This document shows positions 1-64,000 of a DNA stretch of 64,000 bases, in pieces. Below the pieces are notes generated by a model. The model had not been told where the DNA came from, searched no databases, and saw nothing but the letters and a program-made list of their open reading frames with translations. The stretch is taken from NCBI RefSeq assembly GCF_021631985.1, contig NZ_CP070225.1:10664001-10728000 (forward strand), written 5' to 3'. Source of the DNA: Sandaracinus amylolyticus. GTDB taxonomy: Bacteria; Myxococcota_A; Polyangia; Polyangiales; Sandaracinaceae. The translations under genes were made by a program, and so were the position numbers. Numbering within the stretch: the first letter of the stretch is position 1; every line of letters starts with the position of its first letter.

Positions 1-279
1 CGCGAACCAGATGTAGAAGAGCGTCAGCATGTAGTCCGCGATCGCCGCGAAGATCAGGACGAAGTGGAGCGGCGCGTAGGTCCGCTCGCGCGTGATGTCG
101 GGCGACAGGACCATCAGCAGCGTCACCGCCAGCGCGGTGAGCGCGAAGAGCCCGACCGAGCCGAGCGTGAGCACGCCGAGGGTCAATCGCGCCCGGCGGC
201 TCCATCGCGGGATCGTCTCCTCGCGTCCGACGCGCGTCGTCGACTGCGAGGGCACGGTGATCGTCTCGACTCTCGCCAT
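1..279 (-). CDS. Integral membrane protein, N-terminal fragment (runs off left edge)
   Basis: Only the first 93 residues are in the window. An ATG at 279 reads leftwards with no stop before base 1. A polar, basic leader of about 29 residues precedes a hydrophobic segment at about residues 32-57 and a second at about 72-93 (ending LTLFYIWFA at the edge), so this is a multi-pass inner membrane protein. I see no catalytic or binding motif and do not recognise the family. It is divergent from the FUSC-type gene at 513. The codon pattern matches the neighbours, which supports real coding. Confidence 0.6.
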   Translation of the reverse strand, partial: MARVETITVPSQSTTRVGREETIPRWSRRARLTLGVLTLGSVGLFALTALAVTLLMVLSPDITRERTYAPLHFVLIFAAIADYMLTLFYIWFA

Positions 280-512
280 GCTCCGCGGCGATGCGCGGCG
301 CGTGCCACGCGGCCTGCGTGGCGGGGATCTCGTGGTTCGTCGCCTCGCTCGAGCCTCCGCTGCCCGTGCTCGACGTTCATCGTGGGACCGACGGCCGGAG
401 CCGCTTCCGGGTCGTTTGGAGCGCGTTCCTCTTCGTGGCGCCCCACGGGACGAGCGCTCGTCGCGGTTATTGGATCGCGAGGATGGCGAGCGAGCGCGCA
501 GGAGCACCCCTG

Positions 513-1586
513 ATGTTGCGAGCGGCCGTGCGCGAGCTCGAGATGCGCGCATCGGGTGCCGCCTCGCGCGCGTCGCGCCGGCTCGTCGACGACATGCCGC
601 TGCTCGTCCCGAAGACGCTCGCCGCGACGGTGTCGTGGTTCATCGCCTTGCTCGTCGCCGATCACGCCGAGCCTTTCTTCGCGCCGATCGCGGCGGTGGT
701 CGCGCTCAACGCGCCGCTCGGATATCGCGGCGTGAACGCGGTGCGGGTCGTGACCGGCATCGTGATCGGGATCGTCGTGGGAACGGCCGCGTTCCGCATC
801 GTCGGTGGCGGCTACGGGACGCTCACGCTCGCGACCTTCGCCGCGATGGTGATCGCGACGATCGTCGGTGGCGCGCGTCCGGTGGTCGGACAATCCGCGA
901 GCGGCGCGATCCTCACGGTGGTCGCGGCGCGCAGCGAGGTGGGCTCGAACCACCTCGAGGACGCGCTGATCGGCGCGGGTGTCGCGCTGGTGTTCAGTCA
1001 GTTCCTGTTCTCGCCCGAGCCGGTGCGCTTGCTACGACGCGCCGAGTCGATGATGCTGCGCGAGATGTCGATCGGGCTCGCGCTCACCGCCGACGCGTTC
1101 GAGGACGGCGCCGCGCGCAGCGAGCTCCTCGATCGCGCGCTCGAGGCGATGCGCACGGTGCGACTCCGGCTGACCGAGCTCGCGGAAGCGAGCGTCGTGA
1201 GCGACGCGACGGCGCGGCACTCACCGATCTGGCGCCTGTTGCGCCGCCCTCCGCTCGCGCACGCGCGCGCCGAAGCGGCGCGGCTCGACATGCTCGGAGC
1301 GAGCTGCTTGATGCTCGCGCGCATGCTGCCGTCGATCACGCCCGACGAGCGACGTCGCCTCGCACCGCGCCTGCGTGTTCTCTCCGAGGCGCTCGACGAT
1401 GTCGCCCGCTCGCCCGGGGCGCGCGATGCGCGGGAGCGCGCGGCCGAGCGCGTCCTCGCGACCGCACGCGCGTCGAGCGACGTCGAGCCGATGGTCGACG
1501 CTCACGACGTGGCGGCGCGCGTGGCGGTCCGGACGATCGCCAGCGATCTGATCGCGTTCGCGCACATCGAGCCGCATCGCGCCTGA
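513..1586 (+). CDS. FUSC-type / aromatic acid exporter family membrane protein
   Basis: A 357-residue protein. The first ~165 residues hold closely spaced hydrophobic helices (for example around VSWFIALLVADH, then glycine-rich helices with GIVIGIVVGTAAF), followed by a ~190-residue soluble alpha-helical part rich in Arg, Ala and Glu. This layout is that of FUSC / DUF939-like proteins (aromatic acid exporter family), usually half-size efflux or envelope proteins. The frame is open from 291, but the ATG at 513 has an AGGAG eight bases upstream and starts just ahead of the membrane domain, so I chose it. The substrate cannot be read from the sequence. Confidence 0.75.
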   Translation: MLRAAVRELEMRASGAASRASRRLVDDMPLLVPKTLAATVSWFIALLVADHAEPFFAPIAAVVALNAPLGYRGVNAVRVVTGIVIGIVVGTAAFRIVGGGYGTLTLATFAAMVIATIVGGARPVVGQSASGAILTVVAARSEVGSNHLEDALIGAGVALVFSQFLFSPEPVRLLRRAESMMLREMSIGLALTADAFEDGAARSELLDRALEAMRTVRLRLTELAEASVVSDATARHSPIWRLLRRPPLAHARAEAARLDMLGASCLMLARMLPSITPDERRRLAPRLRVLSEALDDVARSPGARDARERAAERVLATARASSDVEPMVDAHDVAARVAVRTIASDLIAFAHIEPHRA

Positions 1587-1629
1587 TCGCTGGCGTGGAG
1601 GTTGCGACCGAGACGCGCGGGGGTCCCTC

Positions 1630-2358
1630 ATGCGCCAGCTCGTGCCGCTTTTCTTCGTCCTCGTCGTGCTCGGGTGCTCGTCGTCCCACGATCGCGGCGG
1701 CATGGACCCGCCCGACGGAGATGCAGGTCGCAGCGACGACGGCGGCGACGATCTCGGCTGTGCGCGCGACGTCGGTCCGATCGCGCCGCCCTTCTGGTGC
1801 GTGCAGGCCGAGGGCACCCTCTGCGGCGACGTGCAGCGCGTGCCCGACTGCGTCGGCACCGCGTGGCAGTGCCCGCCGACGTGGCGGCGATCCGACGAGG
1901 TCGACTGCTGGTGCAGTGGACGCCCGCCGTCGTCGAGCTGCACGTGCACGCCGCGCGGTTGGTCGTGCGGAGTCGACGCGGGCGTGCCCGGCGAGTGCCC
2001 CGACGATCCCTCGACCGCCGAAGGAACGCCGTGCGCCGAAGAAGGCCGCACCTGCGGTCGCTGCACCGACTCGTGCGGGTTCTGCAACATCCTCCGCTGC
2101 GAGTCGGGAGAGTGGACGCACCTCGAGGCGCACCCGCGCCCGCCGCCGTGCACCTCGTTCGCGTGCGGCCCCGAGCTCCGCTGCGCCGCCGAGCACGAGT
2201 ACTGCGAGCACGTCCGCTCCGACGTCGCGGGCTTCCCCGACGACTATGCGTGCCGCGCGCTCCCCGCGTCGTGCACCGAGTGCGACTGTCTGCCCGAGAG
2301 CGGCACCTGCGAGCGTGGCAGCGAGGGCGGCCTCACCGTCACGTTCGCAGGCGGGTGA
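1630..2358 (+). CDS. Cysteine-rich lipoprotein of unknown function
   Basis: A 242-residue protein with a type II signal: hydrophobic MRQLVPLFFVLVV then lipobox VLGC, Cys16 being the predicted lipidated residue. A Gly/Asp-rich linker (about 20-55) follows, then a domain with many Cys, several in pairs such as CNIL and CTECDC, suggesting a disulfide-stabilised exported module. The family is not recognised. Such Asp-linker plus Cys-rich lipoproteins are common in Myxococcota. It is separated from the upstream FUSC gene by 43 bases and could be cotranscribed with it; the next gene is convergent. Confidence 0.7.
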   Translation: MRQLVPLFFVLVVLGCSSSHDRGGMDPPDGDAGRSDDGGDDLGCARDVGPIAPPFWCVQAEGTLCGDVQRVPDCVGTAWQCPPTWRRSDEVDCWCSGRPPSSSCTCTPRGWSCGVDAGVPGECPDDPSTAEGTPCAEEGRTCGRCTDSCGFCNILRCESGEWTHLEAHPRPPPCTSFACGPELRCAAEHEYCEHVRSDVAGFPDDYACRALPASCTECDCLPESGTCERGSEGGLTVTFAGG

Positions 2359-2412
2359 CTGCGCTCAACCAAGCCCGTCCGGGCCCCGCAGGACGAGCAC
2401 GCCGGCAGGGAC

Positions 2413-3849
2413 TCACTCGCCGACGGCGGCGGGTCGTGCGCGCAGCGTGCAGAGCTGCGCGATCTCGCTCTTGCACGACCCGCAGCCGGTGCCCGCCTTC
2501 GTCACCTCGGCGACGCCCTCGACCGTCGCCGCGCCTCCGTCGATCGCCTCCATCACCGTGCTCAGCGCCACGCGGTGGCAGTTGCACAGCACACGATCCG
2601 ACGAGCGCGCGCCTCCCGCCGCGCACGTCGACGAGAGCGCCTCGAGCGGATCTTCGGGCAGCGCGTCGCCGCGATCGAAGAGCTGCACCAGCTGCGCCGC
2701 GATCTTCGTGTTGCCGACGAGCATCGCGCCCACGAGCTGACCGTTCCGCACCACGAGCTTGCGATACGCGTCCTTGCGCTCCTCGAGCACCTGGATGACG
2801 TCGTCGCTCTCGAGCTCGGGCTCGCGGATGCCCATCGACGCGACCTCGACCCCCGCGACCTTCAGCCGCGCGTAGATCTTCGAGCCGCGGTATCGCGCGG
2901 TGGGGTCACGACCCGAGAGGATGCTCGCGAGCACCGCCGCCTGATCGAGCACCGGCGCGACGATGCCGTACGTCATGCCGCGATGCTCGGCGCACTCGCC
3001 CACCGCGTACACGCCGGGCACCTCGGTCGCGAGCGCGTCGTTCACGAGGATGCCGCGGTTCACGGGAATCCCCGACGCGACCGCGACCTCGCGACGCGGC
3101 CGCACACCGCACGCGATCACGATGGTCTCCGCCGCGAGCCGCTGTCCGTCGTCGAGCACGATGCCCTCGACCGCGTGCTCGCCGACCACCGCCTCCGCGG
3201 TGCGCCCCGCGCGCACGAAGATGCCGGTGCGCTCGATCTGCTTCCGCAGCATCTGACCACCGACGTGATCGAGCTGCGTCTCCATCAGCCCCGGCGCGAG
3301 GTGCACGACCGTCACGTGCAGCCCCGCGTCGCAGAGCACCTTCGCGGCCTCGAGCCCGAGCAGCCCACCGCCGAGCACCACTGCGTTGTCGCCCGGCCGC
3401 ACGTGCGCGCGAATGCGCGCGCAGTCGTCGAGCGTGCGGTACACGAACGCGCCCTTCTTGAGCTCGCCGCCCGCCGTGAACACACCCGCGAGCGGCGGCA
3501 CCAGCGGCACGCTCCCGGTCGCCATCACCGCGACGTCGTAGGGATGCTCGTCGCCGTTCTTCAGCTGCAGCCGACGGCTCGCGGTGTCGAGCTTCGTGAC
3601 CGTCGCGGTCGAGACCAGACGAACGCCGTGATCTTCGTACCAGCTCGGCGTCTTGATCACGATCGCGTCGGGCTCCTCGCCCGAGAGCACGCGACCGAGG
3701 AGCACGCGGTTGTACGCGCCGCCGGGCTCTTCGCCGAAGACCGTGATGTCGTAGCGATCGGTGGCCTCGCGCGCGACGAGGTCGTCGAGCAGGCGGCTCG
3801 CCGCCATGCCGTTGCCGATGATCGCGAGTTGCTTCTTCTTGCTCTTCAC
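2413..3849 (-). CDS. FAD/NAD-dependent oxidoreductase with C-terminal BFD [2Fe-2S] domain (nitrate reductase electron-transfer partner)
   Basis: A 478-residue protein starting at a GTG that follows GGAAGGCGAG. It has an FAD-binding Rossmann motif (LAIIGNGMAASRLL), an NAD-binding motif (AVVLGGGLLGLEAAK), and a C-terminal bacterioferredoxin-associated [2Fe-2S] domain with Cys422, Cys424, Cys456 and Cys459. This equals the first half of NirB without the siroheme part, like NasB/NasC-type reductases that feed electrons from NAD(P)H to assimilatory nitrate reductase. It is the last gene of the operon, 14 bases after the nasA stop. The nitrate role is inferred from this position. Other NAD(P)H:acceptor reductases share the fold. 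Confidence 0.82.
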   Translation of the reverse strand: MKSKKKQLAIIGNGMAASRLLDDLVAREATDRYDITVFGEEPGGAYNRVLLGRVLSGEEPDAIVIKTPSWYEDHGVRLVSTATVTKLDTASRRLQLKNGDEHPYDVAVMATGSVPLVPPLAGVFTAGGELKKGAFVYRTLDDCARIRAHVRPGDNAVVLGGGLLGLEAAKVLCDAGLHVTVVHLAPGLMETQLDHVGGQMLRKQIERTGIFVRAGRTAEAVVGEHAVEGIVLDDGQRLAAETIVIACGVRPRREVAVASGIPVNRGILVNDALATEVPGVYAVGECAEHRGMTYGIVAPVLDQAAVLASILSGRDPTARYRGSKIYARLKVAGVEVASMGIREPELESDDVIQVLEERKDAYRKLVVRNGQLVGAMLVGNTKIAAQLVQLFDRGDALPEDPLEALSSTCAAGGARSSDRVLCNCHRVALSTVMEAIDGGAATVEGVAEVTKAGTGCGSCKSEIAQLCTLRARPAAVGE

Positions 3850-3863
3850 GTCTCGCCTTCCAG

Positions 3864-5999
3864 TCAGCGGACCACTCGGAGATGGGAGGAGCCACCATCG
3901 ATGCGCGCGCGCACCGCGCAGACCTTGAACTCCGGCATTCGGCTCGTGGGATCGAGGGCAGGATTCGTCAGCAGGTTCGCCGCTTGTCGTCCGCCCCAGT
4001 GGAACGGCGCGAAGAGCGTGTCGGGGCGCACCTCGGTGCTCAGCGCGATGCGGAACACGACGCTCCCTCGACGACTCTCGACGAGCAGGCGCTCTCCGTC
4101 GCCGATCCCGAGGCGCCTCGCGAGCCACGGATGCACCTGCACGCGCGGCTCGGGCTGGGCATCGATCAGCTCTCCGACGCGGCGCGTCTGAGCACCGGAG
4201 TTGTAGTGCTCCTTGTAGCGGCCAGTCGTGAACCAGAGCGGATAGCTCGAGTCCGGCTCTTCGCCCGCGGGACGGTGATCGACGGTGATGAAGCGCGCTT
4301 TCCCATCGGGATGATGAAATCGATCGCCGAAGAGGCGCGGAGTGCCGGGATGACTCGAGTCGGGACAGGGCCAGAAGACGCCCTGCTCGCGATCGAGACG
4401 TGCGTGGGTCATCCCGTGGTAGTCGGCCGTCGCGCCGCTCGTCGCGCGGCCGAGCTCCTCGAACACCTCTTCGGGCGCCGAGCTCGTGAACTTGTCGCCG
4501 ACACCCAGGCGCTCCGCGAGGTCGCAGAGGATCGCGAGATCCGAGCGCGCTCCCGCGGGCGCCTCGCGCATCTTGCGCCGCAGGATCACGCGTCCCTCGA
4601 AGTTCGTCGTGGTACCCGTCTCCTCGGCCCACTGCGTCACCGGGAGCACCACGTGCGCGTGCGCCGACGTCTCGTTGAGGAACGCGTCCGCGACGACGAG
4701 GAGCTCCAGCTGCGAGAGCTTCTTCTCGATCGACGCTGCATTCGGCGACGCGACTGCCACGTTCGAGCCGAACACCAGCAGTCCCTGGACTCCGTCGCTG
4801 CTCTTCTTGCCCATCGCGTCGAGCAGCTCGTACGCGCTGCGTCCCTTGCGCGGCAGGCTCTCCGGCGCGACGCCCCACACCGCGGCGATCGCCTCGCGAT
4901 CACTCTCGCGCTCGATCAGTCGATATCCCGGCAGCTGATCGGCCTTCTGTCCGTGCTCGCGTCCGCCCTGGCCGTTTCCTTGCCCGGTGAGCGTGCCATA
5001 ACCGCTGTACGGCTTTCCGACCTTGCCGAGCGCGAGCATCAGATTGCAGAGCGCAGAGACCGTGTCCGCACCCTTCGACTGCTGCTCGGGCCCGCGCCCC
5101 GACAGGATCATCGCGCTCTCGCTCTTCGCGATGAGATCGATCGCGCGCTGCATGTCGCTCGCCGAGACGCCGGTGATGCGCTCCACGCGCGCGGGCGGGA
5201 ACTCCAGCACCTTGCGGCGCACGTGATCGAACCCGACGGTGCGCGCGTCGATGTACTCGCGATCGATCAGGCCCTGCTCGATCGCGAGATGGAGCAGCCC
5301 GTTCGCGAGCGCGAGATCCGAGCCCGGGGTGATCTGAAGGTGCAGCGTCGCGCCCCGCGCGGTCTCGGTGCGGCGCGGGTCGACCACGATCGACGCGCCA
5401 CTCTCGCGCTGCGCCGTGACCCACTGCATGAGCGGCGGCAGCGTGTCCGCGCAATTCGAGCCCCAGAGCACGAGCGTGCGAGTCTGGGCGATGTCGCTGA
5501 CCGGAAAAGGCAGCCCGCGATCGATGCCGAACGCGCGGTTCTGCCCCGCTGCGCCCGACGCCATGCAATATCGACCGTTGTAGTCGATCTGCGATGATCG
5601 CAGCGCGATGCGCGCGAATTTCCCGAGCAGATACGCCTTCTCGTTCGTGAGCGCGCCACTGCCGAACGCCGCGACCGCGTCGTTCCCGTGCGTCGCCTGG
5701 ATGCGACGGATTCCGTCGATCACGCGCGACAGCGCCTCGTCCCAGCTCGCCGGCTCGAGACGGCCCTGCGCATTGCGCACCAGCGGCGTCGTGACGCGCT
5801 CCGGATGATCGAGCAGCGCCGCCGACGTGAACCCCTTGATGCACATCTGTCCGCGGTTCACCGGGAACTCCGGATCGGCGCGGATCGTCGTGGCCACGTC
5901 CTTCCCGGACGTGATCACCATGCCGCACTGGAACGCGCAGTACGGACAGTGCGTGCGCGTCTCCGAGGGCACGGCGACCACGCTGAGGCGCCGCGACAT
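3864..5999 (-). CDS. nasA: Molybdopterin oxidoreductase, assimilatory nitrate reductase catalytic subunit type
   Basis: A 711-residue protein of the DMSO-reductase/NasA-NarB family that reduces nitrate to nitrite in the cytoplasm. The N terminus carries the [4Fe-4S] ligands Cys18, Cys21, Cys25 and Cys53, followed by CIKG. The middle has the molybdopterin domains (GRYCMASG, LWGSNCADT) and the C terminus the aspartate-decarboxylase-like dinucleotide-binding barrel (LWFTTGRYKEHYNSG). No Tat signal is present, which fits an assimilatory enzyme. There is no C-terminal BFD domain; a separate FAD/BFD protein follows. The start ATG overlaps the upstream stop by one base (TGATG), so translation is probably coupled. 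Confidence 0.87.
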   Translation of the reverse strand: MSRRLSVVAVPSETRTHCPYCAFQCGMVITSGKDVATTIRADPEFPVNRGQMCIKGFTSAALLDHPERVTTPLVRNAQGRLEPASWDEALSRVIDGIRRIQATHGNDAVAAFGSGALTNEKAYLLGKFARIALRSSQIDYNGRYCMASGAAGQNRAFGIDRGLPFPVSDIAQTRTLVLWGSNCADTLPPLMQWVTAQRESGASIVVDPRRTETARGATLHLQITPGSDLALANGLLHLAIEQGLIDREYIDARTVGFDHVRRKVLEFPPARVERITGVSASDMQRAIDLIAKSESAMILSGRGPEQQSKGADTVSALCNLMLALGKVGKPYSGYGTLTGQGNGQGGREHGQKADQLPGYRLIERESDREAIAAVWGVAPESLPRKGRSAYELLDAMGKKSSDGVQGLLVFGSNVAVASPNAASIEKKLSQLELLVVADAFLNETSAHAHVVLPVTQWAEETGTTTNFEGRVILRRKMREAPAGARSDLAILCDLAERLGVGDKFTSSAPEEVFEELGRATSGATADYHGMTHARLDREQGVFWPCPDSSHPGTPRLFGDRFHHPDGKARFITVDHRPAGEEPDSSYPLWFTTGRYKEHYNSGAQTRRVGELIDAQPEPRVQVHPWLARRLGIGDGERLLVESRRGSVVFRIALSTEVRPDTLFAPFHWGGRQAANLLTNPALDPTSRMPEFKVCAVRARIDGGSSHLRVVR

Positions 6000-6850
6000 C
6001 ACGCGCTCTCTTTGCGCGCCACCGGTGCCGAAGAAAGGGCCGGCTCGGCGATCGCCTCGCCGGACAGCTCGATCCGCACCAACCGCTTCACGCTCTCGTG
6101 CCCGGCGAGGAACGGCGCGACGAGGCGCAGCGGACCGCCGTGCTCCGCGGGGAGCGGCGCGCCGTTCATCTCGAACACCAGCATCGTGCGCGGGTCGGTC
6201 GCGTGTCGGCGCGAGAGCGTGCGCTCGGCGCCGCCCGCGTGGAGCGTGATCGTCGCGCCGATTCCCCCCGCGAGATCGTCGATCACGTCGCAGAGCCGCA
6301 CGCCGCTCCACCGCACCGGGCGCGCGAACCCGAACATCATCGTCGTCACGTAGGTCGGCACGTCGCGGACCGCGTAGCGCGCGCTCAGATCCTCCGCGCT
6401 CAGCGCGACGACGCGCTCCGATGCGCGCGTCACCTCGAGGAGCGGCGCGTCGTGATCGCACACGATCGGACGGCTCGCGGTGAGCGCGCCCTCGGGCACC
6501 ATGCCAGGCTCGCTCGGCGTCACGTCGAGATAGACGTGCTCGCCGCGCACGTCGACGGGGAAGCGCGACACGCATCCCTTGTCGGGCGCGACCGCCGACG
6601 CGCTCGGCAGATCGATCTGCCAGCCGTGCATCGGGCACACGACGCGCTGTCCCGCGACGATGCCCTCGCTCAGCACGCCGCCCTTGTGGGGACAGCGATC
6701 GACGACTGCGAAGATCTTCCCGCTGCTGGTGCGGAAGACGGCGATCTCGACTCCGTCGATCGTCACCTGCCGGCCGCCCGACGAGGGGATCTCGTCCACC
6801 GCGCAGGCACGCACCCAGCGACGCTCGTCCATGCTCGCCTCGACGCTCAT
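5999..6850 (-). CDS. NirD-like Rieske domain fused to an oxidoreductase-molybdopterin-fold domain
   Basis: A 283-residue protein. Residues ~10-110 are a Rieske [2Fe-2S] domain with Cys53-Pro-His55 and Cys72-Pro-Met-His75, as in the nitrite reductase small subunit NirD. Residues ~145-265 resemble the sulfite-oxidase/YedY molybdopterin-binding domain (RWSGVRLCDVI, NGAPLPAEHGGPLRL, ESVKRLVRIEL). Where family members have the molybdenum-ligating Cys (roughly TLQCVGN), this protein reads TTMMFGFA, so the ligand appears missing. NirD is normally ~110 residues, so this is an unusual fusion. The start overlaps the nirB stop (ATGA) and the stop overlaps the nasA start. Probably a redox or structural partner of NirB; that role is inferred. 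Confidence 0.8.
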   Translation of the reverse strand: MSVEASMDERRWVRACAVDEIPSSGGRQVTIDGVEIAVFRTSSGKIFAVVDRCPHKGGVLSEGIVAGQRVVCPMHGWQIDLPSASAVAPDKGCVSRFPVDVRGEHVYLDVTPSEPGMVPEGALTASRPIVCDHDAPLLEVTRASERVVALSAEDLSARYAVRDVPTYVTTMMFGFARPVRWSGVRLCDVIDDLAGGIGATITLHAGGAERTLSRRHATDPRTMLVFEMNGAPLPAEHGGPLRLVAPFLAGHESVKRLVRIELSGEAIAEPALSSAPVARKESA

Positions 6851-9378
6851 GCCACCACCCTCAGCTTCAAGCGGAGCGGCGCGAACTCGCGCTCCATCTC
6901 CTCGTCGCCCGACTCCAGCTTCGTGACGCGCTCGCGCCACGGCTCGACGCGTGCGTCGAGCGCTTCCTCCATGCGATCGACCAGCGCCGCGCGGTTCTCG
7001 AGATCGTCGACCACGCGCTTGCGGATCGACTCGATGCCGACGCGCTCGACCCAGTGCGCCGTGCGCTCTCCGTACGTCGCATCCTCGCGGTAGAGCTGGA
7101 GGAACGCGGCGATCAGATCCATCGCCTCGTCGTCGGTCTCGACCTTCGCGAGCAGCTCGGCGGTGCGCACCTTGATGCCGCCGTTTCCGCCGACGTAGAT
7201 CTCCCACTCGGTCTCGCCCGCGATCAGCCCGACGTCCTTGACGAGCGATTCGGCGCAATTCCGGGGGCACGCGTTGACCGCCATCTTCACCTTGGCGGGC
7301 GTCCACAGGTTCTCGAAGGTGCGCTCGATGCGGATGCCGAAGCCCATCGAGTCGCGCGTGCCGAAGCGACACCACGTCGAGCCGACGCAGGTCTTCACGG
7401 TGCGGACGCCCTTCGCGTAGGCGAAGCCCGACGGCATGTCGAGCGCCTTCCACACCGCGGGAAGGTCCTCCTTCTTCACGCCGAGCAGGTCGATGCGCTG
7501 ACCGCCCGTGACCTTCACCGTCGGCACGTGGAAGCGCTTCGCGACCTGCGCGATGCGCATGAGCTCGTCGGGCGTCGTCACGCCGCCGTACATGCGCGGC
7601 ACGACCGAGTACGTTCCGTCGCGCTGGATGTTCGCGTGGACGCGCTCGTTCACGAAGCGCGAGCGCGGATCGTCCTCGTTCTCACCGGGCCACGCGACGG
7701 TCAGGTAGTAGTTGATCGCGGGGCGGCACGTCGCGCATCCGTCGCCGGTCCAGCCGAGCACGCTCATCGTCTCGCGCACCGACGTCAGGTGCTGCTCGTG
7801 GATCGCCTCGATCACCTCTTCGCGCGAGAGCGGCGTGCAGTCGCACAGCGTCTTCTTCGACGGCTTCGCGGCCACGTCGCCGTGCACGAGTCGGATCAGC
7901 GACTCGACCTGGGGCCCGCATCCGCCACACGAGCGCGATGCATTGGTGCACGCCGCGACTTCCTTGCGCGTCGTGAGGCCCTGGTCGCGGATCGCGCAGA
8001 GCACGGTGCCCTTCGCGACTCCGTTGCACGCGCAGATCGTCGCGCTGTCGGGCATCGCCGCGACGGCCGCGTCGGGCGAGGCCGCCGCGCCTCCCGCGCC
8101 CGCGAGCTCGGGGAAGAGGATCGCGGCGCGCGGCCCTTCGACGGTCGTTCCGCCCTTCACCAGCGCGTCGAGCGAGCCCGAGAGCGTCGCGTCGCCGACC
8201 AGCACCGCGCCGACCGCTCTGCCATCGCGGAAGAGCACCTTCTTGTAGACACCGGCGCTCGAGTCCTCGGCGCGCACGATCTCGCACGCTCCGTCGCCGA
8301 AGGGATCGCCCGCCGAGAACACGTCGACGCCCGACACCTTGAGCTTCGTCGAGACGACCGAGCCCTCGTATGCAGCGGTCGTCTCGCCCGCGAGGTGCGC
8401 GGCCGCGACACGGCCCATCTCGTAGAGCGGCGCGACGAGCCCGTAGCACAGGCCGCGGTGCTCGACGCACTCGCCGACCGCGTACACGTCGGGGTCCGAC
8501 GTGCGCAGGAAGTCGTCGACGAGCACGCCGCGGCGGCAGTCGATTCCCGCGCTCTTCGCGAGCTCCGCGTTGGGCACGATGCCCGCGGCCATCACCACGA
8601 TCTCCGCGTCGAGCGTCGTGCCGTCGGCGAAGCGCAGCCCGCGCACGCGACCTTCGTCGTCGGCGAGGATCTCCTCGGTCTTCTTGCCGAGCGCGACCTT
8701 CACGCCCTGCTGCTCGATCGCGCGTCGCAGGTACTCGCCGCCCGCTGCATCGAGCTGCCGCTCCATGAGCGTGGAGACGAGGTGCACGACGGTGACCTCG
8801 AGCCCGTGCGCCGCGAGGCCGCGCGCCGCCTCGAGCCCGAGCAGACCGCCGCCGATCACCGCCGCGCGCTTCGAGGTCTTCGCGCGGTCGATCATCGCGC
8901 CACAGTCCTCGTACGTGCGGAACACGTAGACGCCGTCGAGATCGCGTCCCGGCACCGGCAGCACGAAGGCGCGCGATCCGGTCGCGTAGAGGATCTTGTC
9001 GTAGGGCGCCTCGATCCCGTTCTCGCCGACGACGACGCGTCGCTCGCGATCGATGCGCGCGACCTTCGCGCCGAGGTGCAGCGTGATCCCGCGCTCCTCG
9101 TACCAGGCGTCGTCGTTGAGCACGACGTCGTCCCAGCCCTTCTCACCGAGCAGCACGCCCGAGAGTTGAATCCGGTCGTAGTTGGTCCGCGCTTCCGCCG
9201 AGAAGACGGTCACGTCGAAGCGCTCGGGCGCGCGCTCGAGGAGCGCGTCGAGGCAGCGAATGCCCGCCATTCCATTGCCGATCACCACCAAGCGCTCGCG
9301 CGAGCCCGTCCGGTCCAGTGCACGCATGGGCCGAACCCTTCCGGTTCCAGTTTTCGGCTGCGTTTCCGACGTGTTCAT
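6847..9378 (-). CDS. nirB: Nitrite reductase [NAD(P)H] large subunit
   Basis: An 843-residue cytoplasmic assimilatory nitrite reductase that reduces nitrite to ammonium with six electrons. Domain order: FAD and NAD Rossmann domains (LVVIGNGMAGIRCL; AAVIGGGLLGLEAARG), two BFD-type [2Fe-2S] segments (ICACNGV...CGGC and LCDC...CATC), a ferredoxin-like half domain, then the siroheme/[4Fe-4S] domain with Cys664-x5-Cys670 (CVGSTWC) and Cys704-x3-Cys708 (CPRNC). The length is usual for NirB. The ATG at 9378 has GAGGT seven bases upstream; the frame is open further but without an equally good site. First gene of the nitrate operon, divergent from the narK-type transporter. Confidence 0.92.
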   Translation of the reverse strand: MNTSETQPKTGTGRVRPMRALDRTGSRERLVVIGNGMAGIRCLDALLERAPERFDVTVFSAEARTNYDRIQLSGVLLGEKGWDDVVLNDDAWYEERGITLHLGAKVARIDRERRVVVGENGIEAPYDKILYATGSRAFVLPVPGRDLDGVYVFRTYEDCGAMIDRAKTSKRAAVIGGGLLGLEAARGLAAHGLEVTVVHLVSTLMERQLDAAGGEYLRRAIEQQGVKVALGKKTEEILADDEGRVRGLRFADGTTLDAEIVVMAAGIVPNAELAKSAGIDCRRGVLVDDFLRTSDPDVYAVGECVEHRGLCYGLVAPLYEMGRVAAAHLAGETTAAYEGSVVSTKLKVSGVDVFSAGDPFGDGACEIVRAEDSSAGVYKKVLFRDGRAVGAVLVGDATLSGSLDALVKGGTTVEGPRAAILFPELAGAGGAAASPDAAVAAMPDSATICACNGVAKGTVLCAIRDQGLTTRKEVAACTNASRSCGGCGPQVESLIRLVHGDVAAKPSKKTLCDCTPLSREEVIEAIHEQHLTSVRETMSVLGWTGDGCATCRPAINYYLTVAWPGENEDDPRSRFVNERVHANIQRDGTYSVVPRMYGGVTTPDELMRIAQVAKRFHVPTVKVTGGQRIDLLGVKKEDLPAVWKALDMPSGFAYAKGVRTVKTCVGSTWCRFGTRDSMGFGIRIERTFENLWTPAKVKMAVNACPRNCAESLVKDVGLIAGETEWEIYVGGNGGIKVRTAELLAKVETDDEAMDLIAAFLQLYREDATYGERTAHWVERVGIESIRKRVVDDLENRAALVDRMEEALDARVEPWRERVTKLESGDEEMEREFAPLRLKLRVVA

Positions 9379-9432
9379 TCGAGTGACCTCACAGTCGAGA
9401 ACGCGACAGGAGATCTCTGCGAAATCACATCG

Positions 9433-9449
9433 AAACGAAGAGAGTGCCA
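9433..9449 (-). promoter_or_regulatory. Imperfect sigma-54-like -24/-12 element upstream of nirB
   Basis: On the minus strand TGGCACTCTCTTCGTT lies about 55 bases upstream of the nirB ATG. The -24 half TGGCAC is perfect, but the -12 half reads GT where sigma-54 promoters need GC. Nitrogen-assimilation operons are often sigma-54 dependent and an NtrC-type activator is encoded at 57.5 kb, so this is recorded as a weak candidate only. Confidence 0.2.
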
Positions 9450-9509
9450 ATCACGACATCGGTGACGTCCTCACTGGACTGGCTCCGTCCAGGGCGGTAT
9501 TGCGTTTCC

Positions 9510-9528
9510 AACACGTTGCTCACGTGTT
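9510..9528. promoter_or_regulatory. Inverted repeat between nirB and the nitrate transporter, candidate operator
   Basis: AACACGT, five bases, ACGTGTT: a perfect 7-5-7 dyad in the 234-base divergent region between nirB and narK, about 85 bases upstream of the transporter start. Its symmetry and position suit a dimeric transcription factor controlling nitrate genes. The regulator is not identifiable from the site. Confidence 0.4.
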
Positions 9529-9612
9529 CAATCGCGCGTGGACGCATGCGCGAACGCGTCTTTCAACGCGCGCGACATCGTCCGGAAACCGAGCGCACGA
9601 AGCTTTGCGCGC

Positions 9613-10935
9613 ATGTCGACCGGACCCGCGACCGCGCTCCGACTGCGCGACTTCTCGTCTCCACCGATGCGCGCGTTCCACGTCACGTGGATCGCGTTCT
9701 TCCTCTGCTTCTTCGCGTGGTTCGCGACCGCGCCGCTGCTGCCGCTCGCGCGCGAGGCGCTCGCTCTGACGCAGGCGCAGATGGACGCGCTGCTGGTGGC
9801 ATCGCTCGCCACCACGATCGTCGCGCGCCCGGTCGTCGGATGGATCTGCGATCGCGTCGGACCGCGCCGCACGTACACCGCGCTGCTCGTGATCGCCGCG
9901 GTGCCGCTGCTCTGCATGCCGCTGGTCGATCGCTACGAGATCCTGCTCGCGCTGCGATTGCTCAACGGGCTCGCGGGCGCGTCGTTCGTCGTCACCAGCG
10001 TGCACACCGCGCGCATGTTCGCGCCCAACTGCGTGGGCACCGCGAGCGCGACCGCGGCGGGCTGGGGCAACCTCGGCGGCGGCGTCGCGCACCTCGTGAT
10101 GCCGTCGCTGCTCGGCCTGGTGATCGCGCTCGGCGCCGACGAGGCGTGGGGCTGGCGCTACGCGACGTTGATCCCCGGCGTGGCGCTGCTCGCGTGGTCG
10201 CTCGTGTACTTCACGTTCACGCAGGATCTGCCGGAGGGCGATCAGCTCGCGCTCACGCGCGAGGGCAAGTACGTGCGGCCGCCGCCGAAGGCGCTGCTCG
10301 CGCTCGGTCGTGATCCGCGGGTGTGGCTGCTCGCGCTGCAGTACGGCGCGTGCTTCGGCGTGGAGATCGCGCTCGAGAACGCGGCGACGCTCTTCTTCCG
10401 CGATCGCTTCGCGCTCTCGCTCGCGACCGCGGGCGTGGTCGCGGGGTGCTTCGGCGGGGTGAACATCTTCGCGCGCGCGCTCGGCGGGTGGCTCGGTGAT
10501 CGCGCCGGCGGACGCGCCGGTCTGCGCGGCCGTCTCGCGCTGCTCGCGATCGTCCTCACGGTCGAGGGCGCAGCGCTGGTGCGGCTCTCGACGCTCCAGA
10601 GCGTCGAGGGTGCGGTCGTGGTGTTCGTGTCGATCGGTCTGTTCGTCGCGATGGGCGCGGGCGCGACCTATGCCGCGGTGCCGCTCCTGCACCCCAAGAC
10701 GATGGGGGCGGTGAGCGGCTGGGTCGGCGCGGGCGGCAACCTCGGTGCGGTCGCGGCGGCGGTCGCGCTCGGCTCGGGGCGCATGCTCGACGGAAGCGCG
10801 TTCCTCACGATCGGGATCGGGACGATCGCGCTCGCCGCGCTCACGCCGATCGTGATCGCGATCGACTCGAAGGCCACGGTCCCGGAGAGCGAGCCGATGC
10901 CGCTCCCGGTGCCCGCCGACGACGTGGCGGAGTGA
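9613..10935 (+). CDS. narK: MFS nitrate/nitrite transporter, NarK/NasA type
   Basis: A 440-residue major facilitator protein with about 12 hydrophobic segments. It carries the nitrate-nitrite porter signature GWGNLGGG at residues 150-157 and the second-half counterpart GWVGAGGNLGAV, plus the MFS loop GWICDRVGPRR. It imports nitrate (possibly in exchange for nitrite) across the inner membrane for the divergent nitrate reduction operon. I chose the ATG at 9613; the frame is open from 9538, but the added residues are a basic, non-hydrophobic stretch. It is a single-domain transporter, not a NarK1-NarK2 fusion. Confidence 0.88.
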   Translation: MSTGPATALRLRDFSSPPMRAFHVTWIAFFLCFFAWFATAPLLPLAREALALTQAQMDALLVASLATTIVARPVVGWICDRVGPRRTYTALLVIAAVPLLCMPLVDRYEILLALRLLNGLAGASFVVTSVHTARMFAPNCVGTASATAAGWGNLGGGVAHLVMPSLLGLVIALGADEAWGWRYATLIPGVALLAWSLVYFTFTQDLPEGDQLALTREGKYVRPPPKALLALGRDPRVWLLALQYGACFGVEIALENAATLFFRDRFALSLATAGVVAGCFGGVNIFARALGGWLGDRAGGRAGLRGRLALLAIVLTVEGAALVRLSTLQSVEGAVVVFVSIGLFVAMGAGATYAAVPLLHPKTMGAVSGWVGAGGNLGAVAAAVALGSGRMLDGSAFLTIGIGTIALAALTPIVIAIDSKATVPESEPMPLPVPADDVAE

Positions 10936-10942
10936 TCTCGAG

Positions 10943-11452
10943 TCAGGTGCGCTGGCGAGGATCGAACACGAAGCAGGTCGACGTCGCGGTCGCGTAGAGC
11001 TTGCCGTCTCGCACACCGACGAGGCGCGCCTCCGCCACTGCGACGCGCGAGCCGGGATGGACGACGCGACCCTCCGCGCGAACGCGCCCGACGTCGGGGC
11101 GCAGCGCGCGGAGGAACTTCACCTCGAGCGTCGCCGACGTGTACGCGAGCCCGGCGGGGAGCGTGGTGTGCACCGCGCATCCGAGCGCGCTGTCGAGCAG
11201 CGTCGACACGTAGCCGCCGTGCACGCTGCCGAGCGGGTTGAACACGTAGTCGGGCACCTCGCCCTCGAACGTCGCCTCGCCCTCCGCGACGTGCGTGAGC
11301 GTGTAGTCGAGCGTCGCCGCGATCGAGGGCGGCGGGAGCTCGCCGTTCGCCATCGCGCGCATGGCCTCGAACCCGCTCCGCTCGAGCAGTGGTGCGGGGC
11401 TCGGCAGGGGCAGGGGATAGCGGTAGCTACGGTCTCGGCTCGGGTGGGTCAT
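10943..11452 (-). CDS. PaaI-type hotdog-fold acyl-CoA thioesterase
   Basis: A 169-residue protein with the hotdog signature GSVHGGYVSTLLDSALG, where the His-Gly-Gly segment and following Asp match the PaaI/YbgC-like thioesterase active region. It would hydrolyse an acyl- or aryl-CoA thioester in the cytoplasm; the substrate is unknown. The N-terminal ~45 residues (proline-rich, then MRAMANGELPPPSI) are typical of this subgroup. It converges on narK (seven bases between the stops) and diverges from a LysR gene across a region with two palindromes, suggesting that regulator controls it. Confidence 0.82.
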   Translation of the reverse strand: MTHPSRDRSYRYPLPLPSPAPLLERSGFEAMRAMANGELPPPSIAATLDYTLTHVAEGEATFEGEVPDYVFNPLGSVHGGYVSTLLDSALGCAVHTTLPAGLAYTSATLEVKFLRALRPDVGRVRAEGRVVHPGSRVAVAEARLVGVRDGKLYATATSTCFVFDPRQRT

Positions 11453-11488
11453 GCGTCGAGTCTGTCCGCGGCGGGCGCGTGAGCCTCG

Positions 11489-11521
11489 TTCACCGGTGAA
11501 TCGCTGACATTCACGGATGAA
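11489..11521. promoter_or_regulatory. Pair of matching palindromes, candidate LysR operators
   Basis: TTCACCGGTGAA at 11489-11500 and TTCACGGATGAA at 11510-11521 are two copies of the same dyad (TTCAC/GTGAA halves), with starts exactly 21 bases apart, so they face the same side of the helix. They lie between the divergent thioesterase and LysR genes. The second copy covers the ATG at 11521, which favours the next in-frame ATG at 11539 as the LysR start. Confidence 0.55.
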
Positions 11522-11538
11522 TGGATCACGATCGCGCG

Positions 11539-12414
11539 ATGGACGCGGTCGACTGGGAGTCGTGCCGGGTGTTCCTCGAGGTCGCGCGCTCGGGGAGCTT
11601 CTCCGCTGCGGCGCGCACGCTCGGCATCAGCCAGCCCACGGTGGGACGCCGCATCGCCGCGCTCGAGGCAGCGCTCGGAGTGCGCCTCGTGGTGCGGCGC
11701 GGGCGAGAGATCGTGCTCACCGCCGACGGAGAGGCGCTCGTCGCCGACGTGCGCCGGATGGAGGACGCGCTGGTCGTCGCGCAGCGCCGACTGCTCGCCG
11801 AGAGCACCGACGAGGCCGCGCCGGTGCGGGTGTCGGTCACCGAGGGGCTCGGGACGTTCCTGGTGCGACGGCTCGCGGGCACGACCGAGCCGCGCCTCTC
11901 GTTCGTGGTCGCGAACGAGACCGTCGATCTGTCGCGTCGGGTCGCCGATCTCGCGGTGCGCCTCGTCCGTCCGCGGCAGCCCGATCTCGTCGCGCGGCGC
12001 GTCGGCTCGCTGCGCTTCGGGCTCTATGCGTCGCCGGCGTACCTCGCGCGCCACGGCGTCCCGCGACGCGCGAGCGATCTCGCGCGGCACGAGCTCGTGC
12101 GCTGGGGCGGCGCGATCCGTCCGGCGTTCGATCGCTGGGTCGACGAGCACGCGGGCGACGCGCGACCGGGGCTCGTCGTCGACAGCTTGGCGCTGATGCG
12201 CGAGGCCGCGCGCGCAGGGTGGGGGATCGTCGCGGGCGCGTGCGTCGTGCACGACGGCGATCCGGCGCTGCGCCGGGTGCTGCCGCGCGCGACGCTCCCC
12301 GCGATGGAGGTCTGGCTCGCGGCCCACCGTGACGTTCGCCGTGGGCCGCGCGTCGCGCGCACCTGGACGCTGCTCGAGCAGGTGCTGCGCGCCGAGCTCG
12401 GCGACGCGTCGTGA
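11539..12414 (+). CDS. LysR-family transcriptional regulator
   Basis: A 291-residue regulator. The N-terminal winged helix-turn-helix (SFSAAARTLGISQPTVGRRI) is followed by a linker helix and a periplasmic-binding-protein-like effector domain from about residue 88. An alternative ATG at 11521 would add six residues but lies inside a palindrome. It probably controls itself and the divergent thioesterase through the two TTCAC dyads upstream; this is inferred from position, since LysR proteins commonly autoregulate from a divergent promoter. Its stop abuts the stop of the convergent gene directly (TGATCA). Confidence 0.88.
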   Translation: MDAVDWESCRVFLEVARSGSFSAAARTLGISQPTVGRRIAALEAALGVRLVVRRGREIVLTADGEALVADVRRMEDALVVAQRRLLAESTDEAAPVRVSVTEGLGTFLVRRLAGTTEPRLSFVVANETVDLSRRVADLAVRLVRPRQPDLVARRVGSLRFGLYASPAYLARHGVPRRASDLARHELVRWGGAIRPAFDRWVDEHAGDARPGLVVDSLALMREAARAGWGIVAGACVVHDGDPALRRVLPRATLPAMEVWLAAHRDVRRGPRVARTWTLLEQVLRAELGDAS

Positions 12415-12744
12415 TCAGGGGACCACGACGCCGCACTCCGATGGCTCGCGCAGCGGTGTGGACCCGGGGGGCGGCGGCGGGACGCCGAACGGGCGCAGGT
12501 ACACGCGGTCTTCGCGGACGTGGCACGCGGCGCAGGGCGCGCGGTCGACCCCGATGCACGCCGCCTGATCTTCCGTGAGCTCGAGCTCGCCGAGGACGCC
12601 CGCGTCGGGCTCGTCCTCGGTGCGCGCAGCGTCGCGCCCGCCGTCCCGCTGCGCGAGCGCGTCGAACGAGCGCGCACAACCGAGCGCCGTCACCGCGAGC
12701 ACGAGCGCGAGCCATCGTGATCGAGCGAGCACGGTCGCGAGCAT
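12415..12744 (-). CDS. Small lipoprotein with one Cys/CxxCH/poly-Pro module
   Basis: A 109-residue predicted lipoprotein: hydrophobic leader then a lipobox-like ALGC with Cys23. After an acidic linker comes one module: Cys63, Cys71-Ala-Ala-Cys74-His75, then LRPFGVPPPPP and a closing Cys104. CxxCH is the c-type haem attachment motif, but no axial ligand or cytochrome fold is evident in so short a protein, so metal or disulfide roles are equally possible. It lies 12 bases after a paralogue carrying two copies of the same module and is probably cotranscribed. No known family recognised. Confidence 0.65.
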   Translation of the reverse strand: MLATVLARSRWLALVLAVTALGCARSFDALAQRDGGRDAARTEDEPDAGVLGELELTEDQAACIGVDRAPCAACHVREDRVYLRPFGVPPPPPGSTPLREPSECGVVVP

Positions 12745-12756
12745 CGCACGAGACGA

Positions 12757-13278
12757 TCAGAGGCACTCCTCGACGGGCGTGAGGCCGGTGTCGGGCGGCG
12801 GCGGGGGCACGCCGATCGGGCGCAGCACGAGCACGTCGTGGCGTCGGTGGCAGGCCGTACACGGCGGCCGATCGATGCCGAGGCACGCGGCCTGCTCGTT
12901 CGTGAGCACGATCTCGGACGCGGGATCGAGCGGCGGCGGGGGCGGCGGGTCGGGGATCTCGACGCAGCCCGGGGGCGGCGGCGTGAGCGGGACGACGTGC
13001 GTCGGGGGCGGCGGCGGCCCCGATGGCCGCAGATAGAACGTGCCCTCGCGCAGGTGGCACGACGCGCAGACCGGCTCGGCGAGGCCGATGCACGTCGCCC
13101 GCTGGGGATCGAGCGGGTCCTCGCCGAGCGCGAGGTCGCCGGGCCCCGCGTCGTCGCACGTGGTGGCCGCGTCGTCGCGGCCCTCGAGCTCGTGGCCCGG
13201 CGCGGGCCGCTCGGTGCTGCGCGCGCACGCGGTCAGCGCGAGAACGAGCATCCACGCGGCGGTGGTTCGTCGCATCAT
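12757..13278 (-). CDS. Lipoprotein with two Cys/CxxCH/poly-Pro modules
   Basis: A 173-residue predicted lipoprotein with lipobox-like LTAC (Cys18). Module 1: Cys63, Cys71-Ala-Ser-Cys74-His75, FYLRPSGPPPPP, Cys105. Module 2: Cys132, Cys140-Thr-Ala-Cys143-His144, LVLRPIGVPPPPP, Cys172. The two are linked by a proline tract. Each follows the pattern C-x7-CxxCH-x(28-29)-C with a conserved LRPxGxPPPPP core. Start: the ATG at 13278 lies nine bases after GAGG; an ATG at 13284 is possible. First gene of a two-gene unit, divergent from an ECF sigma gene. Function unknown; a di-haem or metal-binding surface protein is a guess. Confidence 0.65.
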   Translation of the reverse strand: MMRRTTAAWMLVLALTACARSTERPAPGHELEGRDDAATTCDDAGPGDLALGEDPLDPQRATCIGLAEPVCASCHLREGTFYLRPSGPPPPPTHVVPLTPPPPGCVEIPDPPPPPPLDPASEIVLTNEQAACLGIDRPPCTACHRRHDVLVLRPIGVPPPPPDTGLTPVEECL

Positions 13279-13309
13279 CGTCATGAGCCTCGGGCACTCG
13301 GCCGCGCTC

Positions 13310-13352
13310 GAACGGCTCACGAGATCGCCCGTCTCGCGAAGATGAGCCGTTC
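13310..13352. promoter_or_regulatory. Nested inverted repeat in the divergent region upstream of the ECF sigma gene
   Basis: GAACGGCTCA at 13310-13319 pairs perfectly with TGAGCCGTTC at 13343-13352. Inside, CGAGA (13320-13324) pairs with TCTCG (13332-13336). This stem or dyad sits in the 226-base divergent region between the CxxCH lipoprotein operon and the sigma factor operon. It could be an operator shared by both units or a leader hairpin. No coding sequence is evident in this gap. Confidence 0.45.
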
Positions 13353-13504
13353 TCGCCCGCTCGTGCGCCTCACGTGGAGGCTCGCAGATCCCAAGCGAAA
13401 TTCTCTCCGTGCCTGCTCTGCCCATCCGACGCCGACGACTGCCGACAGGTGCACGCCCCGAGCGCGCGTCGGGCACCGTCGCGCGCGTCGAAGGATCGCA
13501 GCCG

Positions 13505-14050
13505 GTGTCCGACGCCGAGCTCGTCGTGCGCGCGAGCGGCGGCGATCGCTGGGCACAGGAGGCGATCTTCCGGCGCTACGTCGCGGACGTGACGTCGCTC
13601 GCCGAGCGCTTGCTTCGGCGTCGCCACGAGGCCGACGACGTGGTGCAGGACACGTTCGCCGACGCGCTCCTCGCGCTCGGCGAGCTGCGCGATCCGAGCG
13701 CGCTGCGCGCGTGGTTGCTCGGCATCGCGGTGCGCCGCGTGCGCCGCCGGGTGCGCAAGCTCGCGCTGCTGCGCACGCTCGGGCTCGACCGCGGGATCGA
13801 CGACGCGACGCTCGAGCTGCTCGCGTCGCCGGGCCTCTCGCCGGACACGCGCGCCGAGCTCGCGCGGGTCGATCGCGCGCTCGCGCTGCTGCACCCCGAC
13901 GATCGGATCGCGTGGATGCTGCGGCACGTCGAGGGCGAGAAGCTCGAGGACGTCGCGGCGATCGCCGGGTGCTCGCTCGCGACGGCGAAGCGACGCATCG
14001 CGACCGCCGAGACCCTGGTGCGCGCACGGCTGCGAGGAGCGGAGCCGTGA
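13505..14050 (+). CDS. ECF-type RNA polymerase sigma factor
   Basis: A 181-residue sigma-70 family protein of extracytoplasmic-function size. Region 2 (AIFRRYVADVTSLAERLLRR then EADDVVQDTFADALLAL) binds core polymerase and the -10 element. Region 4 near the C terminus has the helix-turn-helix EKLEDVAAIAGCSLATAKRR. The GTG at 13505 has AAGGA upstream and gives the usual start SDAELV; the frame is open from 13409. The stop overlaps the next gene's GTG by four bases (GTGA), so sigma and FecR-like protein are probably made together. Confidence 0.85.
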   Translation: MSDAELVVRASGGDRWAQEAIFRRYVADVTSLAERLLRRRHEADDVVQDTFADALLALGELRDPSALRAWLLGIAVRRVRRRVRKLALLRTLGLDRGIDDATLELLASPGLSPDTRAELARVDRALALLHPDDRIAWMLRHVEGEKLEDVAAIAGCSLATAKRRIATAETLVRARLRGAEP

Positions 14051-15246
14051 GCCTGCCCGAGCGCATCCGCGACGTGCTGGAGCGTGCGGACGACGAGTCG
14101 CGAGTGCGCCGAGCGTGGGAGGGCACGCGCGCGCGCATCGCGACGCGCGAGGGACGCCCGTGGCGGGCGCCGATCGTCGCAGGCGCGATCGGGGTCGCTG
14201 CGGCTGCGGTGCTCGCGCTGGCGCTCGTGCCGCGCGATGTGACGCCGCCGGCGGGGGGCAGAGAGCCGGCGCCGCGCGCGGAGGCGACGGGCCCGCTGCG
14301 GCTCGACGATGGCGGGCTGCCGATCGCCACCGAGGCGATCGCCTCGCCGCGCGCGCTCGTGCTCTCGGACCGCTCGCGCATCGAGCTCGCGCCCGGCGCG
14401 CGCATCGTGCCGCGCGCGAACGATGGTGCGCAGCTCGGTCTCGCGCTCGAGCGCGGGCGCGCGCGCTTCGAGGTCACGCCGGGTGGGCCGCGCGCCTGGA
14501 CGATCGACTGCGGGCCGGTGCAGGTGCGCGTCGTCGGGACGGCCTTCGTGATCGATCGCAGCGAGGCGCGGATCCGCGTCGACGTCGAGCGGGGGCGCGT
14601 GCGCGTCGAAGGCGTCGCCGTGCCGGACGGAGCGCGTGTGCTCGACGCAGGAGCGTCGATCGAGGTGGATCTCGCGCGGCCGAACGAGCCCTCGCCGCCG
14701 CCGATCCTCGCGGAGCCCGAGATCGTCGCCGTGGCGCCGCCTCGCGTGCGCGAGCCGGCGGCGCGTGCTCCGAGCCGCGTGTGGCGAGAGATGGCCGAGC
14801 GCGGCGCGCATCGCGATGCGTACGACGCGCTCGCCATCGAAGGCGGTGTCGCTGCGAGCGCGTCGCGCGCGTCGCCGGACGACCTGCTCTTGCTCGCCGA
14901 CGTCGCGCGCCTCTCGGGCCACCCCGAGGACGCGGTGCCTCCGCTCGAGCGGCTGATCGGCGCGCACCCCGACGCGCCCGAGGCGCCGCTCGCCGCGATC
15001 ACGCTCGGTCGCATCGAGCTCTCGCTGGACCGTCCCGCTCGCGCTGCGCGTGCCTACGAGCGCGCGCTCGAGCTCGGTGTGCCGCGCGTGTTCGACGCCG
15101 AGGTGCGCGCGGGCCTCGCGCTCGCGCGGGCGCGTGCCGGCGATGTCGAGGGTGCAGCGAGCGCCGCGCGCGAGTGTCTCGCGCGCCATCCGTCTCCGCC
15201 TCACGCCGACGCGCTCCGCGTGCTCGCCGAGCGCGGACCGCGGTGA
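14047..15246 (+). CDS. FecR-domain protein with C-terminal TPR-like repeats (anti-sigma/sensor type)
   Basis: A 399-residue protein. The cytoplasmic N terminus (~1-40) could hold the sigma partner, followed by one membrane helix at about 43-62 (AGAIGVAAAAVLALALV). A FecR-like beta domain lies at about 95-205 (VRVVGTAFVIDRSEARIRVD, VERGRVRVEGV), and the C terminus (~270-395) has TPR-like helical pairs. FecR proteins relay envelope signals to their ECF sigma factor; the four-base overlaps on both sides support a functional trio. A zinc-finger anti-sigma motif is not visible. Confidence 0.8.
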   Translation: MSLPERIRDVLERADDESRVRRAWEGTRARIATREGRPWRAPIVAGAIGVAAAAVLALALVPRDVTPPAGGREPAPRAEATGPLRLDDGGLPIATEAIASPRALVLSDRSRIELAPGARIVPRANDGAQLGLALERGRARFEVTPGGPRAWTIDCGPVQVRVVGTAFVIDRSEARIRVDVERGRVRVEGVAVPDGARVLDAGASIEVDLARPNEPSPPPILAEPEIVAVAPPRVREPAARAPSRVWREMAERGAHRDAYDALAIEGGVAASASRASPDDLLLLADVARLSGHPEDAVPPLERLIGAHPDAPEAPLAAITLGRIELSLDRPARAARAYERALELGVPRVFDAEVRAGLALARARAGDVEGAASAARECLARHPSPPHADALRVLAERGPR

Positions 15247-16196
15247 GGGTGCTCGCGCTCGCTCTCGCGTGCACCGCGCTCACGATCGCGCCGCGTGTCC
15301 GCGCGCAGCACGCCGAGGTGGTGATGCCCGCGTGCGCACCGTCCTGGTGGGACGAGGCGGGTCTGCGCGACGCGGTCGACGTCGAGCTGCGGGGTGCGAG
15401 CGCGCGCGTCGAGCTCGAGGTCGAAGCGCCGTGCGAGGACGGCGTCGTCGTCGTGGCGCACGTGCACGACGACGACCGAGCCCTGATGCGGCGCATCGAG
15501 CTCGCGGACGTCGCACCGGCGATGCGCGCGCGTGCGATCGCGATGGCGCTCGCGTCGGTCCTCGCCCAGCCGCGCGAGGTCGTGGTGGCGCCGCGCGAAG
15601 ATGGGCCCGCCGCGGCGGCGTCGAGGGCGCGCGTCGAGCTCGGCGATCCCGTCGCGACCGAGCCCGCGATCGTGCCGACGGCGGTCGATGCCCCGGTCGG
15701 GCTGGTGCTCGCGGGCGTCGCCGCGCTCGCGCCCGCATCCTCCAGTGTCTGGGGCGGGCCACGCGCCGGCGTGCTCGCGCGCATCGCGCCGCCGCTGCAC
15801 CTCGTCGCCGGCGTGGAGGCGCTCTTCACGACGCGCGGCGATCCGCTCGGCGAGGTGCGCGGCACGTGGATCCACGGCGCGATCGGCGCGGGGCTCGAGG
15901 CGTCGCTCGCCCCGCTGCGGCTCGGCGGGTCGCTCGCGCTCGGGCTCGGTTGGGCGCAGCTCGAGGGCGAGGGATCGAGCTCCGACGTGATCGCGCGGCG
16001 CAGCGACGGCGCGATCCTGACGTTCGACGCCGGCCTGCGCGGCGCGCTCGATCTCGATCGCGCGATCGCGATCGTGCTCGGCGTCGAAGCGCGCCTCGTC
16101 GCGCTCGGGCTCGAGGCGCGATCTCCGACCGGCGCCGTCATCGCGCTCCGCGATGCCGTGGTGGCGGCGCAGCTCGGGATCGAGCTGCGCCTCTGA
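15243..16196 (+). CDS. Exported protein, probable outer-membrane beta-barrel, of the sigma/FecR operon
   Basis: A 317-residue protein with a signal peptide (VRVLALALACTALTIAPRVRA, cleavage before Gln). The first ~130 residues form an alpha/beta-looking domain. From about residue 155 to the end, short alternating hydrophobic stretches rich in Gly and Leu end with IELRL, a pattern typical of small outer-membrane barrels. The start GTG overlaps the FecR gene stop by four bases. It is likely the surface component served by the sigma/FecR pair; that is inferred from the operon. The stop lies three bases from the convergent neighbour. Confidence 0.65.
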   Translation: MRVLALALACTALTIAPRVRAQHAEVVMPACAPSWWDEAGLRDAVDVELRGASARVELEVEAPCEDGVVVVAHVHDDDRALMRRIELADVAPAMRARAIAMALASVLAQPREVVVAPREDGPAAAASRARVELGDPVATEPAIVPTAVDAPVGLVLAGVAALAPASSSVWGGPRAGVLARIAPPLHLVAGVEALFTTRGDPLGEVRGTWIHGAIGAGLEASLAPLRLGGSLALGLGWAQLEGEGSSSDVIARRSDGAILTFDAGLRGALDLDRAIAIVLGVEARLVALGLEARSPTGAVIALRDAVVAAQLGIELRL

Positions 16197-16199
16197 CCC

Positions 16200-18755
16200 T
16201 CACCGCCGCCTGCGGCGTCCGATCACCAGCACGATCGAGAGCGCGACCAGCATCGCCGACGTGGCGCCGCTCGAGCGATCCGCCGCGGTGCGGCACGCGC
16301 ATCCACCGGCGTTCGGGTTCGGGATGCCGCGGATCAGCGGGAGCGTGGCGACGCCGACGTTCCCCGCCTCGTCGATGACCTCGACGTCCACGTCGCGGCC
16401 GTCGAGCACCAGCGCATCGGGCACGTAGCGCGCGTCGTTCGACCACGGCGACCACTGCGTCGCCGAGGAGGCGCCACCGCGCACGCGGAATCGATATCGC
16501 AGCGCGCGCGAGCCCGTGACGATGTCGCTCGCGCTCGCGACGTACGCCGTGCCCTCGGGCAGCCGCGAGAGCTGCACGACCGGCGGGATCACGTCGACGA
16601 TCAGCGTGGTGCGCGCCGGCGTGGGATCGGCGCTGCGCGCGTCGCCCGCGATCCGGGCGCGGGCCTCGATCTCGTGGCGGCCCTGGAGGAGCAGCAGCGG
16701 ATCGTCGATGCGCACGCGCGGCGTGCTCGACCACTCCGACCACGTCGAGCCGTCGACGCGATGGCTGTACTCGTACTCGGTGCCCGGCTCCGCGCCCGCG
16801 CCGTGCAGGTGCAGCCACGCGCTGTTGCCTTCGCCGGTCGCGAACTGCTCGAGCGTCATGCTCTCGCGATCGAGCTCGAGATCGCTCACCTCGACGCGGG
16901 TGTCGATCGCGGCGCGCAGCGCGCTGTCCGCGAGGCGCAGGTTCGCGAAGATCCCGAGGAAGCGCTCGCCGTCCTGGTCGACGCCACGCACGCCCTCCGG
17001 CGGCACGTCGAGCTCGAAGCCCATGATGTCGGGCAGCGAGATCGGCGGGATGACGCCCGCGAGCATGCCCGCGACGTTCGGCACGAGACGACCGAGCGCG
17101 GTCGCGAGCATCTCGGGCGACTCGATCAGCATCTCGCTGTTCGTCACCACCGGGTTCGCGACGTCGACGCTCGCGACGCGCAGCACGATCTGTCCGCCCT
17201 CGACCGCGATGCCGAGGTGGATCGAGAGATCGCTCTGGAACGTCATGAAGCGCACGTAGCGCTCGGTGCTCCACACGTAGAAGTCGATGCGCAGCTCGGG
17301 CAGCGTGACCGTGAGCTGCGGCTCGGTCTCGGAGAGGGTGAAGTCGGGCGACCGCTGCGGGCGCAGCGCGAGCATCAGCGGCGCGCTCTCGGAGGGGAAC
17401 GCGAGCGAGCGCAACGATCCCGCGATCGCGGAGACGAGCCCGGTCGAGAGCAGCTGCGAGAGCCGCGTGCCCGCCGCGAGGCAGAGCATGCCGCTGTCGA
17501 ACATCCCGTAGCCCGCGTGATCGAGGAAGTCCTCGGCGATGCCGATCCCGAGGTGGGTCTCGATGTCGGTGCCCGGGATCACGTTCCCGCGGAACGCGTC
17601 GACGCGCGCGATCTCGGGGAGCGAGGGCGGCTCGAGCGCGGGCACGCACACCGCGTGTCCCGGCGTCGTCTCGAACCCGCGATCGAACGACATCATCCCG
17701 CCCGAGAGGAAGACGGTCATGCCCTCGTTCACCGCCTCGCCGTCGCCGCCCGCCGCGAGCGAGAACTGCAGCGAGCCGTGGGTGCCGGGCGAGAACCCAC
17801 CGAGGAGCTGTGCGCCGAGATCACCGCGCCCTTCGAAGCCGAGCAAGGTGGGCACGCACTCGTCGGGCCCTTCGCTCGGCGGCGCCGCGTCGTAGTAACA
17901 GATCGCGTCCGCCGCGGTGTCGCCGCGATCGTGCGTGCCGGTCGGGCATCCGAGCTCGCCGCGGCGCGTGCAGAGCTGCTCCGAGAGCGCGCCGTTCAGG
18001 AGGCCCTGCACCGCGTTCGTGATCGTCCCCGCGATCGCGCCGCGCACGAGATCGGTGTTCGCGATGCCGCACGCGATCGGTCCGCCGTCCCACCAGTTCA
18101 GGTACGTGATCGAGAAGTCGTTGGGCTCGACGCCCTCGTCCGGGTCGACGCCGATCGACTTCACCGCGAGCTTCGTCGCACCGGCGCGCGCCTCGCGATC
18201 GATCTCCTCGAGCGCCAGCTCGGCGCGCACGCCGACGTAAGGTCGCGAGCCGCCGCGCGTGTCGATCGTCAGGAGGCACTCCGACGCGAGCACGCGCACC
18301 TGCCACGCGGCGAGCACGCCCGTCTCGTCGCGGCTCTCGGCGATCGCGCGCACGTGCGCGTTGAGCTGGTTCGTGCCCTCGACCGGCTCGAGATCGAGCG
18401 ACTCCACCTCGATGTGCGCGAAGCAGTCGGTCGCGCCGTCGCCCGCCGTCGGATCGGAGCTGCAGATGATCGCAGCGCCCTGATCACCGCGCTCGACCGG
18501 GAAGTCGAGGCCGTCGGGCAGCACGCGCGGCAGGATCGCGCCGACGTTCTCCTCGATGAACGCGATCGCGCTCGACGAGAGGCGCACCTGCGCCGCGTTC
18601 GGGATCTGCTGCGCGAGCGGGAAGCCGCCTGGAATCGGCGCGATGCCGCACCCCGCGCATCCCGAGCAGCCACCACCGCTGCACGCGAACGTCGCGAACA
18701 CGAGCAGCACCACCAGCGCGGAACGAAAGAAGGAAGAAGAGAAGCGCTTCGGCAC
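16200..18755 (-). CDS. Large surface protein with lipobox-like N terminus and MYXO-CTERM-like C terminus
   Basis: An 851-residue protein. The GTG at 18755 lies five bases after GAGGT and starts a signal segment ending FATFAC, followed by the very Cys/Gly-rich SGGGCSGCAGCG. The body is long and beta-rich with scattered Cys pairs. Near the C terminus an Ig-like segment (DVIPPVVQLSRLPEGTAYV) precedes the tail: GGCAC, a hydrophobic helix MLVALSIVLVI, then GRRRRR, the tripartite pattern of MYXO-CTERM proteins. Having both an N-terminal lipidation-like Cys and a C-terminal anchor is unusual. The body family is not recognised. A strong dyad sits directly upstream of the start. Confidence 0.75.
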   Translation of the reverse strand: MPKRFSSSFFRSALVVLLVFATFACSGGGCSGCAGCGIAPIPGGFPLAQQIPNAAQVRLSSSAIAFIEENVGAILPRVLPDGLDFPVERGDQGAAIICSSDPTAGDGATDCFAHIEVESLDLEPVEGTNQLNAHVRAIAESRDETGVLAAWQVRVLASECLLTIDTRGGSRPYVGVRAELALEEIDREARAGATKLAVKSIGVDPDEGVEPNDFSITYLNWWDGGPIACGIANTDLVRGAIAGTITNAVQGLLNGALSEQLCTRRGELGCPTGTHDRGDTAADAICYYDAAPPSEGPDECVPTLLGFEGRGDLGAQLLGGFSPGTHGSLQFSLAAGGDGEAVNEGMTVFLSGGMMSFDRGFETTPGHAVCVPALEPPSLPEIARVDAFRGNVIPGTDIETHLGIGIAEDFLDHAGYGMFDSGMLCLAAGTRLSQLLSTGLVSAIAGSLRSLAFPSESAPLMLALRPQRSPDFTLSETEPQLTVTLPELRIDFYVWSTERYVRFMTFQSDLSIHLGIAVEGGQIVLRVASVDVANPVVTNSEMLIESPEMLATALGRLVPNVAGMLAGVIPPISLPDIMGFELDVPPEGVRGVDQDGERFLGIFANLRLADSALRAAIDTRVEVSDLELDRESMTLEQFATGEGNSAWLHLHGAGAEPGTEYEYSHRVDGSTWSEWSSTPRVRIDDPLLLLQGRHEIEARARIAGDARSADPTPARTTLIVDVIPPVVQLSRLPEGTAYVASASDIVTGSRALRYRFRVRGGASSATQWSPWSNDARYVPDALVLDGRDVDVEVIDEAGNVGVATLPLIRGIPNPNAGGCACRTAADRSSGATSAMLVALSIVLVIGRRRRR

Positions 18756-18763
18756 GAGGTACC

Positions 18764-18797
18764 TCGTTGCTTCGGACAAACTTTGCGGAAGCAACGA
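18764..18797. promoter_or_regulatory. Perfect 10-bp inverted repeat in the leader of the MYXO-CTERM gene
   Basis: TCGTTGCTTC at 18764-18773 and GAAGCAACGA at 18788-18797 form a perfect dyad with a 14-base spacer. It ends nine bases before the GTG of the minus-strand surface protein gene. It could be an operator or an RNA hairpin in the leader that hides the ribosome-binding site. Confidence 0.45.
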
Positions 18798-18813
18798 ACT
18801 CGACCACGCGAGA

Positions 18814-18826
18814 TGACCCTTGGTCA
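18814..18826. promoter_or_regulatory. TGACC-N3-GGTCA palindrome in a divergent promoter region
   Basis: TGACCCTTGGTCA lies between the divergent genes at 18755 and 18874, 17 bases from the larger dyad. On the minus strand it also offers TTGACC, a good -35 hexamer, though no convincing -10 follows. Recorded as a possible operator or promoter element. Confidence 0.25.
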
Positions 18827-18873
18827 ATAGGGGGCCGGTCGATCGTGCACACGCGGCTCCTAGATGGCCCGTC

Positions 18874-19812
18874 ATGGAGACCCTCGACGTCGAACGCACC
18901 GTGGATCGCTGGCGCGAGCACGCGTGGCCCGCGATTCCCCTCGCGTCGTGGCAGCCGACCTACGAGACGCTCCATCGCTTCACGCAGGTCGTCGGCAAGA
19001 TCCGGCTCGGCCTCGCGCCGCCGCGCAACCACTGGTGGCACGTGCCGCTCTACGCGAGCGCGCGCGGGCTGACGACCTCGCTCGTGCCCTATCGCGGCGG
19101 CGGGCTGCAGCTCGACTTCGACTTCGTCGATCACCGGCTGCGCATCGCGACGACGCTCGGCGAGACGCGCGAGATCCCGCTCGCGTCGCAGACCGTGGCG
19201 CGCTTCTACGATCGCGTGATGCACGCGATGCGCGAGCTCACGTGCGACGTCGCGGTGTGGAGCACGCCGGTCGAGGTGGAGGACCGCACGCCCTTCGAGC
19301 TCGACGAGACGCACTGCACGTACGACCCCGACGCGGCGGCGCGCTTCTGGCGCGCGCTGGTGTCGGCGCAGGGCGTGATCGACGCGTTCGAGTCGCGCTG
19401 GGTCGGCAAAGTGAGCCCGACTCATTTCTTCTGGGGCGCGTTCGATCTCGCGAGCACGCGCTTCTCGGGGCGCACCGCGCCCGAGCACCCGGGCGCGCCG
19501 AACGTCGCGCGCTTCGTGGCGATCGAGGCGTACTCGCACGAGGTCTCGAGCGTGGGCTTCTGGCCCGGCGGCCAGGACCTCGACGCGGCGTTCTACGCGT
19601 ACGCGTACCCCGAGCCCGCCGGATATCGCGATGCGCCGGTCGAGCCGCGCGAGGCGTTCTACAGCGACGCGCTGCGCGAGTGGATCCTGCCCTACGAGGC
19701 GGTGCGCCGGTCGCGCTCTCCGGAGCGCATGCTCACGCGCTTCTGCGAGACGACGTACGCCGCGGCGGCGACGCTCGGCGAGTGGGATCGACGCGCGCTC
19801 GAGCGTGCGTGA
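18874..19812 (+). CDS. DUF5996-family protein
   Basis: A 312-residue cytoplasmic protein with the hallmarks of DUF5996: an early WQPTYETLHRFTQVVGKIRL segment, NHWWHVPLYASARGLTT, LDFDFVDHRL, and near the C terminus FWPGGQDLDAAFYAYAYPEP followed by AFYSDALREWILPYE. No enzymatic function is established for the family to my knowledge. The ATG at 18874 is preferred to the in-frame one at 18820 because family similarity begins shortly after it. The downstream aminotransferase starts 48 bases later on the same strand, so the two may be cotranscribed. Confidence 0.82.
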   Translation: METLDVERTVDRWREHAWPAIPLASWQPTYETLHRFTQVVGKIRLGLAPPRNHWWHVPLYASARGLTTSLVPYRGGGLQLDFDFVDHRLRIATTLGETREIPLASQTVARFYDRVMHAMRELTCDVAVWSTPVEVEDRTPFELDETHCTYDPDAAARFWRALVSAQGVIDAFESRWVGKVSPTHFFWGAFDLASTRFSGRTAPEHPGAPNVARFVAIEAYSHEVSSVGFWPGGQDLDAAFYAYAYPEPAGYRDAPVEPREAFYSDALREWILPYEAVRRSRSPERMLTRFCETTYAAAATLGEWDRRALERA

Positions 19813-19860
19813 GCGCGCGCCTCCGTGCGCTGCGGCGCGCTACGCTCGCGCGATCTCCGT

Positions 19861-21120
19861 ATGAGCGAGCATCCGTTCTTCTTCACGTGGTCTGCGCAGC
19901 GCGGCGCGAAGCCTCTCGAGATCGTCGGCGGCGAGGGCGCGTCGTTCGACGTGCGTGACGGCGAGCGCGTCGAGCGCTGGCTCGACATGGGAAGCCTCAG
20001 CTACCAGGCGAACCTCGGTCACGGCTGCCGTCGCGTGATCGACGCGATGAAGCGCCAGTGCGACGAGCTGCTCCTCACCGTGCCGAGCGGCGGTTATCCC
20101 GCGAAGGACGCGCTCGCGCGCAAGCTGCTCGAGCACGCGCCGCCGGGGTTCACCAAGGTCTTCTTCACGCTCGGTGGGGCCGAGGCGGTCGAGAACGCGC
20201 TCAAGATCGCGCGGCTCGCGACCGGGCGTCACAAGGCGATCTCGCGCTATCGCAGCTATCACGGCGCGACGATGGGCGCGCTCACGCTCTCGGGGGATCA
20301 CCGTCGTCCGCCGCTCGAGCCCGGTCTCGCGGGCGTGGTGCACGTGCTCGATCAGTACGAGTCGCGACTGCCCGGTGGCGCGCGTGTCGTCGAGGGGGGC
20401 GCGGACGCGAGCGCGATCGCGCGCACGATGGAGCTCGAAGGGCCGGAGACGATCGCCGCGATCTTCCTCGAGCCGGTGCCCGGCGCGAACGGCGCGTTGG
20501 TGCCGCCCGCGGGCTATTGGACCGGCGTGCGCGGTGCGTGTGATCGCCACGGCATCGTGCTCGTCGCGGACTGCGTGCTCGACGGGTTCGGTCGTCTCGG
20601 CAGCTGGTACGGCTTCGAGCAGCTCGGCGCGACGCCGGATCTGATCACGATCAGCAAGGGCCTGACCGGCGGCTACGCGCCGCTCGGCGCGGTGCTGGTG
20701 CACGAGCGCATCGCGAAGGTGTTCGAGGATCGCGTGCTGCTCGCGGGCCTGACGTTCTACGGGCACCCGATCGGCGTGGCCGCGGGGCTCGAGGCGGTGC
20801 GGGTGTACGAGGACGAGAAGCTCGTCGAGCGCGCCGCGGTGCTGGGCGCGCGCATGAGCGCGGAGATCGCGGCGATGCAGGATCGTCGCGGCGAGCTGAT
20901 CCCGAAGACCCGCGCGATGGGCTTGCTCGCGGGGCTCGAGATCGCGGGGGACGCGGCGCGCTTCACGAGGCTCTCGAAGGCGCTCGACGCGCGGCGCGTG
21001 TACACCCACCCGAACGGCCGGATCCGCACCCTGATCATCGCGCCCCCACTGGTGATCACGGAGGACGAGCTGCTGCGCGGGGTGGGCGCGATCGAGGAAG
21101 CGATCGTCGAGAGCGCGTGA
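19861..21120 (+). CDS. Class III aminotransferase (PLP-dependent)
   Basis: A 419-residue fold-type I aminotransferase. Visible features: GGAEAVENALKIAR (cofactor phosphate region), YRSYHGATMGALTLSG, the Asp in VADCVLDGFGRLG that contacts the pyridine nitrogen, and the Schiff-base Lys266 in TISKGLTGGYAPLG. This family moves amino groups between amines or omega-amino acids and keto acids in the cytoplasm. The sequence most resembles taurine-pyruvate / omega-amino acid enzymes, but the substrate is not readable. The start MSEHPFFFTW is typical of the group. The gene may form a unit with the DUF5996 gene. Confidence 0.85.
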   Translation: MSEHPFFFTWSAQRGAKPLEIVGGEGASFDVRDGERVERWLDMGSLSYQANLGHGCRRVIDAMKRQCDELLLTVPSGGYPAKDALARKLLEHAPPGFTKVFFTLGGAEAVENALKIARLATGRHKAISRYRSYHGATMGALTLSGDHRRPPLEPGLAGVVHVLDQYESRLPGGARVVEGGADASAIARTMELEGPETIAAIFLEPVPGANGALVPPAGYWTGVRGACDRHGIVLVADCVLDGFGRLGSWYGFEQLGATPDLITISKGLTGGYAPLGAVLVHERIAKVFEDRVLLAGLTFYGHPIGVAAGLEAVRVYEDEKLVERAAVLGARMSAEIAAMQDRRGELIPKTRAMGLLAGLEIAGDAARFTRLSKALDARRVYTHPNGRIRTLIIAPPLVITEDELLRGVGAIEEAIVESA

Positions 21121-21249
21121 ACGCGCGAGCACGGATCGCGACAGACCGTCACGCACTCGCGTTCTCGATCGTCGCGCCGAACCGACCCGGGTGACGCTCC
21201 AGACGCTCCGACGCGCGTCGTTCTTCAACGATCTCCCGAAACGCGAATC

Positions 21250-21270
21250 GGCGCGGACGCTCTCCGCGCC
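21250..21270. terminator. Hairpin between convergent genes, possible bidirectional terminator
   Basis: GGCGCGGA, five bases, TCCGCGCC is a perfect eight-pair GC stem between the aminotransferase (ends 21120) and the convergent lipoprotein (ends 21299). There is no T-run, so classical intrinsic termination is not certain. The rest of this 178-base gap shows nothing recognisable. Confidence 0.35.
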
Positions 21271-21298
21271 CGCGCCGATCGAGACCGTGCACCTGCCC

Positions 21299-22168
21299 TC
21301 AGAACGAAGCCTGGACCTGCCCCGGCCCCGACACTCCCTGCAGCACCACGCTCCCCACCGCCGCCTGCACACACGCCTCGATCTGCGTCCCCGCGTGCGG
21401 CGGCGCGAGCGCGACACCGACCTGACCCTGCGCCGTCCACCGGATCGCCAGCGTCACCGACGCGCCGCCCGTGCACTGACGAATCGCCGCGATCTGCGTC
21501 GCGAGCAGCGCCTGCAGCGTGCCCGCGGCGTCGATCTGCACGACATCCGCCGACTCGTCACCCACCACGCCCGGCGCCGTCGACGCCTCCTGCACCTGGA
21601 TCTGCTGCGAGGGCGGCTGCGCCGTCGCGTACGCGTCCGGCACCACGATGACCGCGGTGCCCGGCTCGGTCTGCATCATCACGCCGCCCGCCACCGCACC
21701 GCGCGACCACCCGCACGCGCCCGGCCCGCACGCGAGCGCGTACTGCAGCGTCTGCCCGCACGCGCTCACCGTCCGCGAGAGCGGCCCCGTCGGCTGCACC
21801 AACACCTGACCCGTCGCGCACTGGGTCTCGGCGATCGCGACCGCCTCGACCGGCTGGATGCCGACCCAGCGGCAGTGACGGCGCCCGCTGCACACCATCA
21901 CGTAGTCGCGCAGCTGACCGCACCCCGAGATCGAGAAGATCCCCGGCGAGACCTCCTGCGTGGCGAGCTCGCGGTGATGGCACTGCATGTCCCGGCTCGC
22001 GATGCGCACGAGGTTCCGATAGTGCCGGTGCGAGATCGACGTGGCGACGACACCCCCGCTGGTCGCGGGCTGTGCGAGGGTGGCGGTGGCGCGGGCGCGT
22101 CGATGACATCCGGCGAGCGCGAGCAGGGCGACGAGGAGGATCGGCAGGAGCCGCACGAGACGAGTCAT
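21299..22168 (-). CDS. Lipoprotein with AgmX/TonB-C-like C-terminal domain
   Basis: A 289-residue protein with a clear lipoprotein signal (LLVALLALAGC, Cys21). The middle contains several Cys (HCRWVG, ACGPGACGW) and two similar segments, each pairing a Cys/Gln region with a short hydrophobic strand. The last ~80 residues (AIRQCTGGASVTLAIRWTAQG...GTQIEACVQAAVGSVVLQG) resemble the small domain seen in myxobacterial AgmX/PglI-type and TonB C-terminal proteins. It is probably anchored in the envelope; the function is unknown. Convergent with the aminotransferase and divergent from the winged-helix gene. Confidence 0.72.
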   Translation of the reverse strand: MTRLVRLLPILLVALLALAGCHRRARATATLAQPATSGGVVATSISHRHYRNLVRIASRDMQCHHRELATQEVSPGIFSISGCGQLRDYVMVCSGRRHCRWVGIQPVEAVAIAETQCATGQVLVQPTGPLSRTVSACGQTLQYALACGPGACGWSRGAVAGGVMMQTEPGTAVIVVPDAYATAQPPSQQIQVQEASTAPGVVGDESADVVQIDAAGTLQALLATQIAAIRQCTGGASVTLAIRWTAQGQVGVALAPPHAGTQIEACVQAAVGSVVLQGVSGPGQVQASF

Positions 22169-22265
22169 GGCGGGGCCGCTCAGCGAAGGTCGTGCCATCG
22201 TGGACAGCATCGCCCGACCGAAAACGGACAGACAACCGTCGTCGTCACCCGCCATCGTCACGCCC

Positions 22266-23375
22266 ATGCCGACACCCGACGTCCTCGACACACGCGCGCT
22301 CAACCGCGCGCTCCTCGCGAGGCAGCACCTCCTCGAGCCCACGCGGATGCCCCCGCTCGAGCTCGTGGAGCACCTCGTCGGACTGCAGGCGCAGCAGCCC
22401 AACGATCCCTACCTCGCGCTGTGGACGCGATCGGATGACTTCGGCACGGAGCTGCTCTCGGCGCAGATCGCGAGCCGAGAGGCGGTGCGCATCGCGGTGA
22501 TGCGCTCGACGATCCACCTCGTGTCGGCGCGCGACGCGCTCGCGCTCCGGCCGCTGGTCCAGCCGGTGCTCGATCGCGGCTTCGAGAGCGTGTACGGCCG
22601 CCGCGTCGCGGGGCTCGATCTCGACGACGTCGCTGCGCACGCGCGCGAGCTGCTCGAGGCGCGCGCGCTCGGCAACGCGGAGCTCGGCGCAGAGCTCGCA
22701 CGTCGCTGGCCCGATCGTGACGCTGCATCCCTCGGGCACGTCGCGCGCACCAAGCTCGCGCTGGTGCAGGTGCCGCCGCGCGGGCTCTGGGGCGGCAAGG
22801 GACAGGCGAAGCACACGACCGCCGAGCACTGGCTCGGTCGCCCGCTCGATCCCGACGCGCTCGGGCTCGATCGCCTGGTCCTGCGTTATCTCGCCGCGTT
22901 CGGCCCCGCGAGCGCGCAGGACGCGCAGACGTGGTCGGGGCTCTCGCTGAAGGACGTCTTCGCGCGGCTCCGTTCGTCGCTTCGCGTCTTCCACGACGCG
23001 CGAGGCCGCGAGCTCTTCGATCTCCCCGACGCACCGCGCCCTCATCCCGACACGCCGGCGCCGGTGCGCTTCCTCCCGCAGTTCGACAACGTGCTGCTCT
23101 CGCACGCCGACCGCGCGCGCATCGTCTCCGAGGAGCGCCGCAAGATCGTGACCGACGTGCCCAACGGCCTCGTGCCCGCGGCGGTGCTGATCGATGGGTT
23201 CCTCGGCGCGACGTGGAGGCTCGAGCGCGATCGCAAGAGCGCGGTGCTGCACGTCGCGACGTTCGGCCGCGCGAGCAAGGACCTGCGCCGCGCGCTGATC
23301 GACGAGGGCGCACGCCTGCTCGCGCTGCTCGCGCCCGATCACGAGACGTCGGTGGAGGTCGCGCCGCGCGCGTGA
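22266..23375 (+). CDS. Winged-helix DNA-binding protein of the HTH_42 / AlkZ-like family
   Basis: A 369-residue protein. The start LNRALLARQHLLEP followed by LVEHLVGLQAQQPNDPYLALW is the signature of the HTH_42 superfamily. The middle has STIHLVSARDAL and the C-terminal half RFLPQFDNVLLSHADRARI. Characterised relatives include AlkZ/YcaQ-type glycosylases that unhook DNA interstrand crosslinks, but many members are uncharacterised. The QxQ motif of AlkZ-like enzymes may be represented by QAQQP; I cannot confirm activity. ATG at 22266 chosen because the family match starts within 15 residues of it. Confidence 0.82.
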   Translation: MPTPDVLDTRALNRALLARQHLLEPTRMPPLELVEHLVGLQAQQPNDPYLALWTRSDDFGTELLSAQIASREAVRIAVMRSTIHLVSARDALALRPLVQPVLDRGFESVYGRRVAGLDLDDVAAHARELLEARALGNAELGAELARRWPDRDAASLGHVARTKLALVQVPPRGLWGGKGQAKHTTAEHWLGRPLDPDALGLDRLVLRYLAAFGPASAQDAQTWSGLSLKDVFARLRSSLRVFHDARGRELFDLPDAPRPHPDTPAPVRFLPQFDNVLLSHADRARIVSEERRKIVTDVPNGLVPAAVLIDGFLGATWRLERDRKSAVLHVATFGRASKDLRRALIDEGARLLALLAPDHETSVEVAPRA

Positions 23376-23417
23376 GCGAACGCCGCGCGCACGCTGGTTC
23401 GCCGCGGCGCTCGCGAT

Positions 23418-24158
23418 ATGTTCGCCCGGATGACGACGGTCTCTCCGGGGCGGCATCGCGCGAAGGTGCGCAGCAGCGTCGACGAAGCGCTCGCGCCCCT
23501 CTTCGACGGCGCGCGCATCATGGTCGGCGGCTTCGGTCTGTGCGGCAACGCCGAGGCGCTGATCGCGGGCGTGGTGAAGCGCGGCGTCCGCGACCTCACG
23601 CTGATCAGCAACAACGCGGGGAACCTCGGCAAGGGCCTGAACGCGTGGCTCGAGGCGGGCATCGTGCGCCGCTTCATCGGCTCGTACATCGGGACCAACG
23701 AGGCGCTGCACCGCGCGATGGCCGCGGGCACGGTCGAGGTCGAGATCGTGCCGCAGGGCACGTTCGTCGAGCGCATCCGCGCGGCGGGCGCGGGCATCCC
23801 CGCGTTCTACACGCCGACCGGCGTCGGCACCGTCGTCGCGGAGGGCAAGGACACGCGCGACTTCGACGGGCGCACCTACGTGATGGAGCGCGCGCTGCCC
23901 GCGGACTTCGCGCTGATCCGCGCGCAGCGCGCCGATGCGTTCGGCAACGCGCGCTTCTGGCGGACCGCCCGCAACTTCTCGCCGGTCATGGCGAGCGCGG
24001 CGAAGCAGACGATCGTCGAGTGCGACGAGATCGTGCCGCTCGGCGCGATCGATCCCGACGACGTGCACCTGCCCGGCATCTTCGTGCACCACGTGCTCGA
24101 GGTGCGCGAGCACGAGGACCCGTTCGAGTACCGCACCGTCCGCAAGAGGAGCGCCTGA
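23418..24158 (+). CDS. scoA: 3-oxoacid CoA-transferase, subunit A
   Basis: A 246-residue alpha subunit of a family I CoA-transferase. It has the N-terminal glycine motif IMVGGFGLCGNAEALI and family segments LTLISNNAG, GNLGKGLNAWLEAG and QGTFVERIRAAGAGIPAFYTPTGVGT. With subunit B it moves CoA from succinyl-CoA or acetyl-CoA to a 3-oxoacid such as acetoacetate, linking ketone bodies or polyhydroxybutyrate breakdown to central metabolism. An ATG at 23430 would drop four residues; neither start has a good ribosome-binding site. Subunit B begins three bases after the stop. Confidence 0.9.
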   Translation: MFARMTTVSPGRHRAKVRSSVDEALAPLFDGARIMVGGFGLCGNAEALIAGVVKRGVRDLTLISNNAGNLGKGLNAWLEAGIVRRFIGSYIGTNEALHRAMAAGTVEVEIVPQGTFVERIRAAGAGIPAFYTPTGVGTVVAEGKDTRDFDGRTYVMERALPADFALIRAQRADAFGNARFWRTARNFSPVMASAAKQTIVECDEIVPLGAIDPDDVHLPGIFVHHVLEVREHEDPFEYRTVRKRSA

Positions 24159-24161
24159 GCG

Positions 24162-24791
24162 ATGCCGTGGACGAAGGAGCAGATGGCCGAGCGCGCCGCG
24201 CGCGAGATCGAGCCGGGCAGCATCGTGAACCTCGGCATCGGACTGCCGACGCTCGTCGCCGACTACCTGCCCGACGAGCTCGGCGTCTGGTTCCACAGCG
24301 AGAACGGCCTGCTCGGCATGGGCCCGTTCCCCTACGAGGGCGAAGAGGACTCGCAGATCATCAACGCGGGCAAGCAGACCGTCACGGTCGTGCCCGGCGG
24401 CTCGACGTTCGACAGCGCGCTGAGCTTCGGGATGATCCGCGGTGGTCACGTCGACCTCGCGATCCTCGGCGCGATGCAGGTCGCGTCGAACGGTGATCTC
24501 GCGAACTGGGCGATCCCGGGCGGCAAGGTGATGGGCATCGGCGGCGCGATGGATCTCGCGAGCGGTGCGCGTCGCATCCTCGTGATGACGCAGCACGTCA
24601 CGAAGGAGGGCGAGCCCAAGCTCGTCGATCGCTGCACGTACCCGCTGACCGCGAAGGGCTGCGTGAACCGCGTCATCAGCGAGCTCGCGGTGATCGACGT
24701 GACCCGCGAAGGGTTCCGCGTCGTGGAGATGGCGCCGGGGGTCACGATCGAGGAGCTGCGCGCGAAGACCGGAGCCCCGCTCGCGGGCTGA
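24162..24791 (+). CDS. scoB: 3-oxoacid CoA-transferase, subunit B
   Basis: A 209-residue beta subunit. The catalytic Glu47 lies in the SENGLLGMGP motif (it forms the enzyme-CoA thioester), preceded by VNLGIGLPTLVADYLP. Further family marks are INAGKQTVTVVPGGSTFDSA, GGHVDLAILGAMQVA and the C-terminal KGCVNRVISELAVIDV. It follows subunit A immediately and must act as its heterodimer partner. The length is normal for the beta subunit. Confidence 0.92.
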   Translation: MPWTKEQMAERAAREIEPGSIVNLGIGLPTLVADYLPDELGVWFHSENGLLGMGPFPYEGEEDSQIINAGKQTVTVVPGGSTFDSALSFGMIRGGHVDLAILGAMQVASNGDLANWAIPGGKVMGIGGAMDLASGARRILVMTQHVTKEGEPKLVDRCTYPLTAKGCVNRVISELAVIDVTREGFRVVEMAPGVTIEELRAKTGAPLAG

Positions 24792-24891
24792 TCCCTGCTC
24801 GAGGTGATCCCGGCCGCGGCGCGCCTACATCGCGGTGCAGCGCCCCGCTGTTGCAAGGCGACCCGGCGCCGGGTCTGCTATCTCCGGTCGG

Positions 24892-25803
24892 GTGATCACC
24901 GTGAATCGTGGAACGAACTTCGGACGGCTCGCGGCGCTGCCGCGCCTCGTGAGCATCGCGGCGCTGCTCGCGCTCGCGGGCTGTGGTGGGCAGGACGAGC
25001 CGAGCTTCCGGCCCTCGCGCGTCGCGGCGGAGGACCGCGAGCAGCGCGACGAGCAGGTGCCCGCGCGCGAGCGGCCCGTGCAGATCGAGGGCCCGGCGCG
25101 ACCCGAAGGCGCGCCGCCGGTCGTCGAGGTGCAGGCCCAGCCCCAGGCGGCGATCGATCCGCGCCTCATGAACCCCTCGCAGCTCACCGAGCGTGCGCCC
25201 GACGTGTTCGTCGCGGAGCTCGACACCACCGAGGGCCCGATCCGCATCGAGGTGCACCGCGACTGGGCGCCGAACGGCGCGGACCGCTTCTACAACCTCG
25301 TGCGCGCCGGGTTCTTCGGCGACGTCGCGTTCTTCCGCGTCATCGACGGCTTCATGGCGCAGGGCGGCATCCACGGGAACCCGACGGTCGCGGCCGCGTG
25401 GCAGCGCGCGAACATCCCCGACGATCCGGTCGTGCAGCACAACACGCGCGGCATGGTGAGCTACGCGATGGCGGGCCCCGGCTCGCGCACCACGCAGTTC
25501 TTCATCAACCTCGTCGACAACTCGCGGCTCGACGGGATGGGCTTCGCGCCCTTCGGTCGCGTGCTCGACATGGCGACCGTCGATCGCCTCTACAGCGGCT
25601 ACGGCGAGGGCGCGCCGAGCGGTCGTGGCCCGGCCCAGGCGCGCATCCAGCGCGAGGGCAACACCTACTTGCGCGCGGACTTCCCGGAGCTCGACTACAT
25701 CCGCAGCGCGCGCATCGCGGAGGGCGCGGGCGCGCGCCCGGCAGGCTCCGTTCCCGGGGCGCCGGGCGCTGCCCGGCGCGCTGAAGGCTCGCCGGCGCGA
25801 TGA
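24892..25803 (+). CDS. Cyclophilin-type peptidyl-prolyl isomerase, lipoprotein
   Basis: A 303-residue protein starting at a GTG, with a lipobox ALAGC (Cys31) and a charged Pro/Arg/Glu linker to about residue 95. The cyclophilin domain spans about 110-275: TTEGPIRIEVHRDWAPN, NLVRAGFFGDVAFFRVIDGFMAQGG is represented in order, then GMVSYAMAGPGSRTTQFFINL, where FFINL and the Gln match the active-site strand. It would fold periplasmic or surface proteins. The C-terminal tail is low complexity (Ala/Gly/Pro). The stop overlaps the next gene by four bases (ATGA). Confidence 0.87.
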   Translation: MITVNRGTNFGRLAALPRLVSIAALLALAGCGGQDEPSFRPSRVAAEDREQRDEQVPARERPVQIEGPARPEGAPPVVEVQAQPQAAIDPRLMNPSQLTERAPDVFVAELDTTEGPIRIEVHRDWAPNGADRFYNLVRAGFFGDVAFFRVIDGFMAQGGIHGNPTVAAAWQRANIPDDPVVQHNTRGMVSYAMAGPGSRTTQFFINLVDNSRLDGMGFAPFGRVLDMATVDRLYSGYGEGAPSGRGPAQARIQREGNTYLRADFPELDYIRSARIAEGAGARPAGSVPGAPGAARRAEGSPAR

Positions 25804-26417
25804 TCACGGTGCTGCTCGTCGCGCTCGCGCTCGTGGGGCTGCTCGCTGCGGCCTACGGCGCGGTGCGCTTCGAGCAGCATCGACGCCTGCGCGACGAGCG
25901 CACGCGCTGGGAGGACCTCGCGCTCCTGCTCGACGCGGAGCTGCGGGTCGGCGAGGACGGACGGCTCTCGCTCCACGGCGAGCAGGACGACGCGACCTGG
26001 ATCCTGCGTGCTTCGGGCTCGGAGCTCGCCGACGACACGGCGAGCGCGCGAGCGCTGCTCGAGGTGACCTTCGACGCCGCGGATCGGCTCGCGCCGGCGA
26101 TCGTGTGGCGCGAGCCGCCGGAGGACGCGGGCGAGCTCGAGCGCGTCGGCACCGAGGAGTTCCGCACGGTGTTCGAGGTCGAGCAGGGCAGCGTGCCCGC
26201 GGGATGCGTGCGCTGGATCGAGGATCGCGAGATCCAGGATCTGCTCCTCGCGAGCGGTGCGTTCGCGGCGATGGTGCGCGCGCAGGATCCGCGCAGGCCG
26301 ACGATCGCGATGGTGCTCGATCAAGTGGACCTCGATGCCGTGCGGCTCGCGATCGAGTGGGCCTCGCGCATGAGCCGCATCGCCCGCGAGGGCATCGCGG
26401 CCACCCCGCCTCATTGA
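25800..26417 (+). CDS. Single-pass membrane protein of unknown function
   Basis: A 205-residue protein with one N-terminal hydrophobic helix (MITVLLVALALVGLLAAAYG) and a soluble acidic domain carrying several Trp (TRWEDLALLLDAEL, DDATWILRASG, PAIVWREPP). No known domain recognised. The ATG overlaps the cyclophilin stop (ATGA), so both are likely translated together and may act in the same compartment. The stop lies inside the inverted repeat at 26415-26440 shared with the convergent gene. Confidence 0.65.
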   Translation: MITVLLVALALVGLLAAAYGAVRFEQHRRLRDERTRWEDLALLLDAELRVGEDGRLSLHGEQDDATWILRASGSELADDTASARALLEVTFDAADRLAPAIVWREPPEDAGELERVGTEEFRTVFEVEQGSVPAGCVRWIEDREIQDLLLASGAFAAMVRAQDPRRPTIAMVLDQVDLDAVRLAIEWASRMSRIAREGIAATPPH

Positions 26418-26440
26418 GCTCTCCCCGCCCCTCGAGCTCA
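26415..26440. terminator. Inverted repeat spanning two convergent stop codons
   Basis: TGAGCTC at 26415-26421 and GAGCTCA at 26434-26440 pair across a 12-base C-rich loop. The dyad includes both stop codons of the convergent genes, so a hairpin would form at the 3' end of each transcript. No T-run follows. Confidence 0.35.
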
Positions 26441-27691
26441 CCAGCGCAACGTCACGCGGTGGGGCGCGAGGGGCTCGGACGGCGGTGAGCCGAGCTGGCC
26501 GTGATCGTTCGCGCCCCAGCACCAGAGCTCGTTCGTGAGCGTCGTGGCGCAGGTGTGGGCGCCGCCGCATGCGAGCGCGGTGATCTGGGTGGGCCCTTCG
26601 ACGCGACGGGGCGAGAGGGCGCCTTCGCTCGGCGGTGCGCCGGACTGGCCGCGATCGTTGGAGCCCCAACAAACGACGCCGAGCTGGTCGACCGCGCAGG
26701 TGTGCGACGCGCCGTACGACACGATGCCGTCGTCGACCCGCACCTCGCCGCCCACGCAGACCCGCGAAGGGGTCTGGAGCTCGAAGGGGACGCGCACCCG
26801 CGCGTCGGGCGTCTCCTCGCCGGGCGGGACGCCGAGCTCGCCGTGATCGTTCTCGCCCCAGCACTCGACGGCCGACTCGTGGTCCCTCCCGTCGAACGGG
26901 ATCGCGCACGCGTGGGTCGCACCGAGCGCGGAGATCCCGCGATCCGCGAGCGGCTCGGGGTGCGGTGCCTCGCGCCACGCGCCGTCCTCCCACGGCCCCT
27001 CGGGCGGCACGCCGCCCCAGCACCACGTCTGCTCGCGCACTTCGTCGGGATCGAACACGCCGGTGCACGTCCGGAACCCGCCCACGTGCACGACGCCGAC
27101 CCACGCGTGCTGGGCCACCGGGAGCTCGATCGCGACCGGCTCGGGCGCGGCCACGCCGAACCGGGCTCCATCCCACGCGCCACTGCACATCACCTGACGC
27201 TGCGGAGTGTGCGTCTCGTCGAACGTGTCCTGGGTCCAGCACTGATGGAGCGTGCCAGTCTGGATTCCGTTCCACACACCGTCGCTGCGCGACACGAGAC
27301 GCGGGCTCGGCGCGCCACCCACGATGTCCGCGCGCCCCCAGCAGATCGGATATCCCCAGTACGTGGCGCAGGTGTGCGCCATGCCCGCGGAGAAGCTCGG
27401 CAGTCCGCCGGGAGAATCCACCCGTTGATCGACCGGCCCCATCGCGGCGATCACGTCGCGGAGCTCGGGGCGCGACTGGCCATGGGCGTTGTCGCCGAAG
27501 CACAGCGCGTCCTCGCCCACGACGATGCAGGTGTGACGCTGCCCCGTCGCGAGCTGGCCGAGCACGCACTCGGTCTCCTCGCCACAGACGATCTCCCCGG
27601 GGCCCGCGTCGTGCTGCGGAGTCGGATTGTTCAGCTCGAAGCTGCAGCCCAGCGCGAGCGTCGTGAGCAAGAGTGTCGGAGTTCGCAGCAT
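26438..27691 (-). CDS. RCC1/BLIP-II-type repeat lipoprotein
   Basis: A 417-residue protein with a lipoprotein signal (LLLTTLALGC, Cys16). The mature part carries RCC1-like beta-propeller repeats with the recurring pattern HTCA...VxCWGxNDxGQxG: CWGENDHGELG, CWGSNDRGQSG and CWGANDHGQLG are clear, with more diverged copies earlier. Such Cys-containing RCC1 repeat lipoproteins are abundant in myxobacteria; their ligands are unknown. The start lies five bases after the stop of the TonB-dependent receptor gene, so the pair probably forms an operon and this protein may sit on the surface beside the receptor. Confidence 0.82.
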   Translation of the reverse strand: MLRTPTLLLTTLALGCSFELNNPTPQHDAGPGEIVCGEETECVLGQLATGQRHTCIVVGEDALCFGDNAHGQSRPELRDVIAAMGPVDQRVDSPGGLPSFSAGMAHTCATYWGYPICWGRADIVGGAPSPRLVSRSDGVWNGIQTGTLHQCWTQDTFDETHTPQRQVMCSGAWDGARFGVAAPEPVAIELPVAQHAWVGVVHVGGFRTCTGVFDPDEVREQTWCWGGVPPEGPWEDGAWREAPHPEPLADRGISALGATHACAIPFDGRDHESAVECWGENDHGELGVPPGEETPDARVRVPFELQTPSRVCVGGEVRVDDGIVSYGASHTCAVDQLGVVCWGSNDRGQSGAPPSEGALSPRRVEGPTQITALACGGAHTCATTLTNELWCWGANDHGQLGSPPSEPLAPHRVTLRW

Positions 27692-27696
27692 GGCAG

Positions 27697-29985
27697 TCAG
27701 AGCTCGATTCGCAGGCCGAGGTTCGGGCCGACGATCGGCGGCGTCTTCTGTTGTCGGCAGTCGGTGGGAGGGCCGGTGTCGTCGTTCGTGCAGGAGAGCG
27801 CGATCGGCTCCTCGGAGAAGCTCGCGTTGAGCCAGTCGAGCGACACGCGCATGCGGCCCCACCCCGCGTCCCACGCGTACGAGAGCTGGACGTCGAGGCG
27901 CGCGTAGGCGTCGAGCTCGCGCTCGAGGCGCTGCGTCGCGCCGACGTCGTCCCGGTAGAACACGCCGCGCGGCGCGCCGCTGCGCACCAGCAGGCGCACG
28001 CCCGCGTGGAAGCCCTCGACGACGTGCCACTGCACGACGGTGTTGAGCAGGTGCCGCACGTCGTAGCTCGGACGCATCGCGATCCCCGCGATCTCCTCGA
28101 CCTCGTTCCAGGCGAGCGTGTAGCTGACCCATCCGCTCACCGGGATCTCGTTCGAGGGCGGCATCCGCACGAAGAGCTCGCCGCCCCACGACGTGCCGTT
28201 GGTGCGCGGCACTCCGTCGATCCGCTGGCATCCACCGCCCGGGCGCGCGCAGACCTCCTGCGTGCTCGCCGCGAGCAGGAAGAAGTCGACGAACGCCAGC
28301 GCCTCGTAGCGATGCGCGAAGAGCTGGAGCTCCGCCTCGAAGAGCGGGTGCTCGTAGCGCGCGCCGACCTCCGCCTGATAGGCGGTCTGGAGGCCGCGCA
28401 GCATCGGCACGTCGGCCACGCCCGGCAGCGGCACCAGGAACGTCGCGGGCTGTCGCACGATCGCGCCCCCGACGTGGAGCTCGAGCGCGTCGAGCACGCG
28501 CGCGGTCACCCGCAGCCGCGGATCGATCGCGCCGGTCGCGTAGCTTCCCGCGGTCCAGAGATCGAAGCGACCACCGACCTCGATCGACCAGGTGGGATCG
28601 ATCGCCCAGATCAGCTCGGCGAACGCGCCCGACGTGCTGCGCACCGCGCTCGTCGAGAACACGCCGTCGTATCGGAAGGGATCGAAGGTGTCGACGTTGG
28701 CGGGGGGCACCGAGCGTCCGAACGAGCCGATCGCGTCGGCGCCGATGCGCAGCCGCACCGGCCCCTCCACCAGCGCGAGCCAGAGGCGCGGGCCGATCGT
28801 GGTCGCGGCGATCGCGAGCGAGAGCGCGTTCGGATCGTCGGTGCCGATCGAGCTCTCCTCGAACCCGGCGCGGAGCGCGAGGCCCAGCTCCGCGCCCGCG
28901 CCGATCCTGCGCACGAAGCGCAGCTCGCCGCGATGGAACTGCACCGTCGTCGTCGTGGTGGTCTCGTCGCTGCGCAGCACGAGCTGATCGAACGAGCCGA
29001 TCCACACGAGGCGCAGCTCTTCGCGCGACGAGAGCGGGATGCGACCGCGGAGCTGGTAGTCGCCGTAGAAGAGCTCCGCCTCGTCGGTGATCAGCGAGAG
29101 CACGAGCCCCGGATACCCGATGCGCAGCGCGCCCATGATCTCGCCTCCGAGGAGCGGCGTCTCGACGTACCCGTTGGCGTCGAGCAGGCGGAGCTCGACC
29201 TCGCCGGCGACCCGATCGACGTCGCGCGCCTCGGGCCCCTCGCCGACGATCACGCCGCCGAGGTGACGCCCGTAGCGCGCCGGCGCGACGCCCGCGTGCA
29301 GGCGCACCGGGCCGAGCATGCGCGGATGGATCACCGCGGGCCCGATGCCGAGATGGAAGAGCATCGGGAGCGGCAGGTCGTCGTAGACGTAGAGCGAGCT
29401 CGCGGGCGGCGCGCCGCGCACGTAGACGTAGGGCACGCCGGTGGCGACCGGGGTCACGCCGGGCATCGCCTCGAGCGCGCGGAAGGGATCGCCGAACGCC
29501 CCGGGGACGTCGCGGATCTCGGCGAGCTCGAAGCGACGGGTGCCCGCGGGCAAGGGAGCGCGGGCGCGCGCGGAGAAGAGCGGCTCGCTCGATGGGACGG
29601 GCTCGACCGCCGGCTCGGCCTCGGGCTCGTCGGGCCCGTCGGGCCGCGGCGCTTCGACCTCCGGAGGGCGCGCTCGCAGCACGACGCGGGTGCGCGCGGC
29701 GACCACGCGATCACCGACGCGCGCCGGCTCGAAGCGCGCCCGCGCGATCACGTCGCGCGCCGCGTCGCACACGCTCGCGTCGTGAGCGCAGCCCTCGAGC
29801 TGCGCGCTGCCGTCGATCGCGACGACCACCACCAGCTCGAGCTCCGAGACCGCGGCGCCGTCGGGCAAGACCAGCTCGGGGAGCTCGAGCACCCGTGGTG
29901 GGACGCGGGTCTCCTGCGCGCTCGCGGGCGAGGCGAGCGCGACGACCGAGGCGAGCGCGCAGAGCACGAGCGATCGGAGCGGCAC
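27697..29985 (-). CDS. TonB-dependent receptor with an N-terminal TonB-C-like domain
   Basis: A 762-residue outer-membrane protein. The GTG at 29985 follows AAGG and opens a signal peptide (LVLCALASVVALASPASA). Residues ~30-110 resemble a TonB C-terminal domain (ELELVVVVAIDGSAQLEGC, VIARARFEPARVGDRVV). Residues ~150-260 are the plug (FRALEAMPGVTPVATGVPYV, YVRGAPPASSLYVYDDLPLP), and the rest is a long beta-barrel ending in NLGLRIEL. It would import or sense a ligand using TonB energy. Having the TonB-C-like fold on the receptor itself is a Myxococcota peculiarity. The substrate is unknown. Confidence 0.83.
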   Translation of the reverse strand: MPLRSLVLCALASVVALASPASAQETRVPPRVLELPELVLPDGAAVSELELVVVVAIDGSAQLEGCAHDASVCDAARDVIARARFEPARVGDRVVAARTRVVLRARPPEVEAPRPDGPDEPEAEPAVEPVPSSEPLFSARARAPLPAGTRRFELAEIRDVPGAFGDPFRALEAMPGVTPVATGVPYVYVRGAPPASSLYVYDDLPLPMLFHLGIGPAVIHPRMLGPVRLHAGVAPARYGRHLGGVIVGEGPEARDVDRVAGEVELRLLDANGYVETPLLGGEIMGALRIGYPGLVLSLITDEAELFYGDYQLRGRIPLSSREELRLVWIGSFDQLVLRSDETTTTTTVQFHRGELRFVRRIGAGAELGLALRAGFEESSIGTDDPNALSLAIAATTIGPRLWLALVEGPVRLRIGADAIGSFGRSVPPANVDTFDPFRYDGVFSTSAVRSTSGAFAELIWAIDPTWSIEVGGRFDLWTAGSYATGAIDPRLRVTARVLDALELHVGGAIVRQPATFLVPLPGVADVPMLRGLQTAYQAEVGARYEHPLFEAELQLFAHRYEALAFVDFFLLAASTQEVCARPGGGCQRIDGVPRTNGTSWGGELFVRMPPSNEIPVSGWVSYTLAWNEVEEIAGIAMRPSYDVRHLLNTVVQWHVVEGFHAGVRLLVRSGAPRGVFYRDDVGATQRLERELDAYARLDVQLSYAWDAGWGRMRVSLDWLNASFSEEPIALSCTNDDTGPPTDCRQQKTPPIVGPNLGLRIEL

Positions 29986-30121
29986 GGGGCCTTGGTGGCC
30001 GGCACCCCGCTCCGCGTTGCATGGAATTTCGCGCGACACCTTTCGCGACATCGGCCCGCGTGATAGCCGAGCCTCGATGCGCCGGGGTGGGGCCCGGCGC
30101 GCGATCAGGAGGGGCAGAGCG

Positions 30122-30856
30122 ATGACCAAGGGTGTCGCGGACTGGTACACACCGCGGATCGCCAAGCGTGCGGAGCTTGCGCGCGCGCTGAAGGCGAAGG
30201 GGAGCGCGTGGCTGCGGGGCGCGCGGCTGACCGAGGCGGATCTCGACGAGATCATCCGGCACGGCGACGAGGCCAAGGCGGCGGATCGCGAGCAGCAGGC
30301 GCAGCTCGCCGAGCACCACGTCGAGCGCGCGGGGCGCGCGCGCAGCGCGGCGGACGTCACGGAGCGCGAGGACGATCTCGCGGCGACGCTGCCCGCGGTG
30401 GCGCACGACCTCCAGGTCGCGGGCCACCGCGAGGACGCGACGTTCCTCGCGAAGCTCTCGTTCGCCCGCTACCGCATGCGCACCCACGACGTCCCGGTGG
30501 AGCCGACGACCGAGTCCGAGGCGACGACGATCCGCAAGATCGAGCGCGTCGAGCGGAGCGACGTTCCGACGCGCGCCGAGGGCCTCGCGGCGCTGTGCGA
30601 GACGCTGGCGTCGCGGCCCCGGATCGTCCGCGCGCTCGGCGCGCGCGGGCTCGACGCCGCGGCGCTGCGTGCGCTCGGCGAGGACGCGGCCGAGGTCGCG
30701 GCGAGCGGGCGCAACTCGCCGCGCGCCGCGGAGGCCACGGCGCGCGAGGCGGCGGCGGTGCGCGCCCAGAAGGTGAAGTGGTCGGCCCTCCGCGGGCTGA
30801 TCCGCCGCGCGTGCCGCGACGATCGCGAGCTCGGCGCGCTGCTCGCCGACTGCTGA
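30122..30856 (+). CDS. Helical protein of unknown function
   Basis: A 244-residue soluble protein, almost entirely Ala/Arg/Glu-rich helix (for example SRPRIVRALGARGLDAAALRA in essence), with no signal peptide. The AGGAGG seven to fourteen bases before the ATG at 30122 is the strongest ribosome-binding site in this part, which fixes the start. The segment DATFLAKLSFARYRMRTHDV is its only aromatic-containing region. I recognise no family. It is divergent from the TonB receptor and followed by a tandem-repeat region. Confidence 0.62.
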   Translation: MTKGVADWYTPRIAKRAELARALKAKGSAWLRGARLTEADLDEIIRHGDEAKAADREQQAQLAEHHVERAGRARSAADVTEREDDLAATLPAVAHDLQVAGHREDATFLAKLSFARYRMRTHDVPVEPTTESEATTIRKIERVERSDVPTRAEGLAALCETLASRPRIVRALGARGLDAAALRALGEDAAEVAASGRNSPRAAEATAREAAAVRAQKVKWSALRGLIRRACRDDRELGALLADC

Positions 30857-30869
30857 CGTCTCGATCCTG

Positions 30870-30936
30870 GGACTGCGCCGGAATCTCCAATCGTTCCGCA
30901 CACTCGAAGCGGTCGAAAAGAGGGGCGGCGCAGTCC
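30870..30936. repeat. 10-bp inverted repeat bordering the tandem array
   Basis: GGACTGCGCC at 30870-30879 and GGCGCAGTCC at 30927-30936 are perfect inverted copies 47 bases apart, just downstream of the 30122 gene and directly before the tandem array. They could end the upstream transcript as a long-loop hairpin or mark the border of the array. Confidence 0.45.
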
Positions 30937-30937
30937 G

Positions 30938-31192
30938 GAAGAGCCCCTGCGGAGTCGCGAAGAGCCCCGACGGAGTCGGAACGAGCACCTTCGCGGTCGG
31001 AAGAAGGGGTCGCGCCGATCGGGAGAAGGGGTCGCGCCCGGCGCGGGAGCCCCTTCGTGCCGGCGAGCAGGGGTCGCGTCGGTGGCGAAGAGCCCCTGGG
31101 CGATGGGAAGTACGGGTCGCGCCGGCCGCGAAGAGGCCCTGCGCGATCGGAAGTACGGGTCGCGTCGATCGCGAAGAGCCCCTGCGCGATCG
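30938..31192. repeat. Degenerate 21-22 bp tandem array (43-bp composite unit at its 3' end)
   Basis: About twelve imperfect units of 20-23 bases starting GAAG or similar and ending in GATCG or GTCG. Two alternating types are clearest at the right end: GAAGAGCCCCTGCGCGATCG, and a 23-base type beginning GAAGTACGGGTCGCG. Together they make 43-base composites at 31087-31129, 31130-31172 and a partial third at 31173-31192. The array fills most of the 370-base gap before the lipoprotein gene at 31227. Units are contiguous with no spacers, so it is not a CRISPR. Long frames on both strands here are repeat artefacts. Confidence 0.75.
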
Positions 31193-31226
31193 GTCGCGTC
31201 GCACGAGCCGTGGGAGGATGGCGCCG

Positions 31227-32552
31227 ATGCGACGTGGATGGCTCTCGGTCGTGACGCTCGCCGTGCTGGCGTGTGGCGGGGAGACCGGGGCCGTCGAGCC
31301 AGTGAGCCCTGGTGAGGCCGCGCCGGCTCGCGCGGTGACGCCCGACCCCGAGGTCGAGGCCGCGACCGCCTGGGCCCGCGCGGCACCCGGGCGAGACGAT
31401 GCGGCGGTGCAGGTCGTCGAGCGCAGCGGCGCGGGAGACGCGCTGCGGCTGCACGTGATCGCGTGCGACGGCGACGTGACCCTCGACACCTGGCTCGCGC
31501 GATCCTGGCCGCGCACCTCGGAGCCGCACTGGGACGTCGCGGCGCTCGTGGCGGCGGTGCAGCGCGCACACGTCGACACCCTGCTCGGCTCGGGCGGGCG
31601 CAGGCTCGTGACGATCGACGGCGCGACGTGGGTGTGCCCCGACGCCGAGGCGGCGCCGTGTCTCGAGCTCGCCGCGCCGCGCCGCGCGAGCTCGCTCTGG
31701 TGTGACCGCGGTGGCGCGGCGTGCACGATGTGGCTCGACGGCGACGCTGGGCGCCTCGAGACGTGGCGGCTCGAGGACGAGCGTCGGAGACGGACCGGGA
31801 GCGCGCTCCAGGGGGTCGTGCATCCGGCGCGCGGCGGGATGCGCGCCGAGCGCGGGCGCTGGGAGACGCTCGTGCGTGCGCCGGAGCGTCCGCCTGCGCT
31901 GCGCGACGCCGCGCTGGCTCCGTCACGCGACGTCGACGACGAGCGCTGCGAGCCCACGGTGCGCTCGGTGCGCGAGGGCGACGTGGTGGTGCGCGCGGTG
32001 AGCTGCGGTGACGTTCGTCCGTGGACGACGGTCTGGTGGCCGTCGGCGCTGGTGATCACGCGCGCCGGGCGGACGACCGCGACGCCGATCTTCGACGTCG
32101 GGCTCGGACCGCCCGAGCCGCTGCGAGTGTTCGACGTCGCCGCGCTCGCCCCGGGAGCGCTCGGCGTGGTGATCGACGAGACCGACGGTGGCTCGCCATC
32201 GGGCGCATGGCGCGAGGCGCTCTGGGTGATCACCGACACGCCGCACGGGCTGCGGCACCACGCGCTGACGATCGCCGCGGGTAGCACCCTGGGCCTCGGC
32301 ACCGAGGACGAGCGAGAGGGCTACGTGGTCGCGGTCGATCGCACGCGGGCGACGCTCGAGGTGAGCGGCCCCGGCGCGGCGCGCTTCGTCGAGTGCGAGC
32401 GCTGGTCGGGCACCCACGCGCGGGTGTCGGGTCGCTGGAATGGCGAGCACCACGTCGAGCCGCTCGACGTGCAGGTGCGCTTCGACCCCGAGCGAGGCTT
32501 CGAGCTGAGCGAGGGCGACCGCGCCCAGCTCGAGCAGCGCTGCGGGATCTGA
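31227..32552 (+). CDS. Lipoprotein of unknown function
   Basis: A 441-residue protein with a lipobox (LAVLAC, Cys16). Start: GGAGG directly touches an ATG at 31218 but lies nine bases from the ATG at 31227, so the latter is chosen. The mature protein has Trp-rich beta segments (WTTVWWPSALVITRAG, EALWVITDTPHG) and scattered Cys pairs (CPDAEAAPC, CDRGGAAC). No known domain recognised. It lies directly downstream of the tandem array, which may hold its promoter. Convergent with the PAP2 phosphatase. Confidence 0.72.
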   Translation: MRRGWLSVVTLAVLACGGETGAVEPVSPGEAAPARAVTPDPEVEAATAWARAAPGRDDAAVQVVERSGAGDALRLHVIACDGDVTLDTWLARSWPRTSEPHWDVAALVAAVQRAHVDTLLGSGGRRLVTIDGATWVCPDAEAAPCLELAAPRRASSLWCDRGGAACTMWLDGDAGRLETWRLEDERRRRTGSALQGVVHPARGGMRAERGRWETLVRAPERPPALRDAALAPSRDVDDERCEPTVRSVREGDVVVRAVSCGDVRPWTTVWWPSALVITRAGRTTATPIFDVGLGPPEPLRVFDVAALAPGALGVVIDETDGGSPSGAWREALWVITDTPHGLRHHALTIAAGSTLGLGTEDEREGYVVAVDRTRATLEVSGPGAARFVECERWSGTHARVSGRWNGEHHVEPLDVQVRFDPERGFELSEGDRAQLEQRCGI

Positions 32553-32618
32553 CGCGCACCGACATCGGCGCGAACGCGAAGCGCGGCCCCGTCGCGAGGT
32601 GGCAGACGCCGCTCGAGA

Positions 32619-33140
32619 TCACCCGGCCCAGCGAGAGAACCGGTCCACTCCGAGCGCGATGAAGATCCCCAGCGTCGCGCCGAAGAGCAGGTCCGTCGGC
32701 CAGTGCACGCCTGCGTAGAGGCGCGCGAAGCACGCGAGCACCGCGATGATCGCGGCGGGCAGCCCGGCGCGCCATCCGAGGCGGTTCCAGATCCACGCCG
32801 CGCCCGCGCCGCACGCGGCGGCGGTGCCCGAGGGCATCGACCACGAGCGCGCGCCGGGCACGCTCCCGAGCACCTCGAGCTGCGCGAGGATCTCGGGGAT
32901 CGCGGTGGGGCGCGGCCGCGCGAAGAGCGGCTTGAGGAACGTCTCGGTGACGAAGAGCGCGAGCAGGAACGCGAGCAGGCCGTCGCGCGTGGTGGTCGCG
33001 ACCGCGCGCCGCCGCATGACGAGCAGCGCGACGAGGAACGCGGGATAGAGCAGGTAGCCGTGCTCTCCCAGCGGACCGAGCGCCGCGTCGAGCGCGGGCG
33101 ATCGGAGGTCGTTGATCGCGACGAGCAGCTCGGCGTCCAC
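32619..33140 (-). CDS. PAP2-superfamily membrane phosphatase
   Basis: A 173-residue membrane protein with about five or six hydrophobic helices and the three PAP2 motifs in order: KPLFARPRP (motif 1), SMPSGTAA (motif 2, normally PSGH), and RLYAGVHWPTD (motif 3, carrying the nucleophilic His and supporting Asp). The acid His of motif 2 is replaced by Thr, which may reduce or alter activity. PAP2 enzymes dephosphorylate lipid phosphates such as undecaprenyl diphosphate or phosphatidate on the outer face of the inner membrane. Divergent from the helical-repeat gene at 33181. Confidence 0.8.
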   Translation of the reverse strand: MDAELLVAINDLRSPALDAALGPLGEHGYLLYPAFLVALLVMRRRAVATTTRDGLLAFLLALFVTETFLKPLFARPRPTAIPEILAQLEVLGSVPGARSWSMPSGTAAACGAGAAWIWNRLGWRAGLPAAIIAVLACFARLYAGVHWPTDLLFGATLGIFIALGVDRFSRWAG

Positions 33141-33180
33141 GGGCGCACTCTACGCGCCCTCTCTGTGCGAGGCTCGCGCG

Positions 33181-33915
33181 ATGCACGACGAGCTCGACCG
33201 GGTCATCGCTGCCGCGCACGACGCGCTCGACGAAGGACGTCACGCCGATGCCCGAGCGATGCTCGAGGCCGCGATCGCGCGGACCGAAGGGCGCGACGAG
33301 GTGCGCGCCGAAGCGCTCGGCCTCGCGGCGATCGCGGCGCGCGCCGAGGGCCTGGAGCGCGACGCGCGATCGCTCTCCGATCGCGCCATCGCGCTCGCGT
33401 CGCAGTCTCCCGAGCTGCTCGCGGACCTGCTCGAGGATCGCGCGGAGCTCGAGCTCGCGACCCGGGCGCCGTCGAGCGCGACCTCGTTCCTCGAGCGTGC
33501 GATCGCGCTGCGCGGGTCGAGCGGCTCCGAGACCTGGCTCGCGCTCGGTGAGGCGCGCCTGCGCGCCGGCGATCTCGACGGCGCCGACGAGGCGCTGACC
33601 CACGCCGAGGCGGGCGCGCGCGACGAGGACGACGACGCGGGCATCGCGCTCGCGATCGAGCTGCGCGCCGATGTCGCGCTGGCCCGCCCCGACGCGAGCG
33701 CGGCGCTCGCCGAGTACGCCCGCGCGATCGAGGTGTGGCGCGGGCTCGACGACGAAGCGGCGGTGGTGCGCTGTCTGGTCGGTCGCGCGCGCGCGGCCGA
33801 GCTCGCCGACGACGTCGATGCGGTCGCGCAGATCCTGCGCGAGCTCGAGGCGGTCGCCGGCGACGTCGAGGGTCGCGACGAGGCGCTCGACGAGGTGCGC
33901 GCGCTCGTGCCCTGA
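33181..33915 (+). CDS. TPR-like helical repeat protein
   Basis: A 244-residue soluble, acidic protein made of helical pairs that resemble tetratricopeptide repeats, for example ALGEARLRAGDLDGADEALT and AALAEYARAIEVWRGL. No signal peptide and no other domain. The frame is open from 33112, but the ATG at 33181 gives an N terminus (MHDELDRVIAAAHDAL) that starts directly in the first helix. The role is likely protein-protein interaction; the partner is unknown. A small lipoprotein gene follows 34 bases later. Confidence 0.68.
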   Translation: MHDELDRVIAAAHDALDEGRHADARAMLEAAIARTEGRDEVRAEALGLAAIAARAEGLERDARSLSDRAIALASQSPELLADLLEDRAELELATRAPSSATSFLERAIALRGSSGSETWLALGEARLRAGDLDGADEALTHAEAGARDEDDDAGIALAIELRADVALARPDASAALAEYARAIEVWRGLDDEAAVVRCLVGRARAAELADDVDAVAQILRELEAVAGDVEGRDEALDEVRALVP

Positions 33916-33949
33916 ATCGGATTGGCGAGCGACGTGCACACCACGAGGC

Positions 33950-34474
33950 GTGCGCACGCGGACCCTGACGATCTTCGCGCTCTCGCTCGTCGCGTGCGGC
34001 GGGGGCGCGGCAACGGGCGACACCACCGGCAAGCCGCGAGGCGACGATGCGCCCCGGCCCATCACACCCACGGTCCATGCGCGGCCGGCGCGTGCCGACG
34101 ATCTCGCCCTGCGCGTGCACGGCCGATCCCCGGTCCCGCCGATCCCGAGCGGCGATGCGTACCTGGTGCAGCTCGAGATCCGCAACCGCAGCATCCAGCC
34201 GATCCTCGTCGGCCCGACGTGGGCGCAGCTCAGCGTGATGCGCGGCGCGCTCCTGGTCCGGGGCTGCGGCAACGCCGAGCCGCGCCGCCTCGCGCTCGAG
34301 CCCTCGCTCCGGGGAGGCAGCTCGATCGACGCGGTCGCGCCGCTGCCCTGCGCGCTCACCGAGCCCGGCGACTACACCGTCGTGGTGGTGCTGATGAGCG
34401 CCGCGGAGGAGAACGCGGACGCGCCCGAGCGAGCGACCACGTCGGGCACGATGTCGCTGGTGATCAGCCGATGA
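33950..34474 (+). CDS. Small lipoprotein of unknown function
   Basis: A 174-residue protein with a lipobox (LSLVAC, Cys16); the only in-frame start is a GTG at 33950. After a Gly/Pro linker the domain is beta-rich (DAYLVQLEIRNRSIQPILVG, GDYTVVVVLMSA), reminiscent of an Ig-like or intracellular-proteinase-inhibitor-like sandwich, but no family is certain. Its 3' end overlaps the convergent thiF-family gene by 11 bases, so both stops lie inside the other gene. Confidence 0.65.
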   Translation: MRTRTLTIFALSLVACGGGAATGDTTGKPRGDDAPRPITPTVHARPARADDLALRVHGRSPVPPIPSGDAYLVQLEIRNRSIQPILVGPTWAQLSVMRGALLVRGCGNAEPRRLALEPSLRGGSSIDAVAPLPCALTEPGDYTVVVVLMSAAEENADAPERATTSGTMSLVISR

Positions 34475-35336
34475 GCCCGCGCACCGCGACGCTCGCCGCG
34501 ACCATCCCGAACGTGCCGGTCACGAACGACGCCGAGCCGTCGATGCGCGCGCGCTTCTCGCACGTGTACATCCCGTTGTCCTTGTTGGGACAGACGCACA
34601 CGAAGCCCTGGCCCTCGTCGTACGAGACCGGCGCGGGCGCGATCGGCGTCTCCTCGCTGTACACCGCGGTCACGCCGATCGGCCTTCCGCGCTTCACCTC
34701 GATGCCGTGCTTCACGCGCATGAGGCGGCGCACGTCGCGCGCGAGCGGGCACACCTCGGTGTCGGCGAGATCGGCGGTGCGCACCCGGGTGGGATCGATG
34801 CGCGCCGCGGCGCCCATCGACGACACGATCGGGATGCCGCGCGTCACGCAGGTCGCGAGCAGGTGCACCTTCGCGGCGATGCTGTCGATCGCGTCGATCA
34901 CGTAGTCGATGCGCCCCGAGAGCAGCTCGTCCGCGTCCTCTTCGCGATAGAAGCGGCGCACCGGCTCGATCGTCGCGCTCGGGCTCACGAGCCGCAGGCG
35001 CTCGGCCATGATCTCCACCTTCGGCTTGCCGATGTTGCCGCGCATCGCGTGGAGCTGACGGTTCGTGTTGGTCACGCACACGTCGTCGAAGTCGATCAGC
35101 GTGACGTGCCCGACGCCGCTGCGCGCGAGCGACTCGGCGGCGAACGATCCGACGCCGCCCATGCCGAAGACGAGGACGCGCGCGCCCGTCAAACGATGGA
35201 GCCCCGGCTCGCTGAAGAGGCGCGCCGCGCGATCGAAGCGGCGATGCGTCTTGTAGGTCGACTCGGGCGCCTCTTCGGTGCGCAGGTCGGTGGAGGGCAG
35301 CGAGTCGTTCGAGGCGGAGACCAACGGCAACGGCAT
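34464..35336 (-). CDS. tcdA: ThiF/E1-like protein, probable tRNA threonylcarbamoyladenosine dehydratase
   Basis: A 290-residue E1-like enzyme. It starts with RFDRAARLFSEPGLHRL, then the nucleotide-binding GMGGVGSFAAESLARSGVG, DFDDVCVTNTNRQ, and the adenylation-site DYVIDAIDSIAAKVHLL. TcdA (CsdL) uses ATP to cyclise t6A to ct6A at position 37 of ANN-decoding tRNAs. The C-terminal segment FVCVCPNKDNGMYTCEKR is Cys-rich and may bind metal. Gene symbol by similarity to the TcdA pattern RIxPT (here RIDPTRVRTADLADT). The ATG at 35336 has no clear ribosome-binding site. Confidence 0.82.
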   Translation of the reverse strand: MPLPLVSASNDSLPSTDLRTEEAPESTYKTHRRFDRAARLFSEPGLHRLTGARVLVFGMGGVGSFAAESLARSGVGHVTLIDFDDVCVTNTNRQLHAMRGNIGKPKVEIMAERLRLVSPSATIEPVRRFYREEDADELLSGRIDYVIDAIDSIAAKVHLLATCVTRGIPIVSSMGAAARIDPTRVRTADLADTEVCPLARDVRRLMRVKHGIEVKRGRPIGVTAVYSEETPIAPAPVSYDEGQGFVCVCPNKDNGMYTCEKRARIDGSASFVTGTFGMVAASVAVRGLIG

Positions 35337-35450
35337 GAGGGCGCCCAGAATAGCAGTGGTGCGCCGAGAGGCTCCCGCGGCCCGTACGTGCGTGCAGGTG
35401 TGACCGTCGGGGGAGCACCGCGGGCATGGAAGCTGCTCAATCGATGCTCC

Positions 35451-35588
35451 ATGCAGTCGCGCCAGCACGTTCCGCAGGTCACCGCCGCCACCGCTCCGGT
35501 CGCCCCGCTGCCCGCGCCGGGCCTGGTTTTCGTGGCGATCTCGATGGTCCTGGGCCTCGTCTACGCGCTCGTGGGGCTCGCGAGCTGA
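35451..35588 (+). CDS. Putative 45-residue single-pass membrane protein
   Basis: A short frame encoding a Gln/Pro/Ala-rich leader followed by one hydrophobic helix (GLVFVAISMVLGLVYALVG) and the stop. There is no convincing ribosome-binding site. In its favour: it fills an otherwise empty gap, the codon bias matches neighbours, and the hairpin repeat copies A and B begin 46 bases downstream in the same orientation in which copy C follows the adenosine deaminase gene. Could equally be chance. Confidence 0.35.
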   Translation: MQSRQHVPQVTAATAPVAPLPAPGLVFVAISMVLGLVYALVGLAS

Positions 35589-35634
35589 GGCGTGCGCGGC
35601 GCACGCGATGCGCCGCGCGCACGTTCTGCGCTCC

Positions 35635-35785
35635 GCTGCCGGAGGGGTCTTGGAAGACCCCTCCCCCCGACCGGCGGAGCCGGATCGGGGCCCCCCACCC
35701 CAAACGCTGGGCTGCCGGAGGGGTCTTGGAAGACCCCTCCCCCCGACCGGCGGAGCCGGATCGGGGCCCCCCACCCCAAACGCTG
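35635..35785. repeat. 75-bp direct repeat, two identical copies
   Basis: Bases 35635-35709 and 35711-35785 are identical 75-base units separated by one base. Each has two hairpins: GGAGGGGTCTT pairing with AAGACCCCTCC across two bases, and CCGGC pairing with GCCGG across GGA with flanking CCGA/TCGG. The second copy continues into a third hairpin, GCGGGGC-CCCA-GCCCCGC. They sit between the small gene at 35451 and tatD. Confidence 0.85.
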
Positions 35786-35812
35786 CGCGCGGGGCCCCAG
35801 CCCCGCTTGCTC
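35717..35812 (+). repeat. 96-bp hairpin-rich element, left arm flanking tatD
   Basis: This 96-base stretch matches the reverse complement of 36614-36709 with two mismatches. It starts with the GGAGGGGTCTT hairpin and ends with CCCCGCTTGCTC, nine bases before the tatD stop codon. Together the two arms bracket the tatD gene exactly. Confidence 0.85.
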
Positions 35813-35821
35813 GTCGTCGTG

Positions 35822-36586
35822 TCACGCACGGCGGAAGAGGCGGATTGCGTTGGCCCACGTGGCGACGCGCAACTCCTGCGCGCCCACCTCTCGCTCGGCG
35901 GCGACGGCGCGCACGACCTCGTCCACGTCCGAGGGCTCACCGCGCGTCGCGCCCTCGAGGTGGCCGTCGGGCGCGTCGGTCTCGACCAGGAGCCGCTCGA
36001 TGGGCACGACGCGCGCGCTCTCCTTCACGCGCCGCGCGCGCGCCCACGTCACGACGGGCCCGATGCCGATCGAGAAGCCCAGCGCGACCCACCGCGCGAC
36101 GAGCTCGGCGGGCCCGCTCCACGCGTGCACCACGCCGCCCGCGCGCAGCGGCCCATGTCGCTCCATGCGCTCGAGCGCGAGCCCGTGCGCGCCCACCACG
36201 TGCAGCACGATCGGCTTCTCGAGCGCGCGCGCGATCTCGACGTGCGCGTCGACGATCTCGCTCTGACGCGCGAGATCGATCGCGACGCGGCGATCGAAGC
36301 CGCACTCGCCGATCGCGACCGCGCCGAGCGCCTTCGCGCGCGCCTCCATCGTCGCGAGCGCGTCGTCGACCGCGCACGACGCGAGCACGTAGGGGTGGAC
36401 GCCGATCGCGATCCGCACCGCGCTCCAGCGCGCGCGAAGCGCGGCGAGCGCGTCCCATCGATCCGGCGACACCGCGGGGACCAGCACGCCGTCGACGCCG
36501 CGCTCGATCGCCCGCGCGATCACGTCGTCGCGATCGGGCTCGAGCGCAGGAGCGTCGAGGTGGCAGTGCGAGTCGAAGAGCGCCAT
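35822..36586 (-). CDS. TatD-family metal-dependent hydrolase
   Basis: A 254-residue TIM-barrel hydrolase. Metal ligands are visible in order: DSHCHLD (His-x-His), the Glu in IGECGFD, His in IVLHVVGAH, His in VVHAWSG, and Asp in VETDAPDGH. TatD proteins are DNases/3'-5' exonucleases and possibly D-aminoacyl-tRNA hydrolases; the exact substrate here is unknown. The frame is open further upstream through the inverted repeat, but MALFDSHCHLD is the normal start. The gene lies between two 96-base inverted arms and downstream of adenosine deaminase on the same strand. Confidence 0.88.
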   Translation of the reverse strand: MALFDSHCHLDAPALEPDRDDVIARAIERGVDGVLVPAVSPDRWDALAALRARWSAVRIAIGVHPYVLASCAVDDALATMEARAKALGAVAIGECGFDRRVAIDLARQSEIVDAHVEIARALEKPIVLHVVGAHGLALERMERHGPLRAGGVVHAWSGPAELVARWVALGFSIGIGPVVTWARARRVKESARVVPIERLLVETDAPDGHLEGATRGEPSDVDEVVRAVAAEREVGAQELRVATWANAIRLFRRA

Positions 36587-36613
36587 CGACGATCCGGAGA
36601 CGCACCCGAACGA

Positions 36614-36709
36614 GAGCAAGCGGGGCTGGGGCCCCGCGCGCAGCGTTTGGGGCGGGGGGACCCGATCCGGCTCCGCCGGTCGGGGGGAGGGGTCTTCCAA
36701 GACCCCTCC
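36614..36709 (-). repeat. 96-bp hairpin-rich element, right arm flanking tatD
   Basis: Reverse-complement copy of 35717-35812 (two mismatches), filling most of the gap between the adenosine deaminase stop at 36716 and the tatD start at 36586. Read in the direction of transcription it begins with the strong GGAGGGGTCTT/AAGACCCCTCC hairpin seven bases after the adenosine deaminase stop, a position expected of a 3' end or terminator element. Confidence 0.85.
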
Positions 36710-36715
36710 CGAAGC

Positions 36716-37837
36716 TCAAGCGACGTCGTGCGTCGCCGGCTGGGCCACCTCGGGGACGATGGTCGCGGACAGCCCCGGCTCCGAGGCGAGGACCGCGGCC
36801 TCGTCGTCGGGGAACGCCGAGAGCTCGCGCGCGATGCGGCGCAGGAACGACTGCTTCTGGTGGAACGGGAGGAACGCCGCCTTGAAGCCGTTGAGGATCA
36901 TCCGCTTGATCTCGGGGAGCGTCATGCCGAGCTGGGTGTGGCAGAGCCAGAGCTCCTTCGAGACCGTGGTGTCGGTGATCAGCCGGTTGTCGGTGTTCAC
37001 CGTCACGCGCAGGCCGAGGTCGTAGTAGAGCTTGATCGGGTGCGTCGCGAGGTCGCGCACCGCGCCGGTCTGCACGTTCGAGCTGGGGCAGCACTCGAGC
37101 GCGATCCGGTGATCGTTCACGTAGTGCAGCAGGTCGCCGTCCTCGCGCAGGCGGCATCCGTGGCCGATGCGGTGCGCGCCGCAGACGTGGATCGCCTGGT
37201 GGATCGACTCGGGCCCGTACGCCTCGCCCGCGTGGATCGTGACGTTGATGTTGTTGTCGCGGACGAGCTGGAAGCTCTCGCGATGATGCTTCGCGGGGTT
37301 GTCGTACTCGGCGCCCGCGAGATCGAACGCGACGACGCCGCGGTTCTTGTACGCGACGGCGAGCTGCGCCATCTCGAGCGAGCTCTGCGGCGAGATGTTG
37401 CGGATGCCGCAGATGATGACGTTCGACTCGATGCCGTACTTCTCCTTCGCCTGCCACAGGCCCTCGAGGACGGCCTCGACGACGGTGGTGAGGCGAAGGC
37501 CCTTGCGCGTGTGGAGCATGGGCGCGTAGCGCACCTCCATGTACCGCACGTTCTCCTTCGCGCAGTCCTCGCCGAGCTCGAAGGCGACGCGGGTGAGCGC
37601 CTCTTCGGTCTGCAGGACCTTGAGGGTGACGTCGAAGGCCTTGAGGTACTCGACGAGCGAACCGGTGTTCTCGCCGAGGTGCATCGCCTTCGCGAGCTCG
37701 GCAGGGGTACGTCCCGGGAGCTGGATTCCGTCCTGCTCCGCGAGCTCCAGGATCGTCTCCAGACGCAGCGACCCGTCGAGGTGGACGTGCAGGTCGGTCT
37801 TGGGGAGACGCTCGAAGAACGAGAGAGGGAGTGCCAT
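36716..37837 (-). CDS. add: Adenosine deaminase
   Basis: A 373-residue amidohydrolase that converts adenosine to inosine in purine salvage. Zinc and catalytic residues visible: His17 and His19 in LHVHLDG, His-Ala-Gly-Glu in TIHAGEAYGPESI (His ligand and general-acid Glu), HRIGHGCRL, and the Asp in TVNTDNRLITDT. The last motif is NTDN rather than NTDD, as in many actinobacterial-type enzymes. A GTG at 37855 could add six residues, but MALPLSFFERLPKTDLHVH is a normal start. The hairpin element follows directly after the stop. Confidence 0.92.
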   Translation of the reverse strand: MALPLSFFERLPKTDLHVHLDGSLRLETILELAEQDGIQLPGRTPAELAKAMHLGENTGSLVEYLKAFDVTLKVLQTEEALTRVAFELGEDCAKENVRYMEVRYAPMLHTRKGLRLTTVVEAVLEGLWQAKEKYGIESNVIICGIRNISPQSSLEMAQLAVAYKNRGVVAFDLAGAEYDNPAKHHRESFQLVRDNNINVTIHAGEAYGPESIHQAIHVCGAHRIGHGCRLREDGDLLHYVNDHRIALECCPSSNVQTGAVRDLATHPIKLYYDLGLRVTVNTDNRLITDTTVSKELWLCHTQLGMTLPEIKRMILNGFKAAFLPFHQKQSFLRRIARELSAFPDDEAAVLASEPGLSATIVPEVAQPATHDVA

Positions 37838-37909
37838 AAGGGCGTGTAGCACCACGCCCCCTGGCGATCAACCGTAGTACCGGGTCTCCACTCGGTCGCG
37901 GTCCGGGGC

Positions 37910-38794
37910 TCAGCGCCGGAGCTTGGCGAGCACGTCGGCGAGCCGATCTCGCGGCAGGCTCACCCGCGTGGGCATGCCGCCCTCGAGGCCGAGCAGCGCG
38001 AGCAGGTCGACGCCGCTGTCGAAGCGCGCGGCGGCCGTGACCGTCGTCTCGTCGTGCACGACCGAGATGAGCGCGCGCTCCTGGCCGAGCAGCAGCAGCA
38101 GCGTCTTGTCGTAGTAGGTCTTCGCGTCGCGCGCGTCGACGACCGCGACGTCGCGCTCGATCTCGTAGGCCTTCGCGAGACGGCGCGCCTCGTCCTCGAG
38201 CGCGCGGAGCTCGTCGGCGGCTGCGCGGATCGGCTCGAAGAGCTCGCGGTCGGTCGCGCCGGTCGCGAGGAAGCGCACCACGAGGCCCTTCATCGCGTCG
38301 TCGCGCGGGCGCGCACGCAGCGCACGATCGATCAGGAGCGCGCGCTCGCTCGGCGTGCCGATGCGGGTGTCGATCGCGCGCGCGTCGTCGTCGGCGCCCT
38401 CGTAGGGCTCGACGCCTCCGCGGATCCACTTCGCCGCCGAGCAGAGCCCGTCGAAGTCGATGTGGCAGCAGATCGTGTCGATCGGCCCCGCCTGTGCGAC
38501 GCGCTCGGGCGTGACCATCTCCGGGCAAGCACCGTGCTGCGCCTTCGTCGCGAGCACGAAGCGCGGATCGCTGCGGAACTGCTCGTGCAGCACGTGATCG
38601 TGGTGATCGATCCACATCGCGAGCCGCGGGCCGAGGCCGTCGATCAGCTTCTTCGTGACCTTCTGGAAGCTCGCGCCCGAGCCCTCGGCGGCGAACGCGA
38701 TGTCGAGCACCACGACGCGCCCCGCCAGCTCGCTCGCGCGCGGCAGCTTGCGAGGGGTGCCGAACGCGAGGTGGGGGAACTTCGTGGTCGTCAT
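37910..38794 (-). CDS. DHH-like phosphoesterase with permuted motif order
   Basis: A 294-residue soluble protein. It contains VVVLD (Asp31, like DHH motif II), then WIDHHDH (Asp63-His64-His65, motif III), then CCHIDFDGLCSA (His111-x-Asp113-x-Asp115-Gly, matching motif I HxDxDGxxSA). In RecJ/NrnA-type enzymes motif I comes first; here it comes last, as if the domain were circularly permuted. The C-terminal ~90 residues (VVHDETTVTAAARFDSGVDLLALLG) resemble a DHHA1-like domain. Likely manganese-dependent phosphodiesterase; substrate unknown. ATG 38794 chosen; one at 38821 is possible. Confidence 0.7.
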   Translation of the reverse strand: MTTTKFPHLAFGTPRKLPRASELAGRVVVLDIAFAAEGSGASFQKVTKKLIDGLGPRLAMWIDHHDHVLHEQFRSDPRFVLATKAQHGACPEMVTPERVAQAGPIDTICCHIDFDGLCSAAKWIRGGVEPYEGADDDARAIDTRIGTPSERALLIDRALRARPRDDAMKGLVVRFLATGATDRELFEPIRAAADELRALEDEARRLAKAYEIERDVAVVDARDAKTYYDKTLLLLLGQERALISVVHDETTVTAAARFDSGVDLLALLGLEGGMPTRVSLPRDRLADVLAKLRR

Positions 38795-38916
38795 GGTTCG
38801 GTGGTCCGAGCCGCGGAACATGGGGTGGGGGTGCACGTGGTGCAAGCAACGCCGCGGGCCACTCGGTCCCGGGCTTGCGTCACGCGGAGCGGGACGGAGA
38901 TGCGCACACGGACGAG

Positions 38917-41676
38917 GTGCGATTGAGCGGAGGATCCAAGCGCGACATCCGGAACGTGCTCGACGCGCTGCTCGCGTTCGCGGGCGTGATCGAGCGCGAC
39001 GGAACGCTCGTCGAGGTGAATCGCGCCGCGCTGGAGAGCGCCGGGAGGCGGCCCGAGGAGGTGATCGGGCACAAGGCCTGGGAGGCCTACTGGTTCACCT
39101 ACGACGATCGGGTGGTGCAGCGCGTGCGCGAGGGGACGGAGCGCGCGGCGCGCGGCGAGCACGTGCGCTTCGACGTCGACGTGCGGGTCGCGGGAGGCCG
39201 TCTCGTCTCGATCGACCTGCAGCTCGTCCCGGTGCGCGAGGATCACGGCGAGGTCGCGTACGTGGTGCTCTCGGCGGTCGACGTCACGGCGCGCAAGCAG
39301 AGCGAGGAGGCGCTGCGCCGCAGCGAAGCGGAGGCGAGGCGCCGCGCCGCGGAGCTCGAGGCCACCTATCGCACCGCACCGATCGGGCTCTGCGTGATCG
39401 ATCGCGAGATGCGGTGGGTGCGCATCAACGAGCGCCTCGCGGAGATGAACGGCCTGCCGGTGGCGGAGCACATCGGCCGGCGCGCCCGCGATCTGTTGCC
39501 TGCCGTCGCCGAGCAAGCGGAGCCCTTCGTGCGGCGCGTGCTCGAGACCGGCGAGCCGATCTTGCGGGTCGAGCTCGAGGGCGAGACGCCGGCGCAGCCC
39601 GGTGTGCAGCGGACCTGGGTCGAGAGCTTCTTCCCGCTGCGCGACGACGCGAGCGGCGAGGTGGTCGCGATCAACGTCGTCGTGTGGGAGACGACCGAGG
39701 CGAAGCGCGTGGAGCGCGCGCTGCGCGAGAGCGAGCAGCGACTGCGGCTCGCCGCGAGCGCGGCGGGCTTCGGCACCTTCGAGGTGCGCGAGGACAAGAG
39801 CAGCTGCTGGTCGCCCGAGCTCCGTCGCATCGTCGGTGTGCCTGAGGACTGCGACCGGATCACGATCGACGTGATCGAGCGCTTGCTCCATCCCGACGAT
39901 CGCGCCCGCGTGATGCAGGAGATCGCGCACGCCGTCGATCCCCGGGGCGACGGAGTGTTCGAGAGCGAGCACCGCTTCGTGCGTCCCGACGGGCACGTGG
40001 TCTGGGTGTTGGCGCGCGGGCGCTCGGAGTTCGCGGGGAAGGGTGACGCGCGGCGATTCGTGGGCGCGACGGGGGCCGTGATCGACGTGAGCGCGCGCAA
40101 GGAGCGCGAGGAGGAGCGGCTGCGCGAGGAGGCGCGGTGGCGGCTGACGATCGACGCATCGGGCGCGGCCGACTGGGAGTACTGGGCGACCACCGCGACG
40201 CTCCGGTGGTCGGAGCGCATGCTGGGCCTGTGGGGCGCGACGCCGGACACGACGATCGACGAGGCGCTGCAGCGGCTCCATCCCGACGACGTCGCGAAGT
40301 CGCGCGACGCGTTCCAGCGCAGCCTCGACCCGAGCGGCGACGGCGTGTACTTCGACGAGACGCGCGTGCTCGGGACCGACGGGCAGATGCACTGGCTCGA
40401 GTCGCGCGGTCGCACGACGTTCGAGGACACGCCGGAGGGACGACGGCCCGTCGTGCTGCGCGCGGTCACGCTCGACGTGTCGGAGCGCAAGCGTGCGGAA
40501 GAGGAGCGAGCACGCCTGCTCGAGAGCGAGCGGCGCGCGCGCGAGGACGCCGAGCGCGCGAGCCGGATGCGCGACGAATTCCTCGCGACGATCTCGCACG
40601 AGCTGCGCACGCCGCTGAACGCGATCCTCGGGTGGGCGCATCTGTTGCGGAGCGGTCCGGAGGATCGCGCGCGCCTCGAGCGCGGGCTCGACGTGATCAC
40701 GCGCAACGCGCAGCTGCAGGCGACGCTGATCGCCGATCTGCTCGACATGAGCCGCATCATCGCGGGCAAGCTCGTGCTCGACGTGCATCCGCTCGATCCG
40801 AGCGCGGTGGTCGCGGCGGCGCTCGAGTCGCTGCGCGTGGCCGCGGGCGCGAAGGACATCACGCTGCGCACGGTGCTCGACTCGCCGGTGCCGCGGGTGC
40901 GTGGCGACGCGGCGCGGCTGCAGCAGGTGATCTGGAACCTGCTCTCGAACGCGATCAAGTTCACGCCGCGCGGCGGGCGCGTGGAGGTGTCGATCTCGGC
41001 GCGCGACCGCGAGGTGGAGATCGCGGTCGCGGACAGCGGGCAGGGGATCGATCCCGAGTTCCTGCCGCACGTCTTCGAGCGCTTCCGTCAGGCCGATCAG
41101 ACGACGACGCGACGCCACGGCGGGCTCGGGCTGGGGCTCGCGATCGTGCAGCAGATCGTGCAGATGCACGGGGGCACCGTGCGCGCGGAGAGCGAGGGCG
41201 TCGGCCAGGGCGCGCGCTTCGCGATCGTGCTGCCCGCGGAGGCGCGCGAGGTCGTGGCGACGCCGGCGGCGGAGCGCGCGCGGCGAGGGCCCGATGCGCT
41301 GCGGCGGCTCGGCGGCGTGCGCGTGCTGGTGGTCGACGACGAGCCCGACGCGCGCGACGTGATCGCGCAGGTGCTCGAGCTCGCGGAGGCCGACGTGTCG
41401 ACCGCGTCGTCGGCGGACGAAGCGCTCGAGGTGATGGAGCGCGCGCCCTTCGACGTGCTGCTGAGCGACATCGGGATGCCGCAGCGCGACGGGTACGCGC
41501 TGATCGAGGAGGTGCGCCGGCGCGGCATCGCGGTGCCGGCCGCGGCGCTCACGGCGTTCGCGCGCGATCAGGATCGCAAGCGCGCGCTGGCCGCCGGGTA
41601 CCAGGTGCACATCCCGAAGCCGGTGGAGCCCGACGCGCTGATCGCCGCCGTCGCGTCGCTCGCGACGGTAGGATGA
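38917..41676 (+). CDS. Hybrid sensor histidine kinase with four PAS domains and a receiver
   Basis: About 919 residues, cytoplasmic, no membrane helix. Four PAS domains (~10-125, ~135-265, ~270-395, ~405-530), the latter two with PAC ends (VIDVSARK, TLDVSERKRAEEE). Then the HisKA domain with phospho-acceptor His561 in ISHELRTPLN, HATPase with NAIKFTPRGG and GLGLGLAIV boxes, and a C-terminal receiver with phospho-acceptor Asp851 (LLSDIGMPQRDG) and Lys in IPKPVEP. The start is uncertain: GTG 38917 is used, while TTG at 38923 has GAGG five bases upstream. No response regulator is adjacent, so output is probably via a phosphorelay elsewhere. Confidence 0.88.
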   Translation: MRLSGGSKRDIRNVLDALLAFAGVIERDGTLVEVNRAALESAGRRPEEVIGHKAWEAYWFTYDDRVVQRVREGTERAARGEHVRFDVDVRVAGGRLVSIDLQLVPVREDHGEVAYVVLSAVDVTARKQSEEALRRSEAEARRRAAELEATYRTAPIGLCVIDREMRWVRINERLAEMNGLPVAEHIGRRARDLLPAVAEQAEPFVRRVLETGEPILRVELEGETPAQPGVQRTWVESFFPLRDDASGEVVAINVVVWETTEAKRVERALRESEQRLRLAASAAGFGTFEVREDKSSCWSPELRRIVGVPEDCDRITIDVIERLLHPDDRARVMQEIAHAVDPRGDGVFESEHRFVRPDGHVVWVLARGRSEFAGKGDARRFVGATGAVIDVSARKEREEERLREEARWRLTIDASGAADWEYWATTATLRWSERMLGLWGATPDTTIDEALQRLHPDDVAKSRDAFQRSLDPSGDGVYFDETRVLGTDGQMHWLESRGRTTFEDTPEGRRPVVLRAVTLDVSERKRAEEERARLLESERRAREDAERASRMRDEFLATISHELRTPLNAILGWAHLLRSGPEDRARLERGLDVITRNAQLQATLIADLLDMSRIIAGKLVLDVHPLDPSAVVAAALESLRVAAGAKDITLRTVLDSPVPRVRGDAARLQQVIWNLLSNAIKFTPRGGRVEVSISARDREVEIAVADSGQGIDPEFLPHVFERFRQADQTTTRRHGGLGLGLAIVQQIVQMHGGTVRAESEGVGQGARFAIVLPAEAREVVATPAAERARRGPDALRRLGGVRVLVVDDEPDARDVIAQVLELAEADVSTASSADEALEVMERAPFDVLLSDIGMPQRDGYALIEEVRRRGIAVPAAALTAFARDQDRKRALAAGYQVHIPKPVEPDALIAAVASLATVG

Positions 41677-41680
41677 GCGC

Positions 41681-42142
41681 GTGACCGCAGAGCTCTCGGC
41701 GCCGCTGCGCGCGTTCTCGGACACGCTGCTCGCGATGCGTCCCGAGCTCGCGCGGCACGTCGCGGTGGTCGACTCGACGATCGAGATCGCGTCGCCCACC
41801 GGCGAGCACGCGCGGCGCATCGTGATCTGGGACGAGGAGGGCGAGCTCGGGCTGGCCTTCGGCTCGTGGCACACCCACGGCCGCGTCGCGCTGGCGTGCG
41901 AGCAGGGCGCGGCCGACGAGCTCGACGCGGTGATGCGCGTCGCGCTCGCGATCGTCGCCGGCGAGATGGTCATCGCGCAGGAGATCGGCGGGCCCCACGA
42001 CGGCAGCGAGCTCGTCTTCGATCTGCGCGCCCCGGAGGCGCTGCTCGACGAGCTCACGAGCAAGCTCTCGCCGGGACGCGTGCGCATCGCGAGCTGGAGC
42101 GGTGCAGACGATCGCGAGGTCTCGCTCGACGATCTCGGCTGA
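41681..42142 (+). CDS. Conserved-looking small acidic protein of unknown function
   Basis: A 153-residue soluble protein starting at a GTG with AGGA upstream, four bases after the kinase stop, hence probably cotranscribed with it. The central part RRIVIWDEEGELGLAFGSWHTHGRVA is beta-rich and the following helix ELDAVMRVALAIVAGEM amphipathic. The layout resembles small immunity-like or SMI1-like proteins, but I cannot assign a family. Confidence 0.62.
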   Translation: MTAELSAPLRAFSDTLLAMRPELARHVAVVDSTIEIASPTGEHARRIVIWDEEGELGLAFGSWHTHGRVALACEQGAADELDAVMRVALAIVAGEMVIAQEIGGPHDGSELVFDLRAPEALLDELTSKLSPGRVRIASWSGADDREVSLDDLG

Positions 42143-42179
42143 CTCGACGCGGCGCGCTCCGCGCTCCACGAATGCATCG

Positions 42180-42520
42180 ATGCGACGGGGACGAGGGCGC
42201 ACCGTGCTCGCGATCGTGGCGACCGATCGCACGTTCGAGCGCAGCGAGGTGCGCGGCGATCGCGTGTGGGTCGGGCGCTGCATCCACTGCAACGCGCGCG
42301 TGGTGGTCGAGGAGAGCGGCGAGACGATCGCGACGATCGAGCACATCGAGCCGACGACGCACGGCGGGACCGACGAGGTGTCGAACCTCGCGCTCGCGTG
42401 CGCGCGCTGCAACCAGGCCAAGGGCGCGCGCCTCGACGTGCGGAGGCGCGACGATCCCACGCTCTGCGCGGTGATCGAGACGCTGAGGACGCGACGGCGC
42501 GAGCGCTGGCGCGACCCGCT

Positions 42521-42527
<7 letters not shown>
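42180..42527 (+). CDS. HNH endonuclease domain protein
   Basis: A 115-residue protein with a complete HNH/ββα-metal signature: zinc pair CIHC, then IEHIEPTTHGGTDEVSNLAL (the His-x-His region with catalytic His and the Asn) and the second zinc pair CARCNQAKG. It resembles the stand-alone HNH proteins found widely in bacterial genomes. No mobile-element or intron context is visible. The 3' end overlaps the convergent coaX gene by seven bases. The frame is open from 42102, but the start at 42180 avoids an extension with no family likeness. Confidence 0.78.
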
Positions 42528-43285
<758 letters not shown>

Positions 43286-43292
43286 GCGCGCC

Positions 43293-44132
43293 TCAGCGCG
43301 GGCGCAGCGCGAGGGTGCGCTGCATGAGGCGGCCGAAGGTCGCGGGCTCGAGCTCCATCGGGCGCGACACGCGCGCGACCGGAGCGCTGGCCACCGGCTC
43401 GACCGGGAGGAGCTCGGCGGGCTCCTGGGCACGCGCGGCGAGCTCGCGTGCCTGCTGCTCCGCGCGCTCCTGGGCTTGCTGCTCGGCGCGGGCCTGGGCC
43501 TCGCGCTCGGCGCGGGCGCGGGCCTCGCGACCGGCGCGCTCCTGGGCCTCGCGCTCGGCGCGCTCGGCGGCTTCGCGCTCGGCGCGGGCGCGGGCCTCGC
43601 GCTCCTGGGCCTCGCGCTCGGCGCGTGCGCGTGCTTCGCGTTCGGCGGCCTCGCGCTCGGCGCGTGCGCGTGCTTCGCGCTCGGCGGCCTCGCGCTCGGC
43701 GCGCTCGCGGGCCTCGCGCTCCTGCTGCTCGCGGGCTTCGCGCTCGCGCTGGGCGCGCGCCTCGGCCTCGCGCATCGCGGCGCCGTCGGCGATCTCGATC
43801 TCGCCGGTGCGCACCTCGGCGAACTCGCCGGTCTGCGCGAGCTCCTCGTCCTCCTCGACGACGACCTCGATGTCCGGCTCGGCCTTGTCGCGCGGGACCG
43901 CGAGCGCCTGCTCCATCGGCGTCGGCGCGCGCATCTTCGCGGGCGCCGCGGCGGCCGCGGGCTTCGCCACAGCGGGCGCGGGCGCGGACACGACCGGGGC
44001 CGCGGCCTTCGTCACGGGCGGGGCGACGCCACCGGCGCGCCCGCGCAGCACGTCCTCGAGGCTCGGCGGTGCGGGCCGGCGATTGCGCTGCACGCGCTCG
44101 AGCAGCGCTTCGAGCTTTCCGACGTCGCTCAT
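43293..44132 (-). CDS. Ala/Glu/Arg-rich coiled-coil protein
   Basis: A 279-residue cytoplasmic protein. Residues 1-60 (MSDVGKLEALLERVQRNRRP and an Ala/Pro linker) lead to an acidic stretch (EVVVEEDEELAQTGEF), then about 120 residues of tandem helical repeats such as EREAREQQEREARERAEREA, predicted to form a long single coiled coil or charged helix. The C terminus is a short conserved-looking segment (RPMELEPATFGRLMQRTLAL). Its ATG overlaps the upstream gene's stop (ATGA), and coaX follows seven bases later. Function unknown; scaffold or polar organiser roles are speculation. Confidence 0.72.
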   Translation of the reverse strand: MSDVGKLEALLERVQRNRRPAPPSLEDVLRGRAGGVAPPVTKAAAPVVSAPAPAVAKPAAAAAPAKMRAPTPMEQALAVPRDKAEPDIEVVVEEDEELAQTGEFAEVRTGEIEIADGAAMREAEARAQREREAREQQEREARERAEREAAEREARARAEREAAEREARARAEREAQEREARARAEREAAERAEREAQERAGREARARAEREAQARAEQQAQERAEQQARELAARAQEPAELLPVEPVASAPVARVSRPMELEPATFGRLMQRTLALRPR

Positions 44133-44695
44133 CCCGCTGCCTCCGCGTCCGCGCTCACCGCGAGACGCCCGACGATCGCGGGCACGTCGTCGCCGGCGCG
44201 CGACCAGTTCCACACCAGCTCCGCGATCTGCGGATCGACGAGCAGGAAGCGCCCGTCGCTCGAGACCGGCACGCACGCGACCTCGTGCCGCGCGAGCGCC
44301 GAGAAGAGCCCGCCGAGCAGCGCCGCGATCGCGAGGTGATCCGCGTCGAGCTGCGGCAGCTGATCGAGGCGCGCGCAGAGCGCATCGCCCCAGCGCTCGA
44401 GCCGCAGCCGGCCCCATCCGAAGAGCGACACGATGGTCGCGGCGTGACCGAGCACCAGCTCGGGCGGCGCCTCGCGCGCCTCGCCCTCGAGCGCGCGCGC
44501 GACCTCTTCGCCCATGTGGCGACCGAGGCGACGCACCGCGGTGAGATCCCCGTTCTGCACCGCCGCGGAAACGAGCGGCGCGACGACGGTGTCGGAGAGC
44601 ACGAGGACCCGGTTCCCACTCCGCGCTCGCACCTCGCCTCCCGCGAGGTCGAACTCGAAGAAACCCCCGGGGTCGAAGGGCGAAGGCTGAGGCAT
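44129..44695 (-). CDS. Soluble protein of unknown function, coupled to the coiled-coil gene
   Basis: A 188-residue protein: a Phe/Gly-rich beginning (SPFDPGGFFEFDLAGGEVRA), a helical core (LVLGHAATIVSLFGWGRLRLERWGDAL), and a segment DGRFLLVDPQIAELVWNWSRAG near the end. The core, with a central GWGRLxxERWG, has the feel of a small V4R- or heme-NO-like sensor domain, but this is only an impression. It heads the three-gene unit ending in coaX; its stop overlaps the next ATG by four bases. Confidence 0.65.
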   Translation of the reverse strand: MPQPSPFDPGGFFEFDLAGGEVRARSGNRVLVLSDTVVAPLVSAAVQNGDLTAVRRLGRHMGEEVARALEGEAREAPPELVLGHAATIVSLFGWGRLRLERWGDALCARLDQLPQLDADHLAIAALLGGLFSALARHEVACVPVSSDGRFLLVDPQIAELVWNWSRAGDDVPAIVGRLAVSADAEAAG

Positions 44696-44744
44696 GCTCG
44701 AGTGGCTCTCCTGCCCGTGCTTGTGTAGAAGCTTCGCAGGCTCG

Positions 44745-46172
44745 GTGTCAACTTCCGTTCGGTTTTCGCGCACCTGCGCGCTCCTCGTGGTCGCGCTCGT
44801 CGCGTCGGTCGTGCACGCGCAGGACGACGACGTGTCGCGCGAGGACGGCGTGATCGACGCGTGGGCGCGGGCCATCGCCGAGGGCAGCATGCCGCGCTGG
44901 ACCGGGCCTCGCGTCGCGTGGAGCGAGCCCACGCCGCGTCCCGAGGACGACGCCGCGGTCGCGCGCTCGATGCTCGCGCCGGTCGCGGTGCACGGCGAAG
45001 GCGACGTCGAGGCGACGCTCGAGGCGCTCGAGGCCGCGCACGACTGGATGGCGTCGAACGGGTGGGGCGAGCCCTATCCCGATGGTGGGCGCGGTGGGGG
45101 CGACGAGCTCGACGTGTACCTCGTCGACGCGCTCCCCGCGGCGGGTCGCTTCGAGGAGCCCGAGGCCGCGCCCGGCGAGAGCGAGGAGGTGCCGCCGCGC
45201 TCGGTGCGCATCGGATGGGACGTGCCGATCGGATGGGCGTCGCTCGACGCGGTGACCAGCTTCGCGATGATCGACGCGCGCAGCCCGGACCTCGCGAGCT
45301 GTGCGGTGTACGCCTACGCGCAGGCGCTGCTCGCCCAGCAGGATCCCGCGGAGGCGCCGGCGTGGCGTCGTGCGATCGCGGCGTTCGTGGCGTGGCAGGT
45401 GACGGGCTCGTTCGGGTGCGCCGAGGACGCGCTCGCGGCGCAGCAGGCGAGCGCGCATCGAGCGCTGGTCTCGCACGCGCCGGGCTCGGGCGAAGGCGGC
45501 GCGATGCTGCTGGGCGCGATCAGCGCGCGTCACGACGGAGGCAGCGGCGACTTCGTGCGCGACCTGGTGCAGGGCGCGCGGCAGTGGACGTGGGAGGGCG
45601 AGGGGCTGCGCGCCGAGCCCGACGTGTGGCACGCGATCGCGCACTTCCTGTCGCTCTCGCGCACCCGCGGGACGTGGCCGCGCTTGCTCGAGGAGGTCGC
45701 GGTCGCGCGGTACTTCACCGGGGCGCGTGCGGGGCGCGGCGCGGGATCGATCGCGATGATGCGCGACGTGCCGGGCGAGGTGCCGGTGGCGCGCGTGGAG
45801 TGGGCGCGACTGCCGCGCTCGCCGTACCGCGGTGAGCTCGAGCTGGAGCCCGGCGGGAGCGCGTACGTGAGCGTCGACGTACGCGGCGCGCCCGAGGGAT
45901 CGCGGCTGCGCGTGTGGCTCCGCGGCGAGCACGGCGTGACCTGGTCGATGGTCGCGGTGCGGCTCGATGCGAGCGGGCGAGAGCTCGGGCGGATGCGTAC
46001 GCCGATTCGTCGCGAGCCGCGCGCGTATCTACCGGTCGAGCTCGACGCGAACGTCGCCGAGGTGCTCGTCGTGATCACGAACGTGTCGTGGCGTCGGCCC
46101 GACGCCGACGAGCCCGACGAGAACGTGCGCGGGTTCCGCGTGGTCGTGGATCGGGCGGTGGAGAGCCAGTAG
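44745..46172 (+). CDS. Secreted protein of unknown function
   Basis: A 475-residue exported protein. The GTG at 44745 gives a good signal peptide (RFSRTCALLVVALVASVVHA, cleaved before QDDD); an ATG at 44694 would abut the divergent gene's start. The mature part begins like a secreted metalloprotease-like helical domain (ALEAAHDWMASNGWGEPYPDG then a Gly/Asp loop, DELDVYLVDALP), but I see no HExxH zinc motif. The C-terminal ~110 residues are a beta-sandwich (GSAYVSVDVRGAPEGSRLRV, NVAEVLVVITNVSW). The family is unknown. Confidence 0.7.
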   Translation: MSTSVRFSRTCALLVVALVASVVHAQDDDVSREDGVIDAWARAIAEGSMPRWTGPRVAWSEPTPRPEDDAAVARSMLAPVAVHGEGDVEATLEALEAAHDWMASNGWGEPYPDGGRGGGDELDVYLVDALPAAGRFEEPEAAPGESEEVPPRSVRIGWDVPIGWASLDAVTSFAMIDARSPDLASCAVYAYAQALLAQQDPAEAPAWRRAIAAFVAWQVTGSFGCAEDALAAQQASAHRALVSHAPGSGEGGAMLLGAISARHDGGSGDFVRDLVQGARQWTWEGEGLRAEPDVWHAIAHFLSLSRTRGTWPRLLEEVAVARYFTGARAGRGAGSIAMMRDVPGEVPVARVEWARLPRSPYRGELELEPGGSAYVSVDVRGAPEGSRLRVWLRGEHGVTWSMVAVRLDASGRELGRMRTPIRREPRAYLPVELDANVAEVLVVITNVSWRRPDADEPDENVRGFRVVVDRAVESQ

Positions 46173-46215
46173 GACGGATCCGAAAGAGCCGTCGTGGACG
46201 GCGGTGGGATCCGTC
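46173..46215. terminator. Nested hairpin between convergent genes, probable bidirectional terminator
   Basis: GACGGATCC at 46173-46181 pairs with GGATCCGTC at 46207-46215, and inside it GCCGTC-GTG-GACGGC (46188-46202) forms a second perfect stem. The structure fills the 41-base space between the convergent stops of the secreted-protein and subtilase genes exactly. No T-run is present. Confidence 0.6.
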
Positions 46216-48244
46216 AGCGTCGGCGCGCGAGCAGCGCGAGCGCGATCACGATCCACACGAGCGAGCCGTCGCGGGTGGTGCCGATCGCGCACTGCATCCC
46301 TCCGCGCGGCACTGCGACGCCACGCGGGCTCTCGTCGACGCGCACTTCGATCGTCGATGCGCCGATCGCGACGCCGTTCGCCTCGCCTTCGATCACGAGG
46401 TGCTCGCCCGCGGGTGCGTCGATGGTGAACGCCGCGTCGGCGCGGCCGTGCGCGATCGCGGCGCGCGCGAGCACGCGACCGTTCGCGCGCAGCACGAGCT
46501 CCCCGCCGTGCACCTGCTCGCCCGCGACGTCGATCACGCGCACGATCGCGTGCACGTCGGTCGCGCGGGGCAGCGCGATCGTGCGGGTGAGCGAGACCGC
46601 GCTCCTCGCTGGATCGATCGTGCGCGCCACGTCGGGCGCGAGGCGCGCGTCGAGCCACCGATCGAGGCGGAGCACGCCCGCGCCGCGGGTGTCGGTCCAC
46701 GCGTCGGTCGCGTCGGCCGTGGTCGTGAGGAGCGCGCGATCGCGCGCGAGATCGGCGGGTGCGGTCGAGAGCGCGAGCGCGTACGCGCCCGCGACGACTG
46801 CGGCGGCGGCCGAGCTCCCTTCGATCACCAGGTGGGTCTCGTCGACGCGTCGACGATCGAGCACGGGGCGCGAGCCGCCGATCAGGTTCCAGGGATCGTC
46901 GGGCTCGAGATCGCTCGAGAGCGCGGCCGCGAAGAAGCCTCCGGGCGCGATCACGTCGGGGCGCGCCTGGCCGGTGGCCGAGGGCCCGCGCGCCGAGAAC
47001 GCCGCGCTCCCGTCGTCGCGCGCCTCGAGCGAGAGCTCGCCGTGCCGCGCTCGCGCGATCGACGCGCCGACCGCGATCAGCTCGGGCGAGGTCGCGGGGA
47101 TCGTGACCGACTCGCCGGGGACGACGTGCAGCCCTTCGAGCGCGGGCGTGCCGAGCGTGGGCCCGAGGTGGGCATCGACGATCCACGCATCGAACGGCGC
47201 GTCGCGTCCCGTGACGACGAGCTGGTAGTCGCCCGCGTGCAGCACTGCGTTCGTGCCGCCACCACCGATCACCGCGCGCACCGCGTCGGGATCGCGCGCG
47301 TCGAGCAGCAGATATCCGCCGGCGTGCGCAGTCATCGCGAGCTCGCCGTCGCGCGCCCGCAGCGAGGCTCCGTTCGGCGCGATCCACGACACGTCGCGCG
47401 CGCCGCGCACCACGATCGCGACCCAGTGCTCGCCGTCGGTGCGCGGCGTCGGCACGTGGACCCCGATGCGCGCCGGCGCGCCCGGCAGCGCGCGCCCGGT
47501 CGCGTGGATCGCGCGGTCCCCGTCGTTGCCCGCGGCGACGATCAGCGCGTGTCCTTCGCGCGCGATCGCGGTGAGCGCGCGCGAGAGCGGCTCGTCGCCG
47601 TCGTGCGTTCCGTCGTGCCCGCCGAGTGCGAGCAGCGCGACGGTGCGCGAGGGATCCTCGGCGAGCGCGAAGCAGAGCTCGGCGCCGCGCGCGACGTCGT
47701 CGTCCTCGAAGCCCGCGGCATCGGCGCGCAGCGCGCGCACGACGATCAGCGAGGCGCGTGGTGCCACGCCGGCGAGCGGACCGGGCTCGTCTCCGTCGCT
47801 GTCGTCTCCCGCGGCGATCGATGCGATCGCGGTGCCGTGGCCGTGGCGGTCGCCGGGCAGCGGTGTGCCCGCCGCGAGCGCGGCGTCGATGCGTGTGCTC
47901 GCGTGGATCGCGACGCCGTGGCGCGCCTCGAGCTCGGCGTGATCGCCGGTCGGCGTGGAGGACTCGAGATCGACGAGCCAGCGGATGCGCGTGTGTCCCT
48001 CGGCGTCGCGCAGGTCGCGATGTCGTGCGTCGACCCCGGTGTCGATCACGCAGATCGTCGCGCCCTCACCGAGCGTGCCGTGGCGGGACCACGCGAGCGG
48101 TGCGCCTGCAGCGTCGGACGCCGAGAGCAGCGGCTGGCGCGGATAACGCGGCGCATCGAGCGCACGCATCAGACGCGGGGGCTGCGCGCGCGCCGTGCCC
48201 GACATCAGCACGAGCGCGACGGCGACGGCGAGCCGCGCGCGCAT
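46214..48244 (-). CDS. Subtilisin-like serine protease (S8) with MYXO-CTERM-like tail
   Basis: A 676-residue secreted protease. Signal peptide to about residue 20 (LVLMSGTARA). Catalytic triad visible: Asp68 in CVIDTGVD, His136 in RHGHGTAIAS, Ser478 in EGSSAAAAVVAG (usually GTSMAAPHVAG; the Met and Pro-His are replaced by Ala and Val). A ~200-residue insertion with beta-rich character lies between His and Ser. The C terminus has Cys in GGMQC, a hydrophobic helix WIVIALALLA and RRR, matching MYXO-CTERM surface sorting. The ATG overlaps the stop of the small upstream gene by one base. Confidence 0.85.
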   Translation of the reverse strand: MRARLAVAVALVLMSGTARAQPPRLMRALDAPRYPRQPLLSASDAAGAPLAWSRHGTLGEGATICVIDTGVDARHRDLRDAEGHTRIRWLVDLESSTPTGDHAELEARHGVAIHASTRIDAALAAGTPLPGDRHGHGTAIASIAAGDDSDGDEPGPLAGVAPRASLIVVRALRADAAGFEDDDVARGAELCFALAEDPSRTVALLALGGHDGTHDGDEPLSRALTAIAREGHALIVAAGNDGDRAIHATGRALPGAPARIGVHVPTPRTDGEHWVAIVVRGARDVSWIAPNGASLRARDGELAMTAHAGGYLLLDARDPDAVRAVIGGGGTNAVLHAGDYQLVVTGRDAPFDAWIVDAHLGPTLGTPALEGLHVVPGESVTIPATSPELIAVGASIARARHGELSLEARDDGSAAFSARGPSATGQARPDVIAPGGFFAAALSSDLEPDDPWNLIGGSRPVLDRRRVDETHLVIEGSSAAAAVVAGAYALALSTAPADLARDRALLTTTADATDAWTDTRGAGVLRLDRWLDARLAPDVARTIDPARSAVSLTRTIALPRATDVHAIVRVIDVAGEQVHGGELVLRANGRVLARAAIAHGRADAAFTIDAPAGEHLVIEGEANGVAIGASTIEVRVDESPRGVAVPRGGMQCAIGTTRDGSLVWIVIALALLARRR

Positions 48245-48426
48245 CAGCGCTTCGACTTCTTCGGCGGCGTCGCGCGCAGCACCTCGATCGTCTTCTCGAG
48301 GCGGCGCGCGCGCGTCACCGCGACGAAGTGCTGGCCGTCTCGCGGACTCATCGCCGCGAAGTGGCCGCCATGCGGCACCGGCTCGAGCGCTGCGGTGAAG
48401 CGCTGCATCGAGCCGATGTCTACCAC
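48244..48426 (-). CDS. Small basic protein coupled to the subtilase gene
   Basis: About 60 residues from a GTG at 48426 (or about 54 from an ATG at 48408): MQRFTAALEPVPHGGHFAAM, then a basic helix TRARRLEKTIEVLRATPP and KKSKR. Its stop overlaps the subtilase ATG by one base (TGATG), which argues for real, coupled translation. The end faintly resembles the C terminus of YdeI/OmpD-associated proteins. A frame of 229 codons open upstream of it is a shadow of the pcnB gene. Confidence 0.5.
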   Translation of the reverse strand: MVDIGSMQRFTAALEPVPHGGHFAAMSPRDGQHFVAVTRARRLEKTIEVLRATPPKKSKR

Positions 48427-48440
48427 GTCGGCTGACGACC

Positions 48441-50429
48441 TCAGCGGCGCGCGCGACGGCGCCGGCGGCGCTTCATCACGGTCTCGCCGTCGCCCTCGGG
48501 GTGCGCTGCCTCGGCGTGGAGATCGGGCATCTTCTGGCCGCGCGCGGCGTGCTCGAGCTCGAAGAGCTGCACCGCCTCTTCGAAGAAGTCGCGGCGCGTG
48601 AGCGGCGCGTGGCGCCCGGCGCGCAGGCGTCGCTGCGAGCCGATGATCGCGCGCATGCGCTCCTTCATGCGGCGCGGCACCGCGAGCGACTCGGTGACCT
48701 CGTGCATGAAGTCTTCGTAGGCGACGCTGGGATCCTTCGCGCCCTCGATCGCCTCTTCGATCGGACCGAGCAGCAGCGCGCCGAGCAGCACCGAGTCGCT
48801 GGGCACGCGCTTGTTGCGCACGGCCGCGTCGATCGCGTCGAGGCGTCCCCAGAGCAGCTTCGAGCGCGGCGCGTCGTCGTCGAGGAACGACGCGAGCTCG
48901 GGCAGCACCACCGAGAGCACGCCCATCTCCCACGCCAGCCAGATCGAGCGGTGCGCCGCGCCGCCGCGCAGGAGCCGCAGGATCTCCTCGAGCAGGCGGG
49001 GCTTCGCGGCCTTCAGGAGCTCCTCGCGCTGCGCGACCATCGCGTCGTAGCAGTCGGGATCGATGCCGAGATCGAGGCGCGCCGAGAACTTGATCGCGCG
49101 CAGGATGCGCACCGGATCTTCGCGGAACCGCACGTCGGGCAGGCCGATCGTGTTGATCGCGCGGCGCTCGAGATCGCGCAGGCCGCCGACGTAGTCGATC
49201 ACCTCGCCGCGCTCGACGTCGTAGAAGAGCCCGTTGATCGTGAAGTCGCGGCGCAGCGCGTCCTCGTGCGGCTCACCGAAGACGTTGTCGTTGCGGATGA
49301 GCAGGTCCGCGTCGTCGTCGCGCGCCTTCATCGCGGGGCGCAGCACGGTCGGCACGTCGAGCTCACCGCTCTCGATCGCCTCGCGTGCCTCCTCGGCCTC
49401 CGCGACGAACGTGTCCTCGTCGGCCGCGGCCGTGGGATCGCGGCGGAACGTGGCGGTCTCGATGACCTTCCCGCCGCCGAAGAGGATGTGCGCGAGCCGG
49501 AAGCGACGGCCGATGATCCGGCAGTTGCGGAAGAGCTGCTTGACCTCGTGCGGCCGCGCGCTGGTCGCGACGTCGAAGTCCTTCGCCTTGCGGCCGAGGA
49601 GCAGGTCGCGGACGCAGCCGCCGACGAGGTAGGCGCGGAAGCCGTTGCGGTGCAGGCGGCGCAGCACCTTGAGCGCGTCCTCGTCGAGGTGCTCCGAGGG
49701 GAACGCGCGGCGATGGATCGTCGGCTTGGGGCCGGTGGTCGGGAGCGGCGGGAGCTCGGGGACGCGCGTGGGCGCGGATCGCGGATCACGATCGCGCGGG
49801 CGATCGCGGCGGTCCCGATCGCGCTCCCGCTGGCGCGTCGCGCGATCCGCGGCGCGCAGCTCGCGGACGATCGCGAGGTCGGCCTCGGTCACGGCGTCGG
49901 GATCGCCGTACGCGAAGAGCTCCGCGCGCTCGCTCGGGGCGAGCTCGGTCTGCGCGATCTCGCTCGGCGCCACGTCGGGCTCCGGTGCCTCGATCTCGAC
50001 GACCGCGGTCTCGACCAGGAGCGCGACCTCGGCCGCGACGATCTCGGGCTCGGAGGGCGCGGCCTCGATCGCATCGGGCTCGGCGGCGGCGATCGGCGGC
50101 GGGCGGCGGCTGCGACGGCGGCGCTCGGCGGGGCGGGGCGCCTCGGGCGCGGCCTCGGCGACCTCCGCCGCTTCGGCAGGCGCGTCGGCGATCTCTTCGA
50201 CGGGCTTCTTGCGGCGCGTGCGCTTCTTCTTCGCAGGCTCGGCCGCTTCGGCGACGGGTTCGGCCGCGGGCGGGGGAGGGCGGCGGCTTCGCGATCGTCG
50301 CGCGCGGGGCACGCCGTTGGTCACCGACGAAGAGCCGTTCGCATCGCGCTCGCCTGCCGCTGCTTCGTTCGACGCGTCGTCGGACGCCAGGTCAGCGCGC
50401 GGGTCGGGCTCGGGGTTCGAGGAATCCAT
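48441..50429 (-). CDS. pcnB: Poly(A) polymerase / CCA-type nucleotidyltransferase with long low-complexity N terminus
   Basis: A 662-residue protein. Residues ~1-250 are disordered: Ala/Glu stretches broken by basic clusters (RRSRSRRPPPP, KKKRTRRKKP). The class II nucleotidyltransferase head follows: YLVGGCVRDLLLGRKAKDFD, with metal-binding Asp284 and Asp286, then RRDFTINGLFYD and the neck motif REDPVRILRAIKFSARL. The C terminus is helical and ends in a basic tail (KRRRRRRARR). It adds nucleotides to RNA 3' ends, polyadenylating RNA for decay or repairing tRNA CCA ends; the order of motifs favours PcnB. The start is uncertain because an upstream frame is open to 50714. Confidence 0.85.
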   Translation of the reverse strand: MDSSNPEPDPRADLASDDASNEAAAGERDANGSSSVTNGVPRARRSRSRRPPPPAAEPVAEAAEPAKKKRTRRKKPVEEIADAPAEAAEVAEAAPEAPRPAERRRRSRRPPPIAAAEPDAIEAAPSEPEIVAAEVALLVETAVVEIEAPEPDVAPSEIAQTELAPSERAELFAYGDPDAVTEADLAIVRELRAADRATRQRERDRDRRDRPRDRDPRSAPTRVPELPPLPTTGPKPTIHRRAFPSEHLDEDALKVLRRLHRNGFRAYLVGGCVRDLLLGRKAKDFDVATSARPHEVKQLFRNCRIIGRRFRLAHILFGGGKVIETATFRRDPTAAADEDTFVAEAEEAREAIESGELDVPTVLRPAMKARDDDADLLIRNDNVFGEPHEDALRRDFTINGLFYDVERGEVIDYVGGLRDLERRAINTIGLPDVRFREDPVRILRAIKFSARLDLGIDPDCYDAMVAQREELLKAAKPRLLEEILRLLRGGAAHRSIWLAWEMGVLSVVLPELASFLDDDAPRSKLLWGRLDAIDAAVRNKRVPSDSVLLGALLLGPIEEAIEGAKDPSVAYEDFMHEVTESLAVPRRMKERMRAIIGSQRRLRAGRHAPLTRRDFFEEAVQLFELEHAARGQKMPDLHAEAAHPEGDGETVMKRRRRRRARR

Positions 50430-50751
50430 GAATCGGGTCAGCCCGTTCGCCGACGTCTCGGCGACAGCACGATCCCCGCGTTTCCCGCGCTCCGAAACAG
50501 CACCTTCGGCCGAACGGGGCGAACCGGACCCGGCGGGGAATGCGGGGCCAGACCGACCTGTAGCAGTGCTCCGTTCCGGGGGCAACGGGCCCCGATCCTG
50601 CTCGGACGTGGAGGCCGTTCGCGATCGATCGGGAAAATCAGCGTGATTTCGCATGATTGCGCGCTCGCCCCAGCGCGGCTCGGCCGGGGCGGCGGCCCGC
50701 TCCCCCTCGCCCAACGGCGGGCACGCTCGCGATCTTGGACCCCCGGCGAGC
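50430..50751. other. 322-base gap upstream of pcnB, with a short palindrome
   Basis: No gene is convincing here. It is the least GC-rich spot of the neighbourhood around 50630-50660 and carries AAATCA-GCG-TGATTT at 50635-50649, a perfect 6-3-6 dyad. On the minus strand TTGCCC followed after 18 bases by TACAGG could be a weak promoter for pcnB. The rest shows G/C tracts without further structure that I can support. Confidence 0.4.
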
Positions 50752-51894
50752 TCAGCCCAGCGTCTTCCGGAAACGGGTCGCGGCGAGCGCCGCGAGCGTC
50801 CCGCCGATCGCCGCGAGCGCGAGGATCTCGGGCAGCACGTCCTCGGGCCCCGCGCCGCGCAGCAGCACCGCGCGCATCGCGATCGCGTAGTGCCGGAGCG
50901 GGTTCACCAGCGTGAGCGGCTGCAGCCACGAGGGCATCGCGTGGATGGGCGTCATGATCCCGGAGAGCAGCGCCGCCGGGAGCATGAAGAGGAAGCCGCC
51001 CATGAACGCCTGCTGCTGGGTGCGGCTGATCGTCGAGATGAGCAGGCCCGCGCTCAGCGTCGCGACGAGATAGAGAAGCGTCACGCCCGAGAGCAGCACG
51101 AGCGAGCCGCGGATCGGCATGTCGAACGCGTACGCGCCGACCGCCATCGCGAGGCCGAAGTCGAAGAGACCGATCGCCGCGAAGGGGAGCATCTTGCCCG
51201 CGATGAGCACGGGCGGGCGCACCGGCGTGACGAGCACCTGCTCGAGCGTGCCGCTCTCGCGCTCTCGGGCGAGGCCCATCGCGGTGATGATCGTCGTCAC
51301 GACGAGCAGGAGCATCGCCATGATGCCGGGCACCATGTAGACGGGCGTGCGGAGGCGCGGGTTGTAGAGGACGCGCGCCTCGAGCGTGGGCGGCGGCGTG
51401 AAGCGCGGCGCGGATGCGCCGAGGCGCGCGAGGCGCTCGCCGATCGCTTCGCGGGCCGCGACCTGCGAGAAGCGCGACGCGGCGTTGGCGGCGACGCTGC
51501 TCTTGTTGGGGTTCGTGCCGTCGACGATCACCTGCACCGCGGCGGGCTCGCCCTGCACGCCGCGCGCGATGCGCCGCGCGAAGTCCTGCTCGATCACGAC
51601 TGCGGCCGCGGCACGGCCGGTGACCAGCGCGCGCGCGGCCTCGTCGGCGGTGAGCGCTTCGCCCGCGAGCTCGAGCGTGCGATCGGCGAGCAGGCGCTGC
51701 ACGAACGTGCGCGACGCGGCGCTGCGATCGTGATCGACGACGACGGTGGGGACGCGATCGATCTCGAAGCTCACCGCGTTGCCGAAGATGACGAGCTGCA
51801 GGACCGGCGCCGCGATGAGCAGCACCATCATGCGCTTGTCGCGCAGGGTCTGGCACACCTCCTTGGTCACCACGGCGCGGAGCGCGGCGAGCAT
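50752..51894 (-). CDS. ABC-2 type exporter permease (YbhR/YbhS-like), last gene of exporter operon
   Basis: A 380-residue inner-membrane permease: N-terminal helix (MVLLIAAPVLQLVIFGNAVS), a ~140-residue external domain, then five helices including PGIMAMLLLVVTTIITAMGL and the hallmark ABC-2 segment LARERESGTLEQVLVTPVR. It pairs with the permease encoded just upstream (stop/start overlap TGATG). Related permeases in YbhFSR or drug exporters move drugs or lipids outward together with a HlyD-type adaptor, which this operon also encodes. Confidence 0.88.
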   Translation of the reverse strand: MLAALRAVVTKEVCQTLRDKRMMVLLIAAPVLQLVIFGNAVSFEIDRVPTVVVDHDRSAASRTFVQRLLADRTLELAGEALTADEAARALVTGRAAAAVVIEQDFARRIARGVQGEPAAVQVIVDGTNPNKSSVAANAASRFSQVAAREAIGERLARLGASAPRFTPPPTLEARVLYNPRLRTPVYMVPGIMAMLLLVVTTIITAMGLARERESGTLEQVLVTPVRPPVLIAGKMLPFAAIGLFDFGLAMAVGAYAFDMPIRGSLVLLSGVTLLYLVATLSAGLLISTISRTQQQAFMGGFLFMLPAALLSGIMTPIHAMPSWLQPLTLVNPLRHYAIAMRAVLLRGAGPEDVLPEILALAAIGGTLAALAATRFRKTLG

Positions 51895-53015
51895 CACGCG
51901 ATCTCCCGCTTGAAGCGGCGCGTCGCGATCGCGAGCACGACCGTCGCGAAGATGGCGAGCGCGAGCACGTCGCCCCAGAGCTCGGCGAAGCCGTTGCCGC
52001 GCAGGAGCACGCCGCGCAGCGCGTCGATGAAGTAGCGCGCGGGCACGACGTTCGAGATCACCTGGAGCGGCAGCGGCATGTTCTCGATCGGGAAGAGGAA
52101 CCCCGAGAGCAACATCGAGGGGAGCATCGAGCTCATCGTGGCGACCTGGGTCGCGACCATCTGGTTCTGGGTGACGACGCTGATCAGCAGGCCCTGGCCG
52201 AGCATGCCGACGAGGAAGAGCAGCGCGCACACGCCGAGCGCGACGGGATCGCCGCGCATCGGGACGTCGAAGATCCACGCGCCCGATGCGAGCACGAGCA
52301 GCACCGCGATCGCGCCGAGCCCGAGGTAGGGCAGCAGCTTGCCGACGACGATCTCGAGGCGCGACACCGGCGTCGCGAAGAGCTGCTGCATCGAGCCGCG
52401 CTCCCACTCGCGCGCGACCGTGAGCGCGGTGAGCAGCACCGCGACGATCGCGAGCACGTACGCGGCGAGGCCGGGGACGAGGTAGAGGGCGGAGCGCGCC
52501 TGCGGGTTGAACCAGGTGATGACGCGGGTGTCGATCGGTGGCGTAGCGCGCGCGCCACGTGCCGCGAGATCACCGCCGATCACCGCGACCAGCGCGTCGA
52601 CCTTCGCGAGCACGTTGGTCGCGGTGCTGTTGTCGGCGCCGTCGACGAGGAGCTGGAGCTCGGTGGCGCGGCCCGCACCGAGATCGTCGGCGAACCCGCG
52701 CGGGATGATCAGCGCGGCCGCGGCGTCGCCGGTGACGAAGAGGTGCTCGGCCTCGTCGGGATCGGAGACGCGCGCGACCTCGATCAGCTCGCCGCTCGCG
52801 ATCATGCGGCGCACCAGCTCGCGCGAGGCGGCGGTGCCGTCCTGATCGACGACGACCAGTGGGATGTCGTCGAGATCGAAGCTCACGCCGAACCCGAAGA
52901 GCACGAGCATCACGACCGGCATCCCGAGCGCGAGGTAGAGCGTGCGCACGTCGCGCAGGACGTGGAGCACCTCCTTGTGCGCGATCGCGAGGACGCGGGT
53001 GAGCGTCCGGTTCAC
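51894..53015 (-). CDS. ABC-2 type exporter permease
   Basis: A 373-residue permease paralogous to the next one. Start GTG overlaps the ATPase stop (GTGA). It shows LYLALGMPVVMLVLFGFGVS as first helix, a large external domain, and the ABC-2 signature AREWERGSMQQLFATPVSRL followed by four or five helices. Both permeases have the layout of YbhS/YbhR, which form the membrane pore of a multidrug-type exporter. Substrate unknown. Confidence 0.88.
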   Translation of the reverse strand: MNRTLTRVLAIAHKEVLHVLRDVRTLYLALGMPVVMLVLFGFGVSFDLDDIPLVVVDQDGTAASRELVRRMIASGELIEVARVSDPDEAEHLFVTGDAAAALIIPRGFADDLGAGRATELQLLVDGADNSTATNVLAKVDALVAVIGGDLAARGARATPPIDTRVITWFNPQARSALYLVPGLAAYVLAIVAVLLTALTVAREWERGSMQQLFATPVSRLEIVVGKLLPYLGLGAIAVLLVLASGAWIFDVPMRGDPVALGVCALLFLVGMLGQGLLISVVTQNQMVATQVATMSSMLPSMLLSGFLFPIENMPLPLQVISNVVPARYFIDALRGVLLRGNGFAELWGDVLALAIFATVVLAIATRRFKREIA

Positions 53016-53983
53016 GCGCTCGCTCCTCGGATTCGATTCTCGGTGCCCGCATCGGCGGCGGCGAGGAAGACGTCCTCGAGCGTTGGCGTGATGCGCTCGA
53101 TCGAGCGGATCGTCGCGCCGCTCGACGCGAGGATCGCGCGCAGCTCTTCGACGACGGCCGCGTCGTCGCTCGCGCGCGCGGCGTCGATGCGCACGTGGAG
53201 GCCGGTGCCGAAGCCGTCGGCGCCGATCACGCCTTCGTGGGCGCGCAGCGCGGGGAGCGCGCGGGAGAGCAGCGTGCCCTCGACGCGCAACATCGTGCCG
53301 GGGACGAGATCGCGCTTGAGCGCGGCGGGCGTGTCGAGCGCGACGAGCTTGCCCGCGACCATCAGGCCGATGCGCGCGCAGTACTCGGCCTCGTCCATGT
53401 AGTGCGTGGTGACGAACACCGTCGTGCCCTCGCGCGCGAGGCCGCGGATGAGCGTCCAGAAGTCGCGGCGCGAGCTGGGATCGACGCCCGCGGTGGGCTC
53501 GTCGAGGAAGACGATGCCCGGGCGATGGAGGAGCGCGGAGCCGAGCGCGAGGCGCTGGCGCAGACCGCCGGGCAGCGAGCCGGTGAGGTCGTCCTGGTGG
53601 GCGCGCATGCCGACGTGATCGAGGACCTCGTCGATGCGGGCGCGGAGCGCCTTGCCGCTCGCGCCGTAGATGCCGCCGAAGAACTCGAGGTTGTCGCGAA
53701 CCGTGAGGTCGAGATAGAGCGAGAACTTCTGCGACATGTACCCGATGCCGCGCTTCACCTTCTCGGGCTCGCGCGCGACGTCGGCGCCCGCGACGATCGC
53801 GGTGCCCGCGGTGGGAGAGAGCAGGCCGCAGAGCATGCGGATCGTCGTCGACTTCCCCGCGCCGTTCGCGCCGAGATAGCCGAAGATCTCGCCGCGCTCG
53901 ACGTGGAACGAGACGTCGTCGACCGCCTTGAACGCGCCGAAGTGCTTGGCGAGATGGCGGACGGTGATCGCGTGGTCGGTCAT
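53012..53983 (-). CDS. ABC transporter ATPase (second of two)
   Basis: A 323-residue ATPase: Walker A GANGAGKSTTIRML, Q-loop YMSQKFSLYLDLT, signature SLPGGLRQRLALG (LSGGQ variant with Pro), Walker B IVFLDEPTAGVDP and H-loop VTTHYMDEAE. The C-terminal extension ends in the typical ABC-2 export tail TPTLEDVFLAA. It probably forms a heterodimer with the upstream ATPase, corresponding to one half of the fused YbhF. Overlaps both neighbours by four bases. Confidence 0.9.
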   Translation of the reverse strand: MTDHAITVRHLAKHFGAFKAVDDVSFHVERGEIFGYLGANGAGKSTTIRMLCGLLSPTAGTAIVAGADVAREPEKVKRGIGYMSQKFSLYLDLTVRDNLEFFGGIYGASGKALRARIDEVLDHVGMRAHQDDLTGSLPGGLRQRLALGSALLHRPGIVFLDEPTAGVDPSSRRDFWTLIRGLAREGTTVFVTTHYMDEAEYCARIGLMVAGKLVALDTPAALKRDLVPGTMLRVEGTLLSRALPALRAHEGVIGADGFGTGLHVRIDAARASDDAAVVEELRAILASSGATIRSIERITPTLEDVFLAAADAGTENRIRGASA

Positions 53984-54921
53984 GCGGCGCTCCGTTCTGC
54001 GAGCGCGACCTTCGCGAGGAACACGTCTTCGAACGCCGGCTGCGCGGGCGAGAGGCTCGCGCCCGCGGCGCGCACTGCATCCGCGACGTGATCGCTCGCG
54101 CCGGGCGCGATGACGACGCGCAGCTGCGCGCCCGCGGGCGAGCTCGCGAGCACCTCGGGGAGCGACGCGAGGATCGTGTGCACGGCCTCGCGATCCCCGC
54201 CGACCACCTCGGCGGTCGGACACTCGAGATCGCGCACCAGCACGTTGGGATCGCCCTCGCTGAGCACGCGCCCCTGATGCACCAGCGCGACGCGATGACA
54301 GCGCGACGCCTCGTCCATGTAGGGCGTCGAGACGAGCACGGTCATGCCCTGATCGACGAGCTCGTAGACGAGCTCCCAGAGCTCGCGGCGCGAGACGGGA
54401 TCGATGCCGTTCGTCGGCTCGTCCATCAGCAGCACCTCGGGCTGATGGAGGAGCGCGCACATCAGCGCGAGCTTCTTGTACATGCCGCCCGAGAGCGCGT
54501 CGGCGCGTCGCGCGGTGAACGCGCCGAGGCGCGTGATCGAGAGCAGTCGCTCGCGTCGCTCGAGGTACTGCGCGCGCGACAGGCAGAAGAGCTTCGAGAA
54601 GAACTGCATGTTCTCCTCGATCGAGAGATCGCCGTAGAGGCTGTGCTCCTGCGGCATCAGACCGAGCGCGTCGCGCACCTTCTGTGCGCCGTGCCAGGGG
54701 TCCTGTCCGAGCACGCGCACCATGCCGCTCGTCGGGCGCACCAGGCCCGCGATCATGCGCATCGTCGTGGTCTTGCCCGCGGCGTCGGGACCGACGAGCC
54801 CGAAGAGCTCGCCGCGCCGCACCTCGAGCGAGAGCCCGCGCACCGCGTGCACCGGCGCCTTCTTGGTCCCGAAGTCGCGCACGAGATCGCGCGCGTCGAT
54901 CGTAATTCCAAGACCGCTCAT
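53980..54921 (-). CDS. ABC transporter ATPase (first of two)
   Basis: A 313-residue ATPase: Walker A GPDAAGKTTTMRM (Asp-Ala-Ala in place of the usual Asn-Gly-Ala), Q-loop LMPQEHSLYGDLS, signature ALSGGMYKKLALM, Walker B VLLMDEPTNGIDP and H-loop VSTPYMDEAS, in which the usual switch His is Pro. The lack of the H-loop His suggests a degenerate catalytic site, as in asymmetric ABC heterodimers. The C terminus again ends AFEDVFLAK. Start and stop both overlap neighbours by four bases. Confidence 0.88.
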   Translation of the reverse strand: MSGLGITIDARDLVRDFGTKKAPVHAVRGLSLEVRRGELFGLVGPDAAGKTTTMRMIAGLVRPTSGMVRVLGQDPWHGAQKVRDALGLMPQEHSLYGDLSIEENMQFFSKLFCLSRAQYLERRERLLSITRLGAFTARRADALSGGMYKKLALMCALLHQPEVLLMDEPTNGIDPVSRRELWELVYELVDQGMTVLVSTPYMDEASRCHRVALVHQGRVLSEGDPNVLVRDLECPTAEVVGGDREAVHTILASLPEVLASSPAGAQLRVVIAPGASDHVADAVRAAGASLSPAQPAFEDVFLAKVALAERSAA

Positions 54922-55946
54922 CGCAGGGTCACCTGCACCGGCATGCCGGGGCGCAAGCGGCGCTCGGGGTTCGGCACCGCGACCTCGATCGCGTAGACGA
55001 GGCGATCGCGATCGGTGCGCGTCTGGATGTTGCGCGGCGTGAACTCCGCCTCGTTCGCGACGGTGATCACCCGGCCCGCGAAGCGCTGATCGGGCCACGC
55101 GTCCGCGACCACCTCGGCCTCGCGATCGGTGCGCGCCTGCGAGAGCTCGGCGTTCGGCAGGTAGAACGTCGCGCGCACCTCCGAGAGATCGACGAGGCGC
55201 ACGACGATCGCGCCCGGCGTCACGATCTCGCCGGCCTCGTAGTAGACCTCCTCGAGCACTCCGTCGCGCGGCGCGCGCACCACGCACTCGTCGACCGCGA
55301 TGCGCGCGAGATCGCGCAGCGCCTCGAACGCGCCGAGGGTGCTCGCCGCTGCGCGTGCTTGTGCGTCCGCGGCCTCGACCTGGGTGCGTGCGACGCCGAT
55401 CTGCGCGCGCGTGGCGCGGCTCTGGGCGCGCGCCGCTTCGACCTCGGTCTCCGCGCCGCTCGCCTGCGACTGAGCCATGTCGCGGGCCTGCGCCGATGCC
55501 GCGGGCCCGAGGCTCGCGACGCGAGCCGCTTCGCGCGCGTACGTCTCCTGCTGCACCGACGCCGCGGAGATCCGGACCTCCGCCGCACGCGCCGCCGCGC
55601 TCGCGGCCACGGTGCTGCGCGACGCGGTCTGCACCGCGGCCGTCGCGCCCGCGAGCTGCGCGCGCGCTGCTTCGATCCGCGCCTCCGCTTCCGCGAGCCG
55701 CGCGCGCTCCTGCATGCAGTCGAGCTCGAGCAGCGCATCGCCCGCGTGCACCTCGGCGCCCTCTCGCGCCTGCAGCCGCACGATGCGACCCGAGATGCGC
55801 GAGCCCACGTCGACCGCGACCGCCTCGACCACGCCCGCGCCGCCCGGCGGGCCGCTCTGCGCCTCGCGTTGCGCGCGGATGCGGAGCGTGAGGGCGAGCA
55901 CGAGGAGAAGGACGAGGACGGTGCCGGCAGCGACGACGCGCTTCAT
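54918..55946 (-). CDS. HlyD-family membrane fusion protein of the exporter
   Basis: A 342-residue periplasmic adaptor with one N-terminal anchor helix (VVAAGTVLVLLLVLALTL), the biotinyl-lipoyl hinge (VDVGSRISGRIVRLQAREGAEV), a long Ala/Arg/Glu coiled-coil hairpin (~90-205) and the second lipoyl half (VRAPRDGVLEEVYYEAGEIV), then a beta-barrel domain. Such adaptors (YbhG, EmrA, HlyD) link inner-membrane exporters to an outer-membrane channel. First gene of the five-gene operon; no TolC-like channel is encoded here. Divergent from the sensor kinase gene. Confidence 0.88.
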   Translation of the reverse strand: MKRVVAAGTVLVLLLVLALTLRIRAQREAQSGPPGGAGVVEAVAVDVGSRISGRIVRLQAREGAEVHAGDALLELDCMQERARLAEAEARIEAARAQLAGATAAVQTASRSTVAASAAARAAEVRISAASVQQETYAREAARVASLGPAASAQARDMAQSQASGAETEVEAARAQSRATRAQIGVARTQVEAADAQARAAASTLGAFEALRDLARIAVDECVVRAPRDGVLEEVYYEAGEIVTPGAIVVRLVDLSEVRATFYLPNAELSQARTDREAEVVADAWPDQRFAGRVITVANEAEFTPRNIQTRTDRDRLVYAIEVAVPNPERRLRPGMPVQVTLR

Positions 55947-56119
55947 GTCCGGCCCGCTTCGCAACCCTCGTGCCTCTCACGCGGGAGCCGGTTTTCTCGC
56001 GCGAGCAGCTCGATCTGTCGGGGGTGCCGGACGGCGTGCGCCGGATCTCCGGACGCCTCGAGCGCCATGATCCCCGTGTGATCTCGCGAATGGCGGGTGG
56101 CTCGTGGTTTGCTCAGGCC

Positions 56120-57495
56120 GTGACCGGAGCCCCGCGTCCTTTGCAAGCACCTGCATCGCACCCCCGCACCCTCGAGGAGCGCGCGAAGGCGCTCGACGAT
56201 CTCGAGCAGGTCGCGAGCTCGCGCGTCGTGGGCGAGATCATCGCGCATCGACGCAAGCTCTGGCCCGTCGGGCTCGCGATCATGATCGCGCTGCTCTGGA
56301 TGGGCCCCGCGGTCTGGCGGTGGACGCTGATCGCGCTCGCGATCCTCTCGATCGCGTCGCTCGGGTACTTCGAGCGCCGCGCGTGGAAGGACGGACGCCT
56401 GAGCCCTCGACAGATGCTCGCGACCGCGTGGATCAGCGGGATCGCGCAGCTCCTCGTGGTGTTCGTGCTCGGCGGGCTCGCGGGCCCGATCGCGGTCGCG
56501 CTGCCGCTGATCGCGGTGGTGATGAACCTGATCGCGCCGACGCGCTTCGGGATGATCTTCGTGAGCTTCGTGCAGGTGCCCGCGGTCTGGGCGTTCGCCG
56601 CGATCCAGACGAGCGGCGTGCTGCCCGATCTGGTCCCGAGCGCGTGGGGCGGGCTCTTCGCGGCGCCGGGTACGCCGGGGCCGGGCCCGTGGATCGCCGC
56701 GGCGTTCCTCTCGTTCGTGCTGCTCGGCGGGATGGCGATCGGGCGCACGCTGCGCACCGTGCTCATGCAGCTCCTGCGCGAGCAGGTCGAGGATCGCGAT
56801 CGCGAGCTCGAGATGTACGAGGAGACGACGCGCGCGCTCTCGCAGATGACCGCGGAGATCGCGCACGAGCTGAAGAACCCGCTCGCGAGCATCAAGGGCC
56901 TCGCGGCGCTGGTGCGCAAGGACCTGGGCGGACAGACCGCGGAGCGCATGGACGTGCTCCGGCGCGAGGTCGATCGCCTGCAGCTCATCCTCGACGAGTT
57001 CCTCAGCTACTCGCGCCCGCTGGTCCCGATCGACGAGGAGCACGTCGACCTCCACGCGCTCACGCGCGAGGTGCTCGAGCTGCACGAGGGCATCGCGCGG
57101 CAGCGCGACGTGAGGCTCGTCGCGCCGGAAGGCGAGCTGCATCTCCGGTGCGATCCGAGGAAGATCAAGCGCGTGCTGATCAACCTGGTGCAGAACGCGA
57201 TCGAGGCGAGCCCGCGCGACGGAGAAGTGCGGGTGGTGATCGAGCGCGACGGACCGAACGCGCGCATCGAGGTGCTCGACGAGGGCACGGGGATCGCGAG
57301 CGGCGCCGACGAGAAGCTGTTCACGGTCGGCTTCACCACCAAGGACGAGGGCACGGGGATCGGGCTCGCGCTCGCGCGCGGTCTCGCGCGGCAGCACGGC
57401 GGGGATCTCACGCTCGAGAATCGTGTCGATGGGCGCGGCTGCGTCGCCACGCTGGTGCTCCCGCCCGCGCCGATCGTCGCGCAGGAGGCTGCGTC

Positions 57496-57499
<4 letters not shown>
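56120..57499 (+). CDS. Membrane sensor histidine kinase, NtrB/AtoS type
   Basis: A 459-residue kinase with about five or six membrane helices (~40-215; for example LAIMIALLWMGPAVWRW, PWIAAAFLSFVLLGGMAIG) and no extracytoplasmic domain. HisKA with phospho-acceptor His249 in AEIAHELKNPLASIKGLAA, then HATPase boxes NLVQNAIEASPRDG and GTGIGLALARGLA. The sub-type pairs with NtrC-family regulators, and the next gene is one, overlapping by four bases (GTGA). The start is uncertain among GTG 56120, ATG 56090 and GTG 56078; 56120 removes an unlikely leader. Confidence 0.87.
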
Positions 57500-58833
<1,334 letters not shown>

Positions 58834-58862
58834 CTCGCACGCGACTTGCTCTGCGCGAACGT

Positions 58863-59855
58863 GTGTCGCACCGAGCCAGAACATCATCCTTCTTCGTCGT
58901 CGCGAGCTCGTTGTGCACGCTCGCGCTCGTCCTCGACCCCACGTCCGCGCGGGCGTGCTCGTTTCCGTTCCCCTGCCCGGAGCTGAGGCATACCTCTCCT
59001 CACGACGGAGCGACCGGCGTCCCGCTCAACGTGGAGATCGAGGTCGCCTATCACATCGAGCTGCCACCCGAGCCCGCCGAGCTGCGCGACGCGATCACCC
59101 TGCGCGACACGACGACCGGCGAGCTCGTCGCGCTCGAGCGCTCGCCCGTGTGGAACCGAATGCGCCCGGTCGCGGCGCTCGCCGCCGACCGCACGTACGA
59201 GGTGATCGGCCCGCGCGACTACGGCGATCTCGCGCACGAGTGCGCGGCCGCAGCCGCGGAGGTGCTCGCGACCTTCACCACCGGCGACGCGATCGACGAC
59301 ACGCCGCCGAGCGCGCCGATCGTGAGCGGAGGCGCATGTCGATCGGTCGTCTGCACCGACGGCGGGTGCTGCGGGCCGCACGTCGCCGCGGTCGCCACGT
59401 ACACCTGGTCGTCGATCGACGAGAGCGGGCTCGCGCTCGTGTACGCGCACGGTGAGCTGGACGGAGAGCACACGATCGCGACCTCGGGATCGGTGGAGCG
59501 CATCGTGTCGGGCACGGGCACCGCGCTGAACGTCGTGCCGCGCCTGCCGCGCGCGGCGGGCGCGGGAGGTGTGCTCCTCGCGATCGACGCGGCGGGCAAC
59601 GTGTCGGAGCCCGCGCCGCTGCCGGCGATCGATCTGGGCTGCGCGAACGACGTCGATCCCGACGGAGGCGTACGCGCCGACGCCTCGGCGGGCGTGGACG
59701 CGGCGACGAGCGCGGACGCGGGCCTCGACGCCGGCGCCGACGCGAGCTCCGCGCGCCACGCGTCGGCCTCGTGCGCGGTCTCGCACGATGGCGGCCCGTC
59801 GCTCGCGCCCCTCGTCGCGCTGCTCGCGATCGCGCTCGCCCTGCGCCGGCGCTGA
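58863..59855 (+). CDS. MYXO-CTERM-like surface protein
   Basis: A 330-residue exported protein from a GTG at 58863 (no better start is visible). Signal segment FFVVASSLCTLALVLDPTSA then ACSFPFPC. Ig-like or BIG-type beta domains follow (TSPHDGATGVPLNVEIEVAY is a typical Big_5 opening), then a Cys cluster (CTDGGCCGPH), an Asp/Ala linker and the tail: ASCAVSHDGG, hydrophobic LAPLVALLAIALAL, RRR. Predicted to be anchored at the surface by the MYXO-CTERM system. It follows the NtrC-type gene on the same strand. Confidence 0.78.
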   Translation: MSHRARTSSFFVVASSLCTLALVLDPTSARACSFPFPCPELRHTSPHDGATGVPLNVEIEVAYHIELPPEPAELRDAITLRDTTTGELVALERSPVWNRMRPVAALAADRTYEVIGPRDYGDLAHECAAAAAEVLATFTTGDAIDDTPPSAPIVSGGACRSVVCTDGGCCGPHVAAVATYTWSSIDESGLALVYAHGELDGEHTIATSGSVERIVSGTGTALNVVPRLPRAAGAGGVLLAIDAAGNVSEPAPLPAIDLGCANDVDPDGGVRADASAGVDAATSADAGLDAGADASSARHASASCAVSHDGGPSLAPLVALLAIALALRRR

Positions 59856-59937
59856 ACGTCTGCGCTCGTCATCCGTCCCTCCATGAGGGCCCCGTTGATT
59901 CCCGATCGGGAGCGGGCGAGCCTGGGTCGGGGGGAGC

Positions 59938-60738
59938 ATGAGGGGCAGCACAGCTGCGATCCTTCAACACGGGTCGATCGCCGAGCTCGTGCGAGCGGAG
60001 CGTTTCGACGACGCGCTCGCACGTCTCTACGAGGCGCGCGACGAACGTCCGGACGACGCCGAGCTCGCGGACGCGATCCGCTTCGTGCGCGAGCGCGCGC
60101 TCCGCAACGGGCTCGATCGGCTCGGCTCGCTCGAGTCGGTGCCACGGCGCCTGAGCATCCCGGTGCCCACGTCGCTGGGCGCCGACGAGCGCTACCTGCT
60201 CGGGCTCGTCGACGGCGAGGCGTCGATCGACGAGCTGCTCGACGCGTCGACGCTCGGGCGACATCGCACCGTGCGCGCGCTGTGCACGCTGCTCGATCGC
60301 GACATGGTGCGCGTCGACGCGATCACGAGCGCGCCGGTGGTCACGCCCGACGCCGCGCTCGCGCGCCACGTGCTCGTCGCGGACGGACATCCGCCGTCGG
60401 CGGCGCTGACGCGCACGATGTTGCGCCTCGTGCTCGGCGCCGCGGCGCGGCTCGAGACGGTGGGCTCGGTCACGCAGCTCACGGCGGCGGCGCAGAAGCA
60501 GCGCCCCGATCTCGTCGTGACCGAGACGATGCTGCCGGGAGGCGACGGAGTCGCGGCGCTGCGCACGCTGCGTCGCGCCCACGGCGGCGCGATCCCCGCG
60601 ATCGTGATCGCATCGCGCGTCGAGCTCGCGCTCGTCTCGGGCCGCGCGCCCGATGGATGCGCGGTGCTCGCGCGACCGATCGAGAAGTCCGCGCTGATCG
60701 ACGCGCTCGCGACGATCGGGATCGCGCGCAAGGCCTGA
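59938..60738 (+). CDS. Protein with winged-helix-like domain and degenerate receiver domain
   Basis: A 266-residue cytoplasmic protein with GGGGAG upstream of its ATG. Residues ~1-55 are helical (RFDDALARLYEARDERP). Residues ~75-135 resemble the small PatA/DUF4388-associated winged helix (LLGLVDGEASIDELLDAS). Residues ~142-265 are a receiver-like fold: HVLVADGH keeps one acidic-pocket Asp, but the phospho-acceptor position is Glu196 (VVTETMLPGGDG) and the usual Lys is Arg (LARPIEKSAL). It therefore probably works without phosphorylation, perhaps locked on. Followed by a GAF protein on the same strand. Confidence 0.72.
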   Translation: MRGSTAAILQHGSIAELVRAERFDDALARLYEARDERPDDAELADAIRFVRERALRNGLDRLGSLESVPRRLSIPVPTSLGADERYLLGLVDGEASIDELLDASTLGRHRTVRALCTLLDRDMVRVDAITSAPVVTPDAALARHVLVADGHPPSAALTRTMLRLVLGAAARLETVGSVTQLTAAAQKQRPDLVVTETMLPGGDGVAALRTLRRAHGGAIPAIVIASRVELALVSGRAPDGCAVLARPIEKSALIDALATIGIARKA

Positions 60739-60776
60739 GTCTGCCGGAGTGCTCGTCCCGCACGTCCCGGACGGGA

Positions 60777-60792
60777 GCGCGCGAAAGCGCGC
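60777..60792. other. GC stem with GAAA tetraloop
   Basis: GCGCGC-GAAA-GCGCGC forms a perfect hairpin with a GNRA loop in the 114-base gap between the pseudo-receiver and GAF genes. A T5 run at 60821-60825 lies too far downstream for a standard terminator. It may slow or end transcription, or stabilise the mRNA. Confidence 0.35.
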
Positions 60793-60852
60793 GGACGGTA
60801 GGGACGGGCGGGCGAGCCGATTTTTCGACGCCTTTGAACGCAGGGGGACGGG

Positions 60853-61542
60853 ATGAGCACCGAGGATCTGATCGTTCGACTGCGCGCGGACGTCGCGCGC
60901 GGTGCCACGCAGCGAGAGCTCGCGCCGGTGATCGACGCTCTGGCGAGCGAGCTCGAGGCACGACGCGCGCTCGAGGCGCGCGTGCGCGCGAGCCACGCGG
61001 CGATGATGCGCCTCGCGCGCAGCCCGAGCGTCGGCGAAGGACGGCTCGACGACGCGCTCCGCGAGATCACCGAGTGCGCGAGCCAGGTGCTCCGCTGCGC
61101 GCGCAGCAGCGTGTGGATCTACGACGCGGACCACACCGCGATCCGCTGCATCGATCTCTATCTCGCGGACAGCGGCGCCCACGAGGTCGGCATCGTGCTC
61201 CCCGCGAAGACCTATCCCGCGTACTTCCGCGCGCTGCGCGAGGACCGCACGATCGCCGCGCGCGATGCGCACACCGATCCGCGCACGTCGGAGTTCTCGG
61301 CGGGTTATCTCGCGCCGCTGGGGATCGGCGCGATGCTCGATGCGCCGATCCACGTCGGCGGTCGGATGATCGGCGTGCTCTGCAACGAGCACGTCGGCGC
61401 CGCGCGCGCGTGGAGCGCGGACGAGGAGCAGTTCGCGGGATCGATCGCGGACTTCGTCGCGCTCGCGATGGAGAGCCAGAAGCGCCGCGAGATCGAGGAT
61501 CAGCTGCGCGCGATGGTCGCGGCGCTCGAGGACGAGCGCTGA
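60853..61542 (+). CDS. GAF-domain protein
   Basis: A 229-residue cytoplasmic protein with GGGGG upstream of the ATG. Residues 1-55 form a helical lead (coiled-coil-like ALASELEARRALEARVRASH). The GAF domain spans about 62-205: ALREITECASQVLRCARSSVW, IVLPAKTYPAYFRAL, GIGAMLDAPIHVGGRMIGVL, DEEQFAGSIADFVALAME. It ends in a short helix with no kinase or cyclase domain. This is the sensor-only form found upstream of kinases; here the effector is not adjacent. Confidence 0.82.
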   Translation: MSTEDLIVRLRADVARGATQRELAPVIDALASELEARRALEARVRASHAAMMRLARSPSVGEGRLDDALREITECASQVLRCARSSVWIYDADHTAIRCIDLYLADSGAHEVGIVLPAKTYPAYFRALREDRTIAARDAHTDPRTSEFSAGYLAPLGIGAMLDAPIHVGGRMIGVLCNEHVGAARAWSADEEQFAGSIADFVALAMESQKRREIEDQLRAMVAALEDER

Positions 61543-61647
61543 TCGCCGCACATCGACGCCGCCGGCGCGCGTGCGCTCTCACGCAAGAAGAAGGGCAGGG
61601 CGCCACACGCGCTCGCGTATCGTAGCCCCGTCGTCGCGGAGGTCTTC

Positions 61648-64000
61648 GTGCGTCGCGCCACCTCGTTCGCTCTCCTGCTCGGTTCGCTCTGGCTCGTCAC
61701 TGCTCATGCGTCTGCGCAGACGACCATCCCGGGCGGCAACATCATCAACCAGACCTGGACTCCAGCGGGCAGTCCCTACCGCGTCAACGGCGACATCATC
61801 GTCCCCGCCGGATCGACGCTGACGATCCAGCCCGGCGTGGTGATCGAGGCGTCGACGAGCGACGGGCTCGGCTCGGGCAGCGACGTGAACGAGGTCGAGA
61901 TCATCGTGCGCGGCTCGCTGCGCGCGGTCGGCAGCGCGGCGCAGCCGATCACGATCCGCAGCACCGGGACCGGGGCGAGCCAGTGGTGGGGCATCTCGGT
62001 CGAGAGCGGCGCGACCGAGGCGATCTTCCAGCACGTCACGATCGAGGAAGCGCAGTACGGCGTGCGCTCGGCGGTCGCGGGCAGCGGGCTCGTGCTGAGC
62101 GACGCGACGATCTCGACGTCGGCGTACGGCGTCTTCCTCGAGGCGGGAGCGCCCGAGCTGGCGCGCGTCACGGTGCACTCGTGCGCGAACACGGGCGTGC
62201 ACGTCGCCTCGCTCGCAGGCGTCACGATCACGAGCTCGATCCTGCGCAGCAACGGCACGTACGGACTCTTCGTGCAGCACAACGGGTCGACGAGCGCGGA
62301 CACCGTGCTGCGCCAGAGCACGGTCTACGGCCACGGGACCGGCGTCTACCTCAGCACGAGCAGCGGCACGCGGACCCTCCGCGTGGTGGACAGCATCGTC
62401 AGCCACAACTCGACCGGCATCTATCGCAACAGCTCGGCCTCGACGTTCGACGTGTCGAACAGCGACGTCTGGGGCAACAGCAGCGCGAACTTCGGCGGCG
62501 TCGCGACGACGGGCAGCGGGAACATCTCGGCGAACCCACTCTACGTGAGCGCGCCCGCGAACCTGCGGATCACGTCGAACTCGCCGGCGCGCTTCGCCGC
62601 GAGCGGCGGCGGTGATCTCGGCGCGCTGCCCTACACCGGCGATGCGACCTCGGGTCTCCACGGCACGCTCTGGGCGGACACGACGCTCACCGCCGCGTTC
62701 AGCCCGTACAGCGTCGCGGGCGATCTCACGGTCGCGCCCACGGTGACGCTCACCGTCGAGCCCGGCGTGACCGTGCGCTTCGCGACGAGCGACCTGATGG
62801 GCGCCGGCGCCGACACGAACGAGACCGAGCTGCGCGTGCAGGGAGGCATCGTGGCGGTGGGCACCAGCGCGCAGCCGGTCGTCTTCGACAGCACGAGCAG
62901 CGGTGCGGGCCAGTGGTACGGCATCCGGATCACCAGCAGCGCGAGCTCGACCTTCGACTACGTCGACGTCAGCGAGGCCCAGTACGGCCTGTACCAGGAC
63001 GCATCCGCGAGCCACACGCTGCAGCACTCGACGATCCACACGTCGACGTACGGTCTCTACGTCGGCACGGGCACGCTCGTGGCGGACACCATCACCGTGC
63101 ACTCGTGCGCCACGACCGGCGTGCACGTGACCGCGGCGGCGGGCGCGACGCTGACGAACACGATCCTGCGCAGCAACGGCACGTACGGGCTCTTCGTGCA
63201 GCACAACGGGTCGACGACCGCGGACACCGTGCTGCGCCAGAGCACGGTCTACGGCCACGGGACCGGCGTGTACCTCAGCACGAGCAGCGGGACGCGCTCG
63301 GTGCGCGTCGTCGACAGCATCATCAGCCACAACTCGACGGGCATCTATCGCAACAGCTCGGCCTCGACCTTCGAGGTGTCGACCAGTGACGTGTGGGGCA
63401 ACAGCAGCGCGAACTTCGGTGGCGTCGCGACGACGGGCAGCGGCAACATCTCCGCGAACCCGCTCTACGTGAGCGCGCCCGGGAACCTGCGGATCACGTC
63501 GAATTCGCCGGCGCGCTTCGCCGCGAGCGGCGGCGGTGATCTCGGTGCGCTGCCGTACACCGGCGATGCGACCTCGGGTCTGCACGGCACGCTCTGGGTG
63601 AACACCACGCTCACCGTCGCGGGCAGCCCGTACAGCGTCGCGGGCGACCTCACGGTCGCGCCCACGGTGACGCTCACCGTCGAGCCCGGCGTGACGTTGC
63701 GCTTCGCGACGAGCGACCTGATGGGCGCCGGCGCCGACACGGACGAGACCGAGCTGCGCGTGCAGGGACGCATCGTGGCGGTGGGCACCAGCGCGCAGCC
63801 GGTCGTCTTCGACAGCACGAGCAGCGGTGCGAGCCAGTGGTACGGCATCCGGATCACGAGCAGCGCGAGCTCGACGCTCGACTACGCCGACATCAGCGAG
63901 GCGCAGTACGGCCTCTACCAGGACGCGTCGGCCACCCACACCGTGCAGCGCAGCACGATCCACACGTCGACGTACGGGCTCTACGTCGGCACGGGCGCGC
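61648..64000 (+). CDS. Secreted right-handed beta-helix protein with 308-residue repeats (partial, runs off right edge)
   Basis: The frame from a GTG at 61648 (GGAGGT five bases upstream) stays open to the window end, 784 codons. Signal peptide FALLLGSLWLVTAHASA, cleaved before QTT. The mature part is parallel beta-helix sequence, rich in Ser, Thr, Gly and Asn, with recurrent rungs such as NGTYGLFVQHNGST and GTGVYLSTSSGT (pectate-lyase-like or right-handed beta-helix repeat). It contains two complete 308-residue units and part of a third. Probably a surface or extracellular adhesin or carbohydrate-binding protein; no catalytic residues are evident. A long minus-strand frame opposite is its shadow. 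Confidence 0.8.
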   Translation, partial: MRRATSFALLLGSLWLVTAHASAQTTIPGGNIINQTWTPAGSPYRVNGDIIVPAGSTLTIQPGVVIEASTSDGLGSGSDVNEVEIIVRGSLRAVGSAAQPITIRSTGTGASQWWGISVESGATEAIFQHVTIEEAQYGVRSAVAGSGLVLSDATISTSAYGVFLEAGAPELARVTVHSCANTGVHVASLAGVTITSSILRSNGTYGLFVQHNGSTSADTVLRQSTVYGHGTGVYLSTSSGTRTLRVVDSIVSHNSTGIYRNSSASTFDVSNSDVWGNSSANFGGVATTGSGNISANPLYVSAPANLRITSNSPARFAASGGGDLGALPYTGDATSGLHGTLWADTTLTAAFSPYSVAGDLTVAPTVTLTVEPGVTVRFATSDLMGAGADTNETELRVQGGIVAVGTSAQPVVFDSTSSGAGQWYGIRITSSASSTFDYVDVSEAQYGLYQDASASHTLQHSTIHTSTYGLYVGTGTLVADTITVHSCATTGVHVTAAAGATLTNTILRSNGTYGLFVQHNGSTTADTVLRQSTVYGHGTGVYLSTSSGTRSVRVVDSIISHNSTGIYRNSSASTFEVSTSDVWGNSSANFGGVATTGSGNISANPLYVSAPGNLRITSNSPARFAASGGGDLGALPYTGDATSGLHGTLWVNTTLTVAGSPYSVAGDLTVAPTVTLTVEPGVTLRFATSDLMGAGADTDETELRVQGRIVAVGTSAQPVVFDSTSSGASQWYGIRITSSASSTLDYADISEAQYGLYQDASATHTVQRSTIHTSTYGLYVGTGA
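61717..62640 (+). repeat. 924-bp coding repeat, unit 1
   Basis: First unit of the beta-helix gene. Its second half (about 62220-62640) is nearly identical in DNA to unit 2, while its first half is clearly diverged, which points to later gene conversion or unequal crossover. Confidence 0.7.
62641..63564 (+). repeat. 924-bp coding repeat, unit 2
   Basis: Complete unit, beginning GATGCGACCTCGGGTCT. Its first half is nearly identical to unit 3 and its second half to unit 1. 924 bases equal 308 codons, so the frame is kept. Confidence 0.8.
63565..64000 (+). repeat. 924-bp coding repeat, unit 3 (cut by the edge)
   Basis: The first 436 bases of a third unit, close to unit 2 throughout, with scattered substitutions. 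The gene probably continues with more units beyond the window. Confidence 0.75.

Follow-up and report, generated by a model that had tools for sequence, protein, structure and literature searches.

Bacillus cytochromes c-551 (CccB) and c-553 are small lipid-anchored mono-haem cytochromes c whose haem domains span at least about 70 residues, carry a Met as the distal ligand and match Cytochrom_C families. Microperoxidases and Ccm-matured CxxCH peptides, which are engineered or proteolytic (Braun and Thony-Meyer 2004, cited in PMC3601427), combine a minimal CxxCH polypeptide, expected to receive haem from System I (Ccm), with a vacant distal site. System I reportedly needs little more than an exported CxxCH and accepts almost every such site, and a passage in PMC6962350 describes as a hypothesis that it tries to attach haem to whatever CxxCH Sec delivers. 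In the window, the whole stretch of 64,000 nucleotides of myxobacterial DNA that was analysed, two adjacent genes encoded lipoproteins (A and B) with Cys/CxxCH modules. Translation agreed with a preliminary description of the locus in yielding three such modules, two in A and one in B. The lipobox, the tether and the single CxxCH per domain were shared with the Bacillus proteins, but the module comprised only about 45 residues, lacked the Met ligand and matched no family. With the microperoxidases it shared the minimal CxxCH polypeptide and the apparently vacant distal site; unlike them, it was encoded in the genome as a natural, conserved domain and had two additional Cys. The module was real, previously unlisted and narrowly distributed, so far in one order of myxobacteria. 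On balance, it appears to represent a new order-restricted family of minimal, disulphide-stapled mono-haem-c domains on a lipid tether, and we group it with the lipid-anchored c-haem proteins, as a variant of these, rather than with the class I cytochromes.

Genes A and B were both located on the minus strand (Table 1). They are probably cotranscribed, since B started 12 bp downstream of A. The ATG at 13282–13284 was taken as the start of A (in-frame alternatives end at 13278 and 13275), and the stop codon of B abutted that of a convergent LysR gene. The module cores were CIGLAEPVCASCH...GC and CLGIDRPPCTACH...EC in A and CIGVDRAPCAACH...EC in B, and all three modules followed the pattern C-x7-CxxCH-x(6-7)-LRP-x-G-x-PPPP...C, with five prolines directly after the Gly in A1. 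The preliminary description had given the same C-x7-CxxCH and LRPxGxPPPP(P) form, which stood in all three, but had set the closing Cys 28–29 residues after the CxxCH His; the distances were 30 (A1), 28 (A2) and 29 (B) residues, a range of 28–30. The three modules were 39–63% identical to one another. Mature B contained a single His, that of the CxxCH, and neither Met nor Lys. Mature A had an additional Cys24 without an obvious partner and an odd number of non-lipid cysteines, and therefore not all of them can pair.

Table 1. Positions in the window of the lipoprotein genes, their modules, the divergent operon and the intergenic repeat.
Feature	Coordinates	Strand	Details
Lipoprotein A, 175 aa, two modules	12757–13284	minus	Signal peptide, lipobox LTA/C (residue 20)
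Lipoprotein B, 109 aa, one module	12415–12744	minus	Signal peptide, lipobox ALG/C
Module A1, CIGLAEPVCASCHLREGTFYLRPSGPPPPPTHVVPLTPPPPGC	12964–13092 (residues 65–107 of A)	minus	Profile E 8e-21, dN/dS 0.05
Module A2, CLGIDRPPCTACHRRHDVLVLRPIGVPPPPPDTGLTPVEEC	12763–12885 (residues 134–174 of A)	minus	Profile E 6e-22, dN/dS 0.19
Module B, CIGVDRAPCAACHVREDRVYLRPFGVPPPPPGSTPLREPSEC	12433–12558 (residues 63–104 of B)	minus	dN/dS 0.12, AlphaFold2 mini-domain
Perfect 10-bp inverted repeat, GAACGGCTCA-N23-TGAGCCGTTC	13310–13352		Between the A/B operon and the divergent ECF sigma gene
ECF sigma factor (Sigma70_r2, Sigma70_r4_2)	13409–14050	plus	Divergent from A/B
FecR-domain protein, C-terminal TPRs	14050–15246	plus	

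A profile of 12 modules produced strong matches (E 4e-17 or better, down to 1e-24) in seven genomes from six genera and three families, all within the order of the window; the next match was at about 1e-4. The seven were the genome of the window (G000; 10.96 Mb, two contigs), a second genome of its genus (G181; 10,327,335 bp, one contig), G175 and G178 of the same family, G021 and G047 of a second family and G058 of a third. No strong match was obtained in the remaining genomes of the class (317 genomes) and of a 377-genome sample of the phylum. Weak matches (E 1e-4 to 1e-2), read one by one, were not accepted as members: they came from chance frames or from cytochromes with two or more haems and had at most the CxxCH stretch in common with the module. 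The next-best matches, non-homologous by score, fell for the most part on CxxCH sites in larger multi-haem cytochromes, where a comparable CxxCH-x(n)-G-x-x-L-x-P stretch occurs. Relatives without the Cys/His pattern, which the preliminary description had regarded as counting against its reading, were looked for as well; profile searches of the order, class and phylum samples returned none that lacked the CxxCH. At the DNA level, the strict pattern C-[hydrophobic]-G-[hydrophobic]-x2-P-x-C-A-x-C-H was searched over 84,980 species genomes. It occurred on the MAG contigs JAPPOT010000043, JAUHXR010000162, JAEPMI010000001 and JAHBWH010000022, all of them known members, and the fifth match was a chance frame of 29 aa. 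No further family member emerged from the strict pattern in these genomes or from a relaxed one, and a single-protein scan of the 84,980 genomes with B returned nothing. The species search covered many, not all, species and scored a limited number of candidates per genome; the absence of the module outside the order is provisional. No description of the module was found in a literature search.

Eight residues were invariant in all 12 modules: the first Cys (C1), a Gly, both Cys and the His of the CxxCH, an Arg, a Pro and another Gly. C1 was situated eight residues before the CxxCH, and the closing Cys (C4) followed the CxxCH His by 27–33 residues across the family. C4 was near invariant in the alignment and present in 12 of 12 modules by eye, with the gap in G021 attributable to an alignment shift. 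Modules that were not orthologous were mostly 28–63% identical. The poly-proline run, earlier regarded as part of the core, fell outside it, as relatives ranged from PPPP down to PS. All eight distinct proteins (lipobox assigned by inspection) had the same architecture, a short lipoprotein with a lipobox Cys, an Asp-, Gly-, Pro- and Ala-rich linker and a C-terminal module; the CxxCH of every one of the 12 modules lay within a lipobox-bearing protein. Four single-module relatives, in G178, G047 (two proteins) and G175, had one further Cys upstream and another at the C-terminus, always as a pair, which is what an additional disulphide would predict. The label of a tandem family did not survive the comparison, with single-module lipoproteins the rule. 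In the best tree of the short module sequences the two G047 proteins, 78% identical, grouped together, which places tandem duplication as separate events in G047 and in the genus of the window.

The A/B pair was syntenic in G181, at the same place. The A ortholog had an identical length (overall dN/dS 0.20), and the B ortholog was 88% identical. Between G000 and G181, dN/dS was low in all three modules (Table 1) and about 0.5 in the signal and linker, on few substitutions; the module thus reads as the constrained part and the linker as relaxed and fast-evolving. Chance was excluded as the origin of the modules by their mutual identity, the synteny of the trio in G181, the gap in profile E values and the low dN/dS. 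The motif-core DNA pattern had zero matches in 100 shuffles of the window.

The preliminary description had called the module unrecognised and without an obvious axial ligand, and both statements held against the Pfam and NCBIfam libraries, PDB sequences, PDB folds and the family alignment. Nothing in Pfam or NCBIfam exceeded the cut-off. The best library match, Paired_CXXCH_1 (PF09699), covered 9 residues at 15.1 bits (gathering threshold 20.6) and had the CxxCH in common, but the doubled CXXCH with the spacing of that family was absent here. Class I cytochrome c was rejected as an identity after testing both profile match and distal ligand: neither Cytochrom_C nor Cytochrome_CBB3 matched across the haem domain (the lowest E value, 0.08, came from a single one of the 12 members), and no Met, second His or Lys was available in mature B, nor was a His, Met or Lys outside the CxxCH conserved in the family. 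A group of Polyangiales di-CxxCH proteins (L114–L133, CTGCxxAPCxxCH type) has an N-terminal cytochrome c domain and a second site that takes the form C-x7-CxxCH in most of them, with C-x-G and P before the CxxCH. Unlike the module, they have a long domain, a DUF1924 match and a conserved downstream HP. The profile–profile alignment extended over 22 columns at 50% probability, and these proteins are possible distant relatives.

AlphaFold2 predicted a compact fold for the 58-residue B domain (pLDDT 84.8, pTM 0.70), confidently in two models (84.8 and 83.6) out of five, the remaining three scoring 64–69. The model consisted of a strand, a helix bearing C1, the CxxCH turn, the LRP strand and a short C-terminal helix. 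Foldseek found no PDB relative of it, which for a model of 58 residues is weak evidence. The model of full-length A had a pLDDT of 43.6.

Genome G000 encoded CcmC-like, CcmE, CcmF/NrfE-like and CcmH proteins. Haem c is the simplest reading of the site, because the CxxCH is on an exported protein, is invariant over six genera and occurs in a host that encodes Ccm genes. Separately, on contig C1 of the same genome, a lipoprotein (L085) with a variant haem motif of the C-x4-CH type (CSFASCHGGAG) was encoded immediately upstream of the CcmF gene at approximately 9224327. The preliminary description had left the choice between a redox (haem) and a metal protein open. Haem c is favoured here because the host has the proteins of System I, for which almost every exported CxxCH is reportedly a substrate, and we regard it as likely to be preferable to metal at this site. 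As read from the lipobox, each lipoprotein would be exported by Sec and then lipidated on its first Cys, and a flexible Asp/Pro/Ala tether would carry the C-terminal module (two in A). System I would attach one haem per CxxCH, and a C1–C4 disulphide would close around the haem-bearing loop. As the CxxCH His is the only possible His, Met or Lys ligand in mature B, the haem iron of B would be five-coordinate, weakly ligated, or ligated by a Cys or a partner protein. With its haem exposed to solvent, such a protein could serve as an envelope-tethered one-electron relay, a microperoxidase-like catalyst, a ligand sensor or a gas- or peroxide-binding haem. A narrower form of the haem c reading is attractive but tentative, and we would not yet put it ahead of its negation: a natural, conserved microperoxidase-like domain family, close to the minimum size for a genetically encoded c-haem module, in which the chain supplies no distal ligand of its own, one disulphide holds the domain and a lipid tether carries it at a Polyangiales-type envelope. 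Against haem c in general, no Pfam, NCBIfam or PDB family backs a cytochrome assignment, electron-transfer cytochromes seldom lack a conserved distal ligand, the cysteines of A cannot all pair, and only a minority of the structure models were confident. Gene context pointed to no redox partner, as no neighbouring gene was common to the genera.

The same lack of a conserved axial ligand and of a cytochrome family match would suit a structural mini-domain, with C1–C4 and CxxC disulphides and a structural His, that forms a haem-free binding or spacer head on the lipoprotein. Four conserved Cys in an exported protein and the compact strand-helix-strand model obtained without a cofactor are consistent with it. 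Yet the His directly after the second Cys of the CxxC was invariant in 12 of 12 modules, which disulphides do not need, and an exported CxxCH in a cell bearing Ccm is expected to gain haem; we consider this explanation unlikely, at roughly a one-in-a-few level of belief. A His/Cys-ligated haem c as in SoxA, TsdA and DsrJ, with C1 or C4 as a distal thiolate and low-potential or sulphur-compound chemistry, is improbable. C1 and C4 were the only conserved candidate ligands besides the CxxCH His, and among PDB sequences, none of which matched the module profile significantly, the best was a SoxA chain (E 0.055, non-significant). This match was confined to the CxxCH neighbourhood, however, no Sox or Tsd genes were present among the neighbours examined, and the paired extra Cys in four relatives favour disulphides. 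Binding of a metal (for example Zn, Cu or Fe) through the four conserved Cys and the His is very improbable, given that metal sites built from free thiols are uncommon in exported proteins, that the C-x7-CxxCH module had no match among Pfam or NCBIfam families and that haem loading of the CxxCH would compete.

The ECF sigma factor gene divergent from A/B may have its true start at a GTG near 13506, and the FecR/TPR protein encoded after it is likely its regulator. The third gene of this operon (15240–16196, plus strand) encoded a protein of 318 aa without a Pfam match that was conserved in G181. Also conserved in G181 was a lipoprotein-like protein of 899 aa (16200–18899, minus strand) with a Cys cluster, C-SGGG-C-SG-C-AG-C-G, after the lipobox Cys; its C-terminus resembles a MYXO-CTERM-type sorting signal (GCAC...hydrophobic...RRRRR), and no Pfam match was above the cut-off. 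Downstream of B, the convergent LysR regulator was followed by genes for a thioesterase, an MFS transporter and a large NAD(P)H nitrite reductase-like protein (6847–10935; Pyr_redox_2, Fer2_BFD and NIR_SIR domains) beside the transporter. Lying two genes away from the lipoproteins, this region resembles a cluster for nitrate/nitrite assimilation.

The gene context of A/B was the same in G181. The other five genomes with the module had no neighbouring gene in common with it, and ECF sigma/FecR genes were not found around the module there. The link to an ECF sigma operon, proposed earlier as belonging to the family, is thus a genus-level one, as the context was common only to G000 and G181. GAAC resembles the −35 element of many ECF promoters. 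On the plus strand of the repeat region a CGTC followed GAAC by approximately 16 bp, and a matching −10 element was absent on the other strand. The inverted repeat occurred once in G000 and once in G181, at the corresponding locus, and a further 181 genomes of the order lacked it; the surrounding 105 bp were likewise well conserved. The repeat is a candidate shared promoter/operator of the divergent operons, and in the genus of the window the A/B pair may be transcribed together with the neighbouring ECF sigma/FecR stress circuit.

If the module is not loaded with haem, it would represent a CxxCH that is exported in nature yet bypasses System I, challenging the view that CxxCH alone suffices. 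If it is loaded with haem, it would reveal how little sequence a c-haem domain needs in nature, would equip myxobacteria with a small tethered haem whose coordination site is open, and would also name a family absent from current profile libraries.
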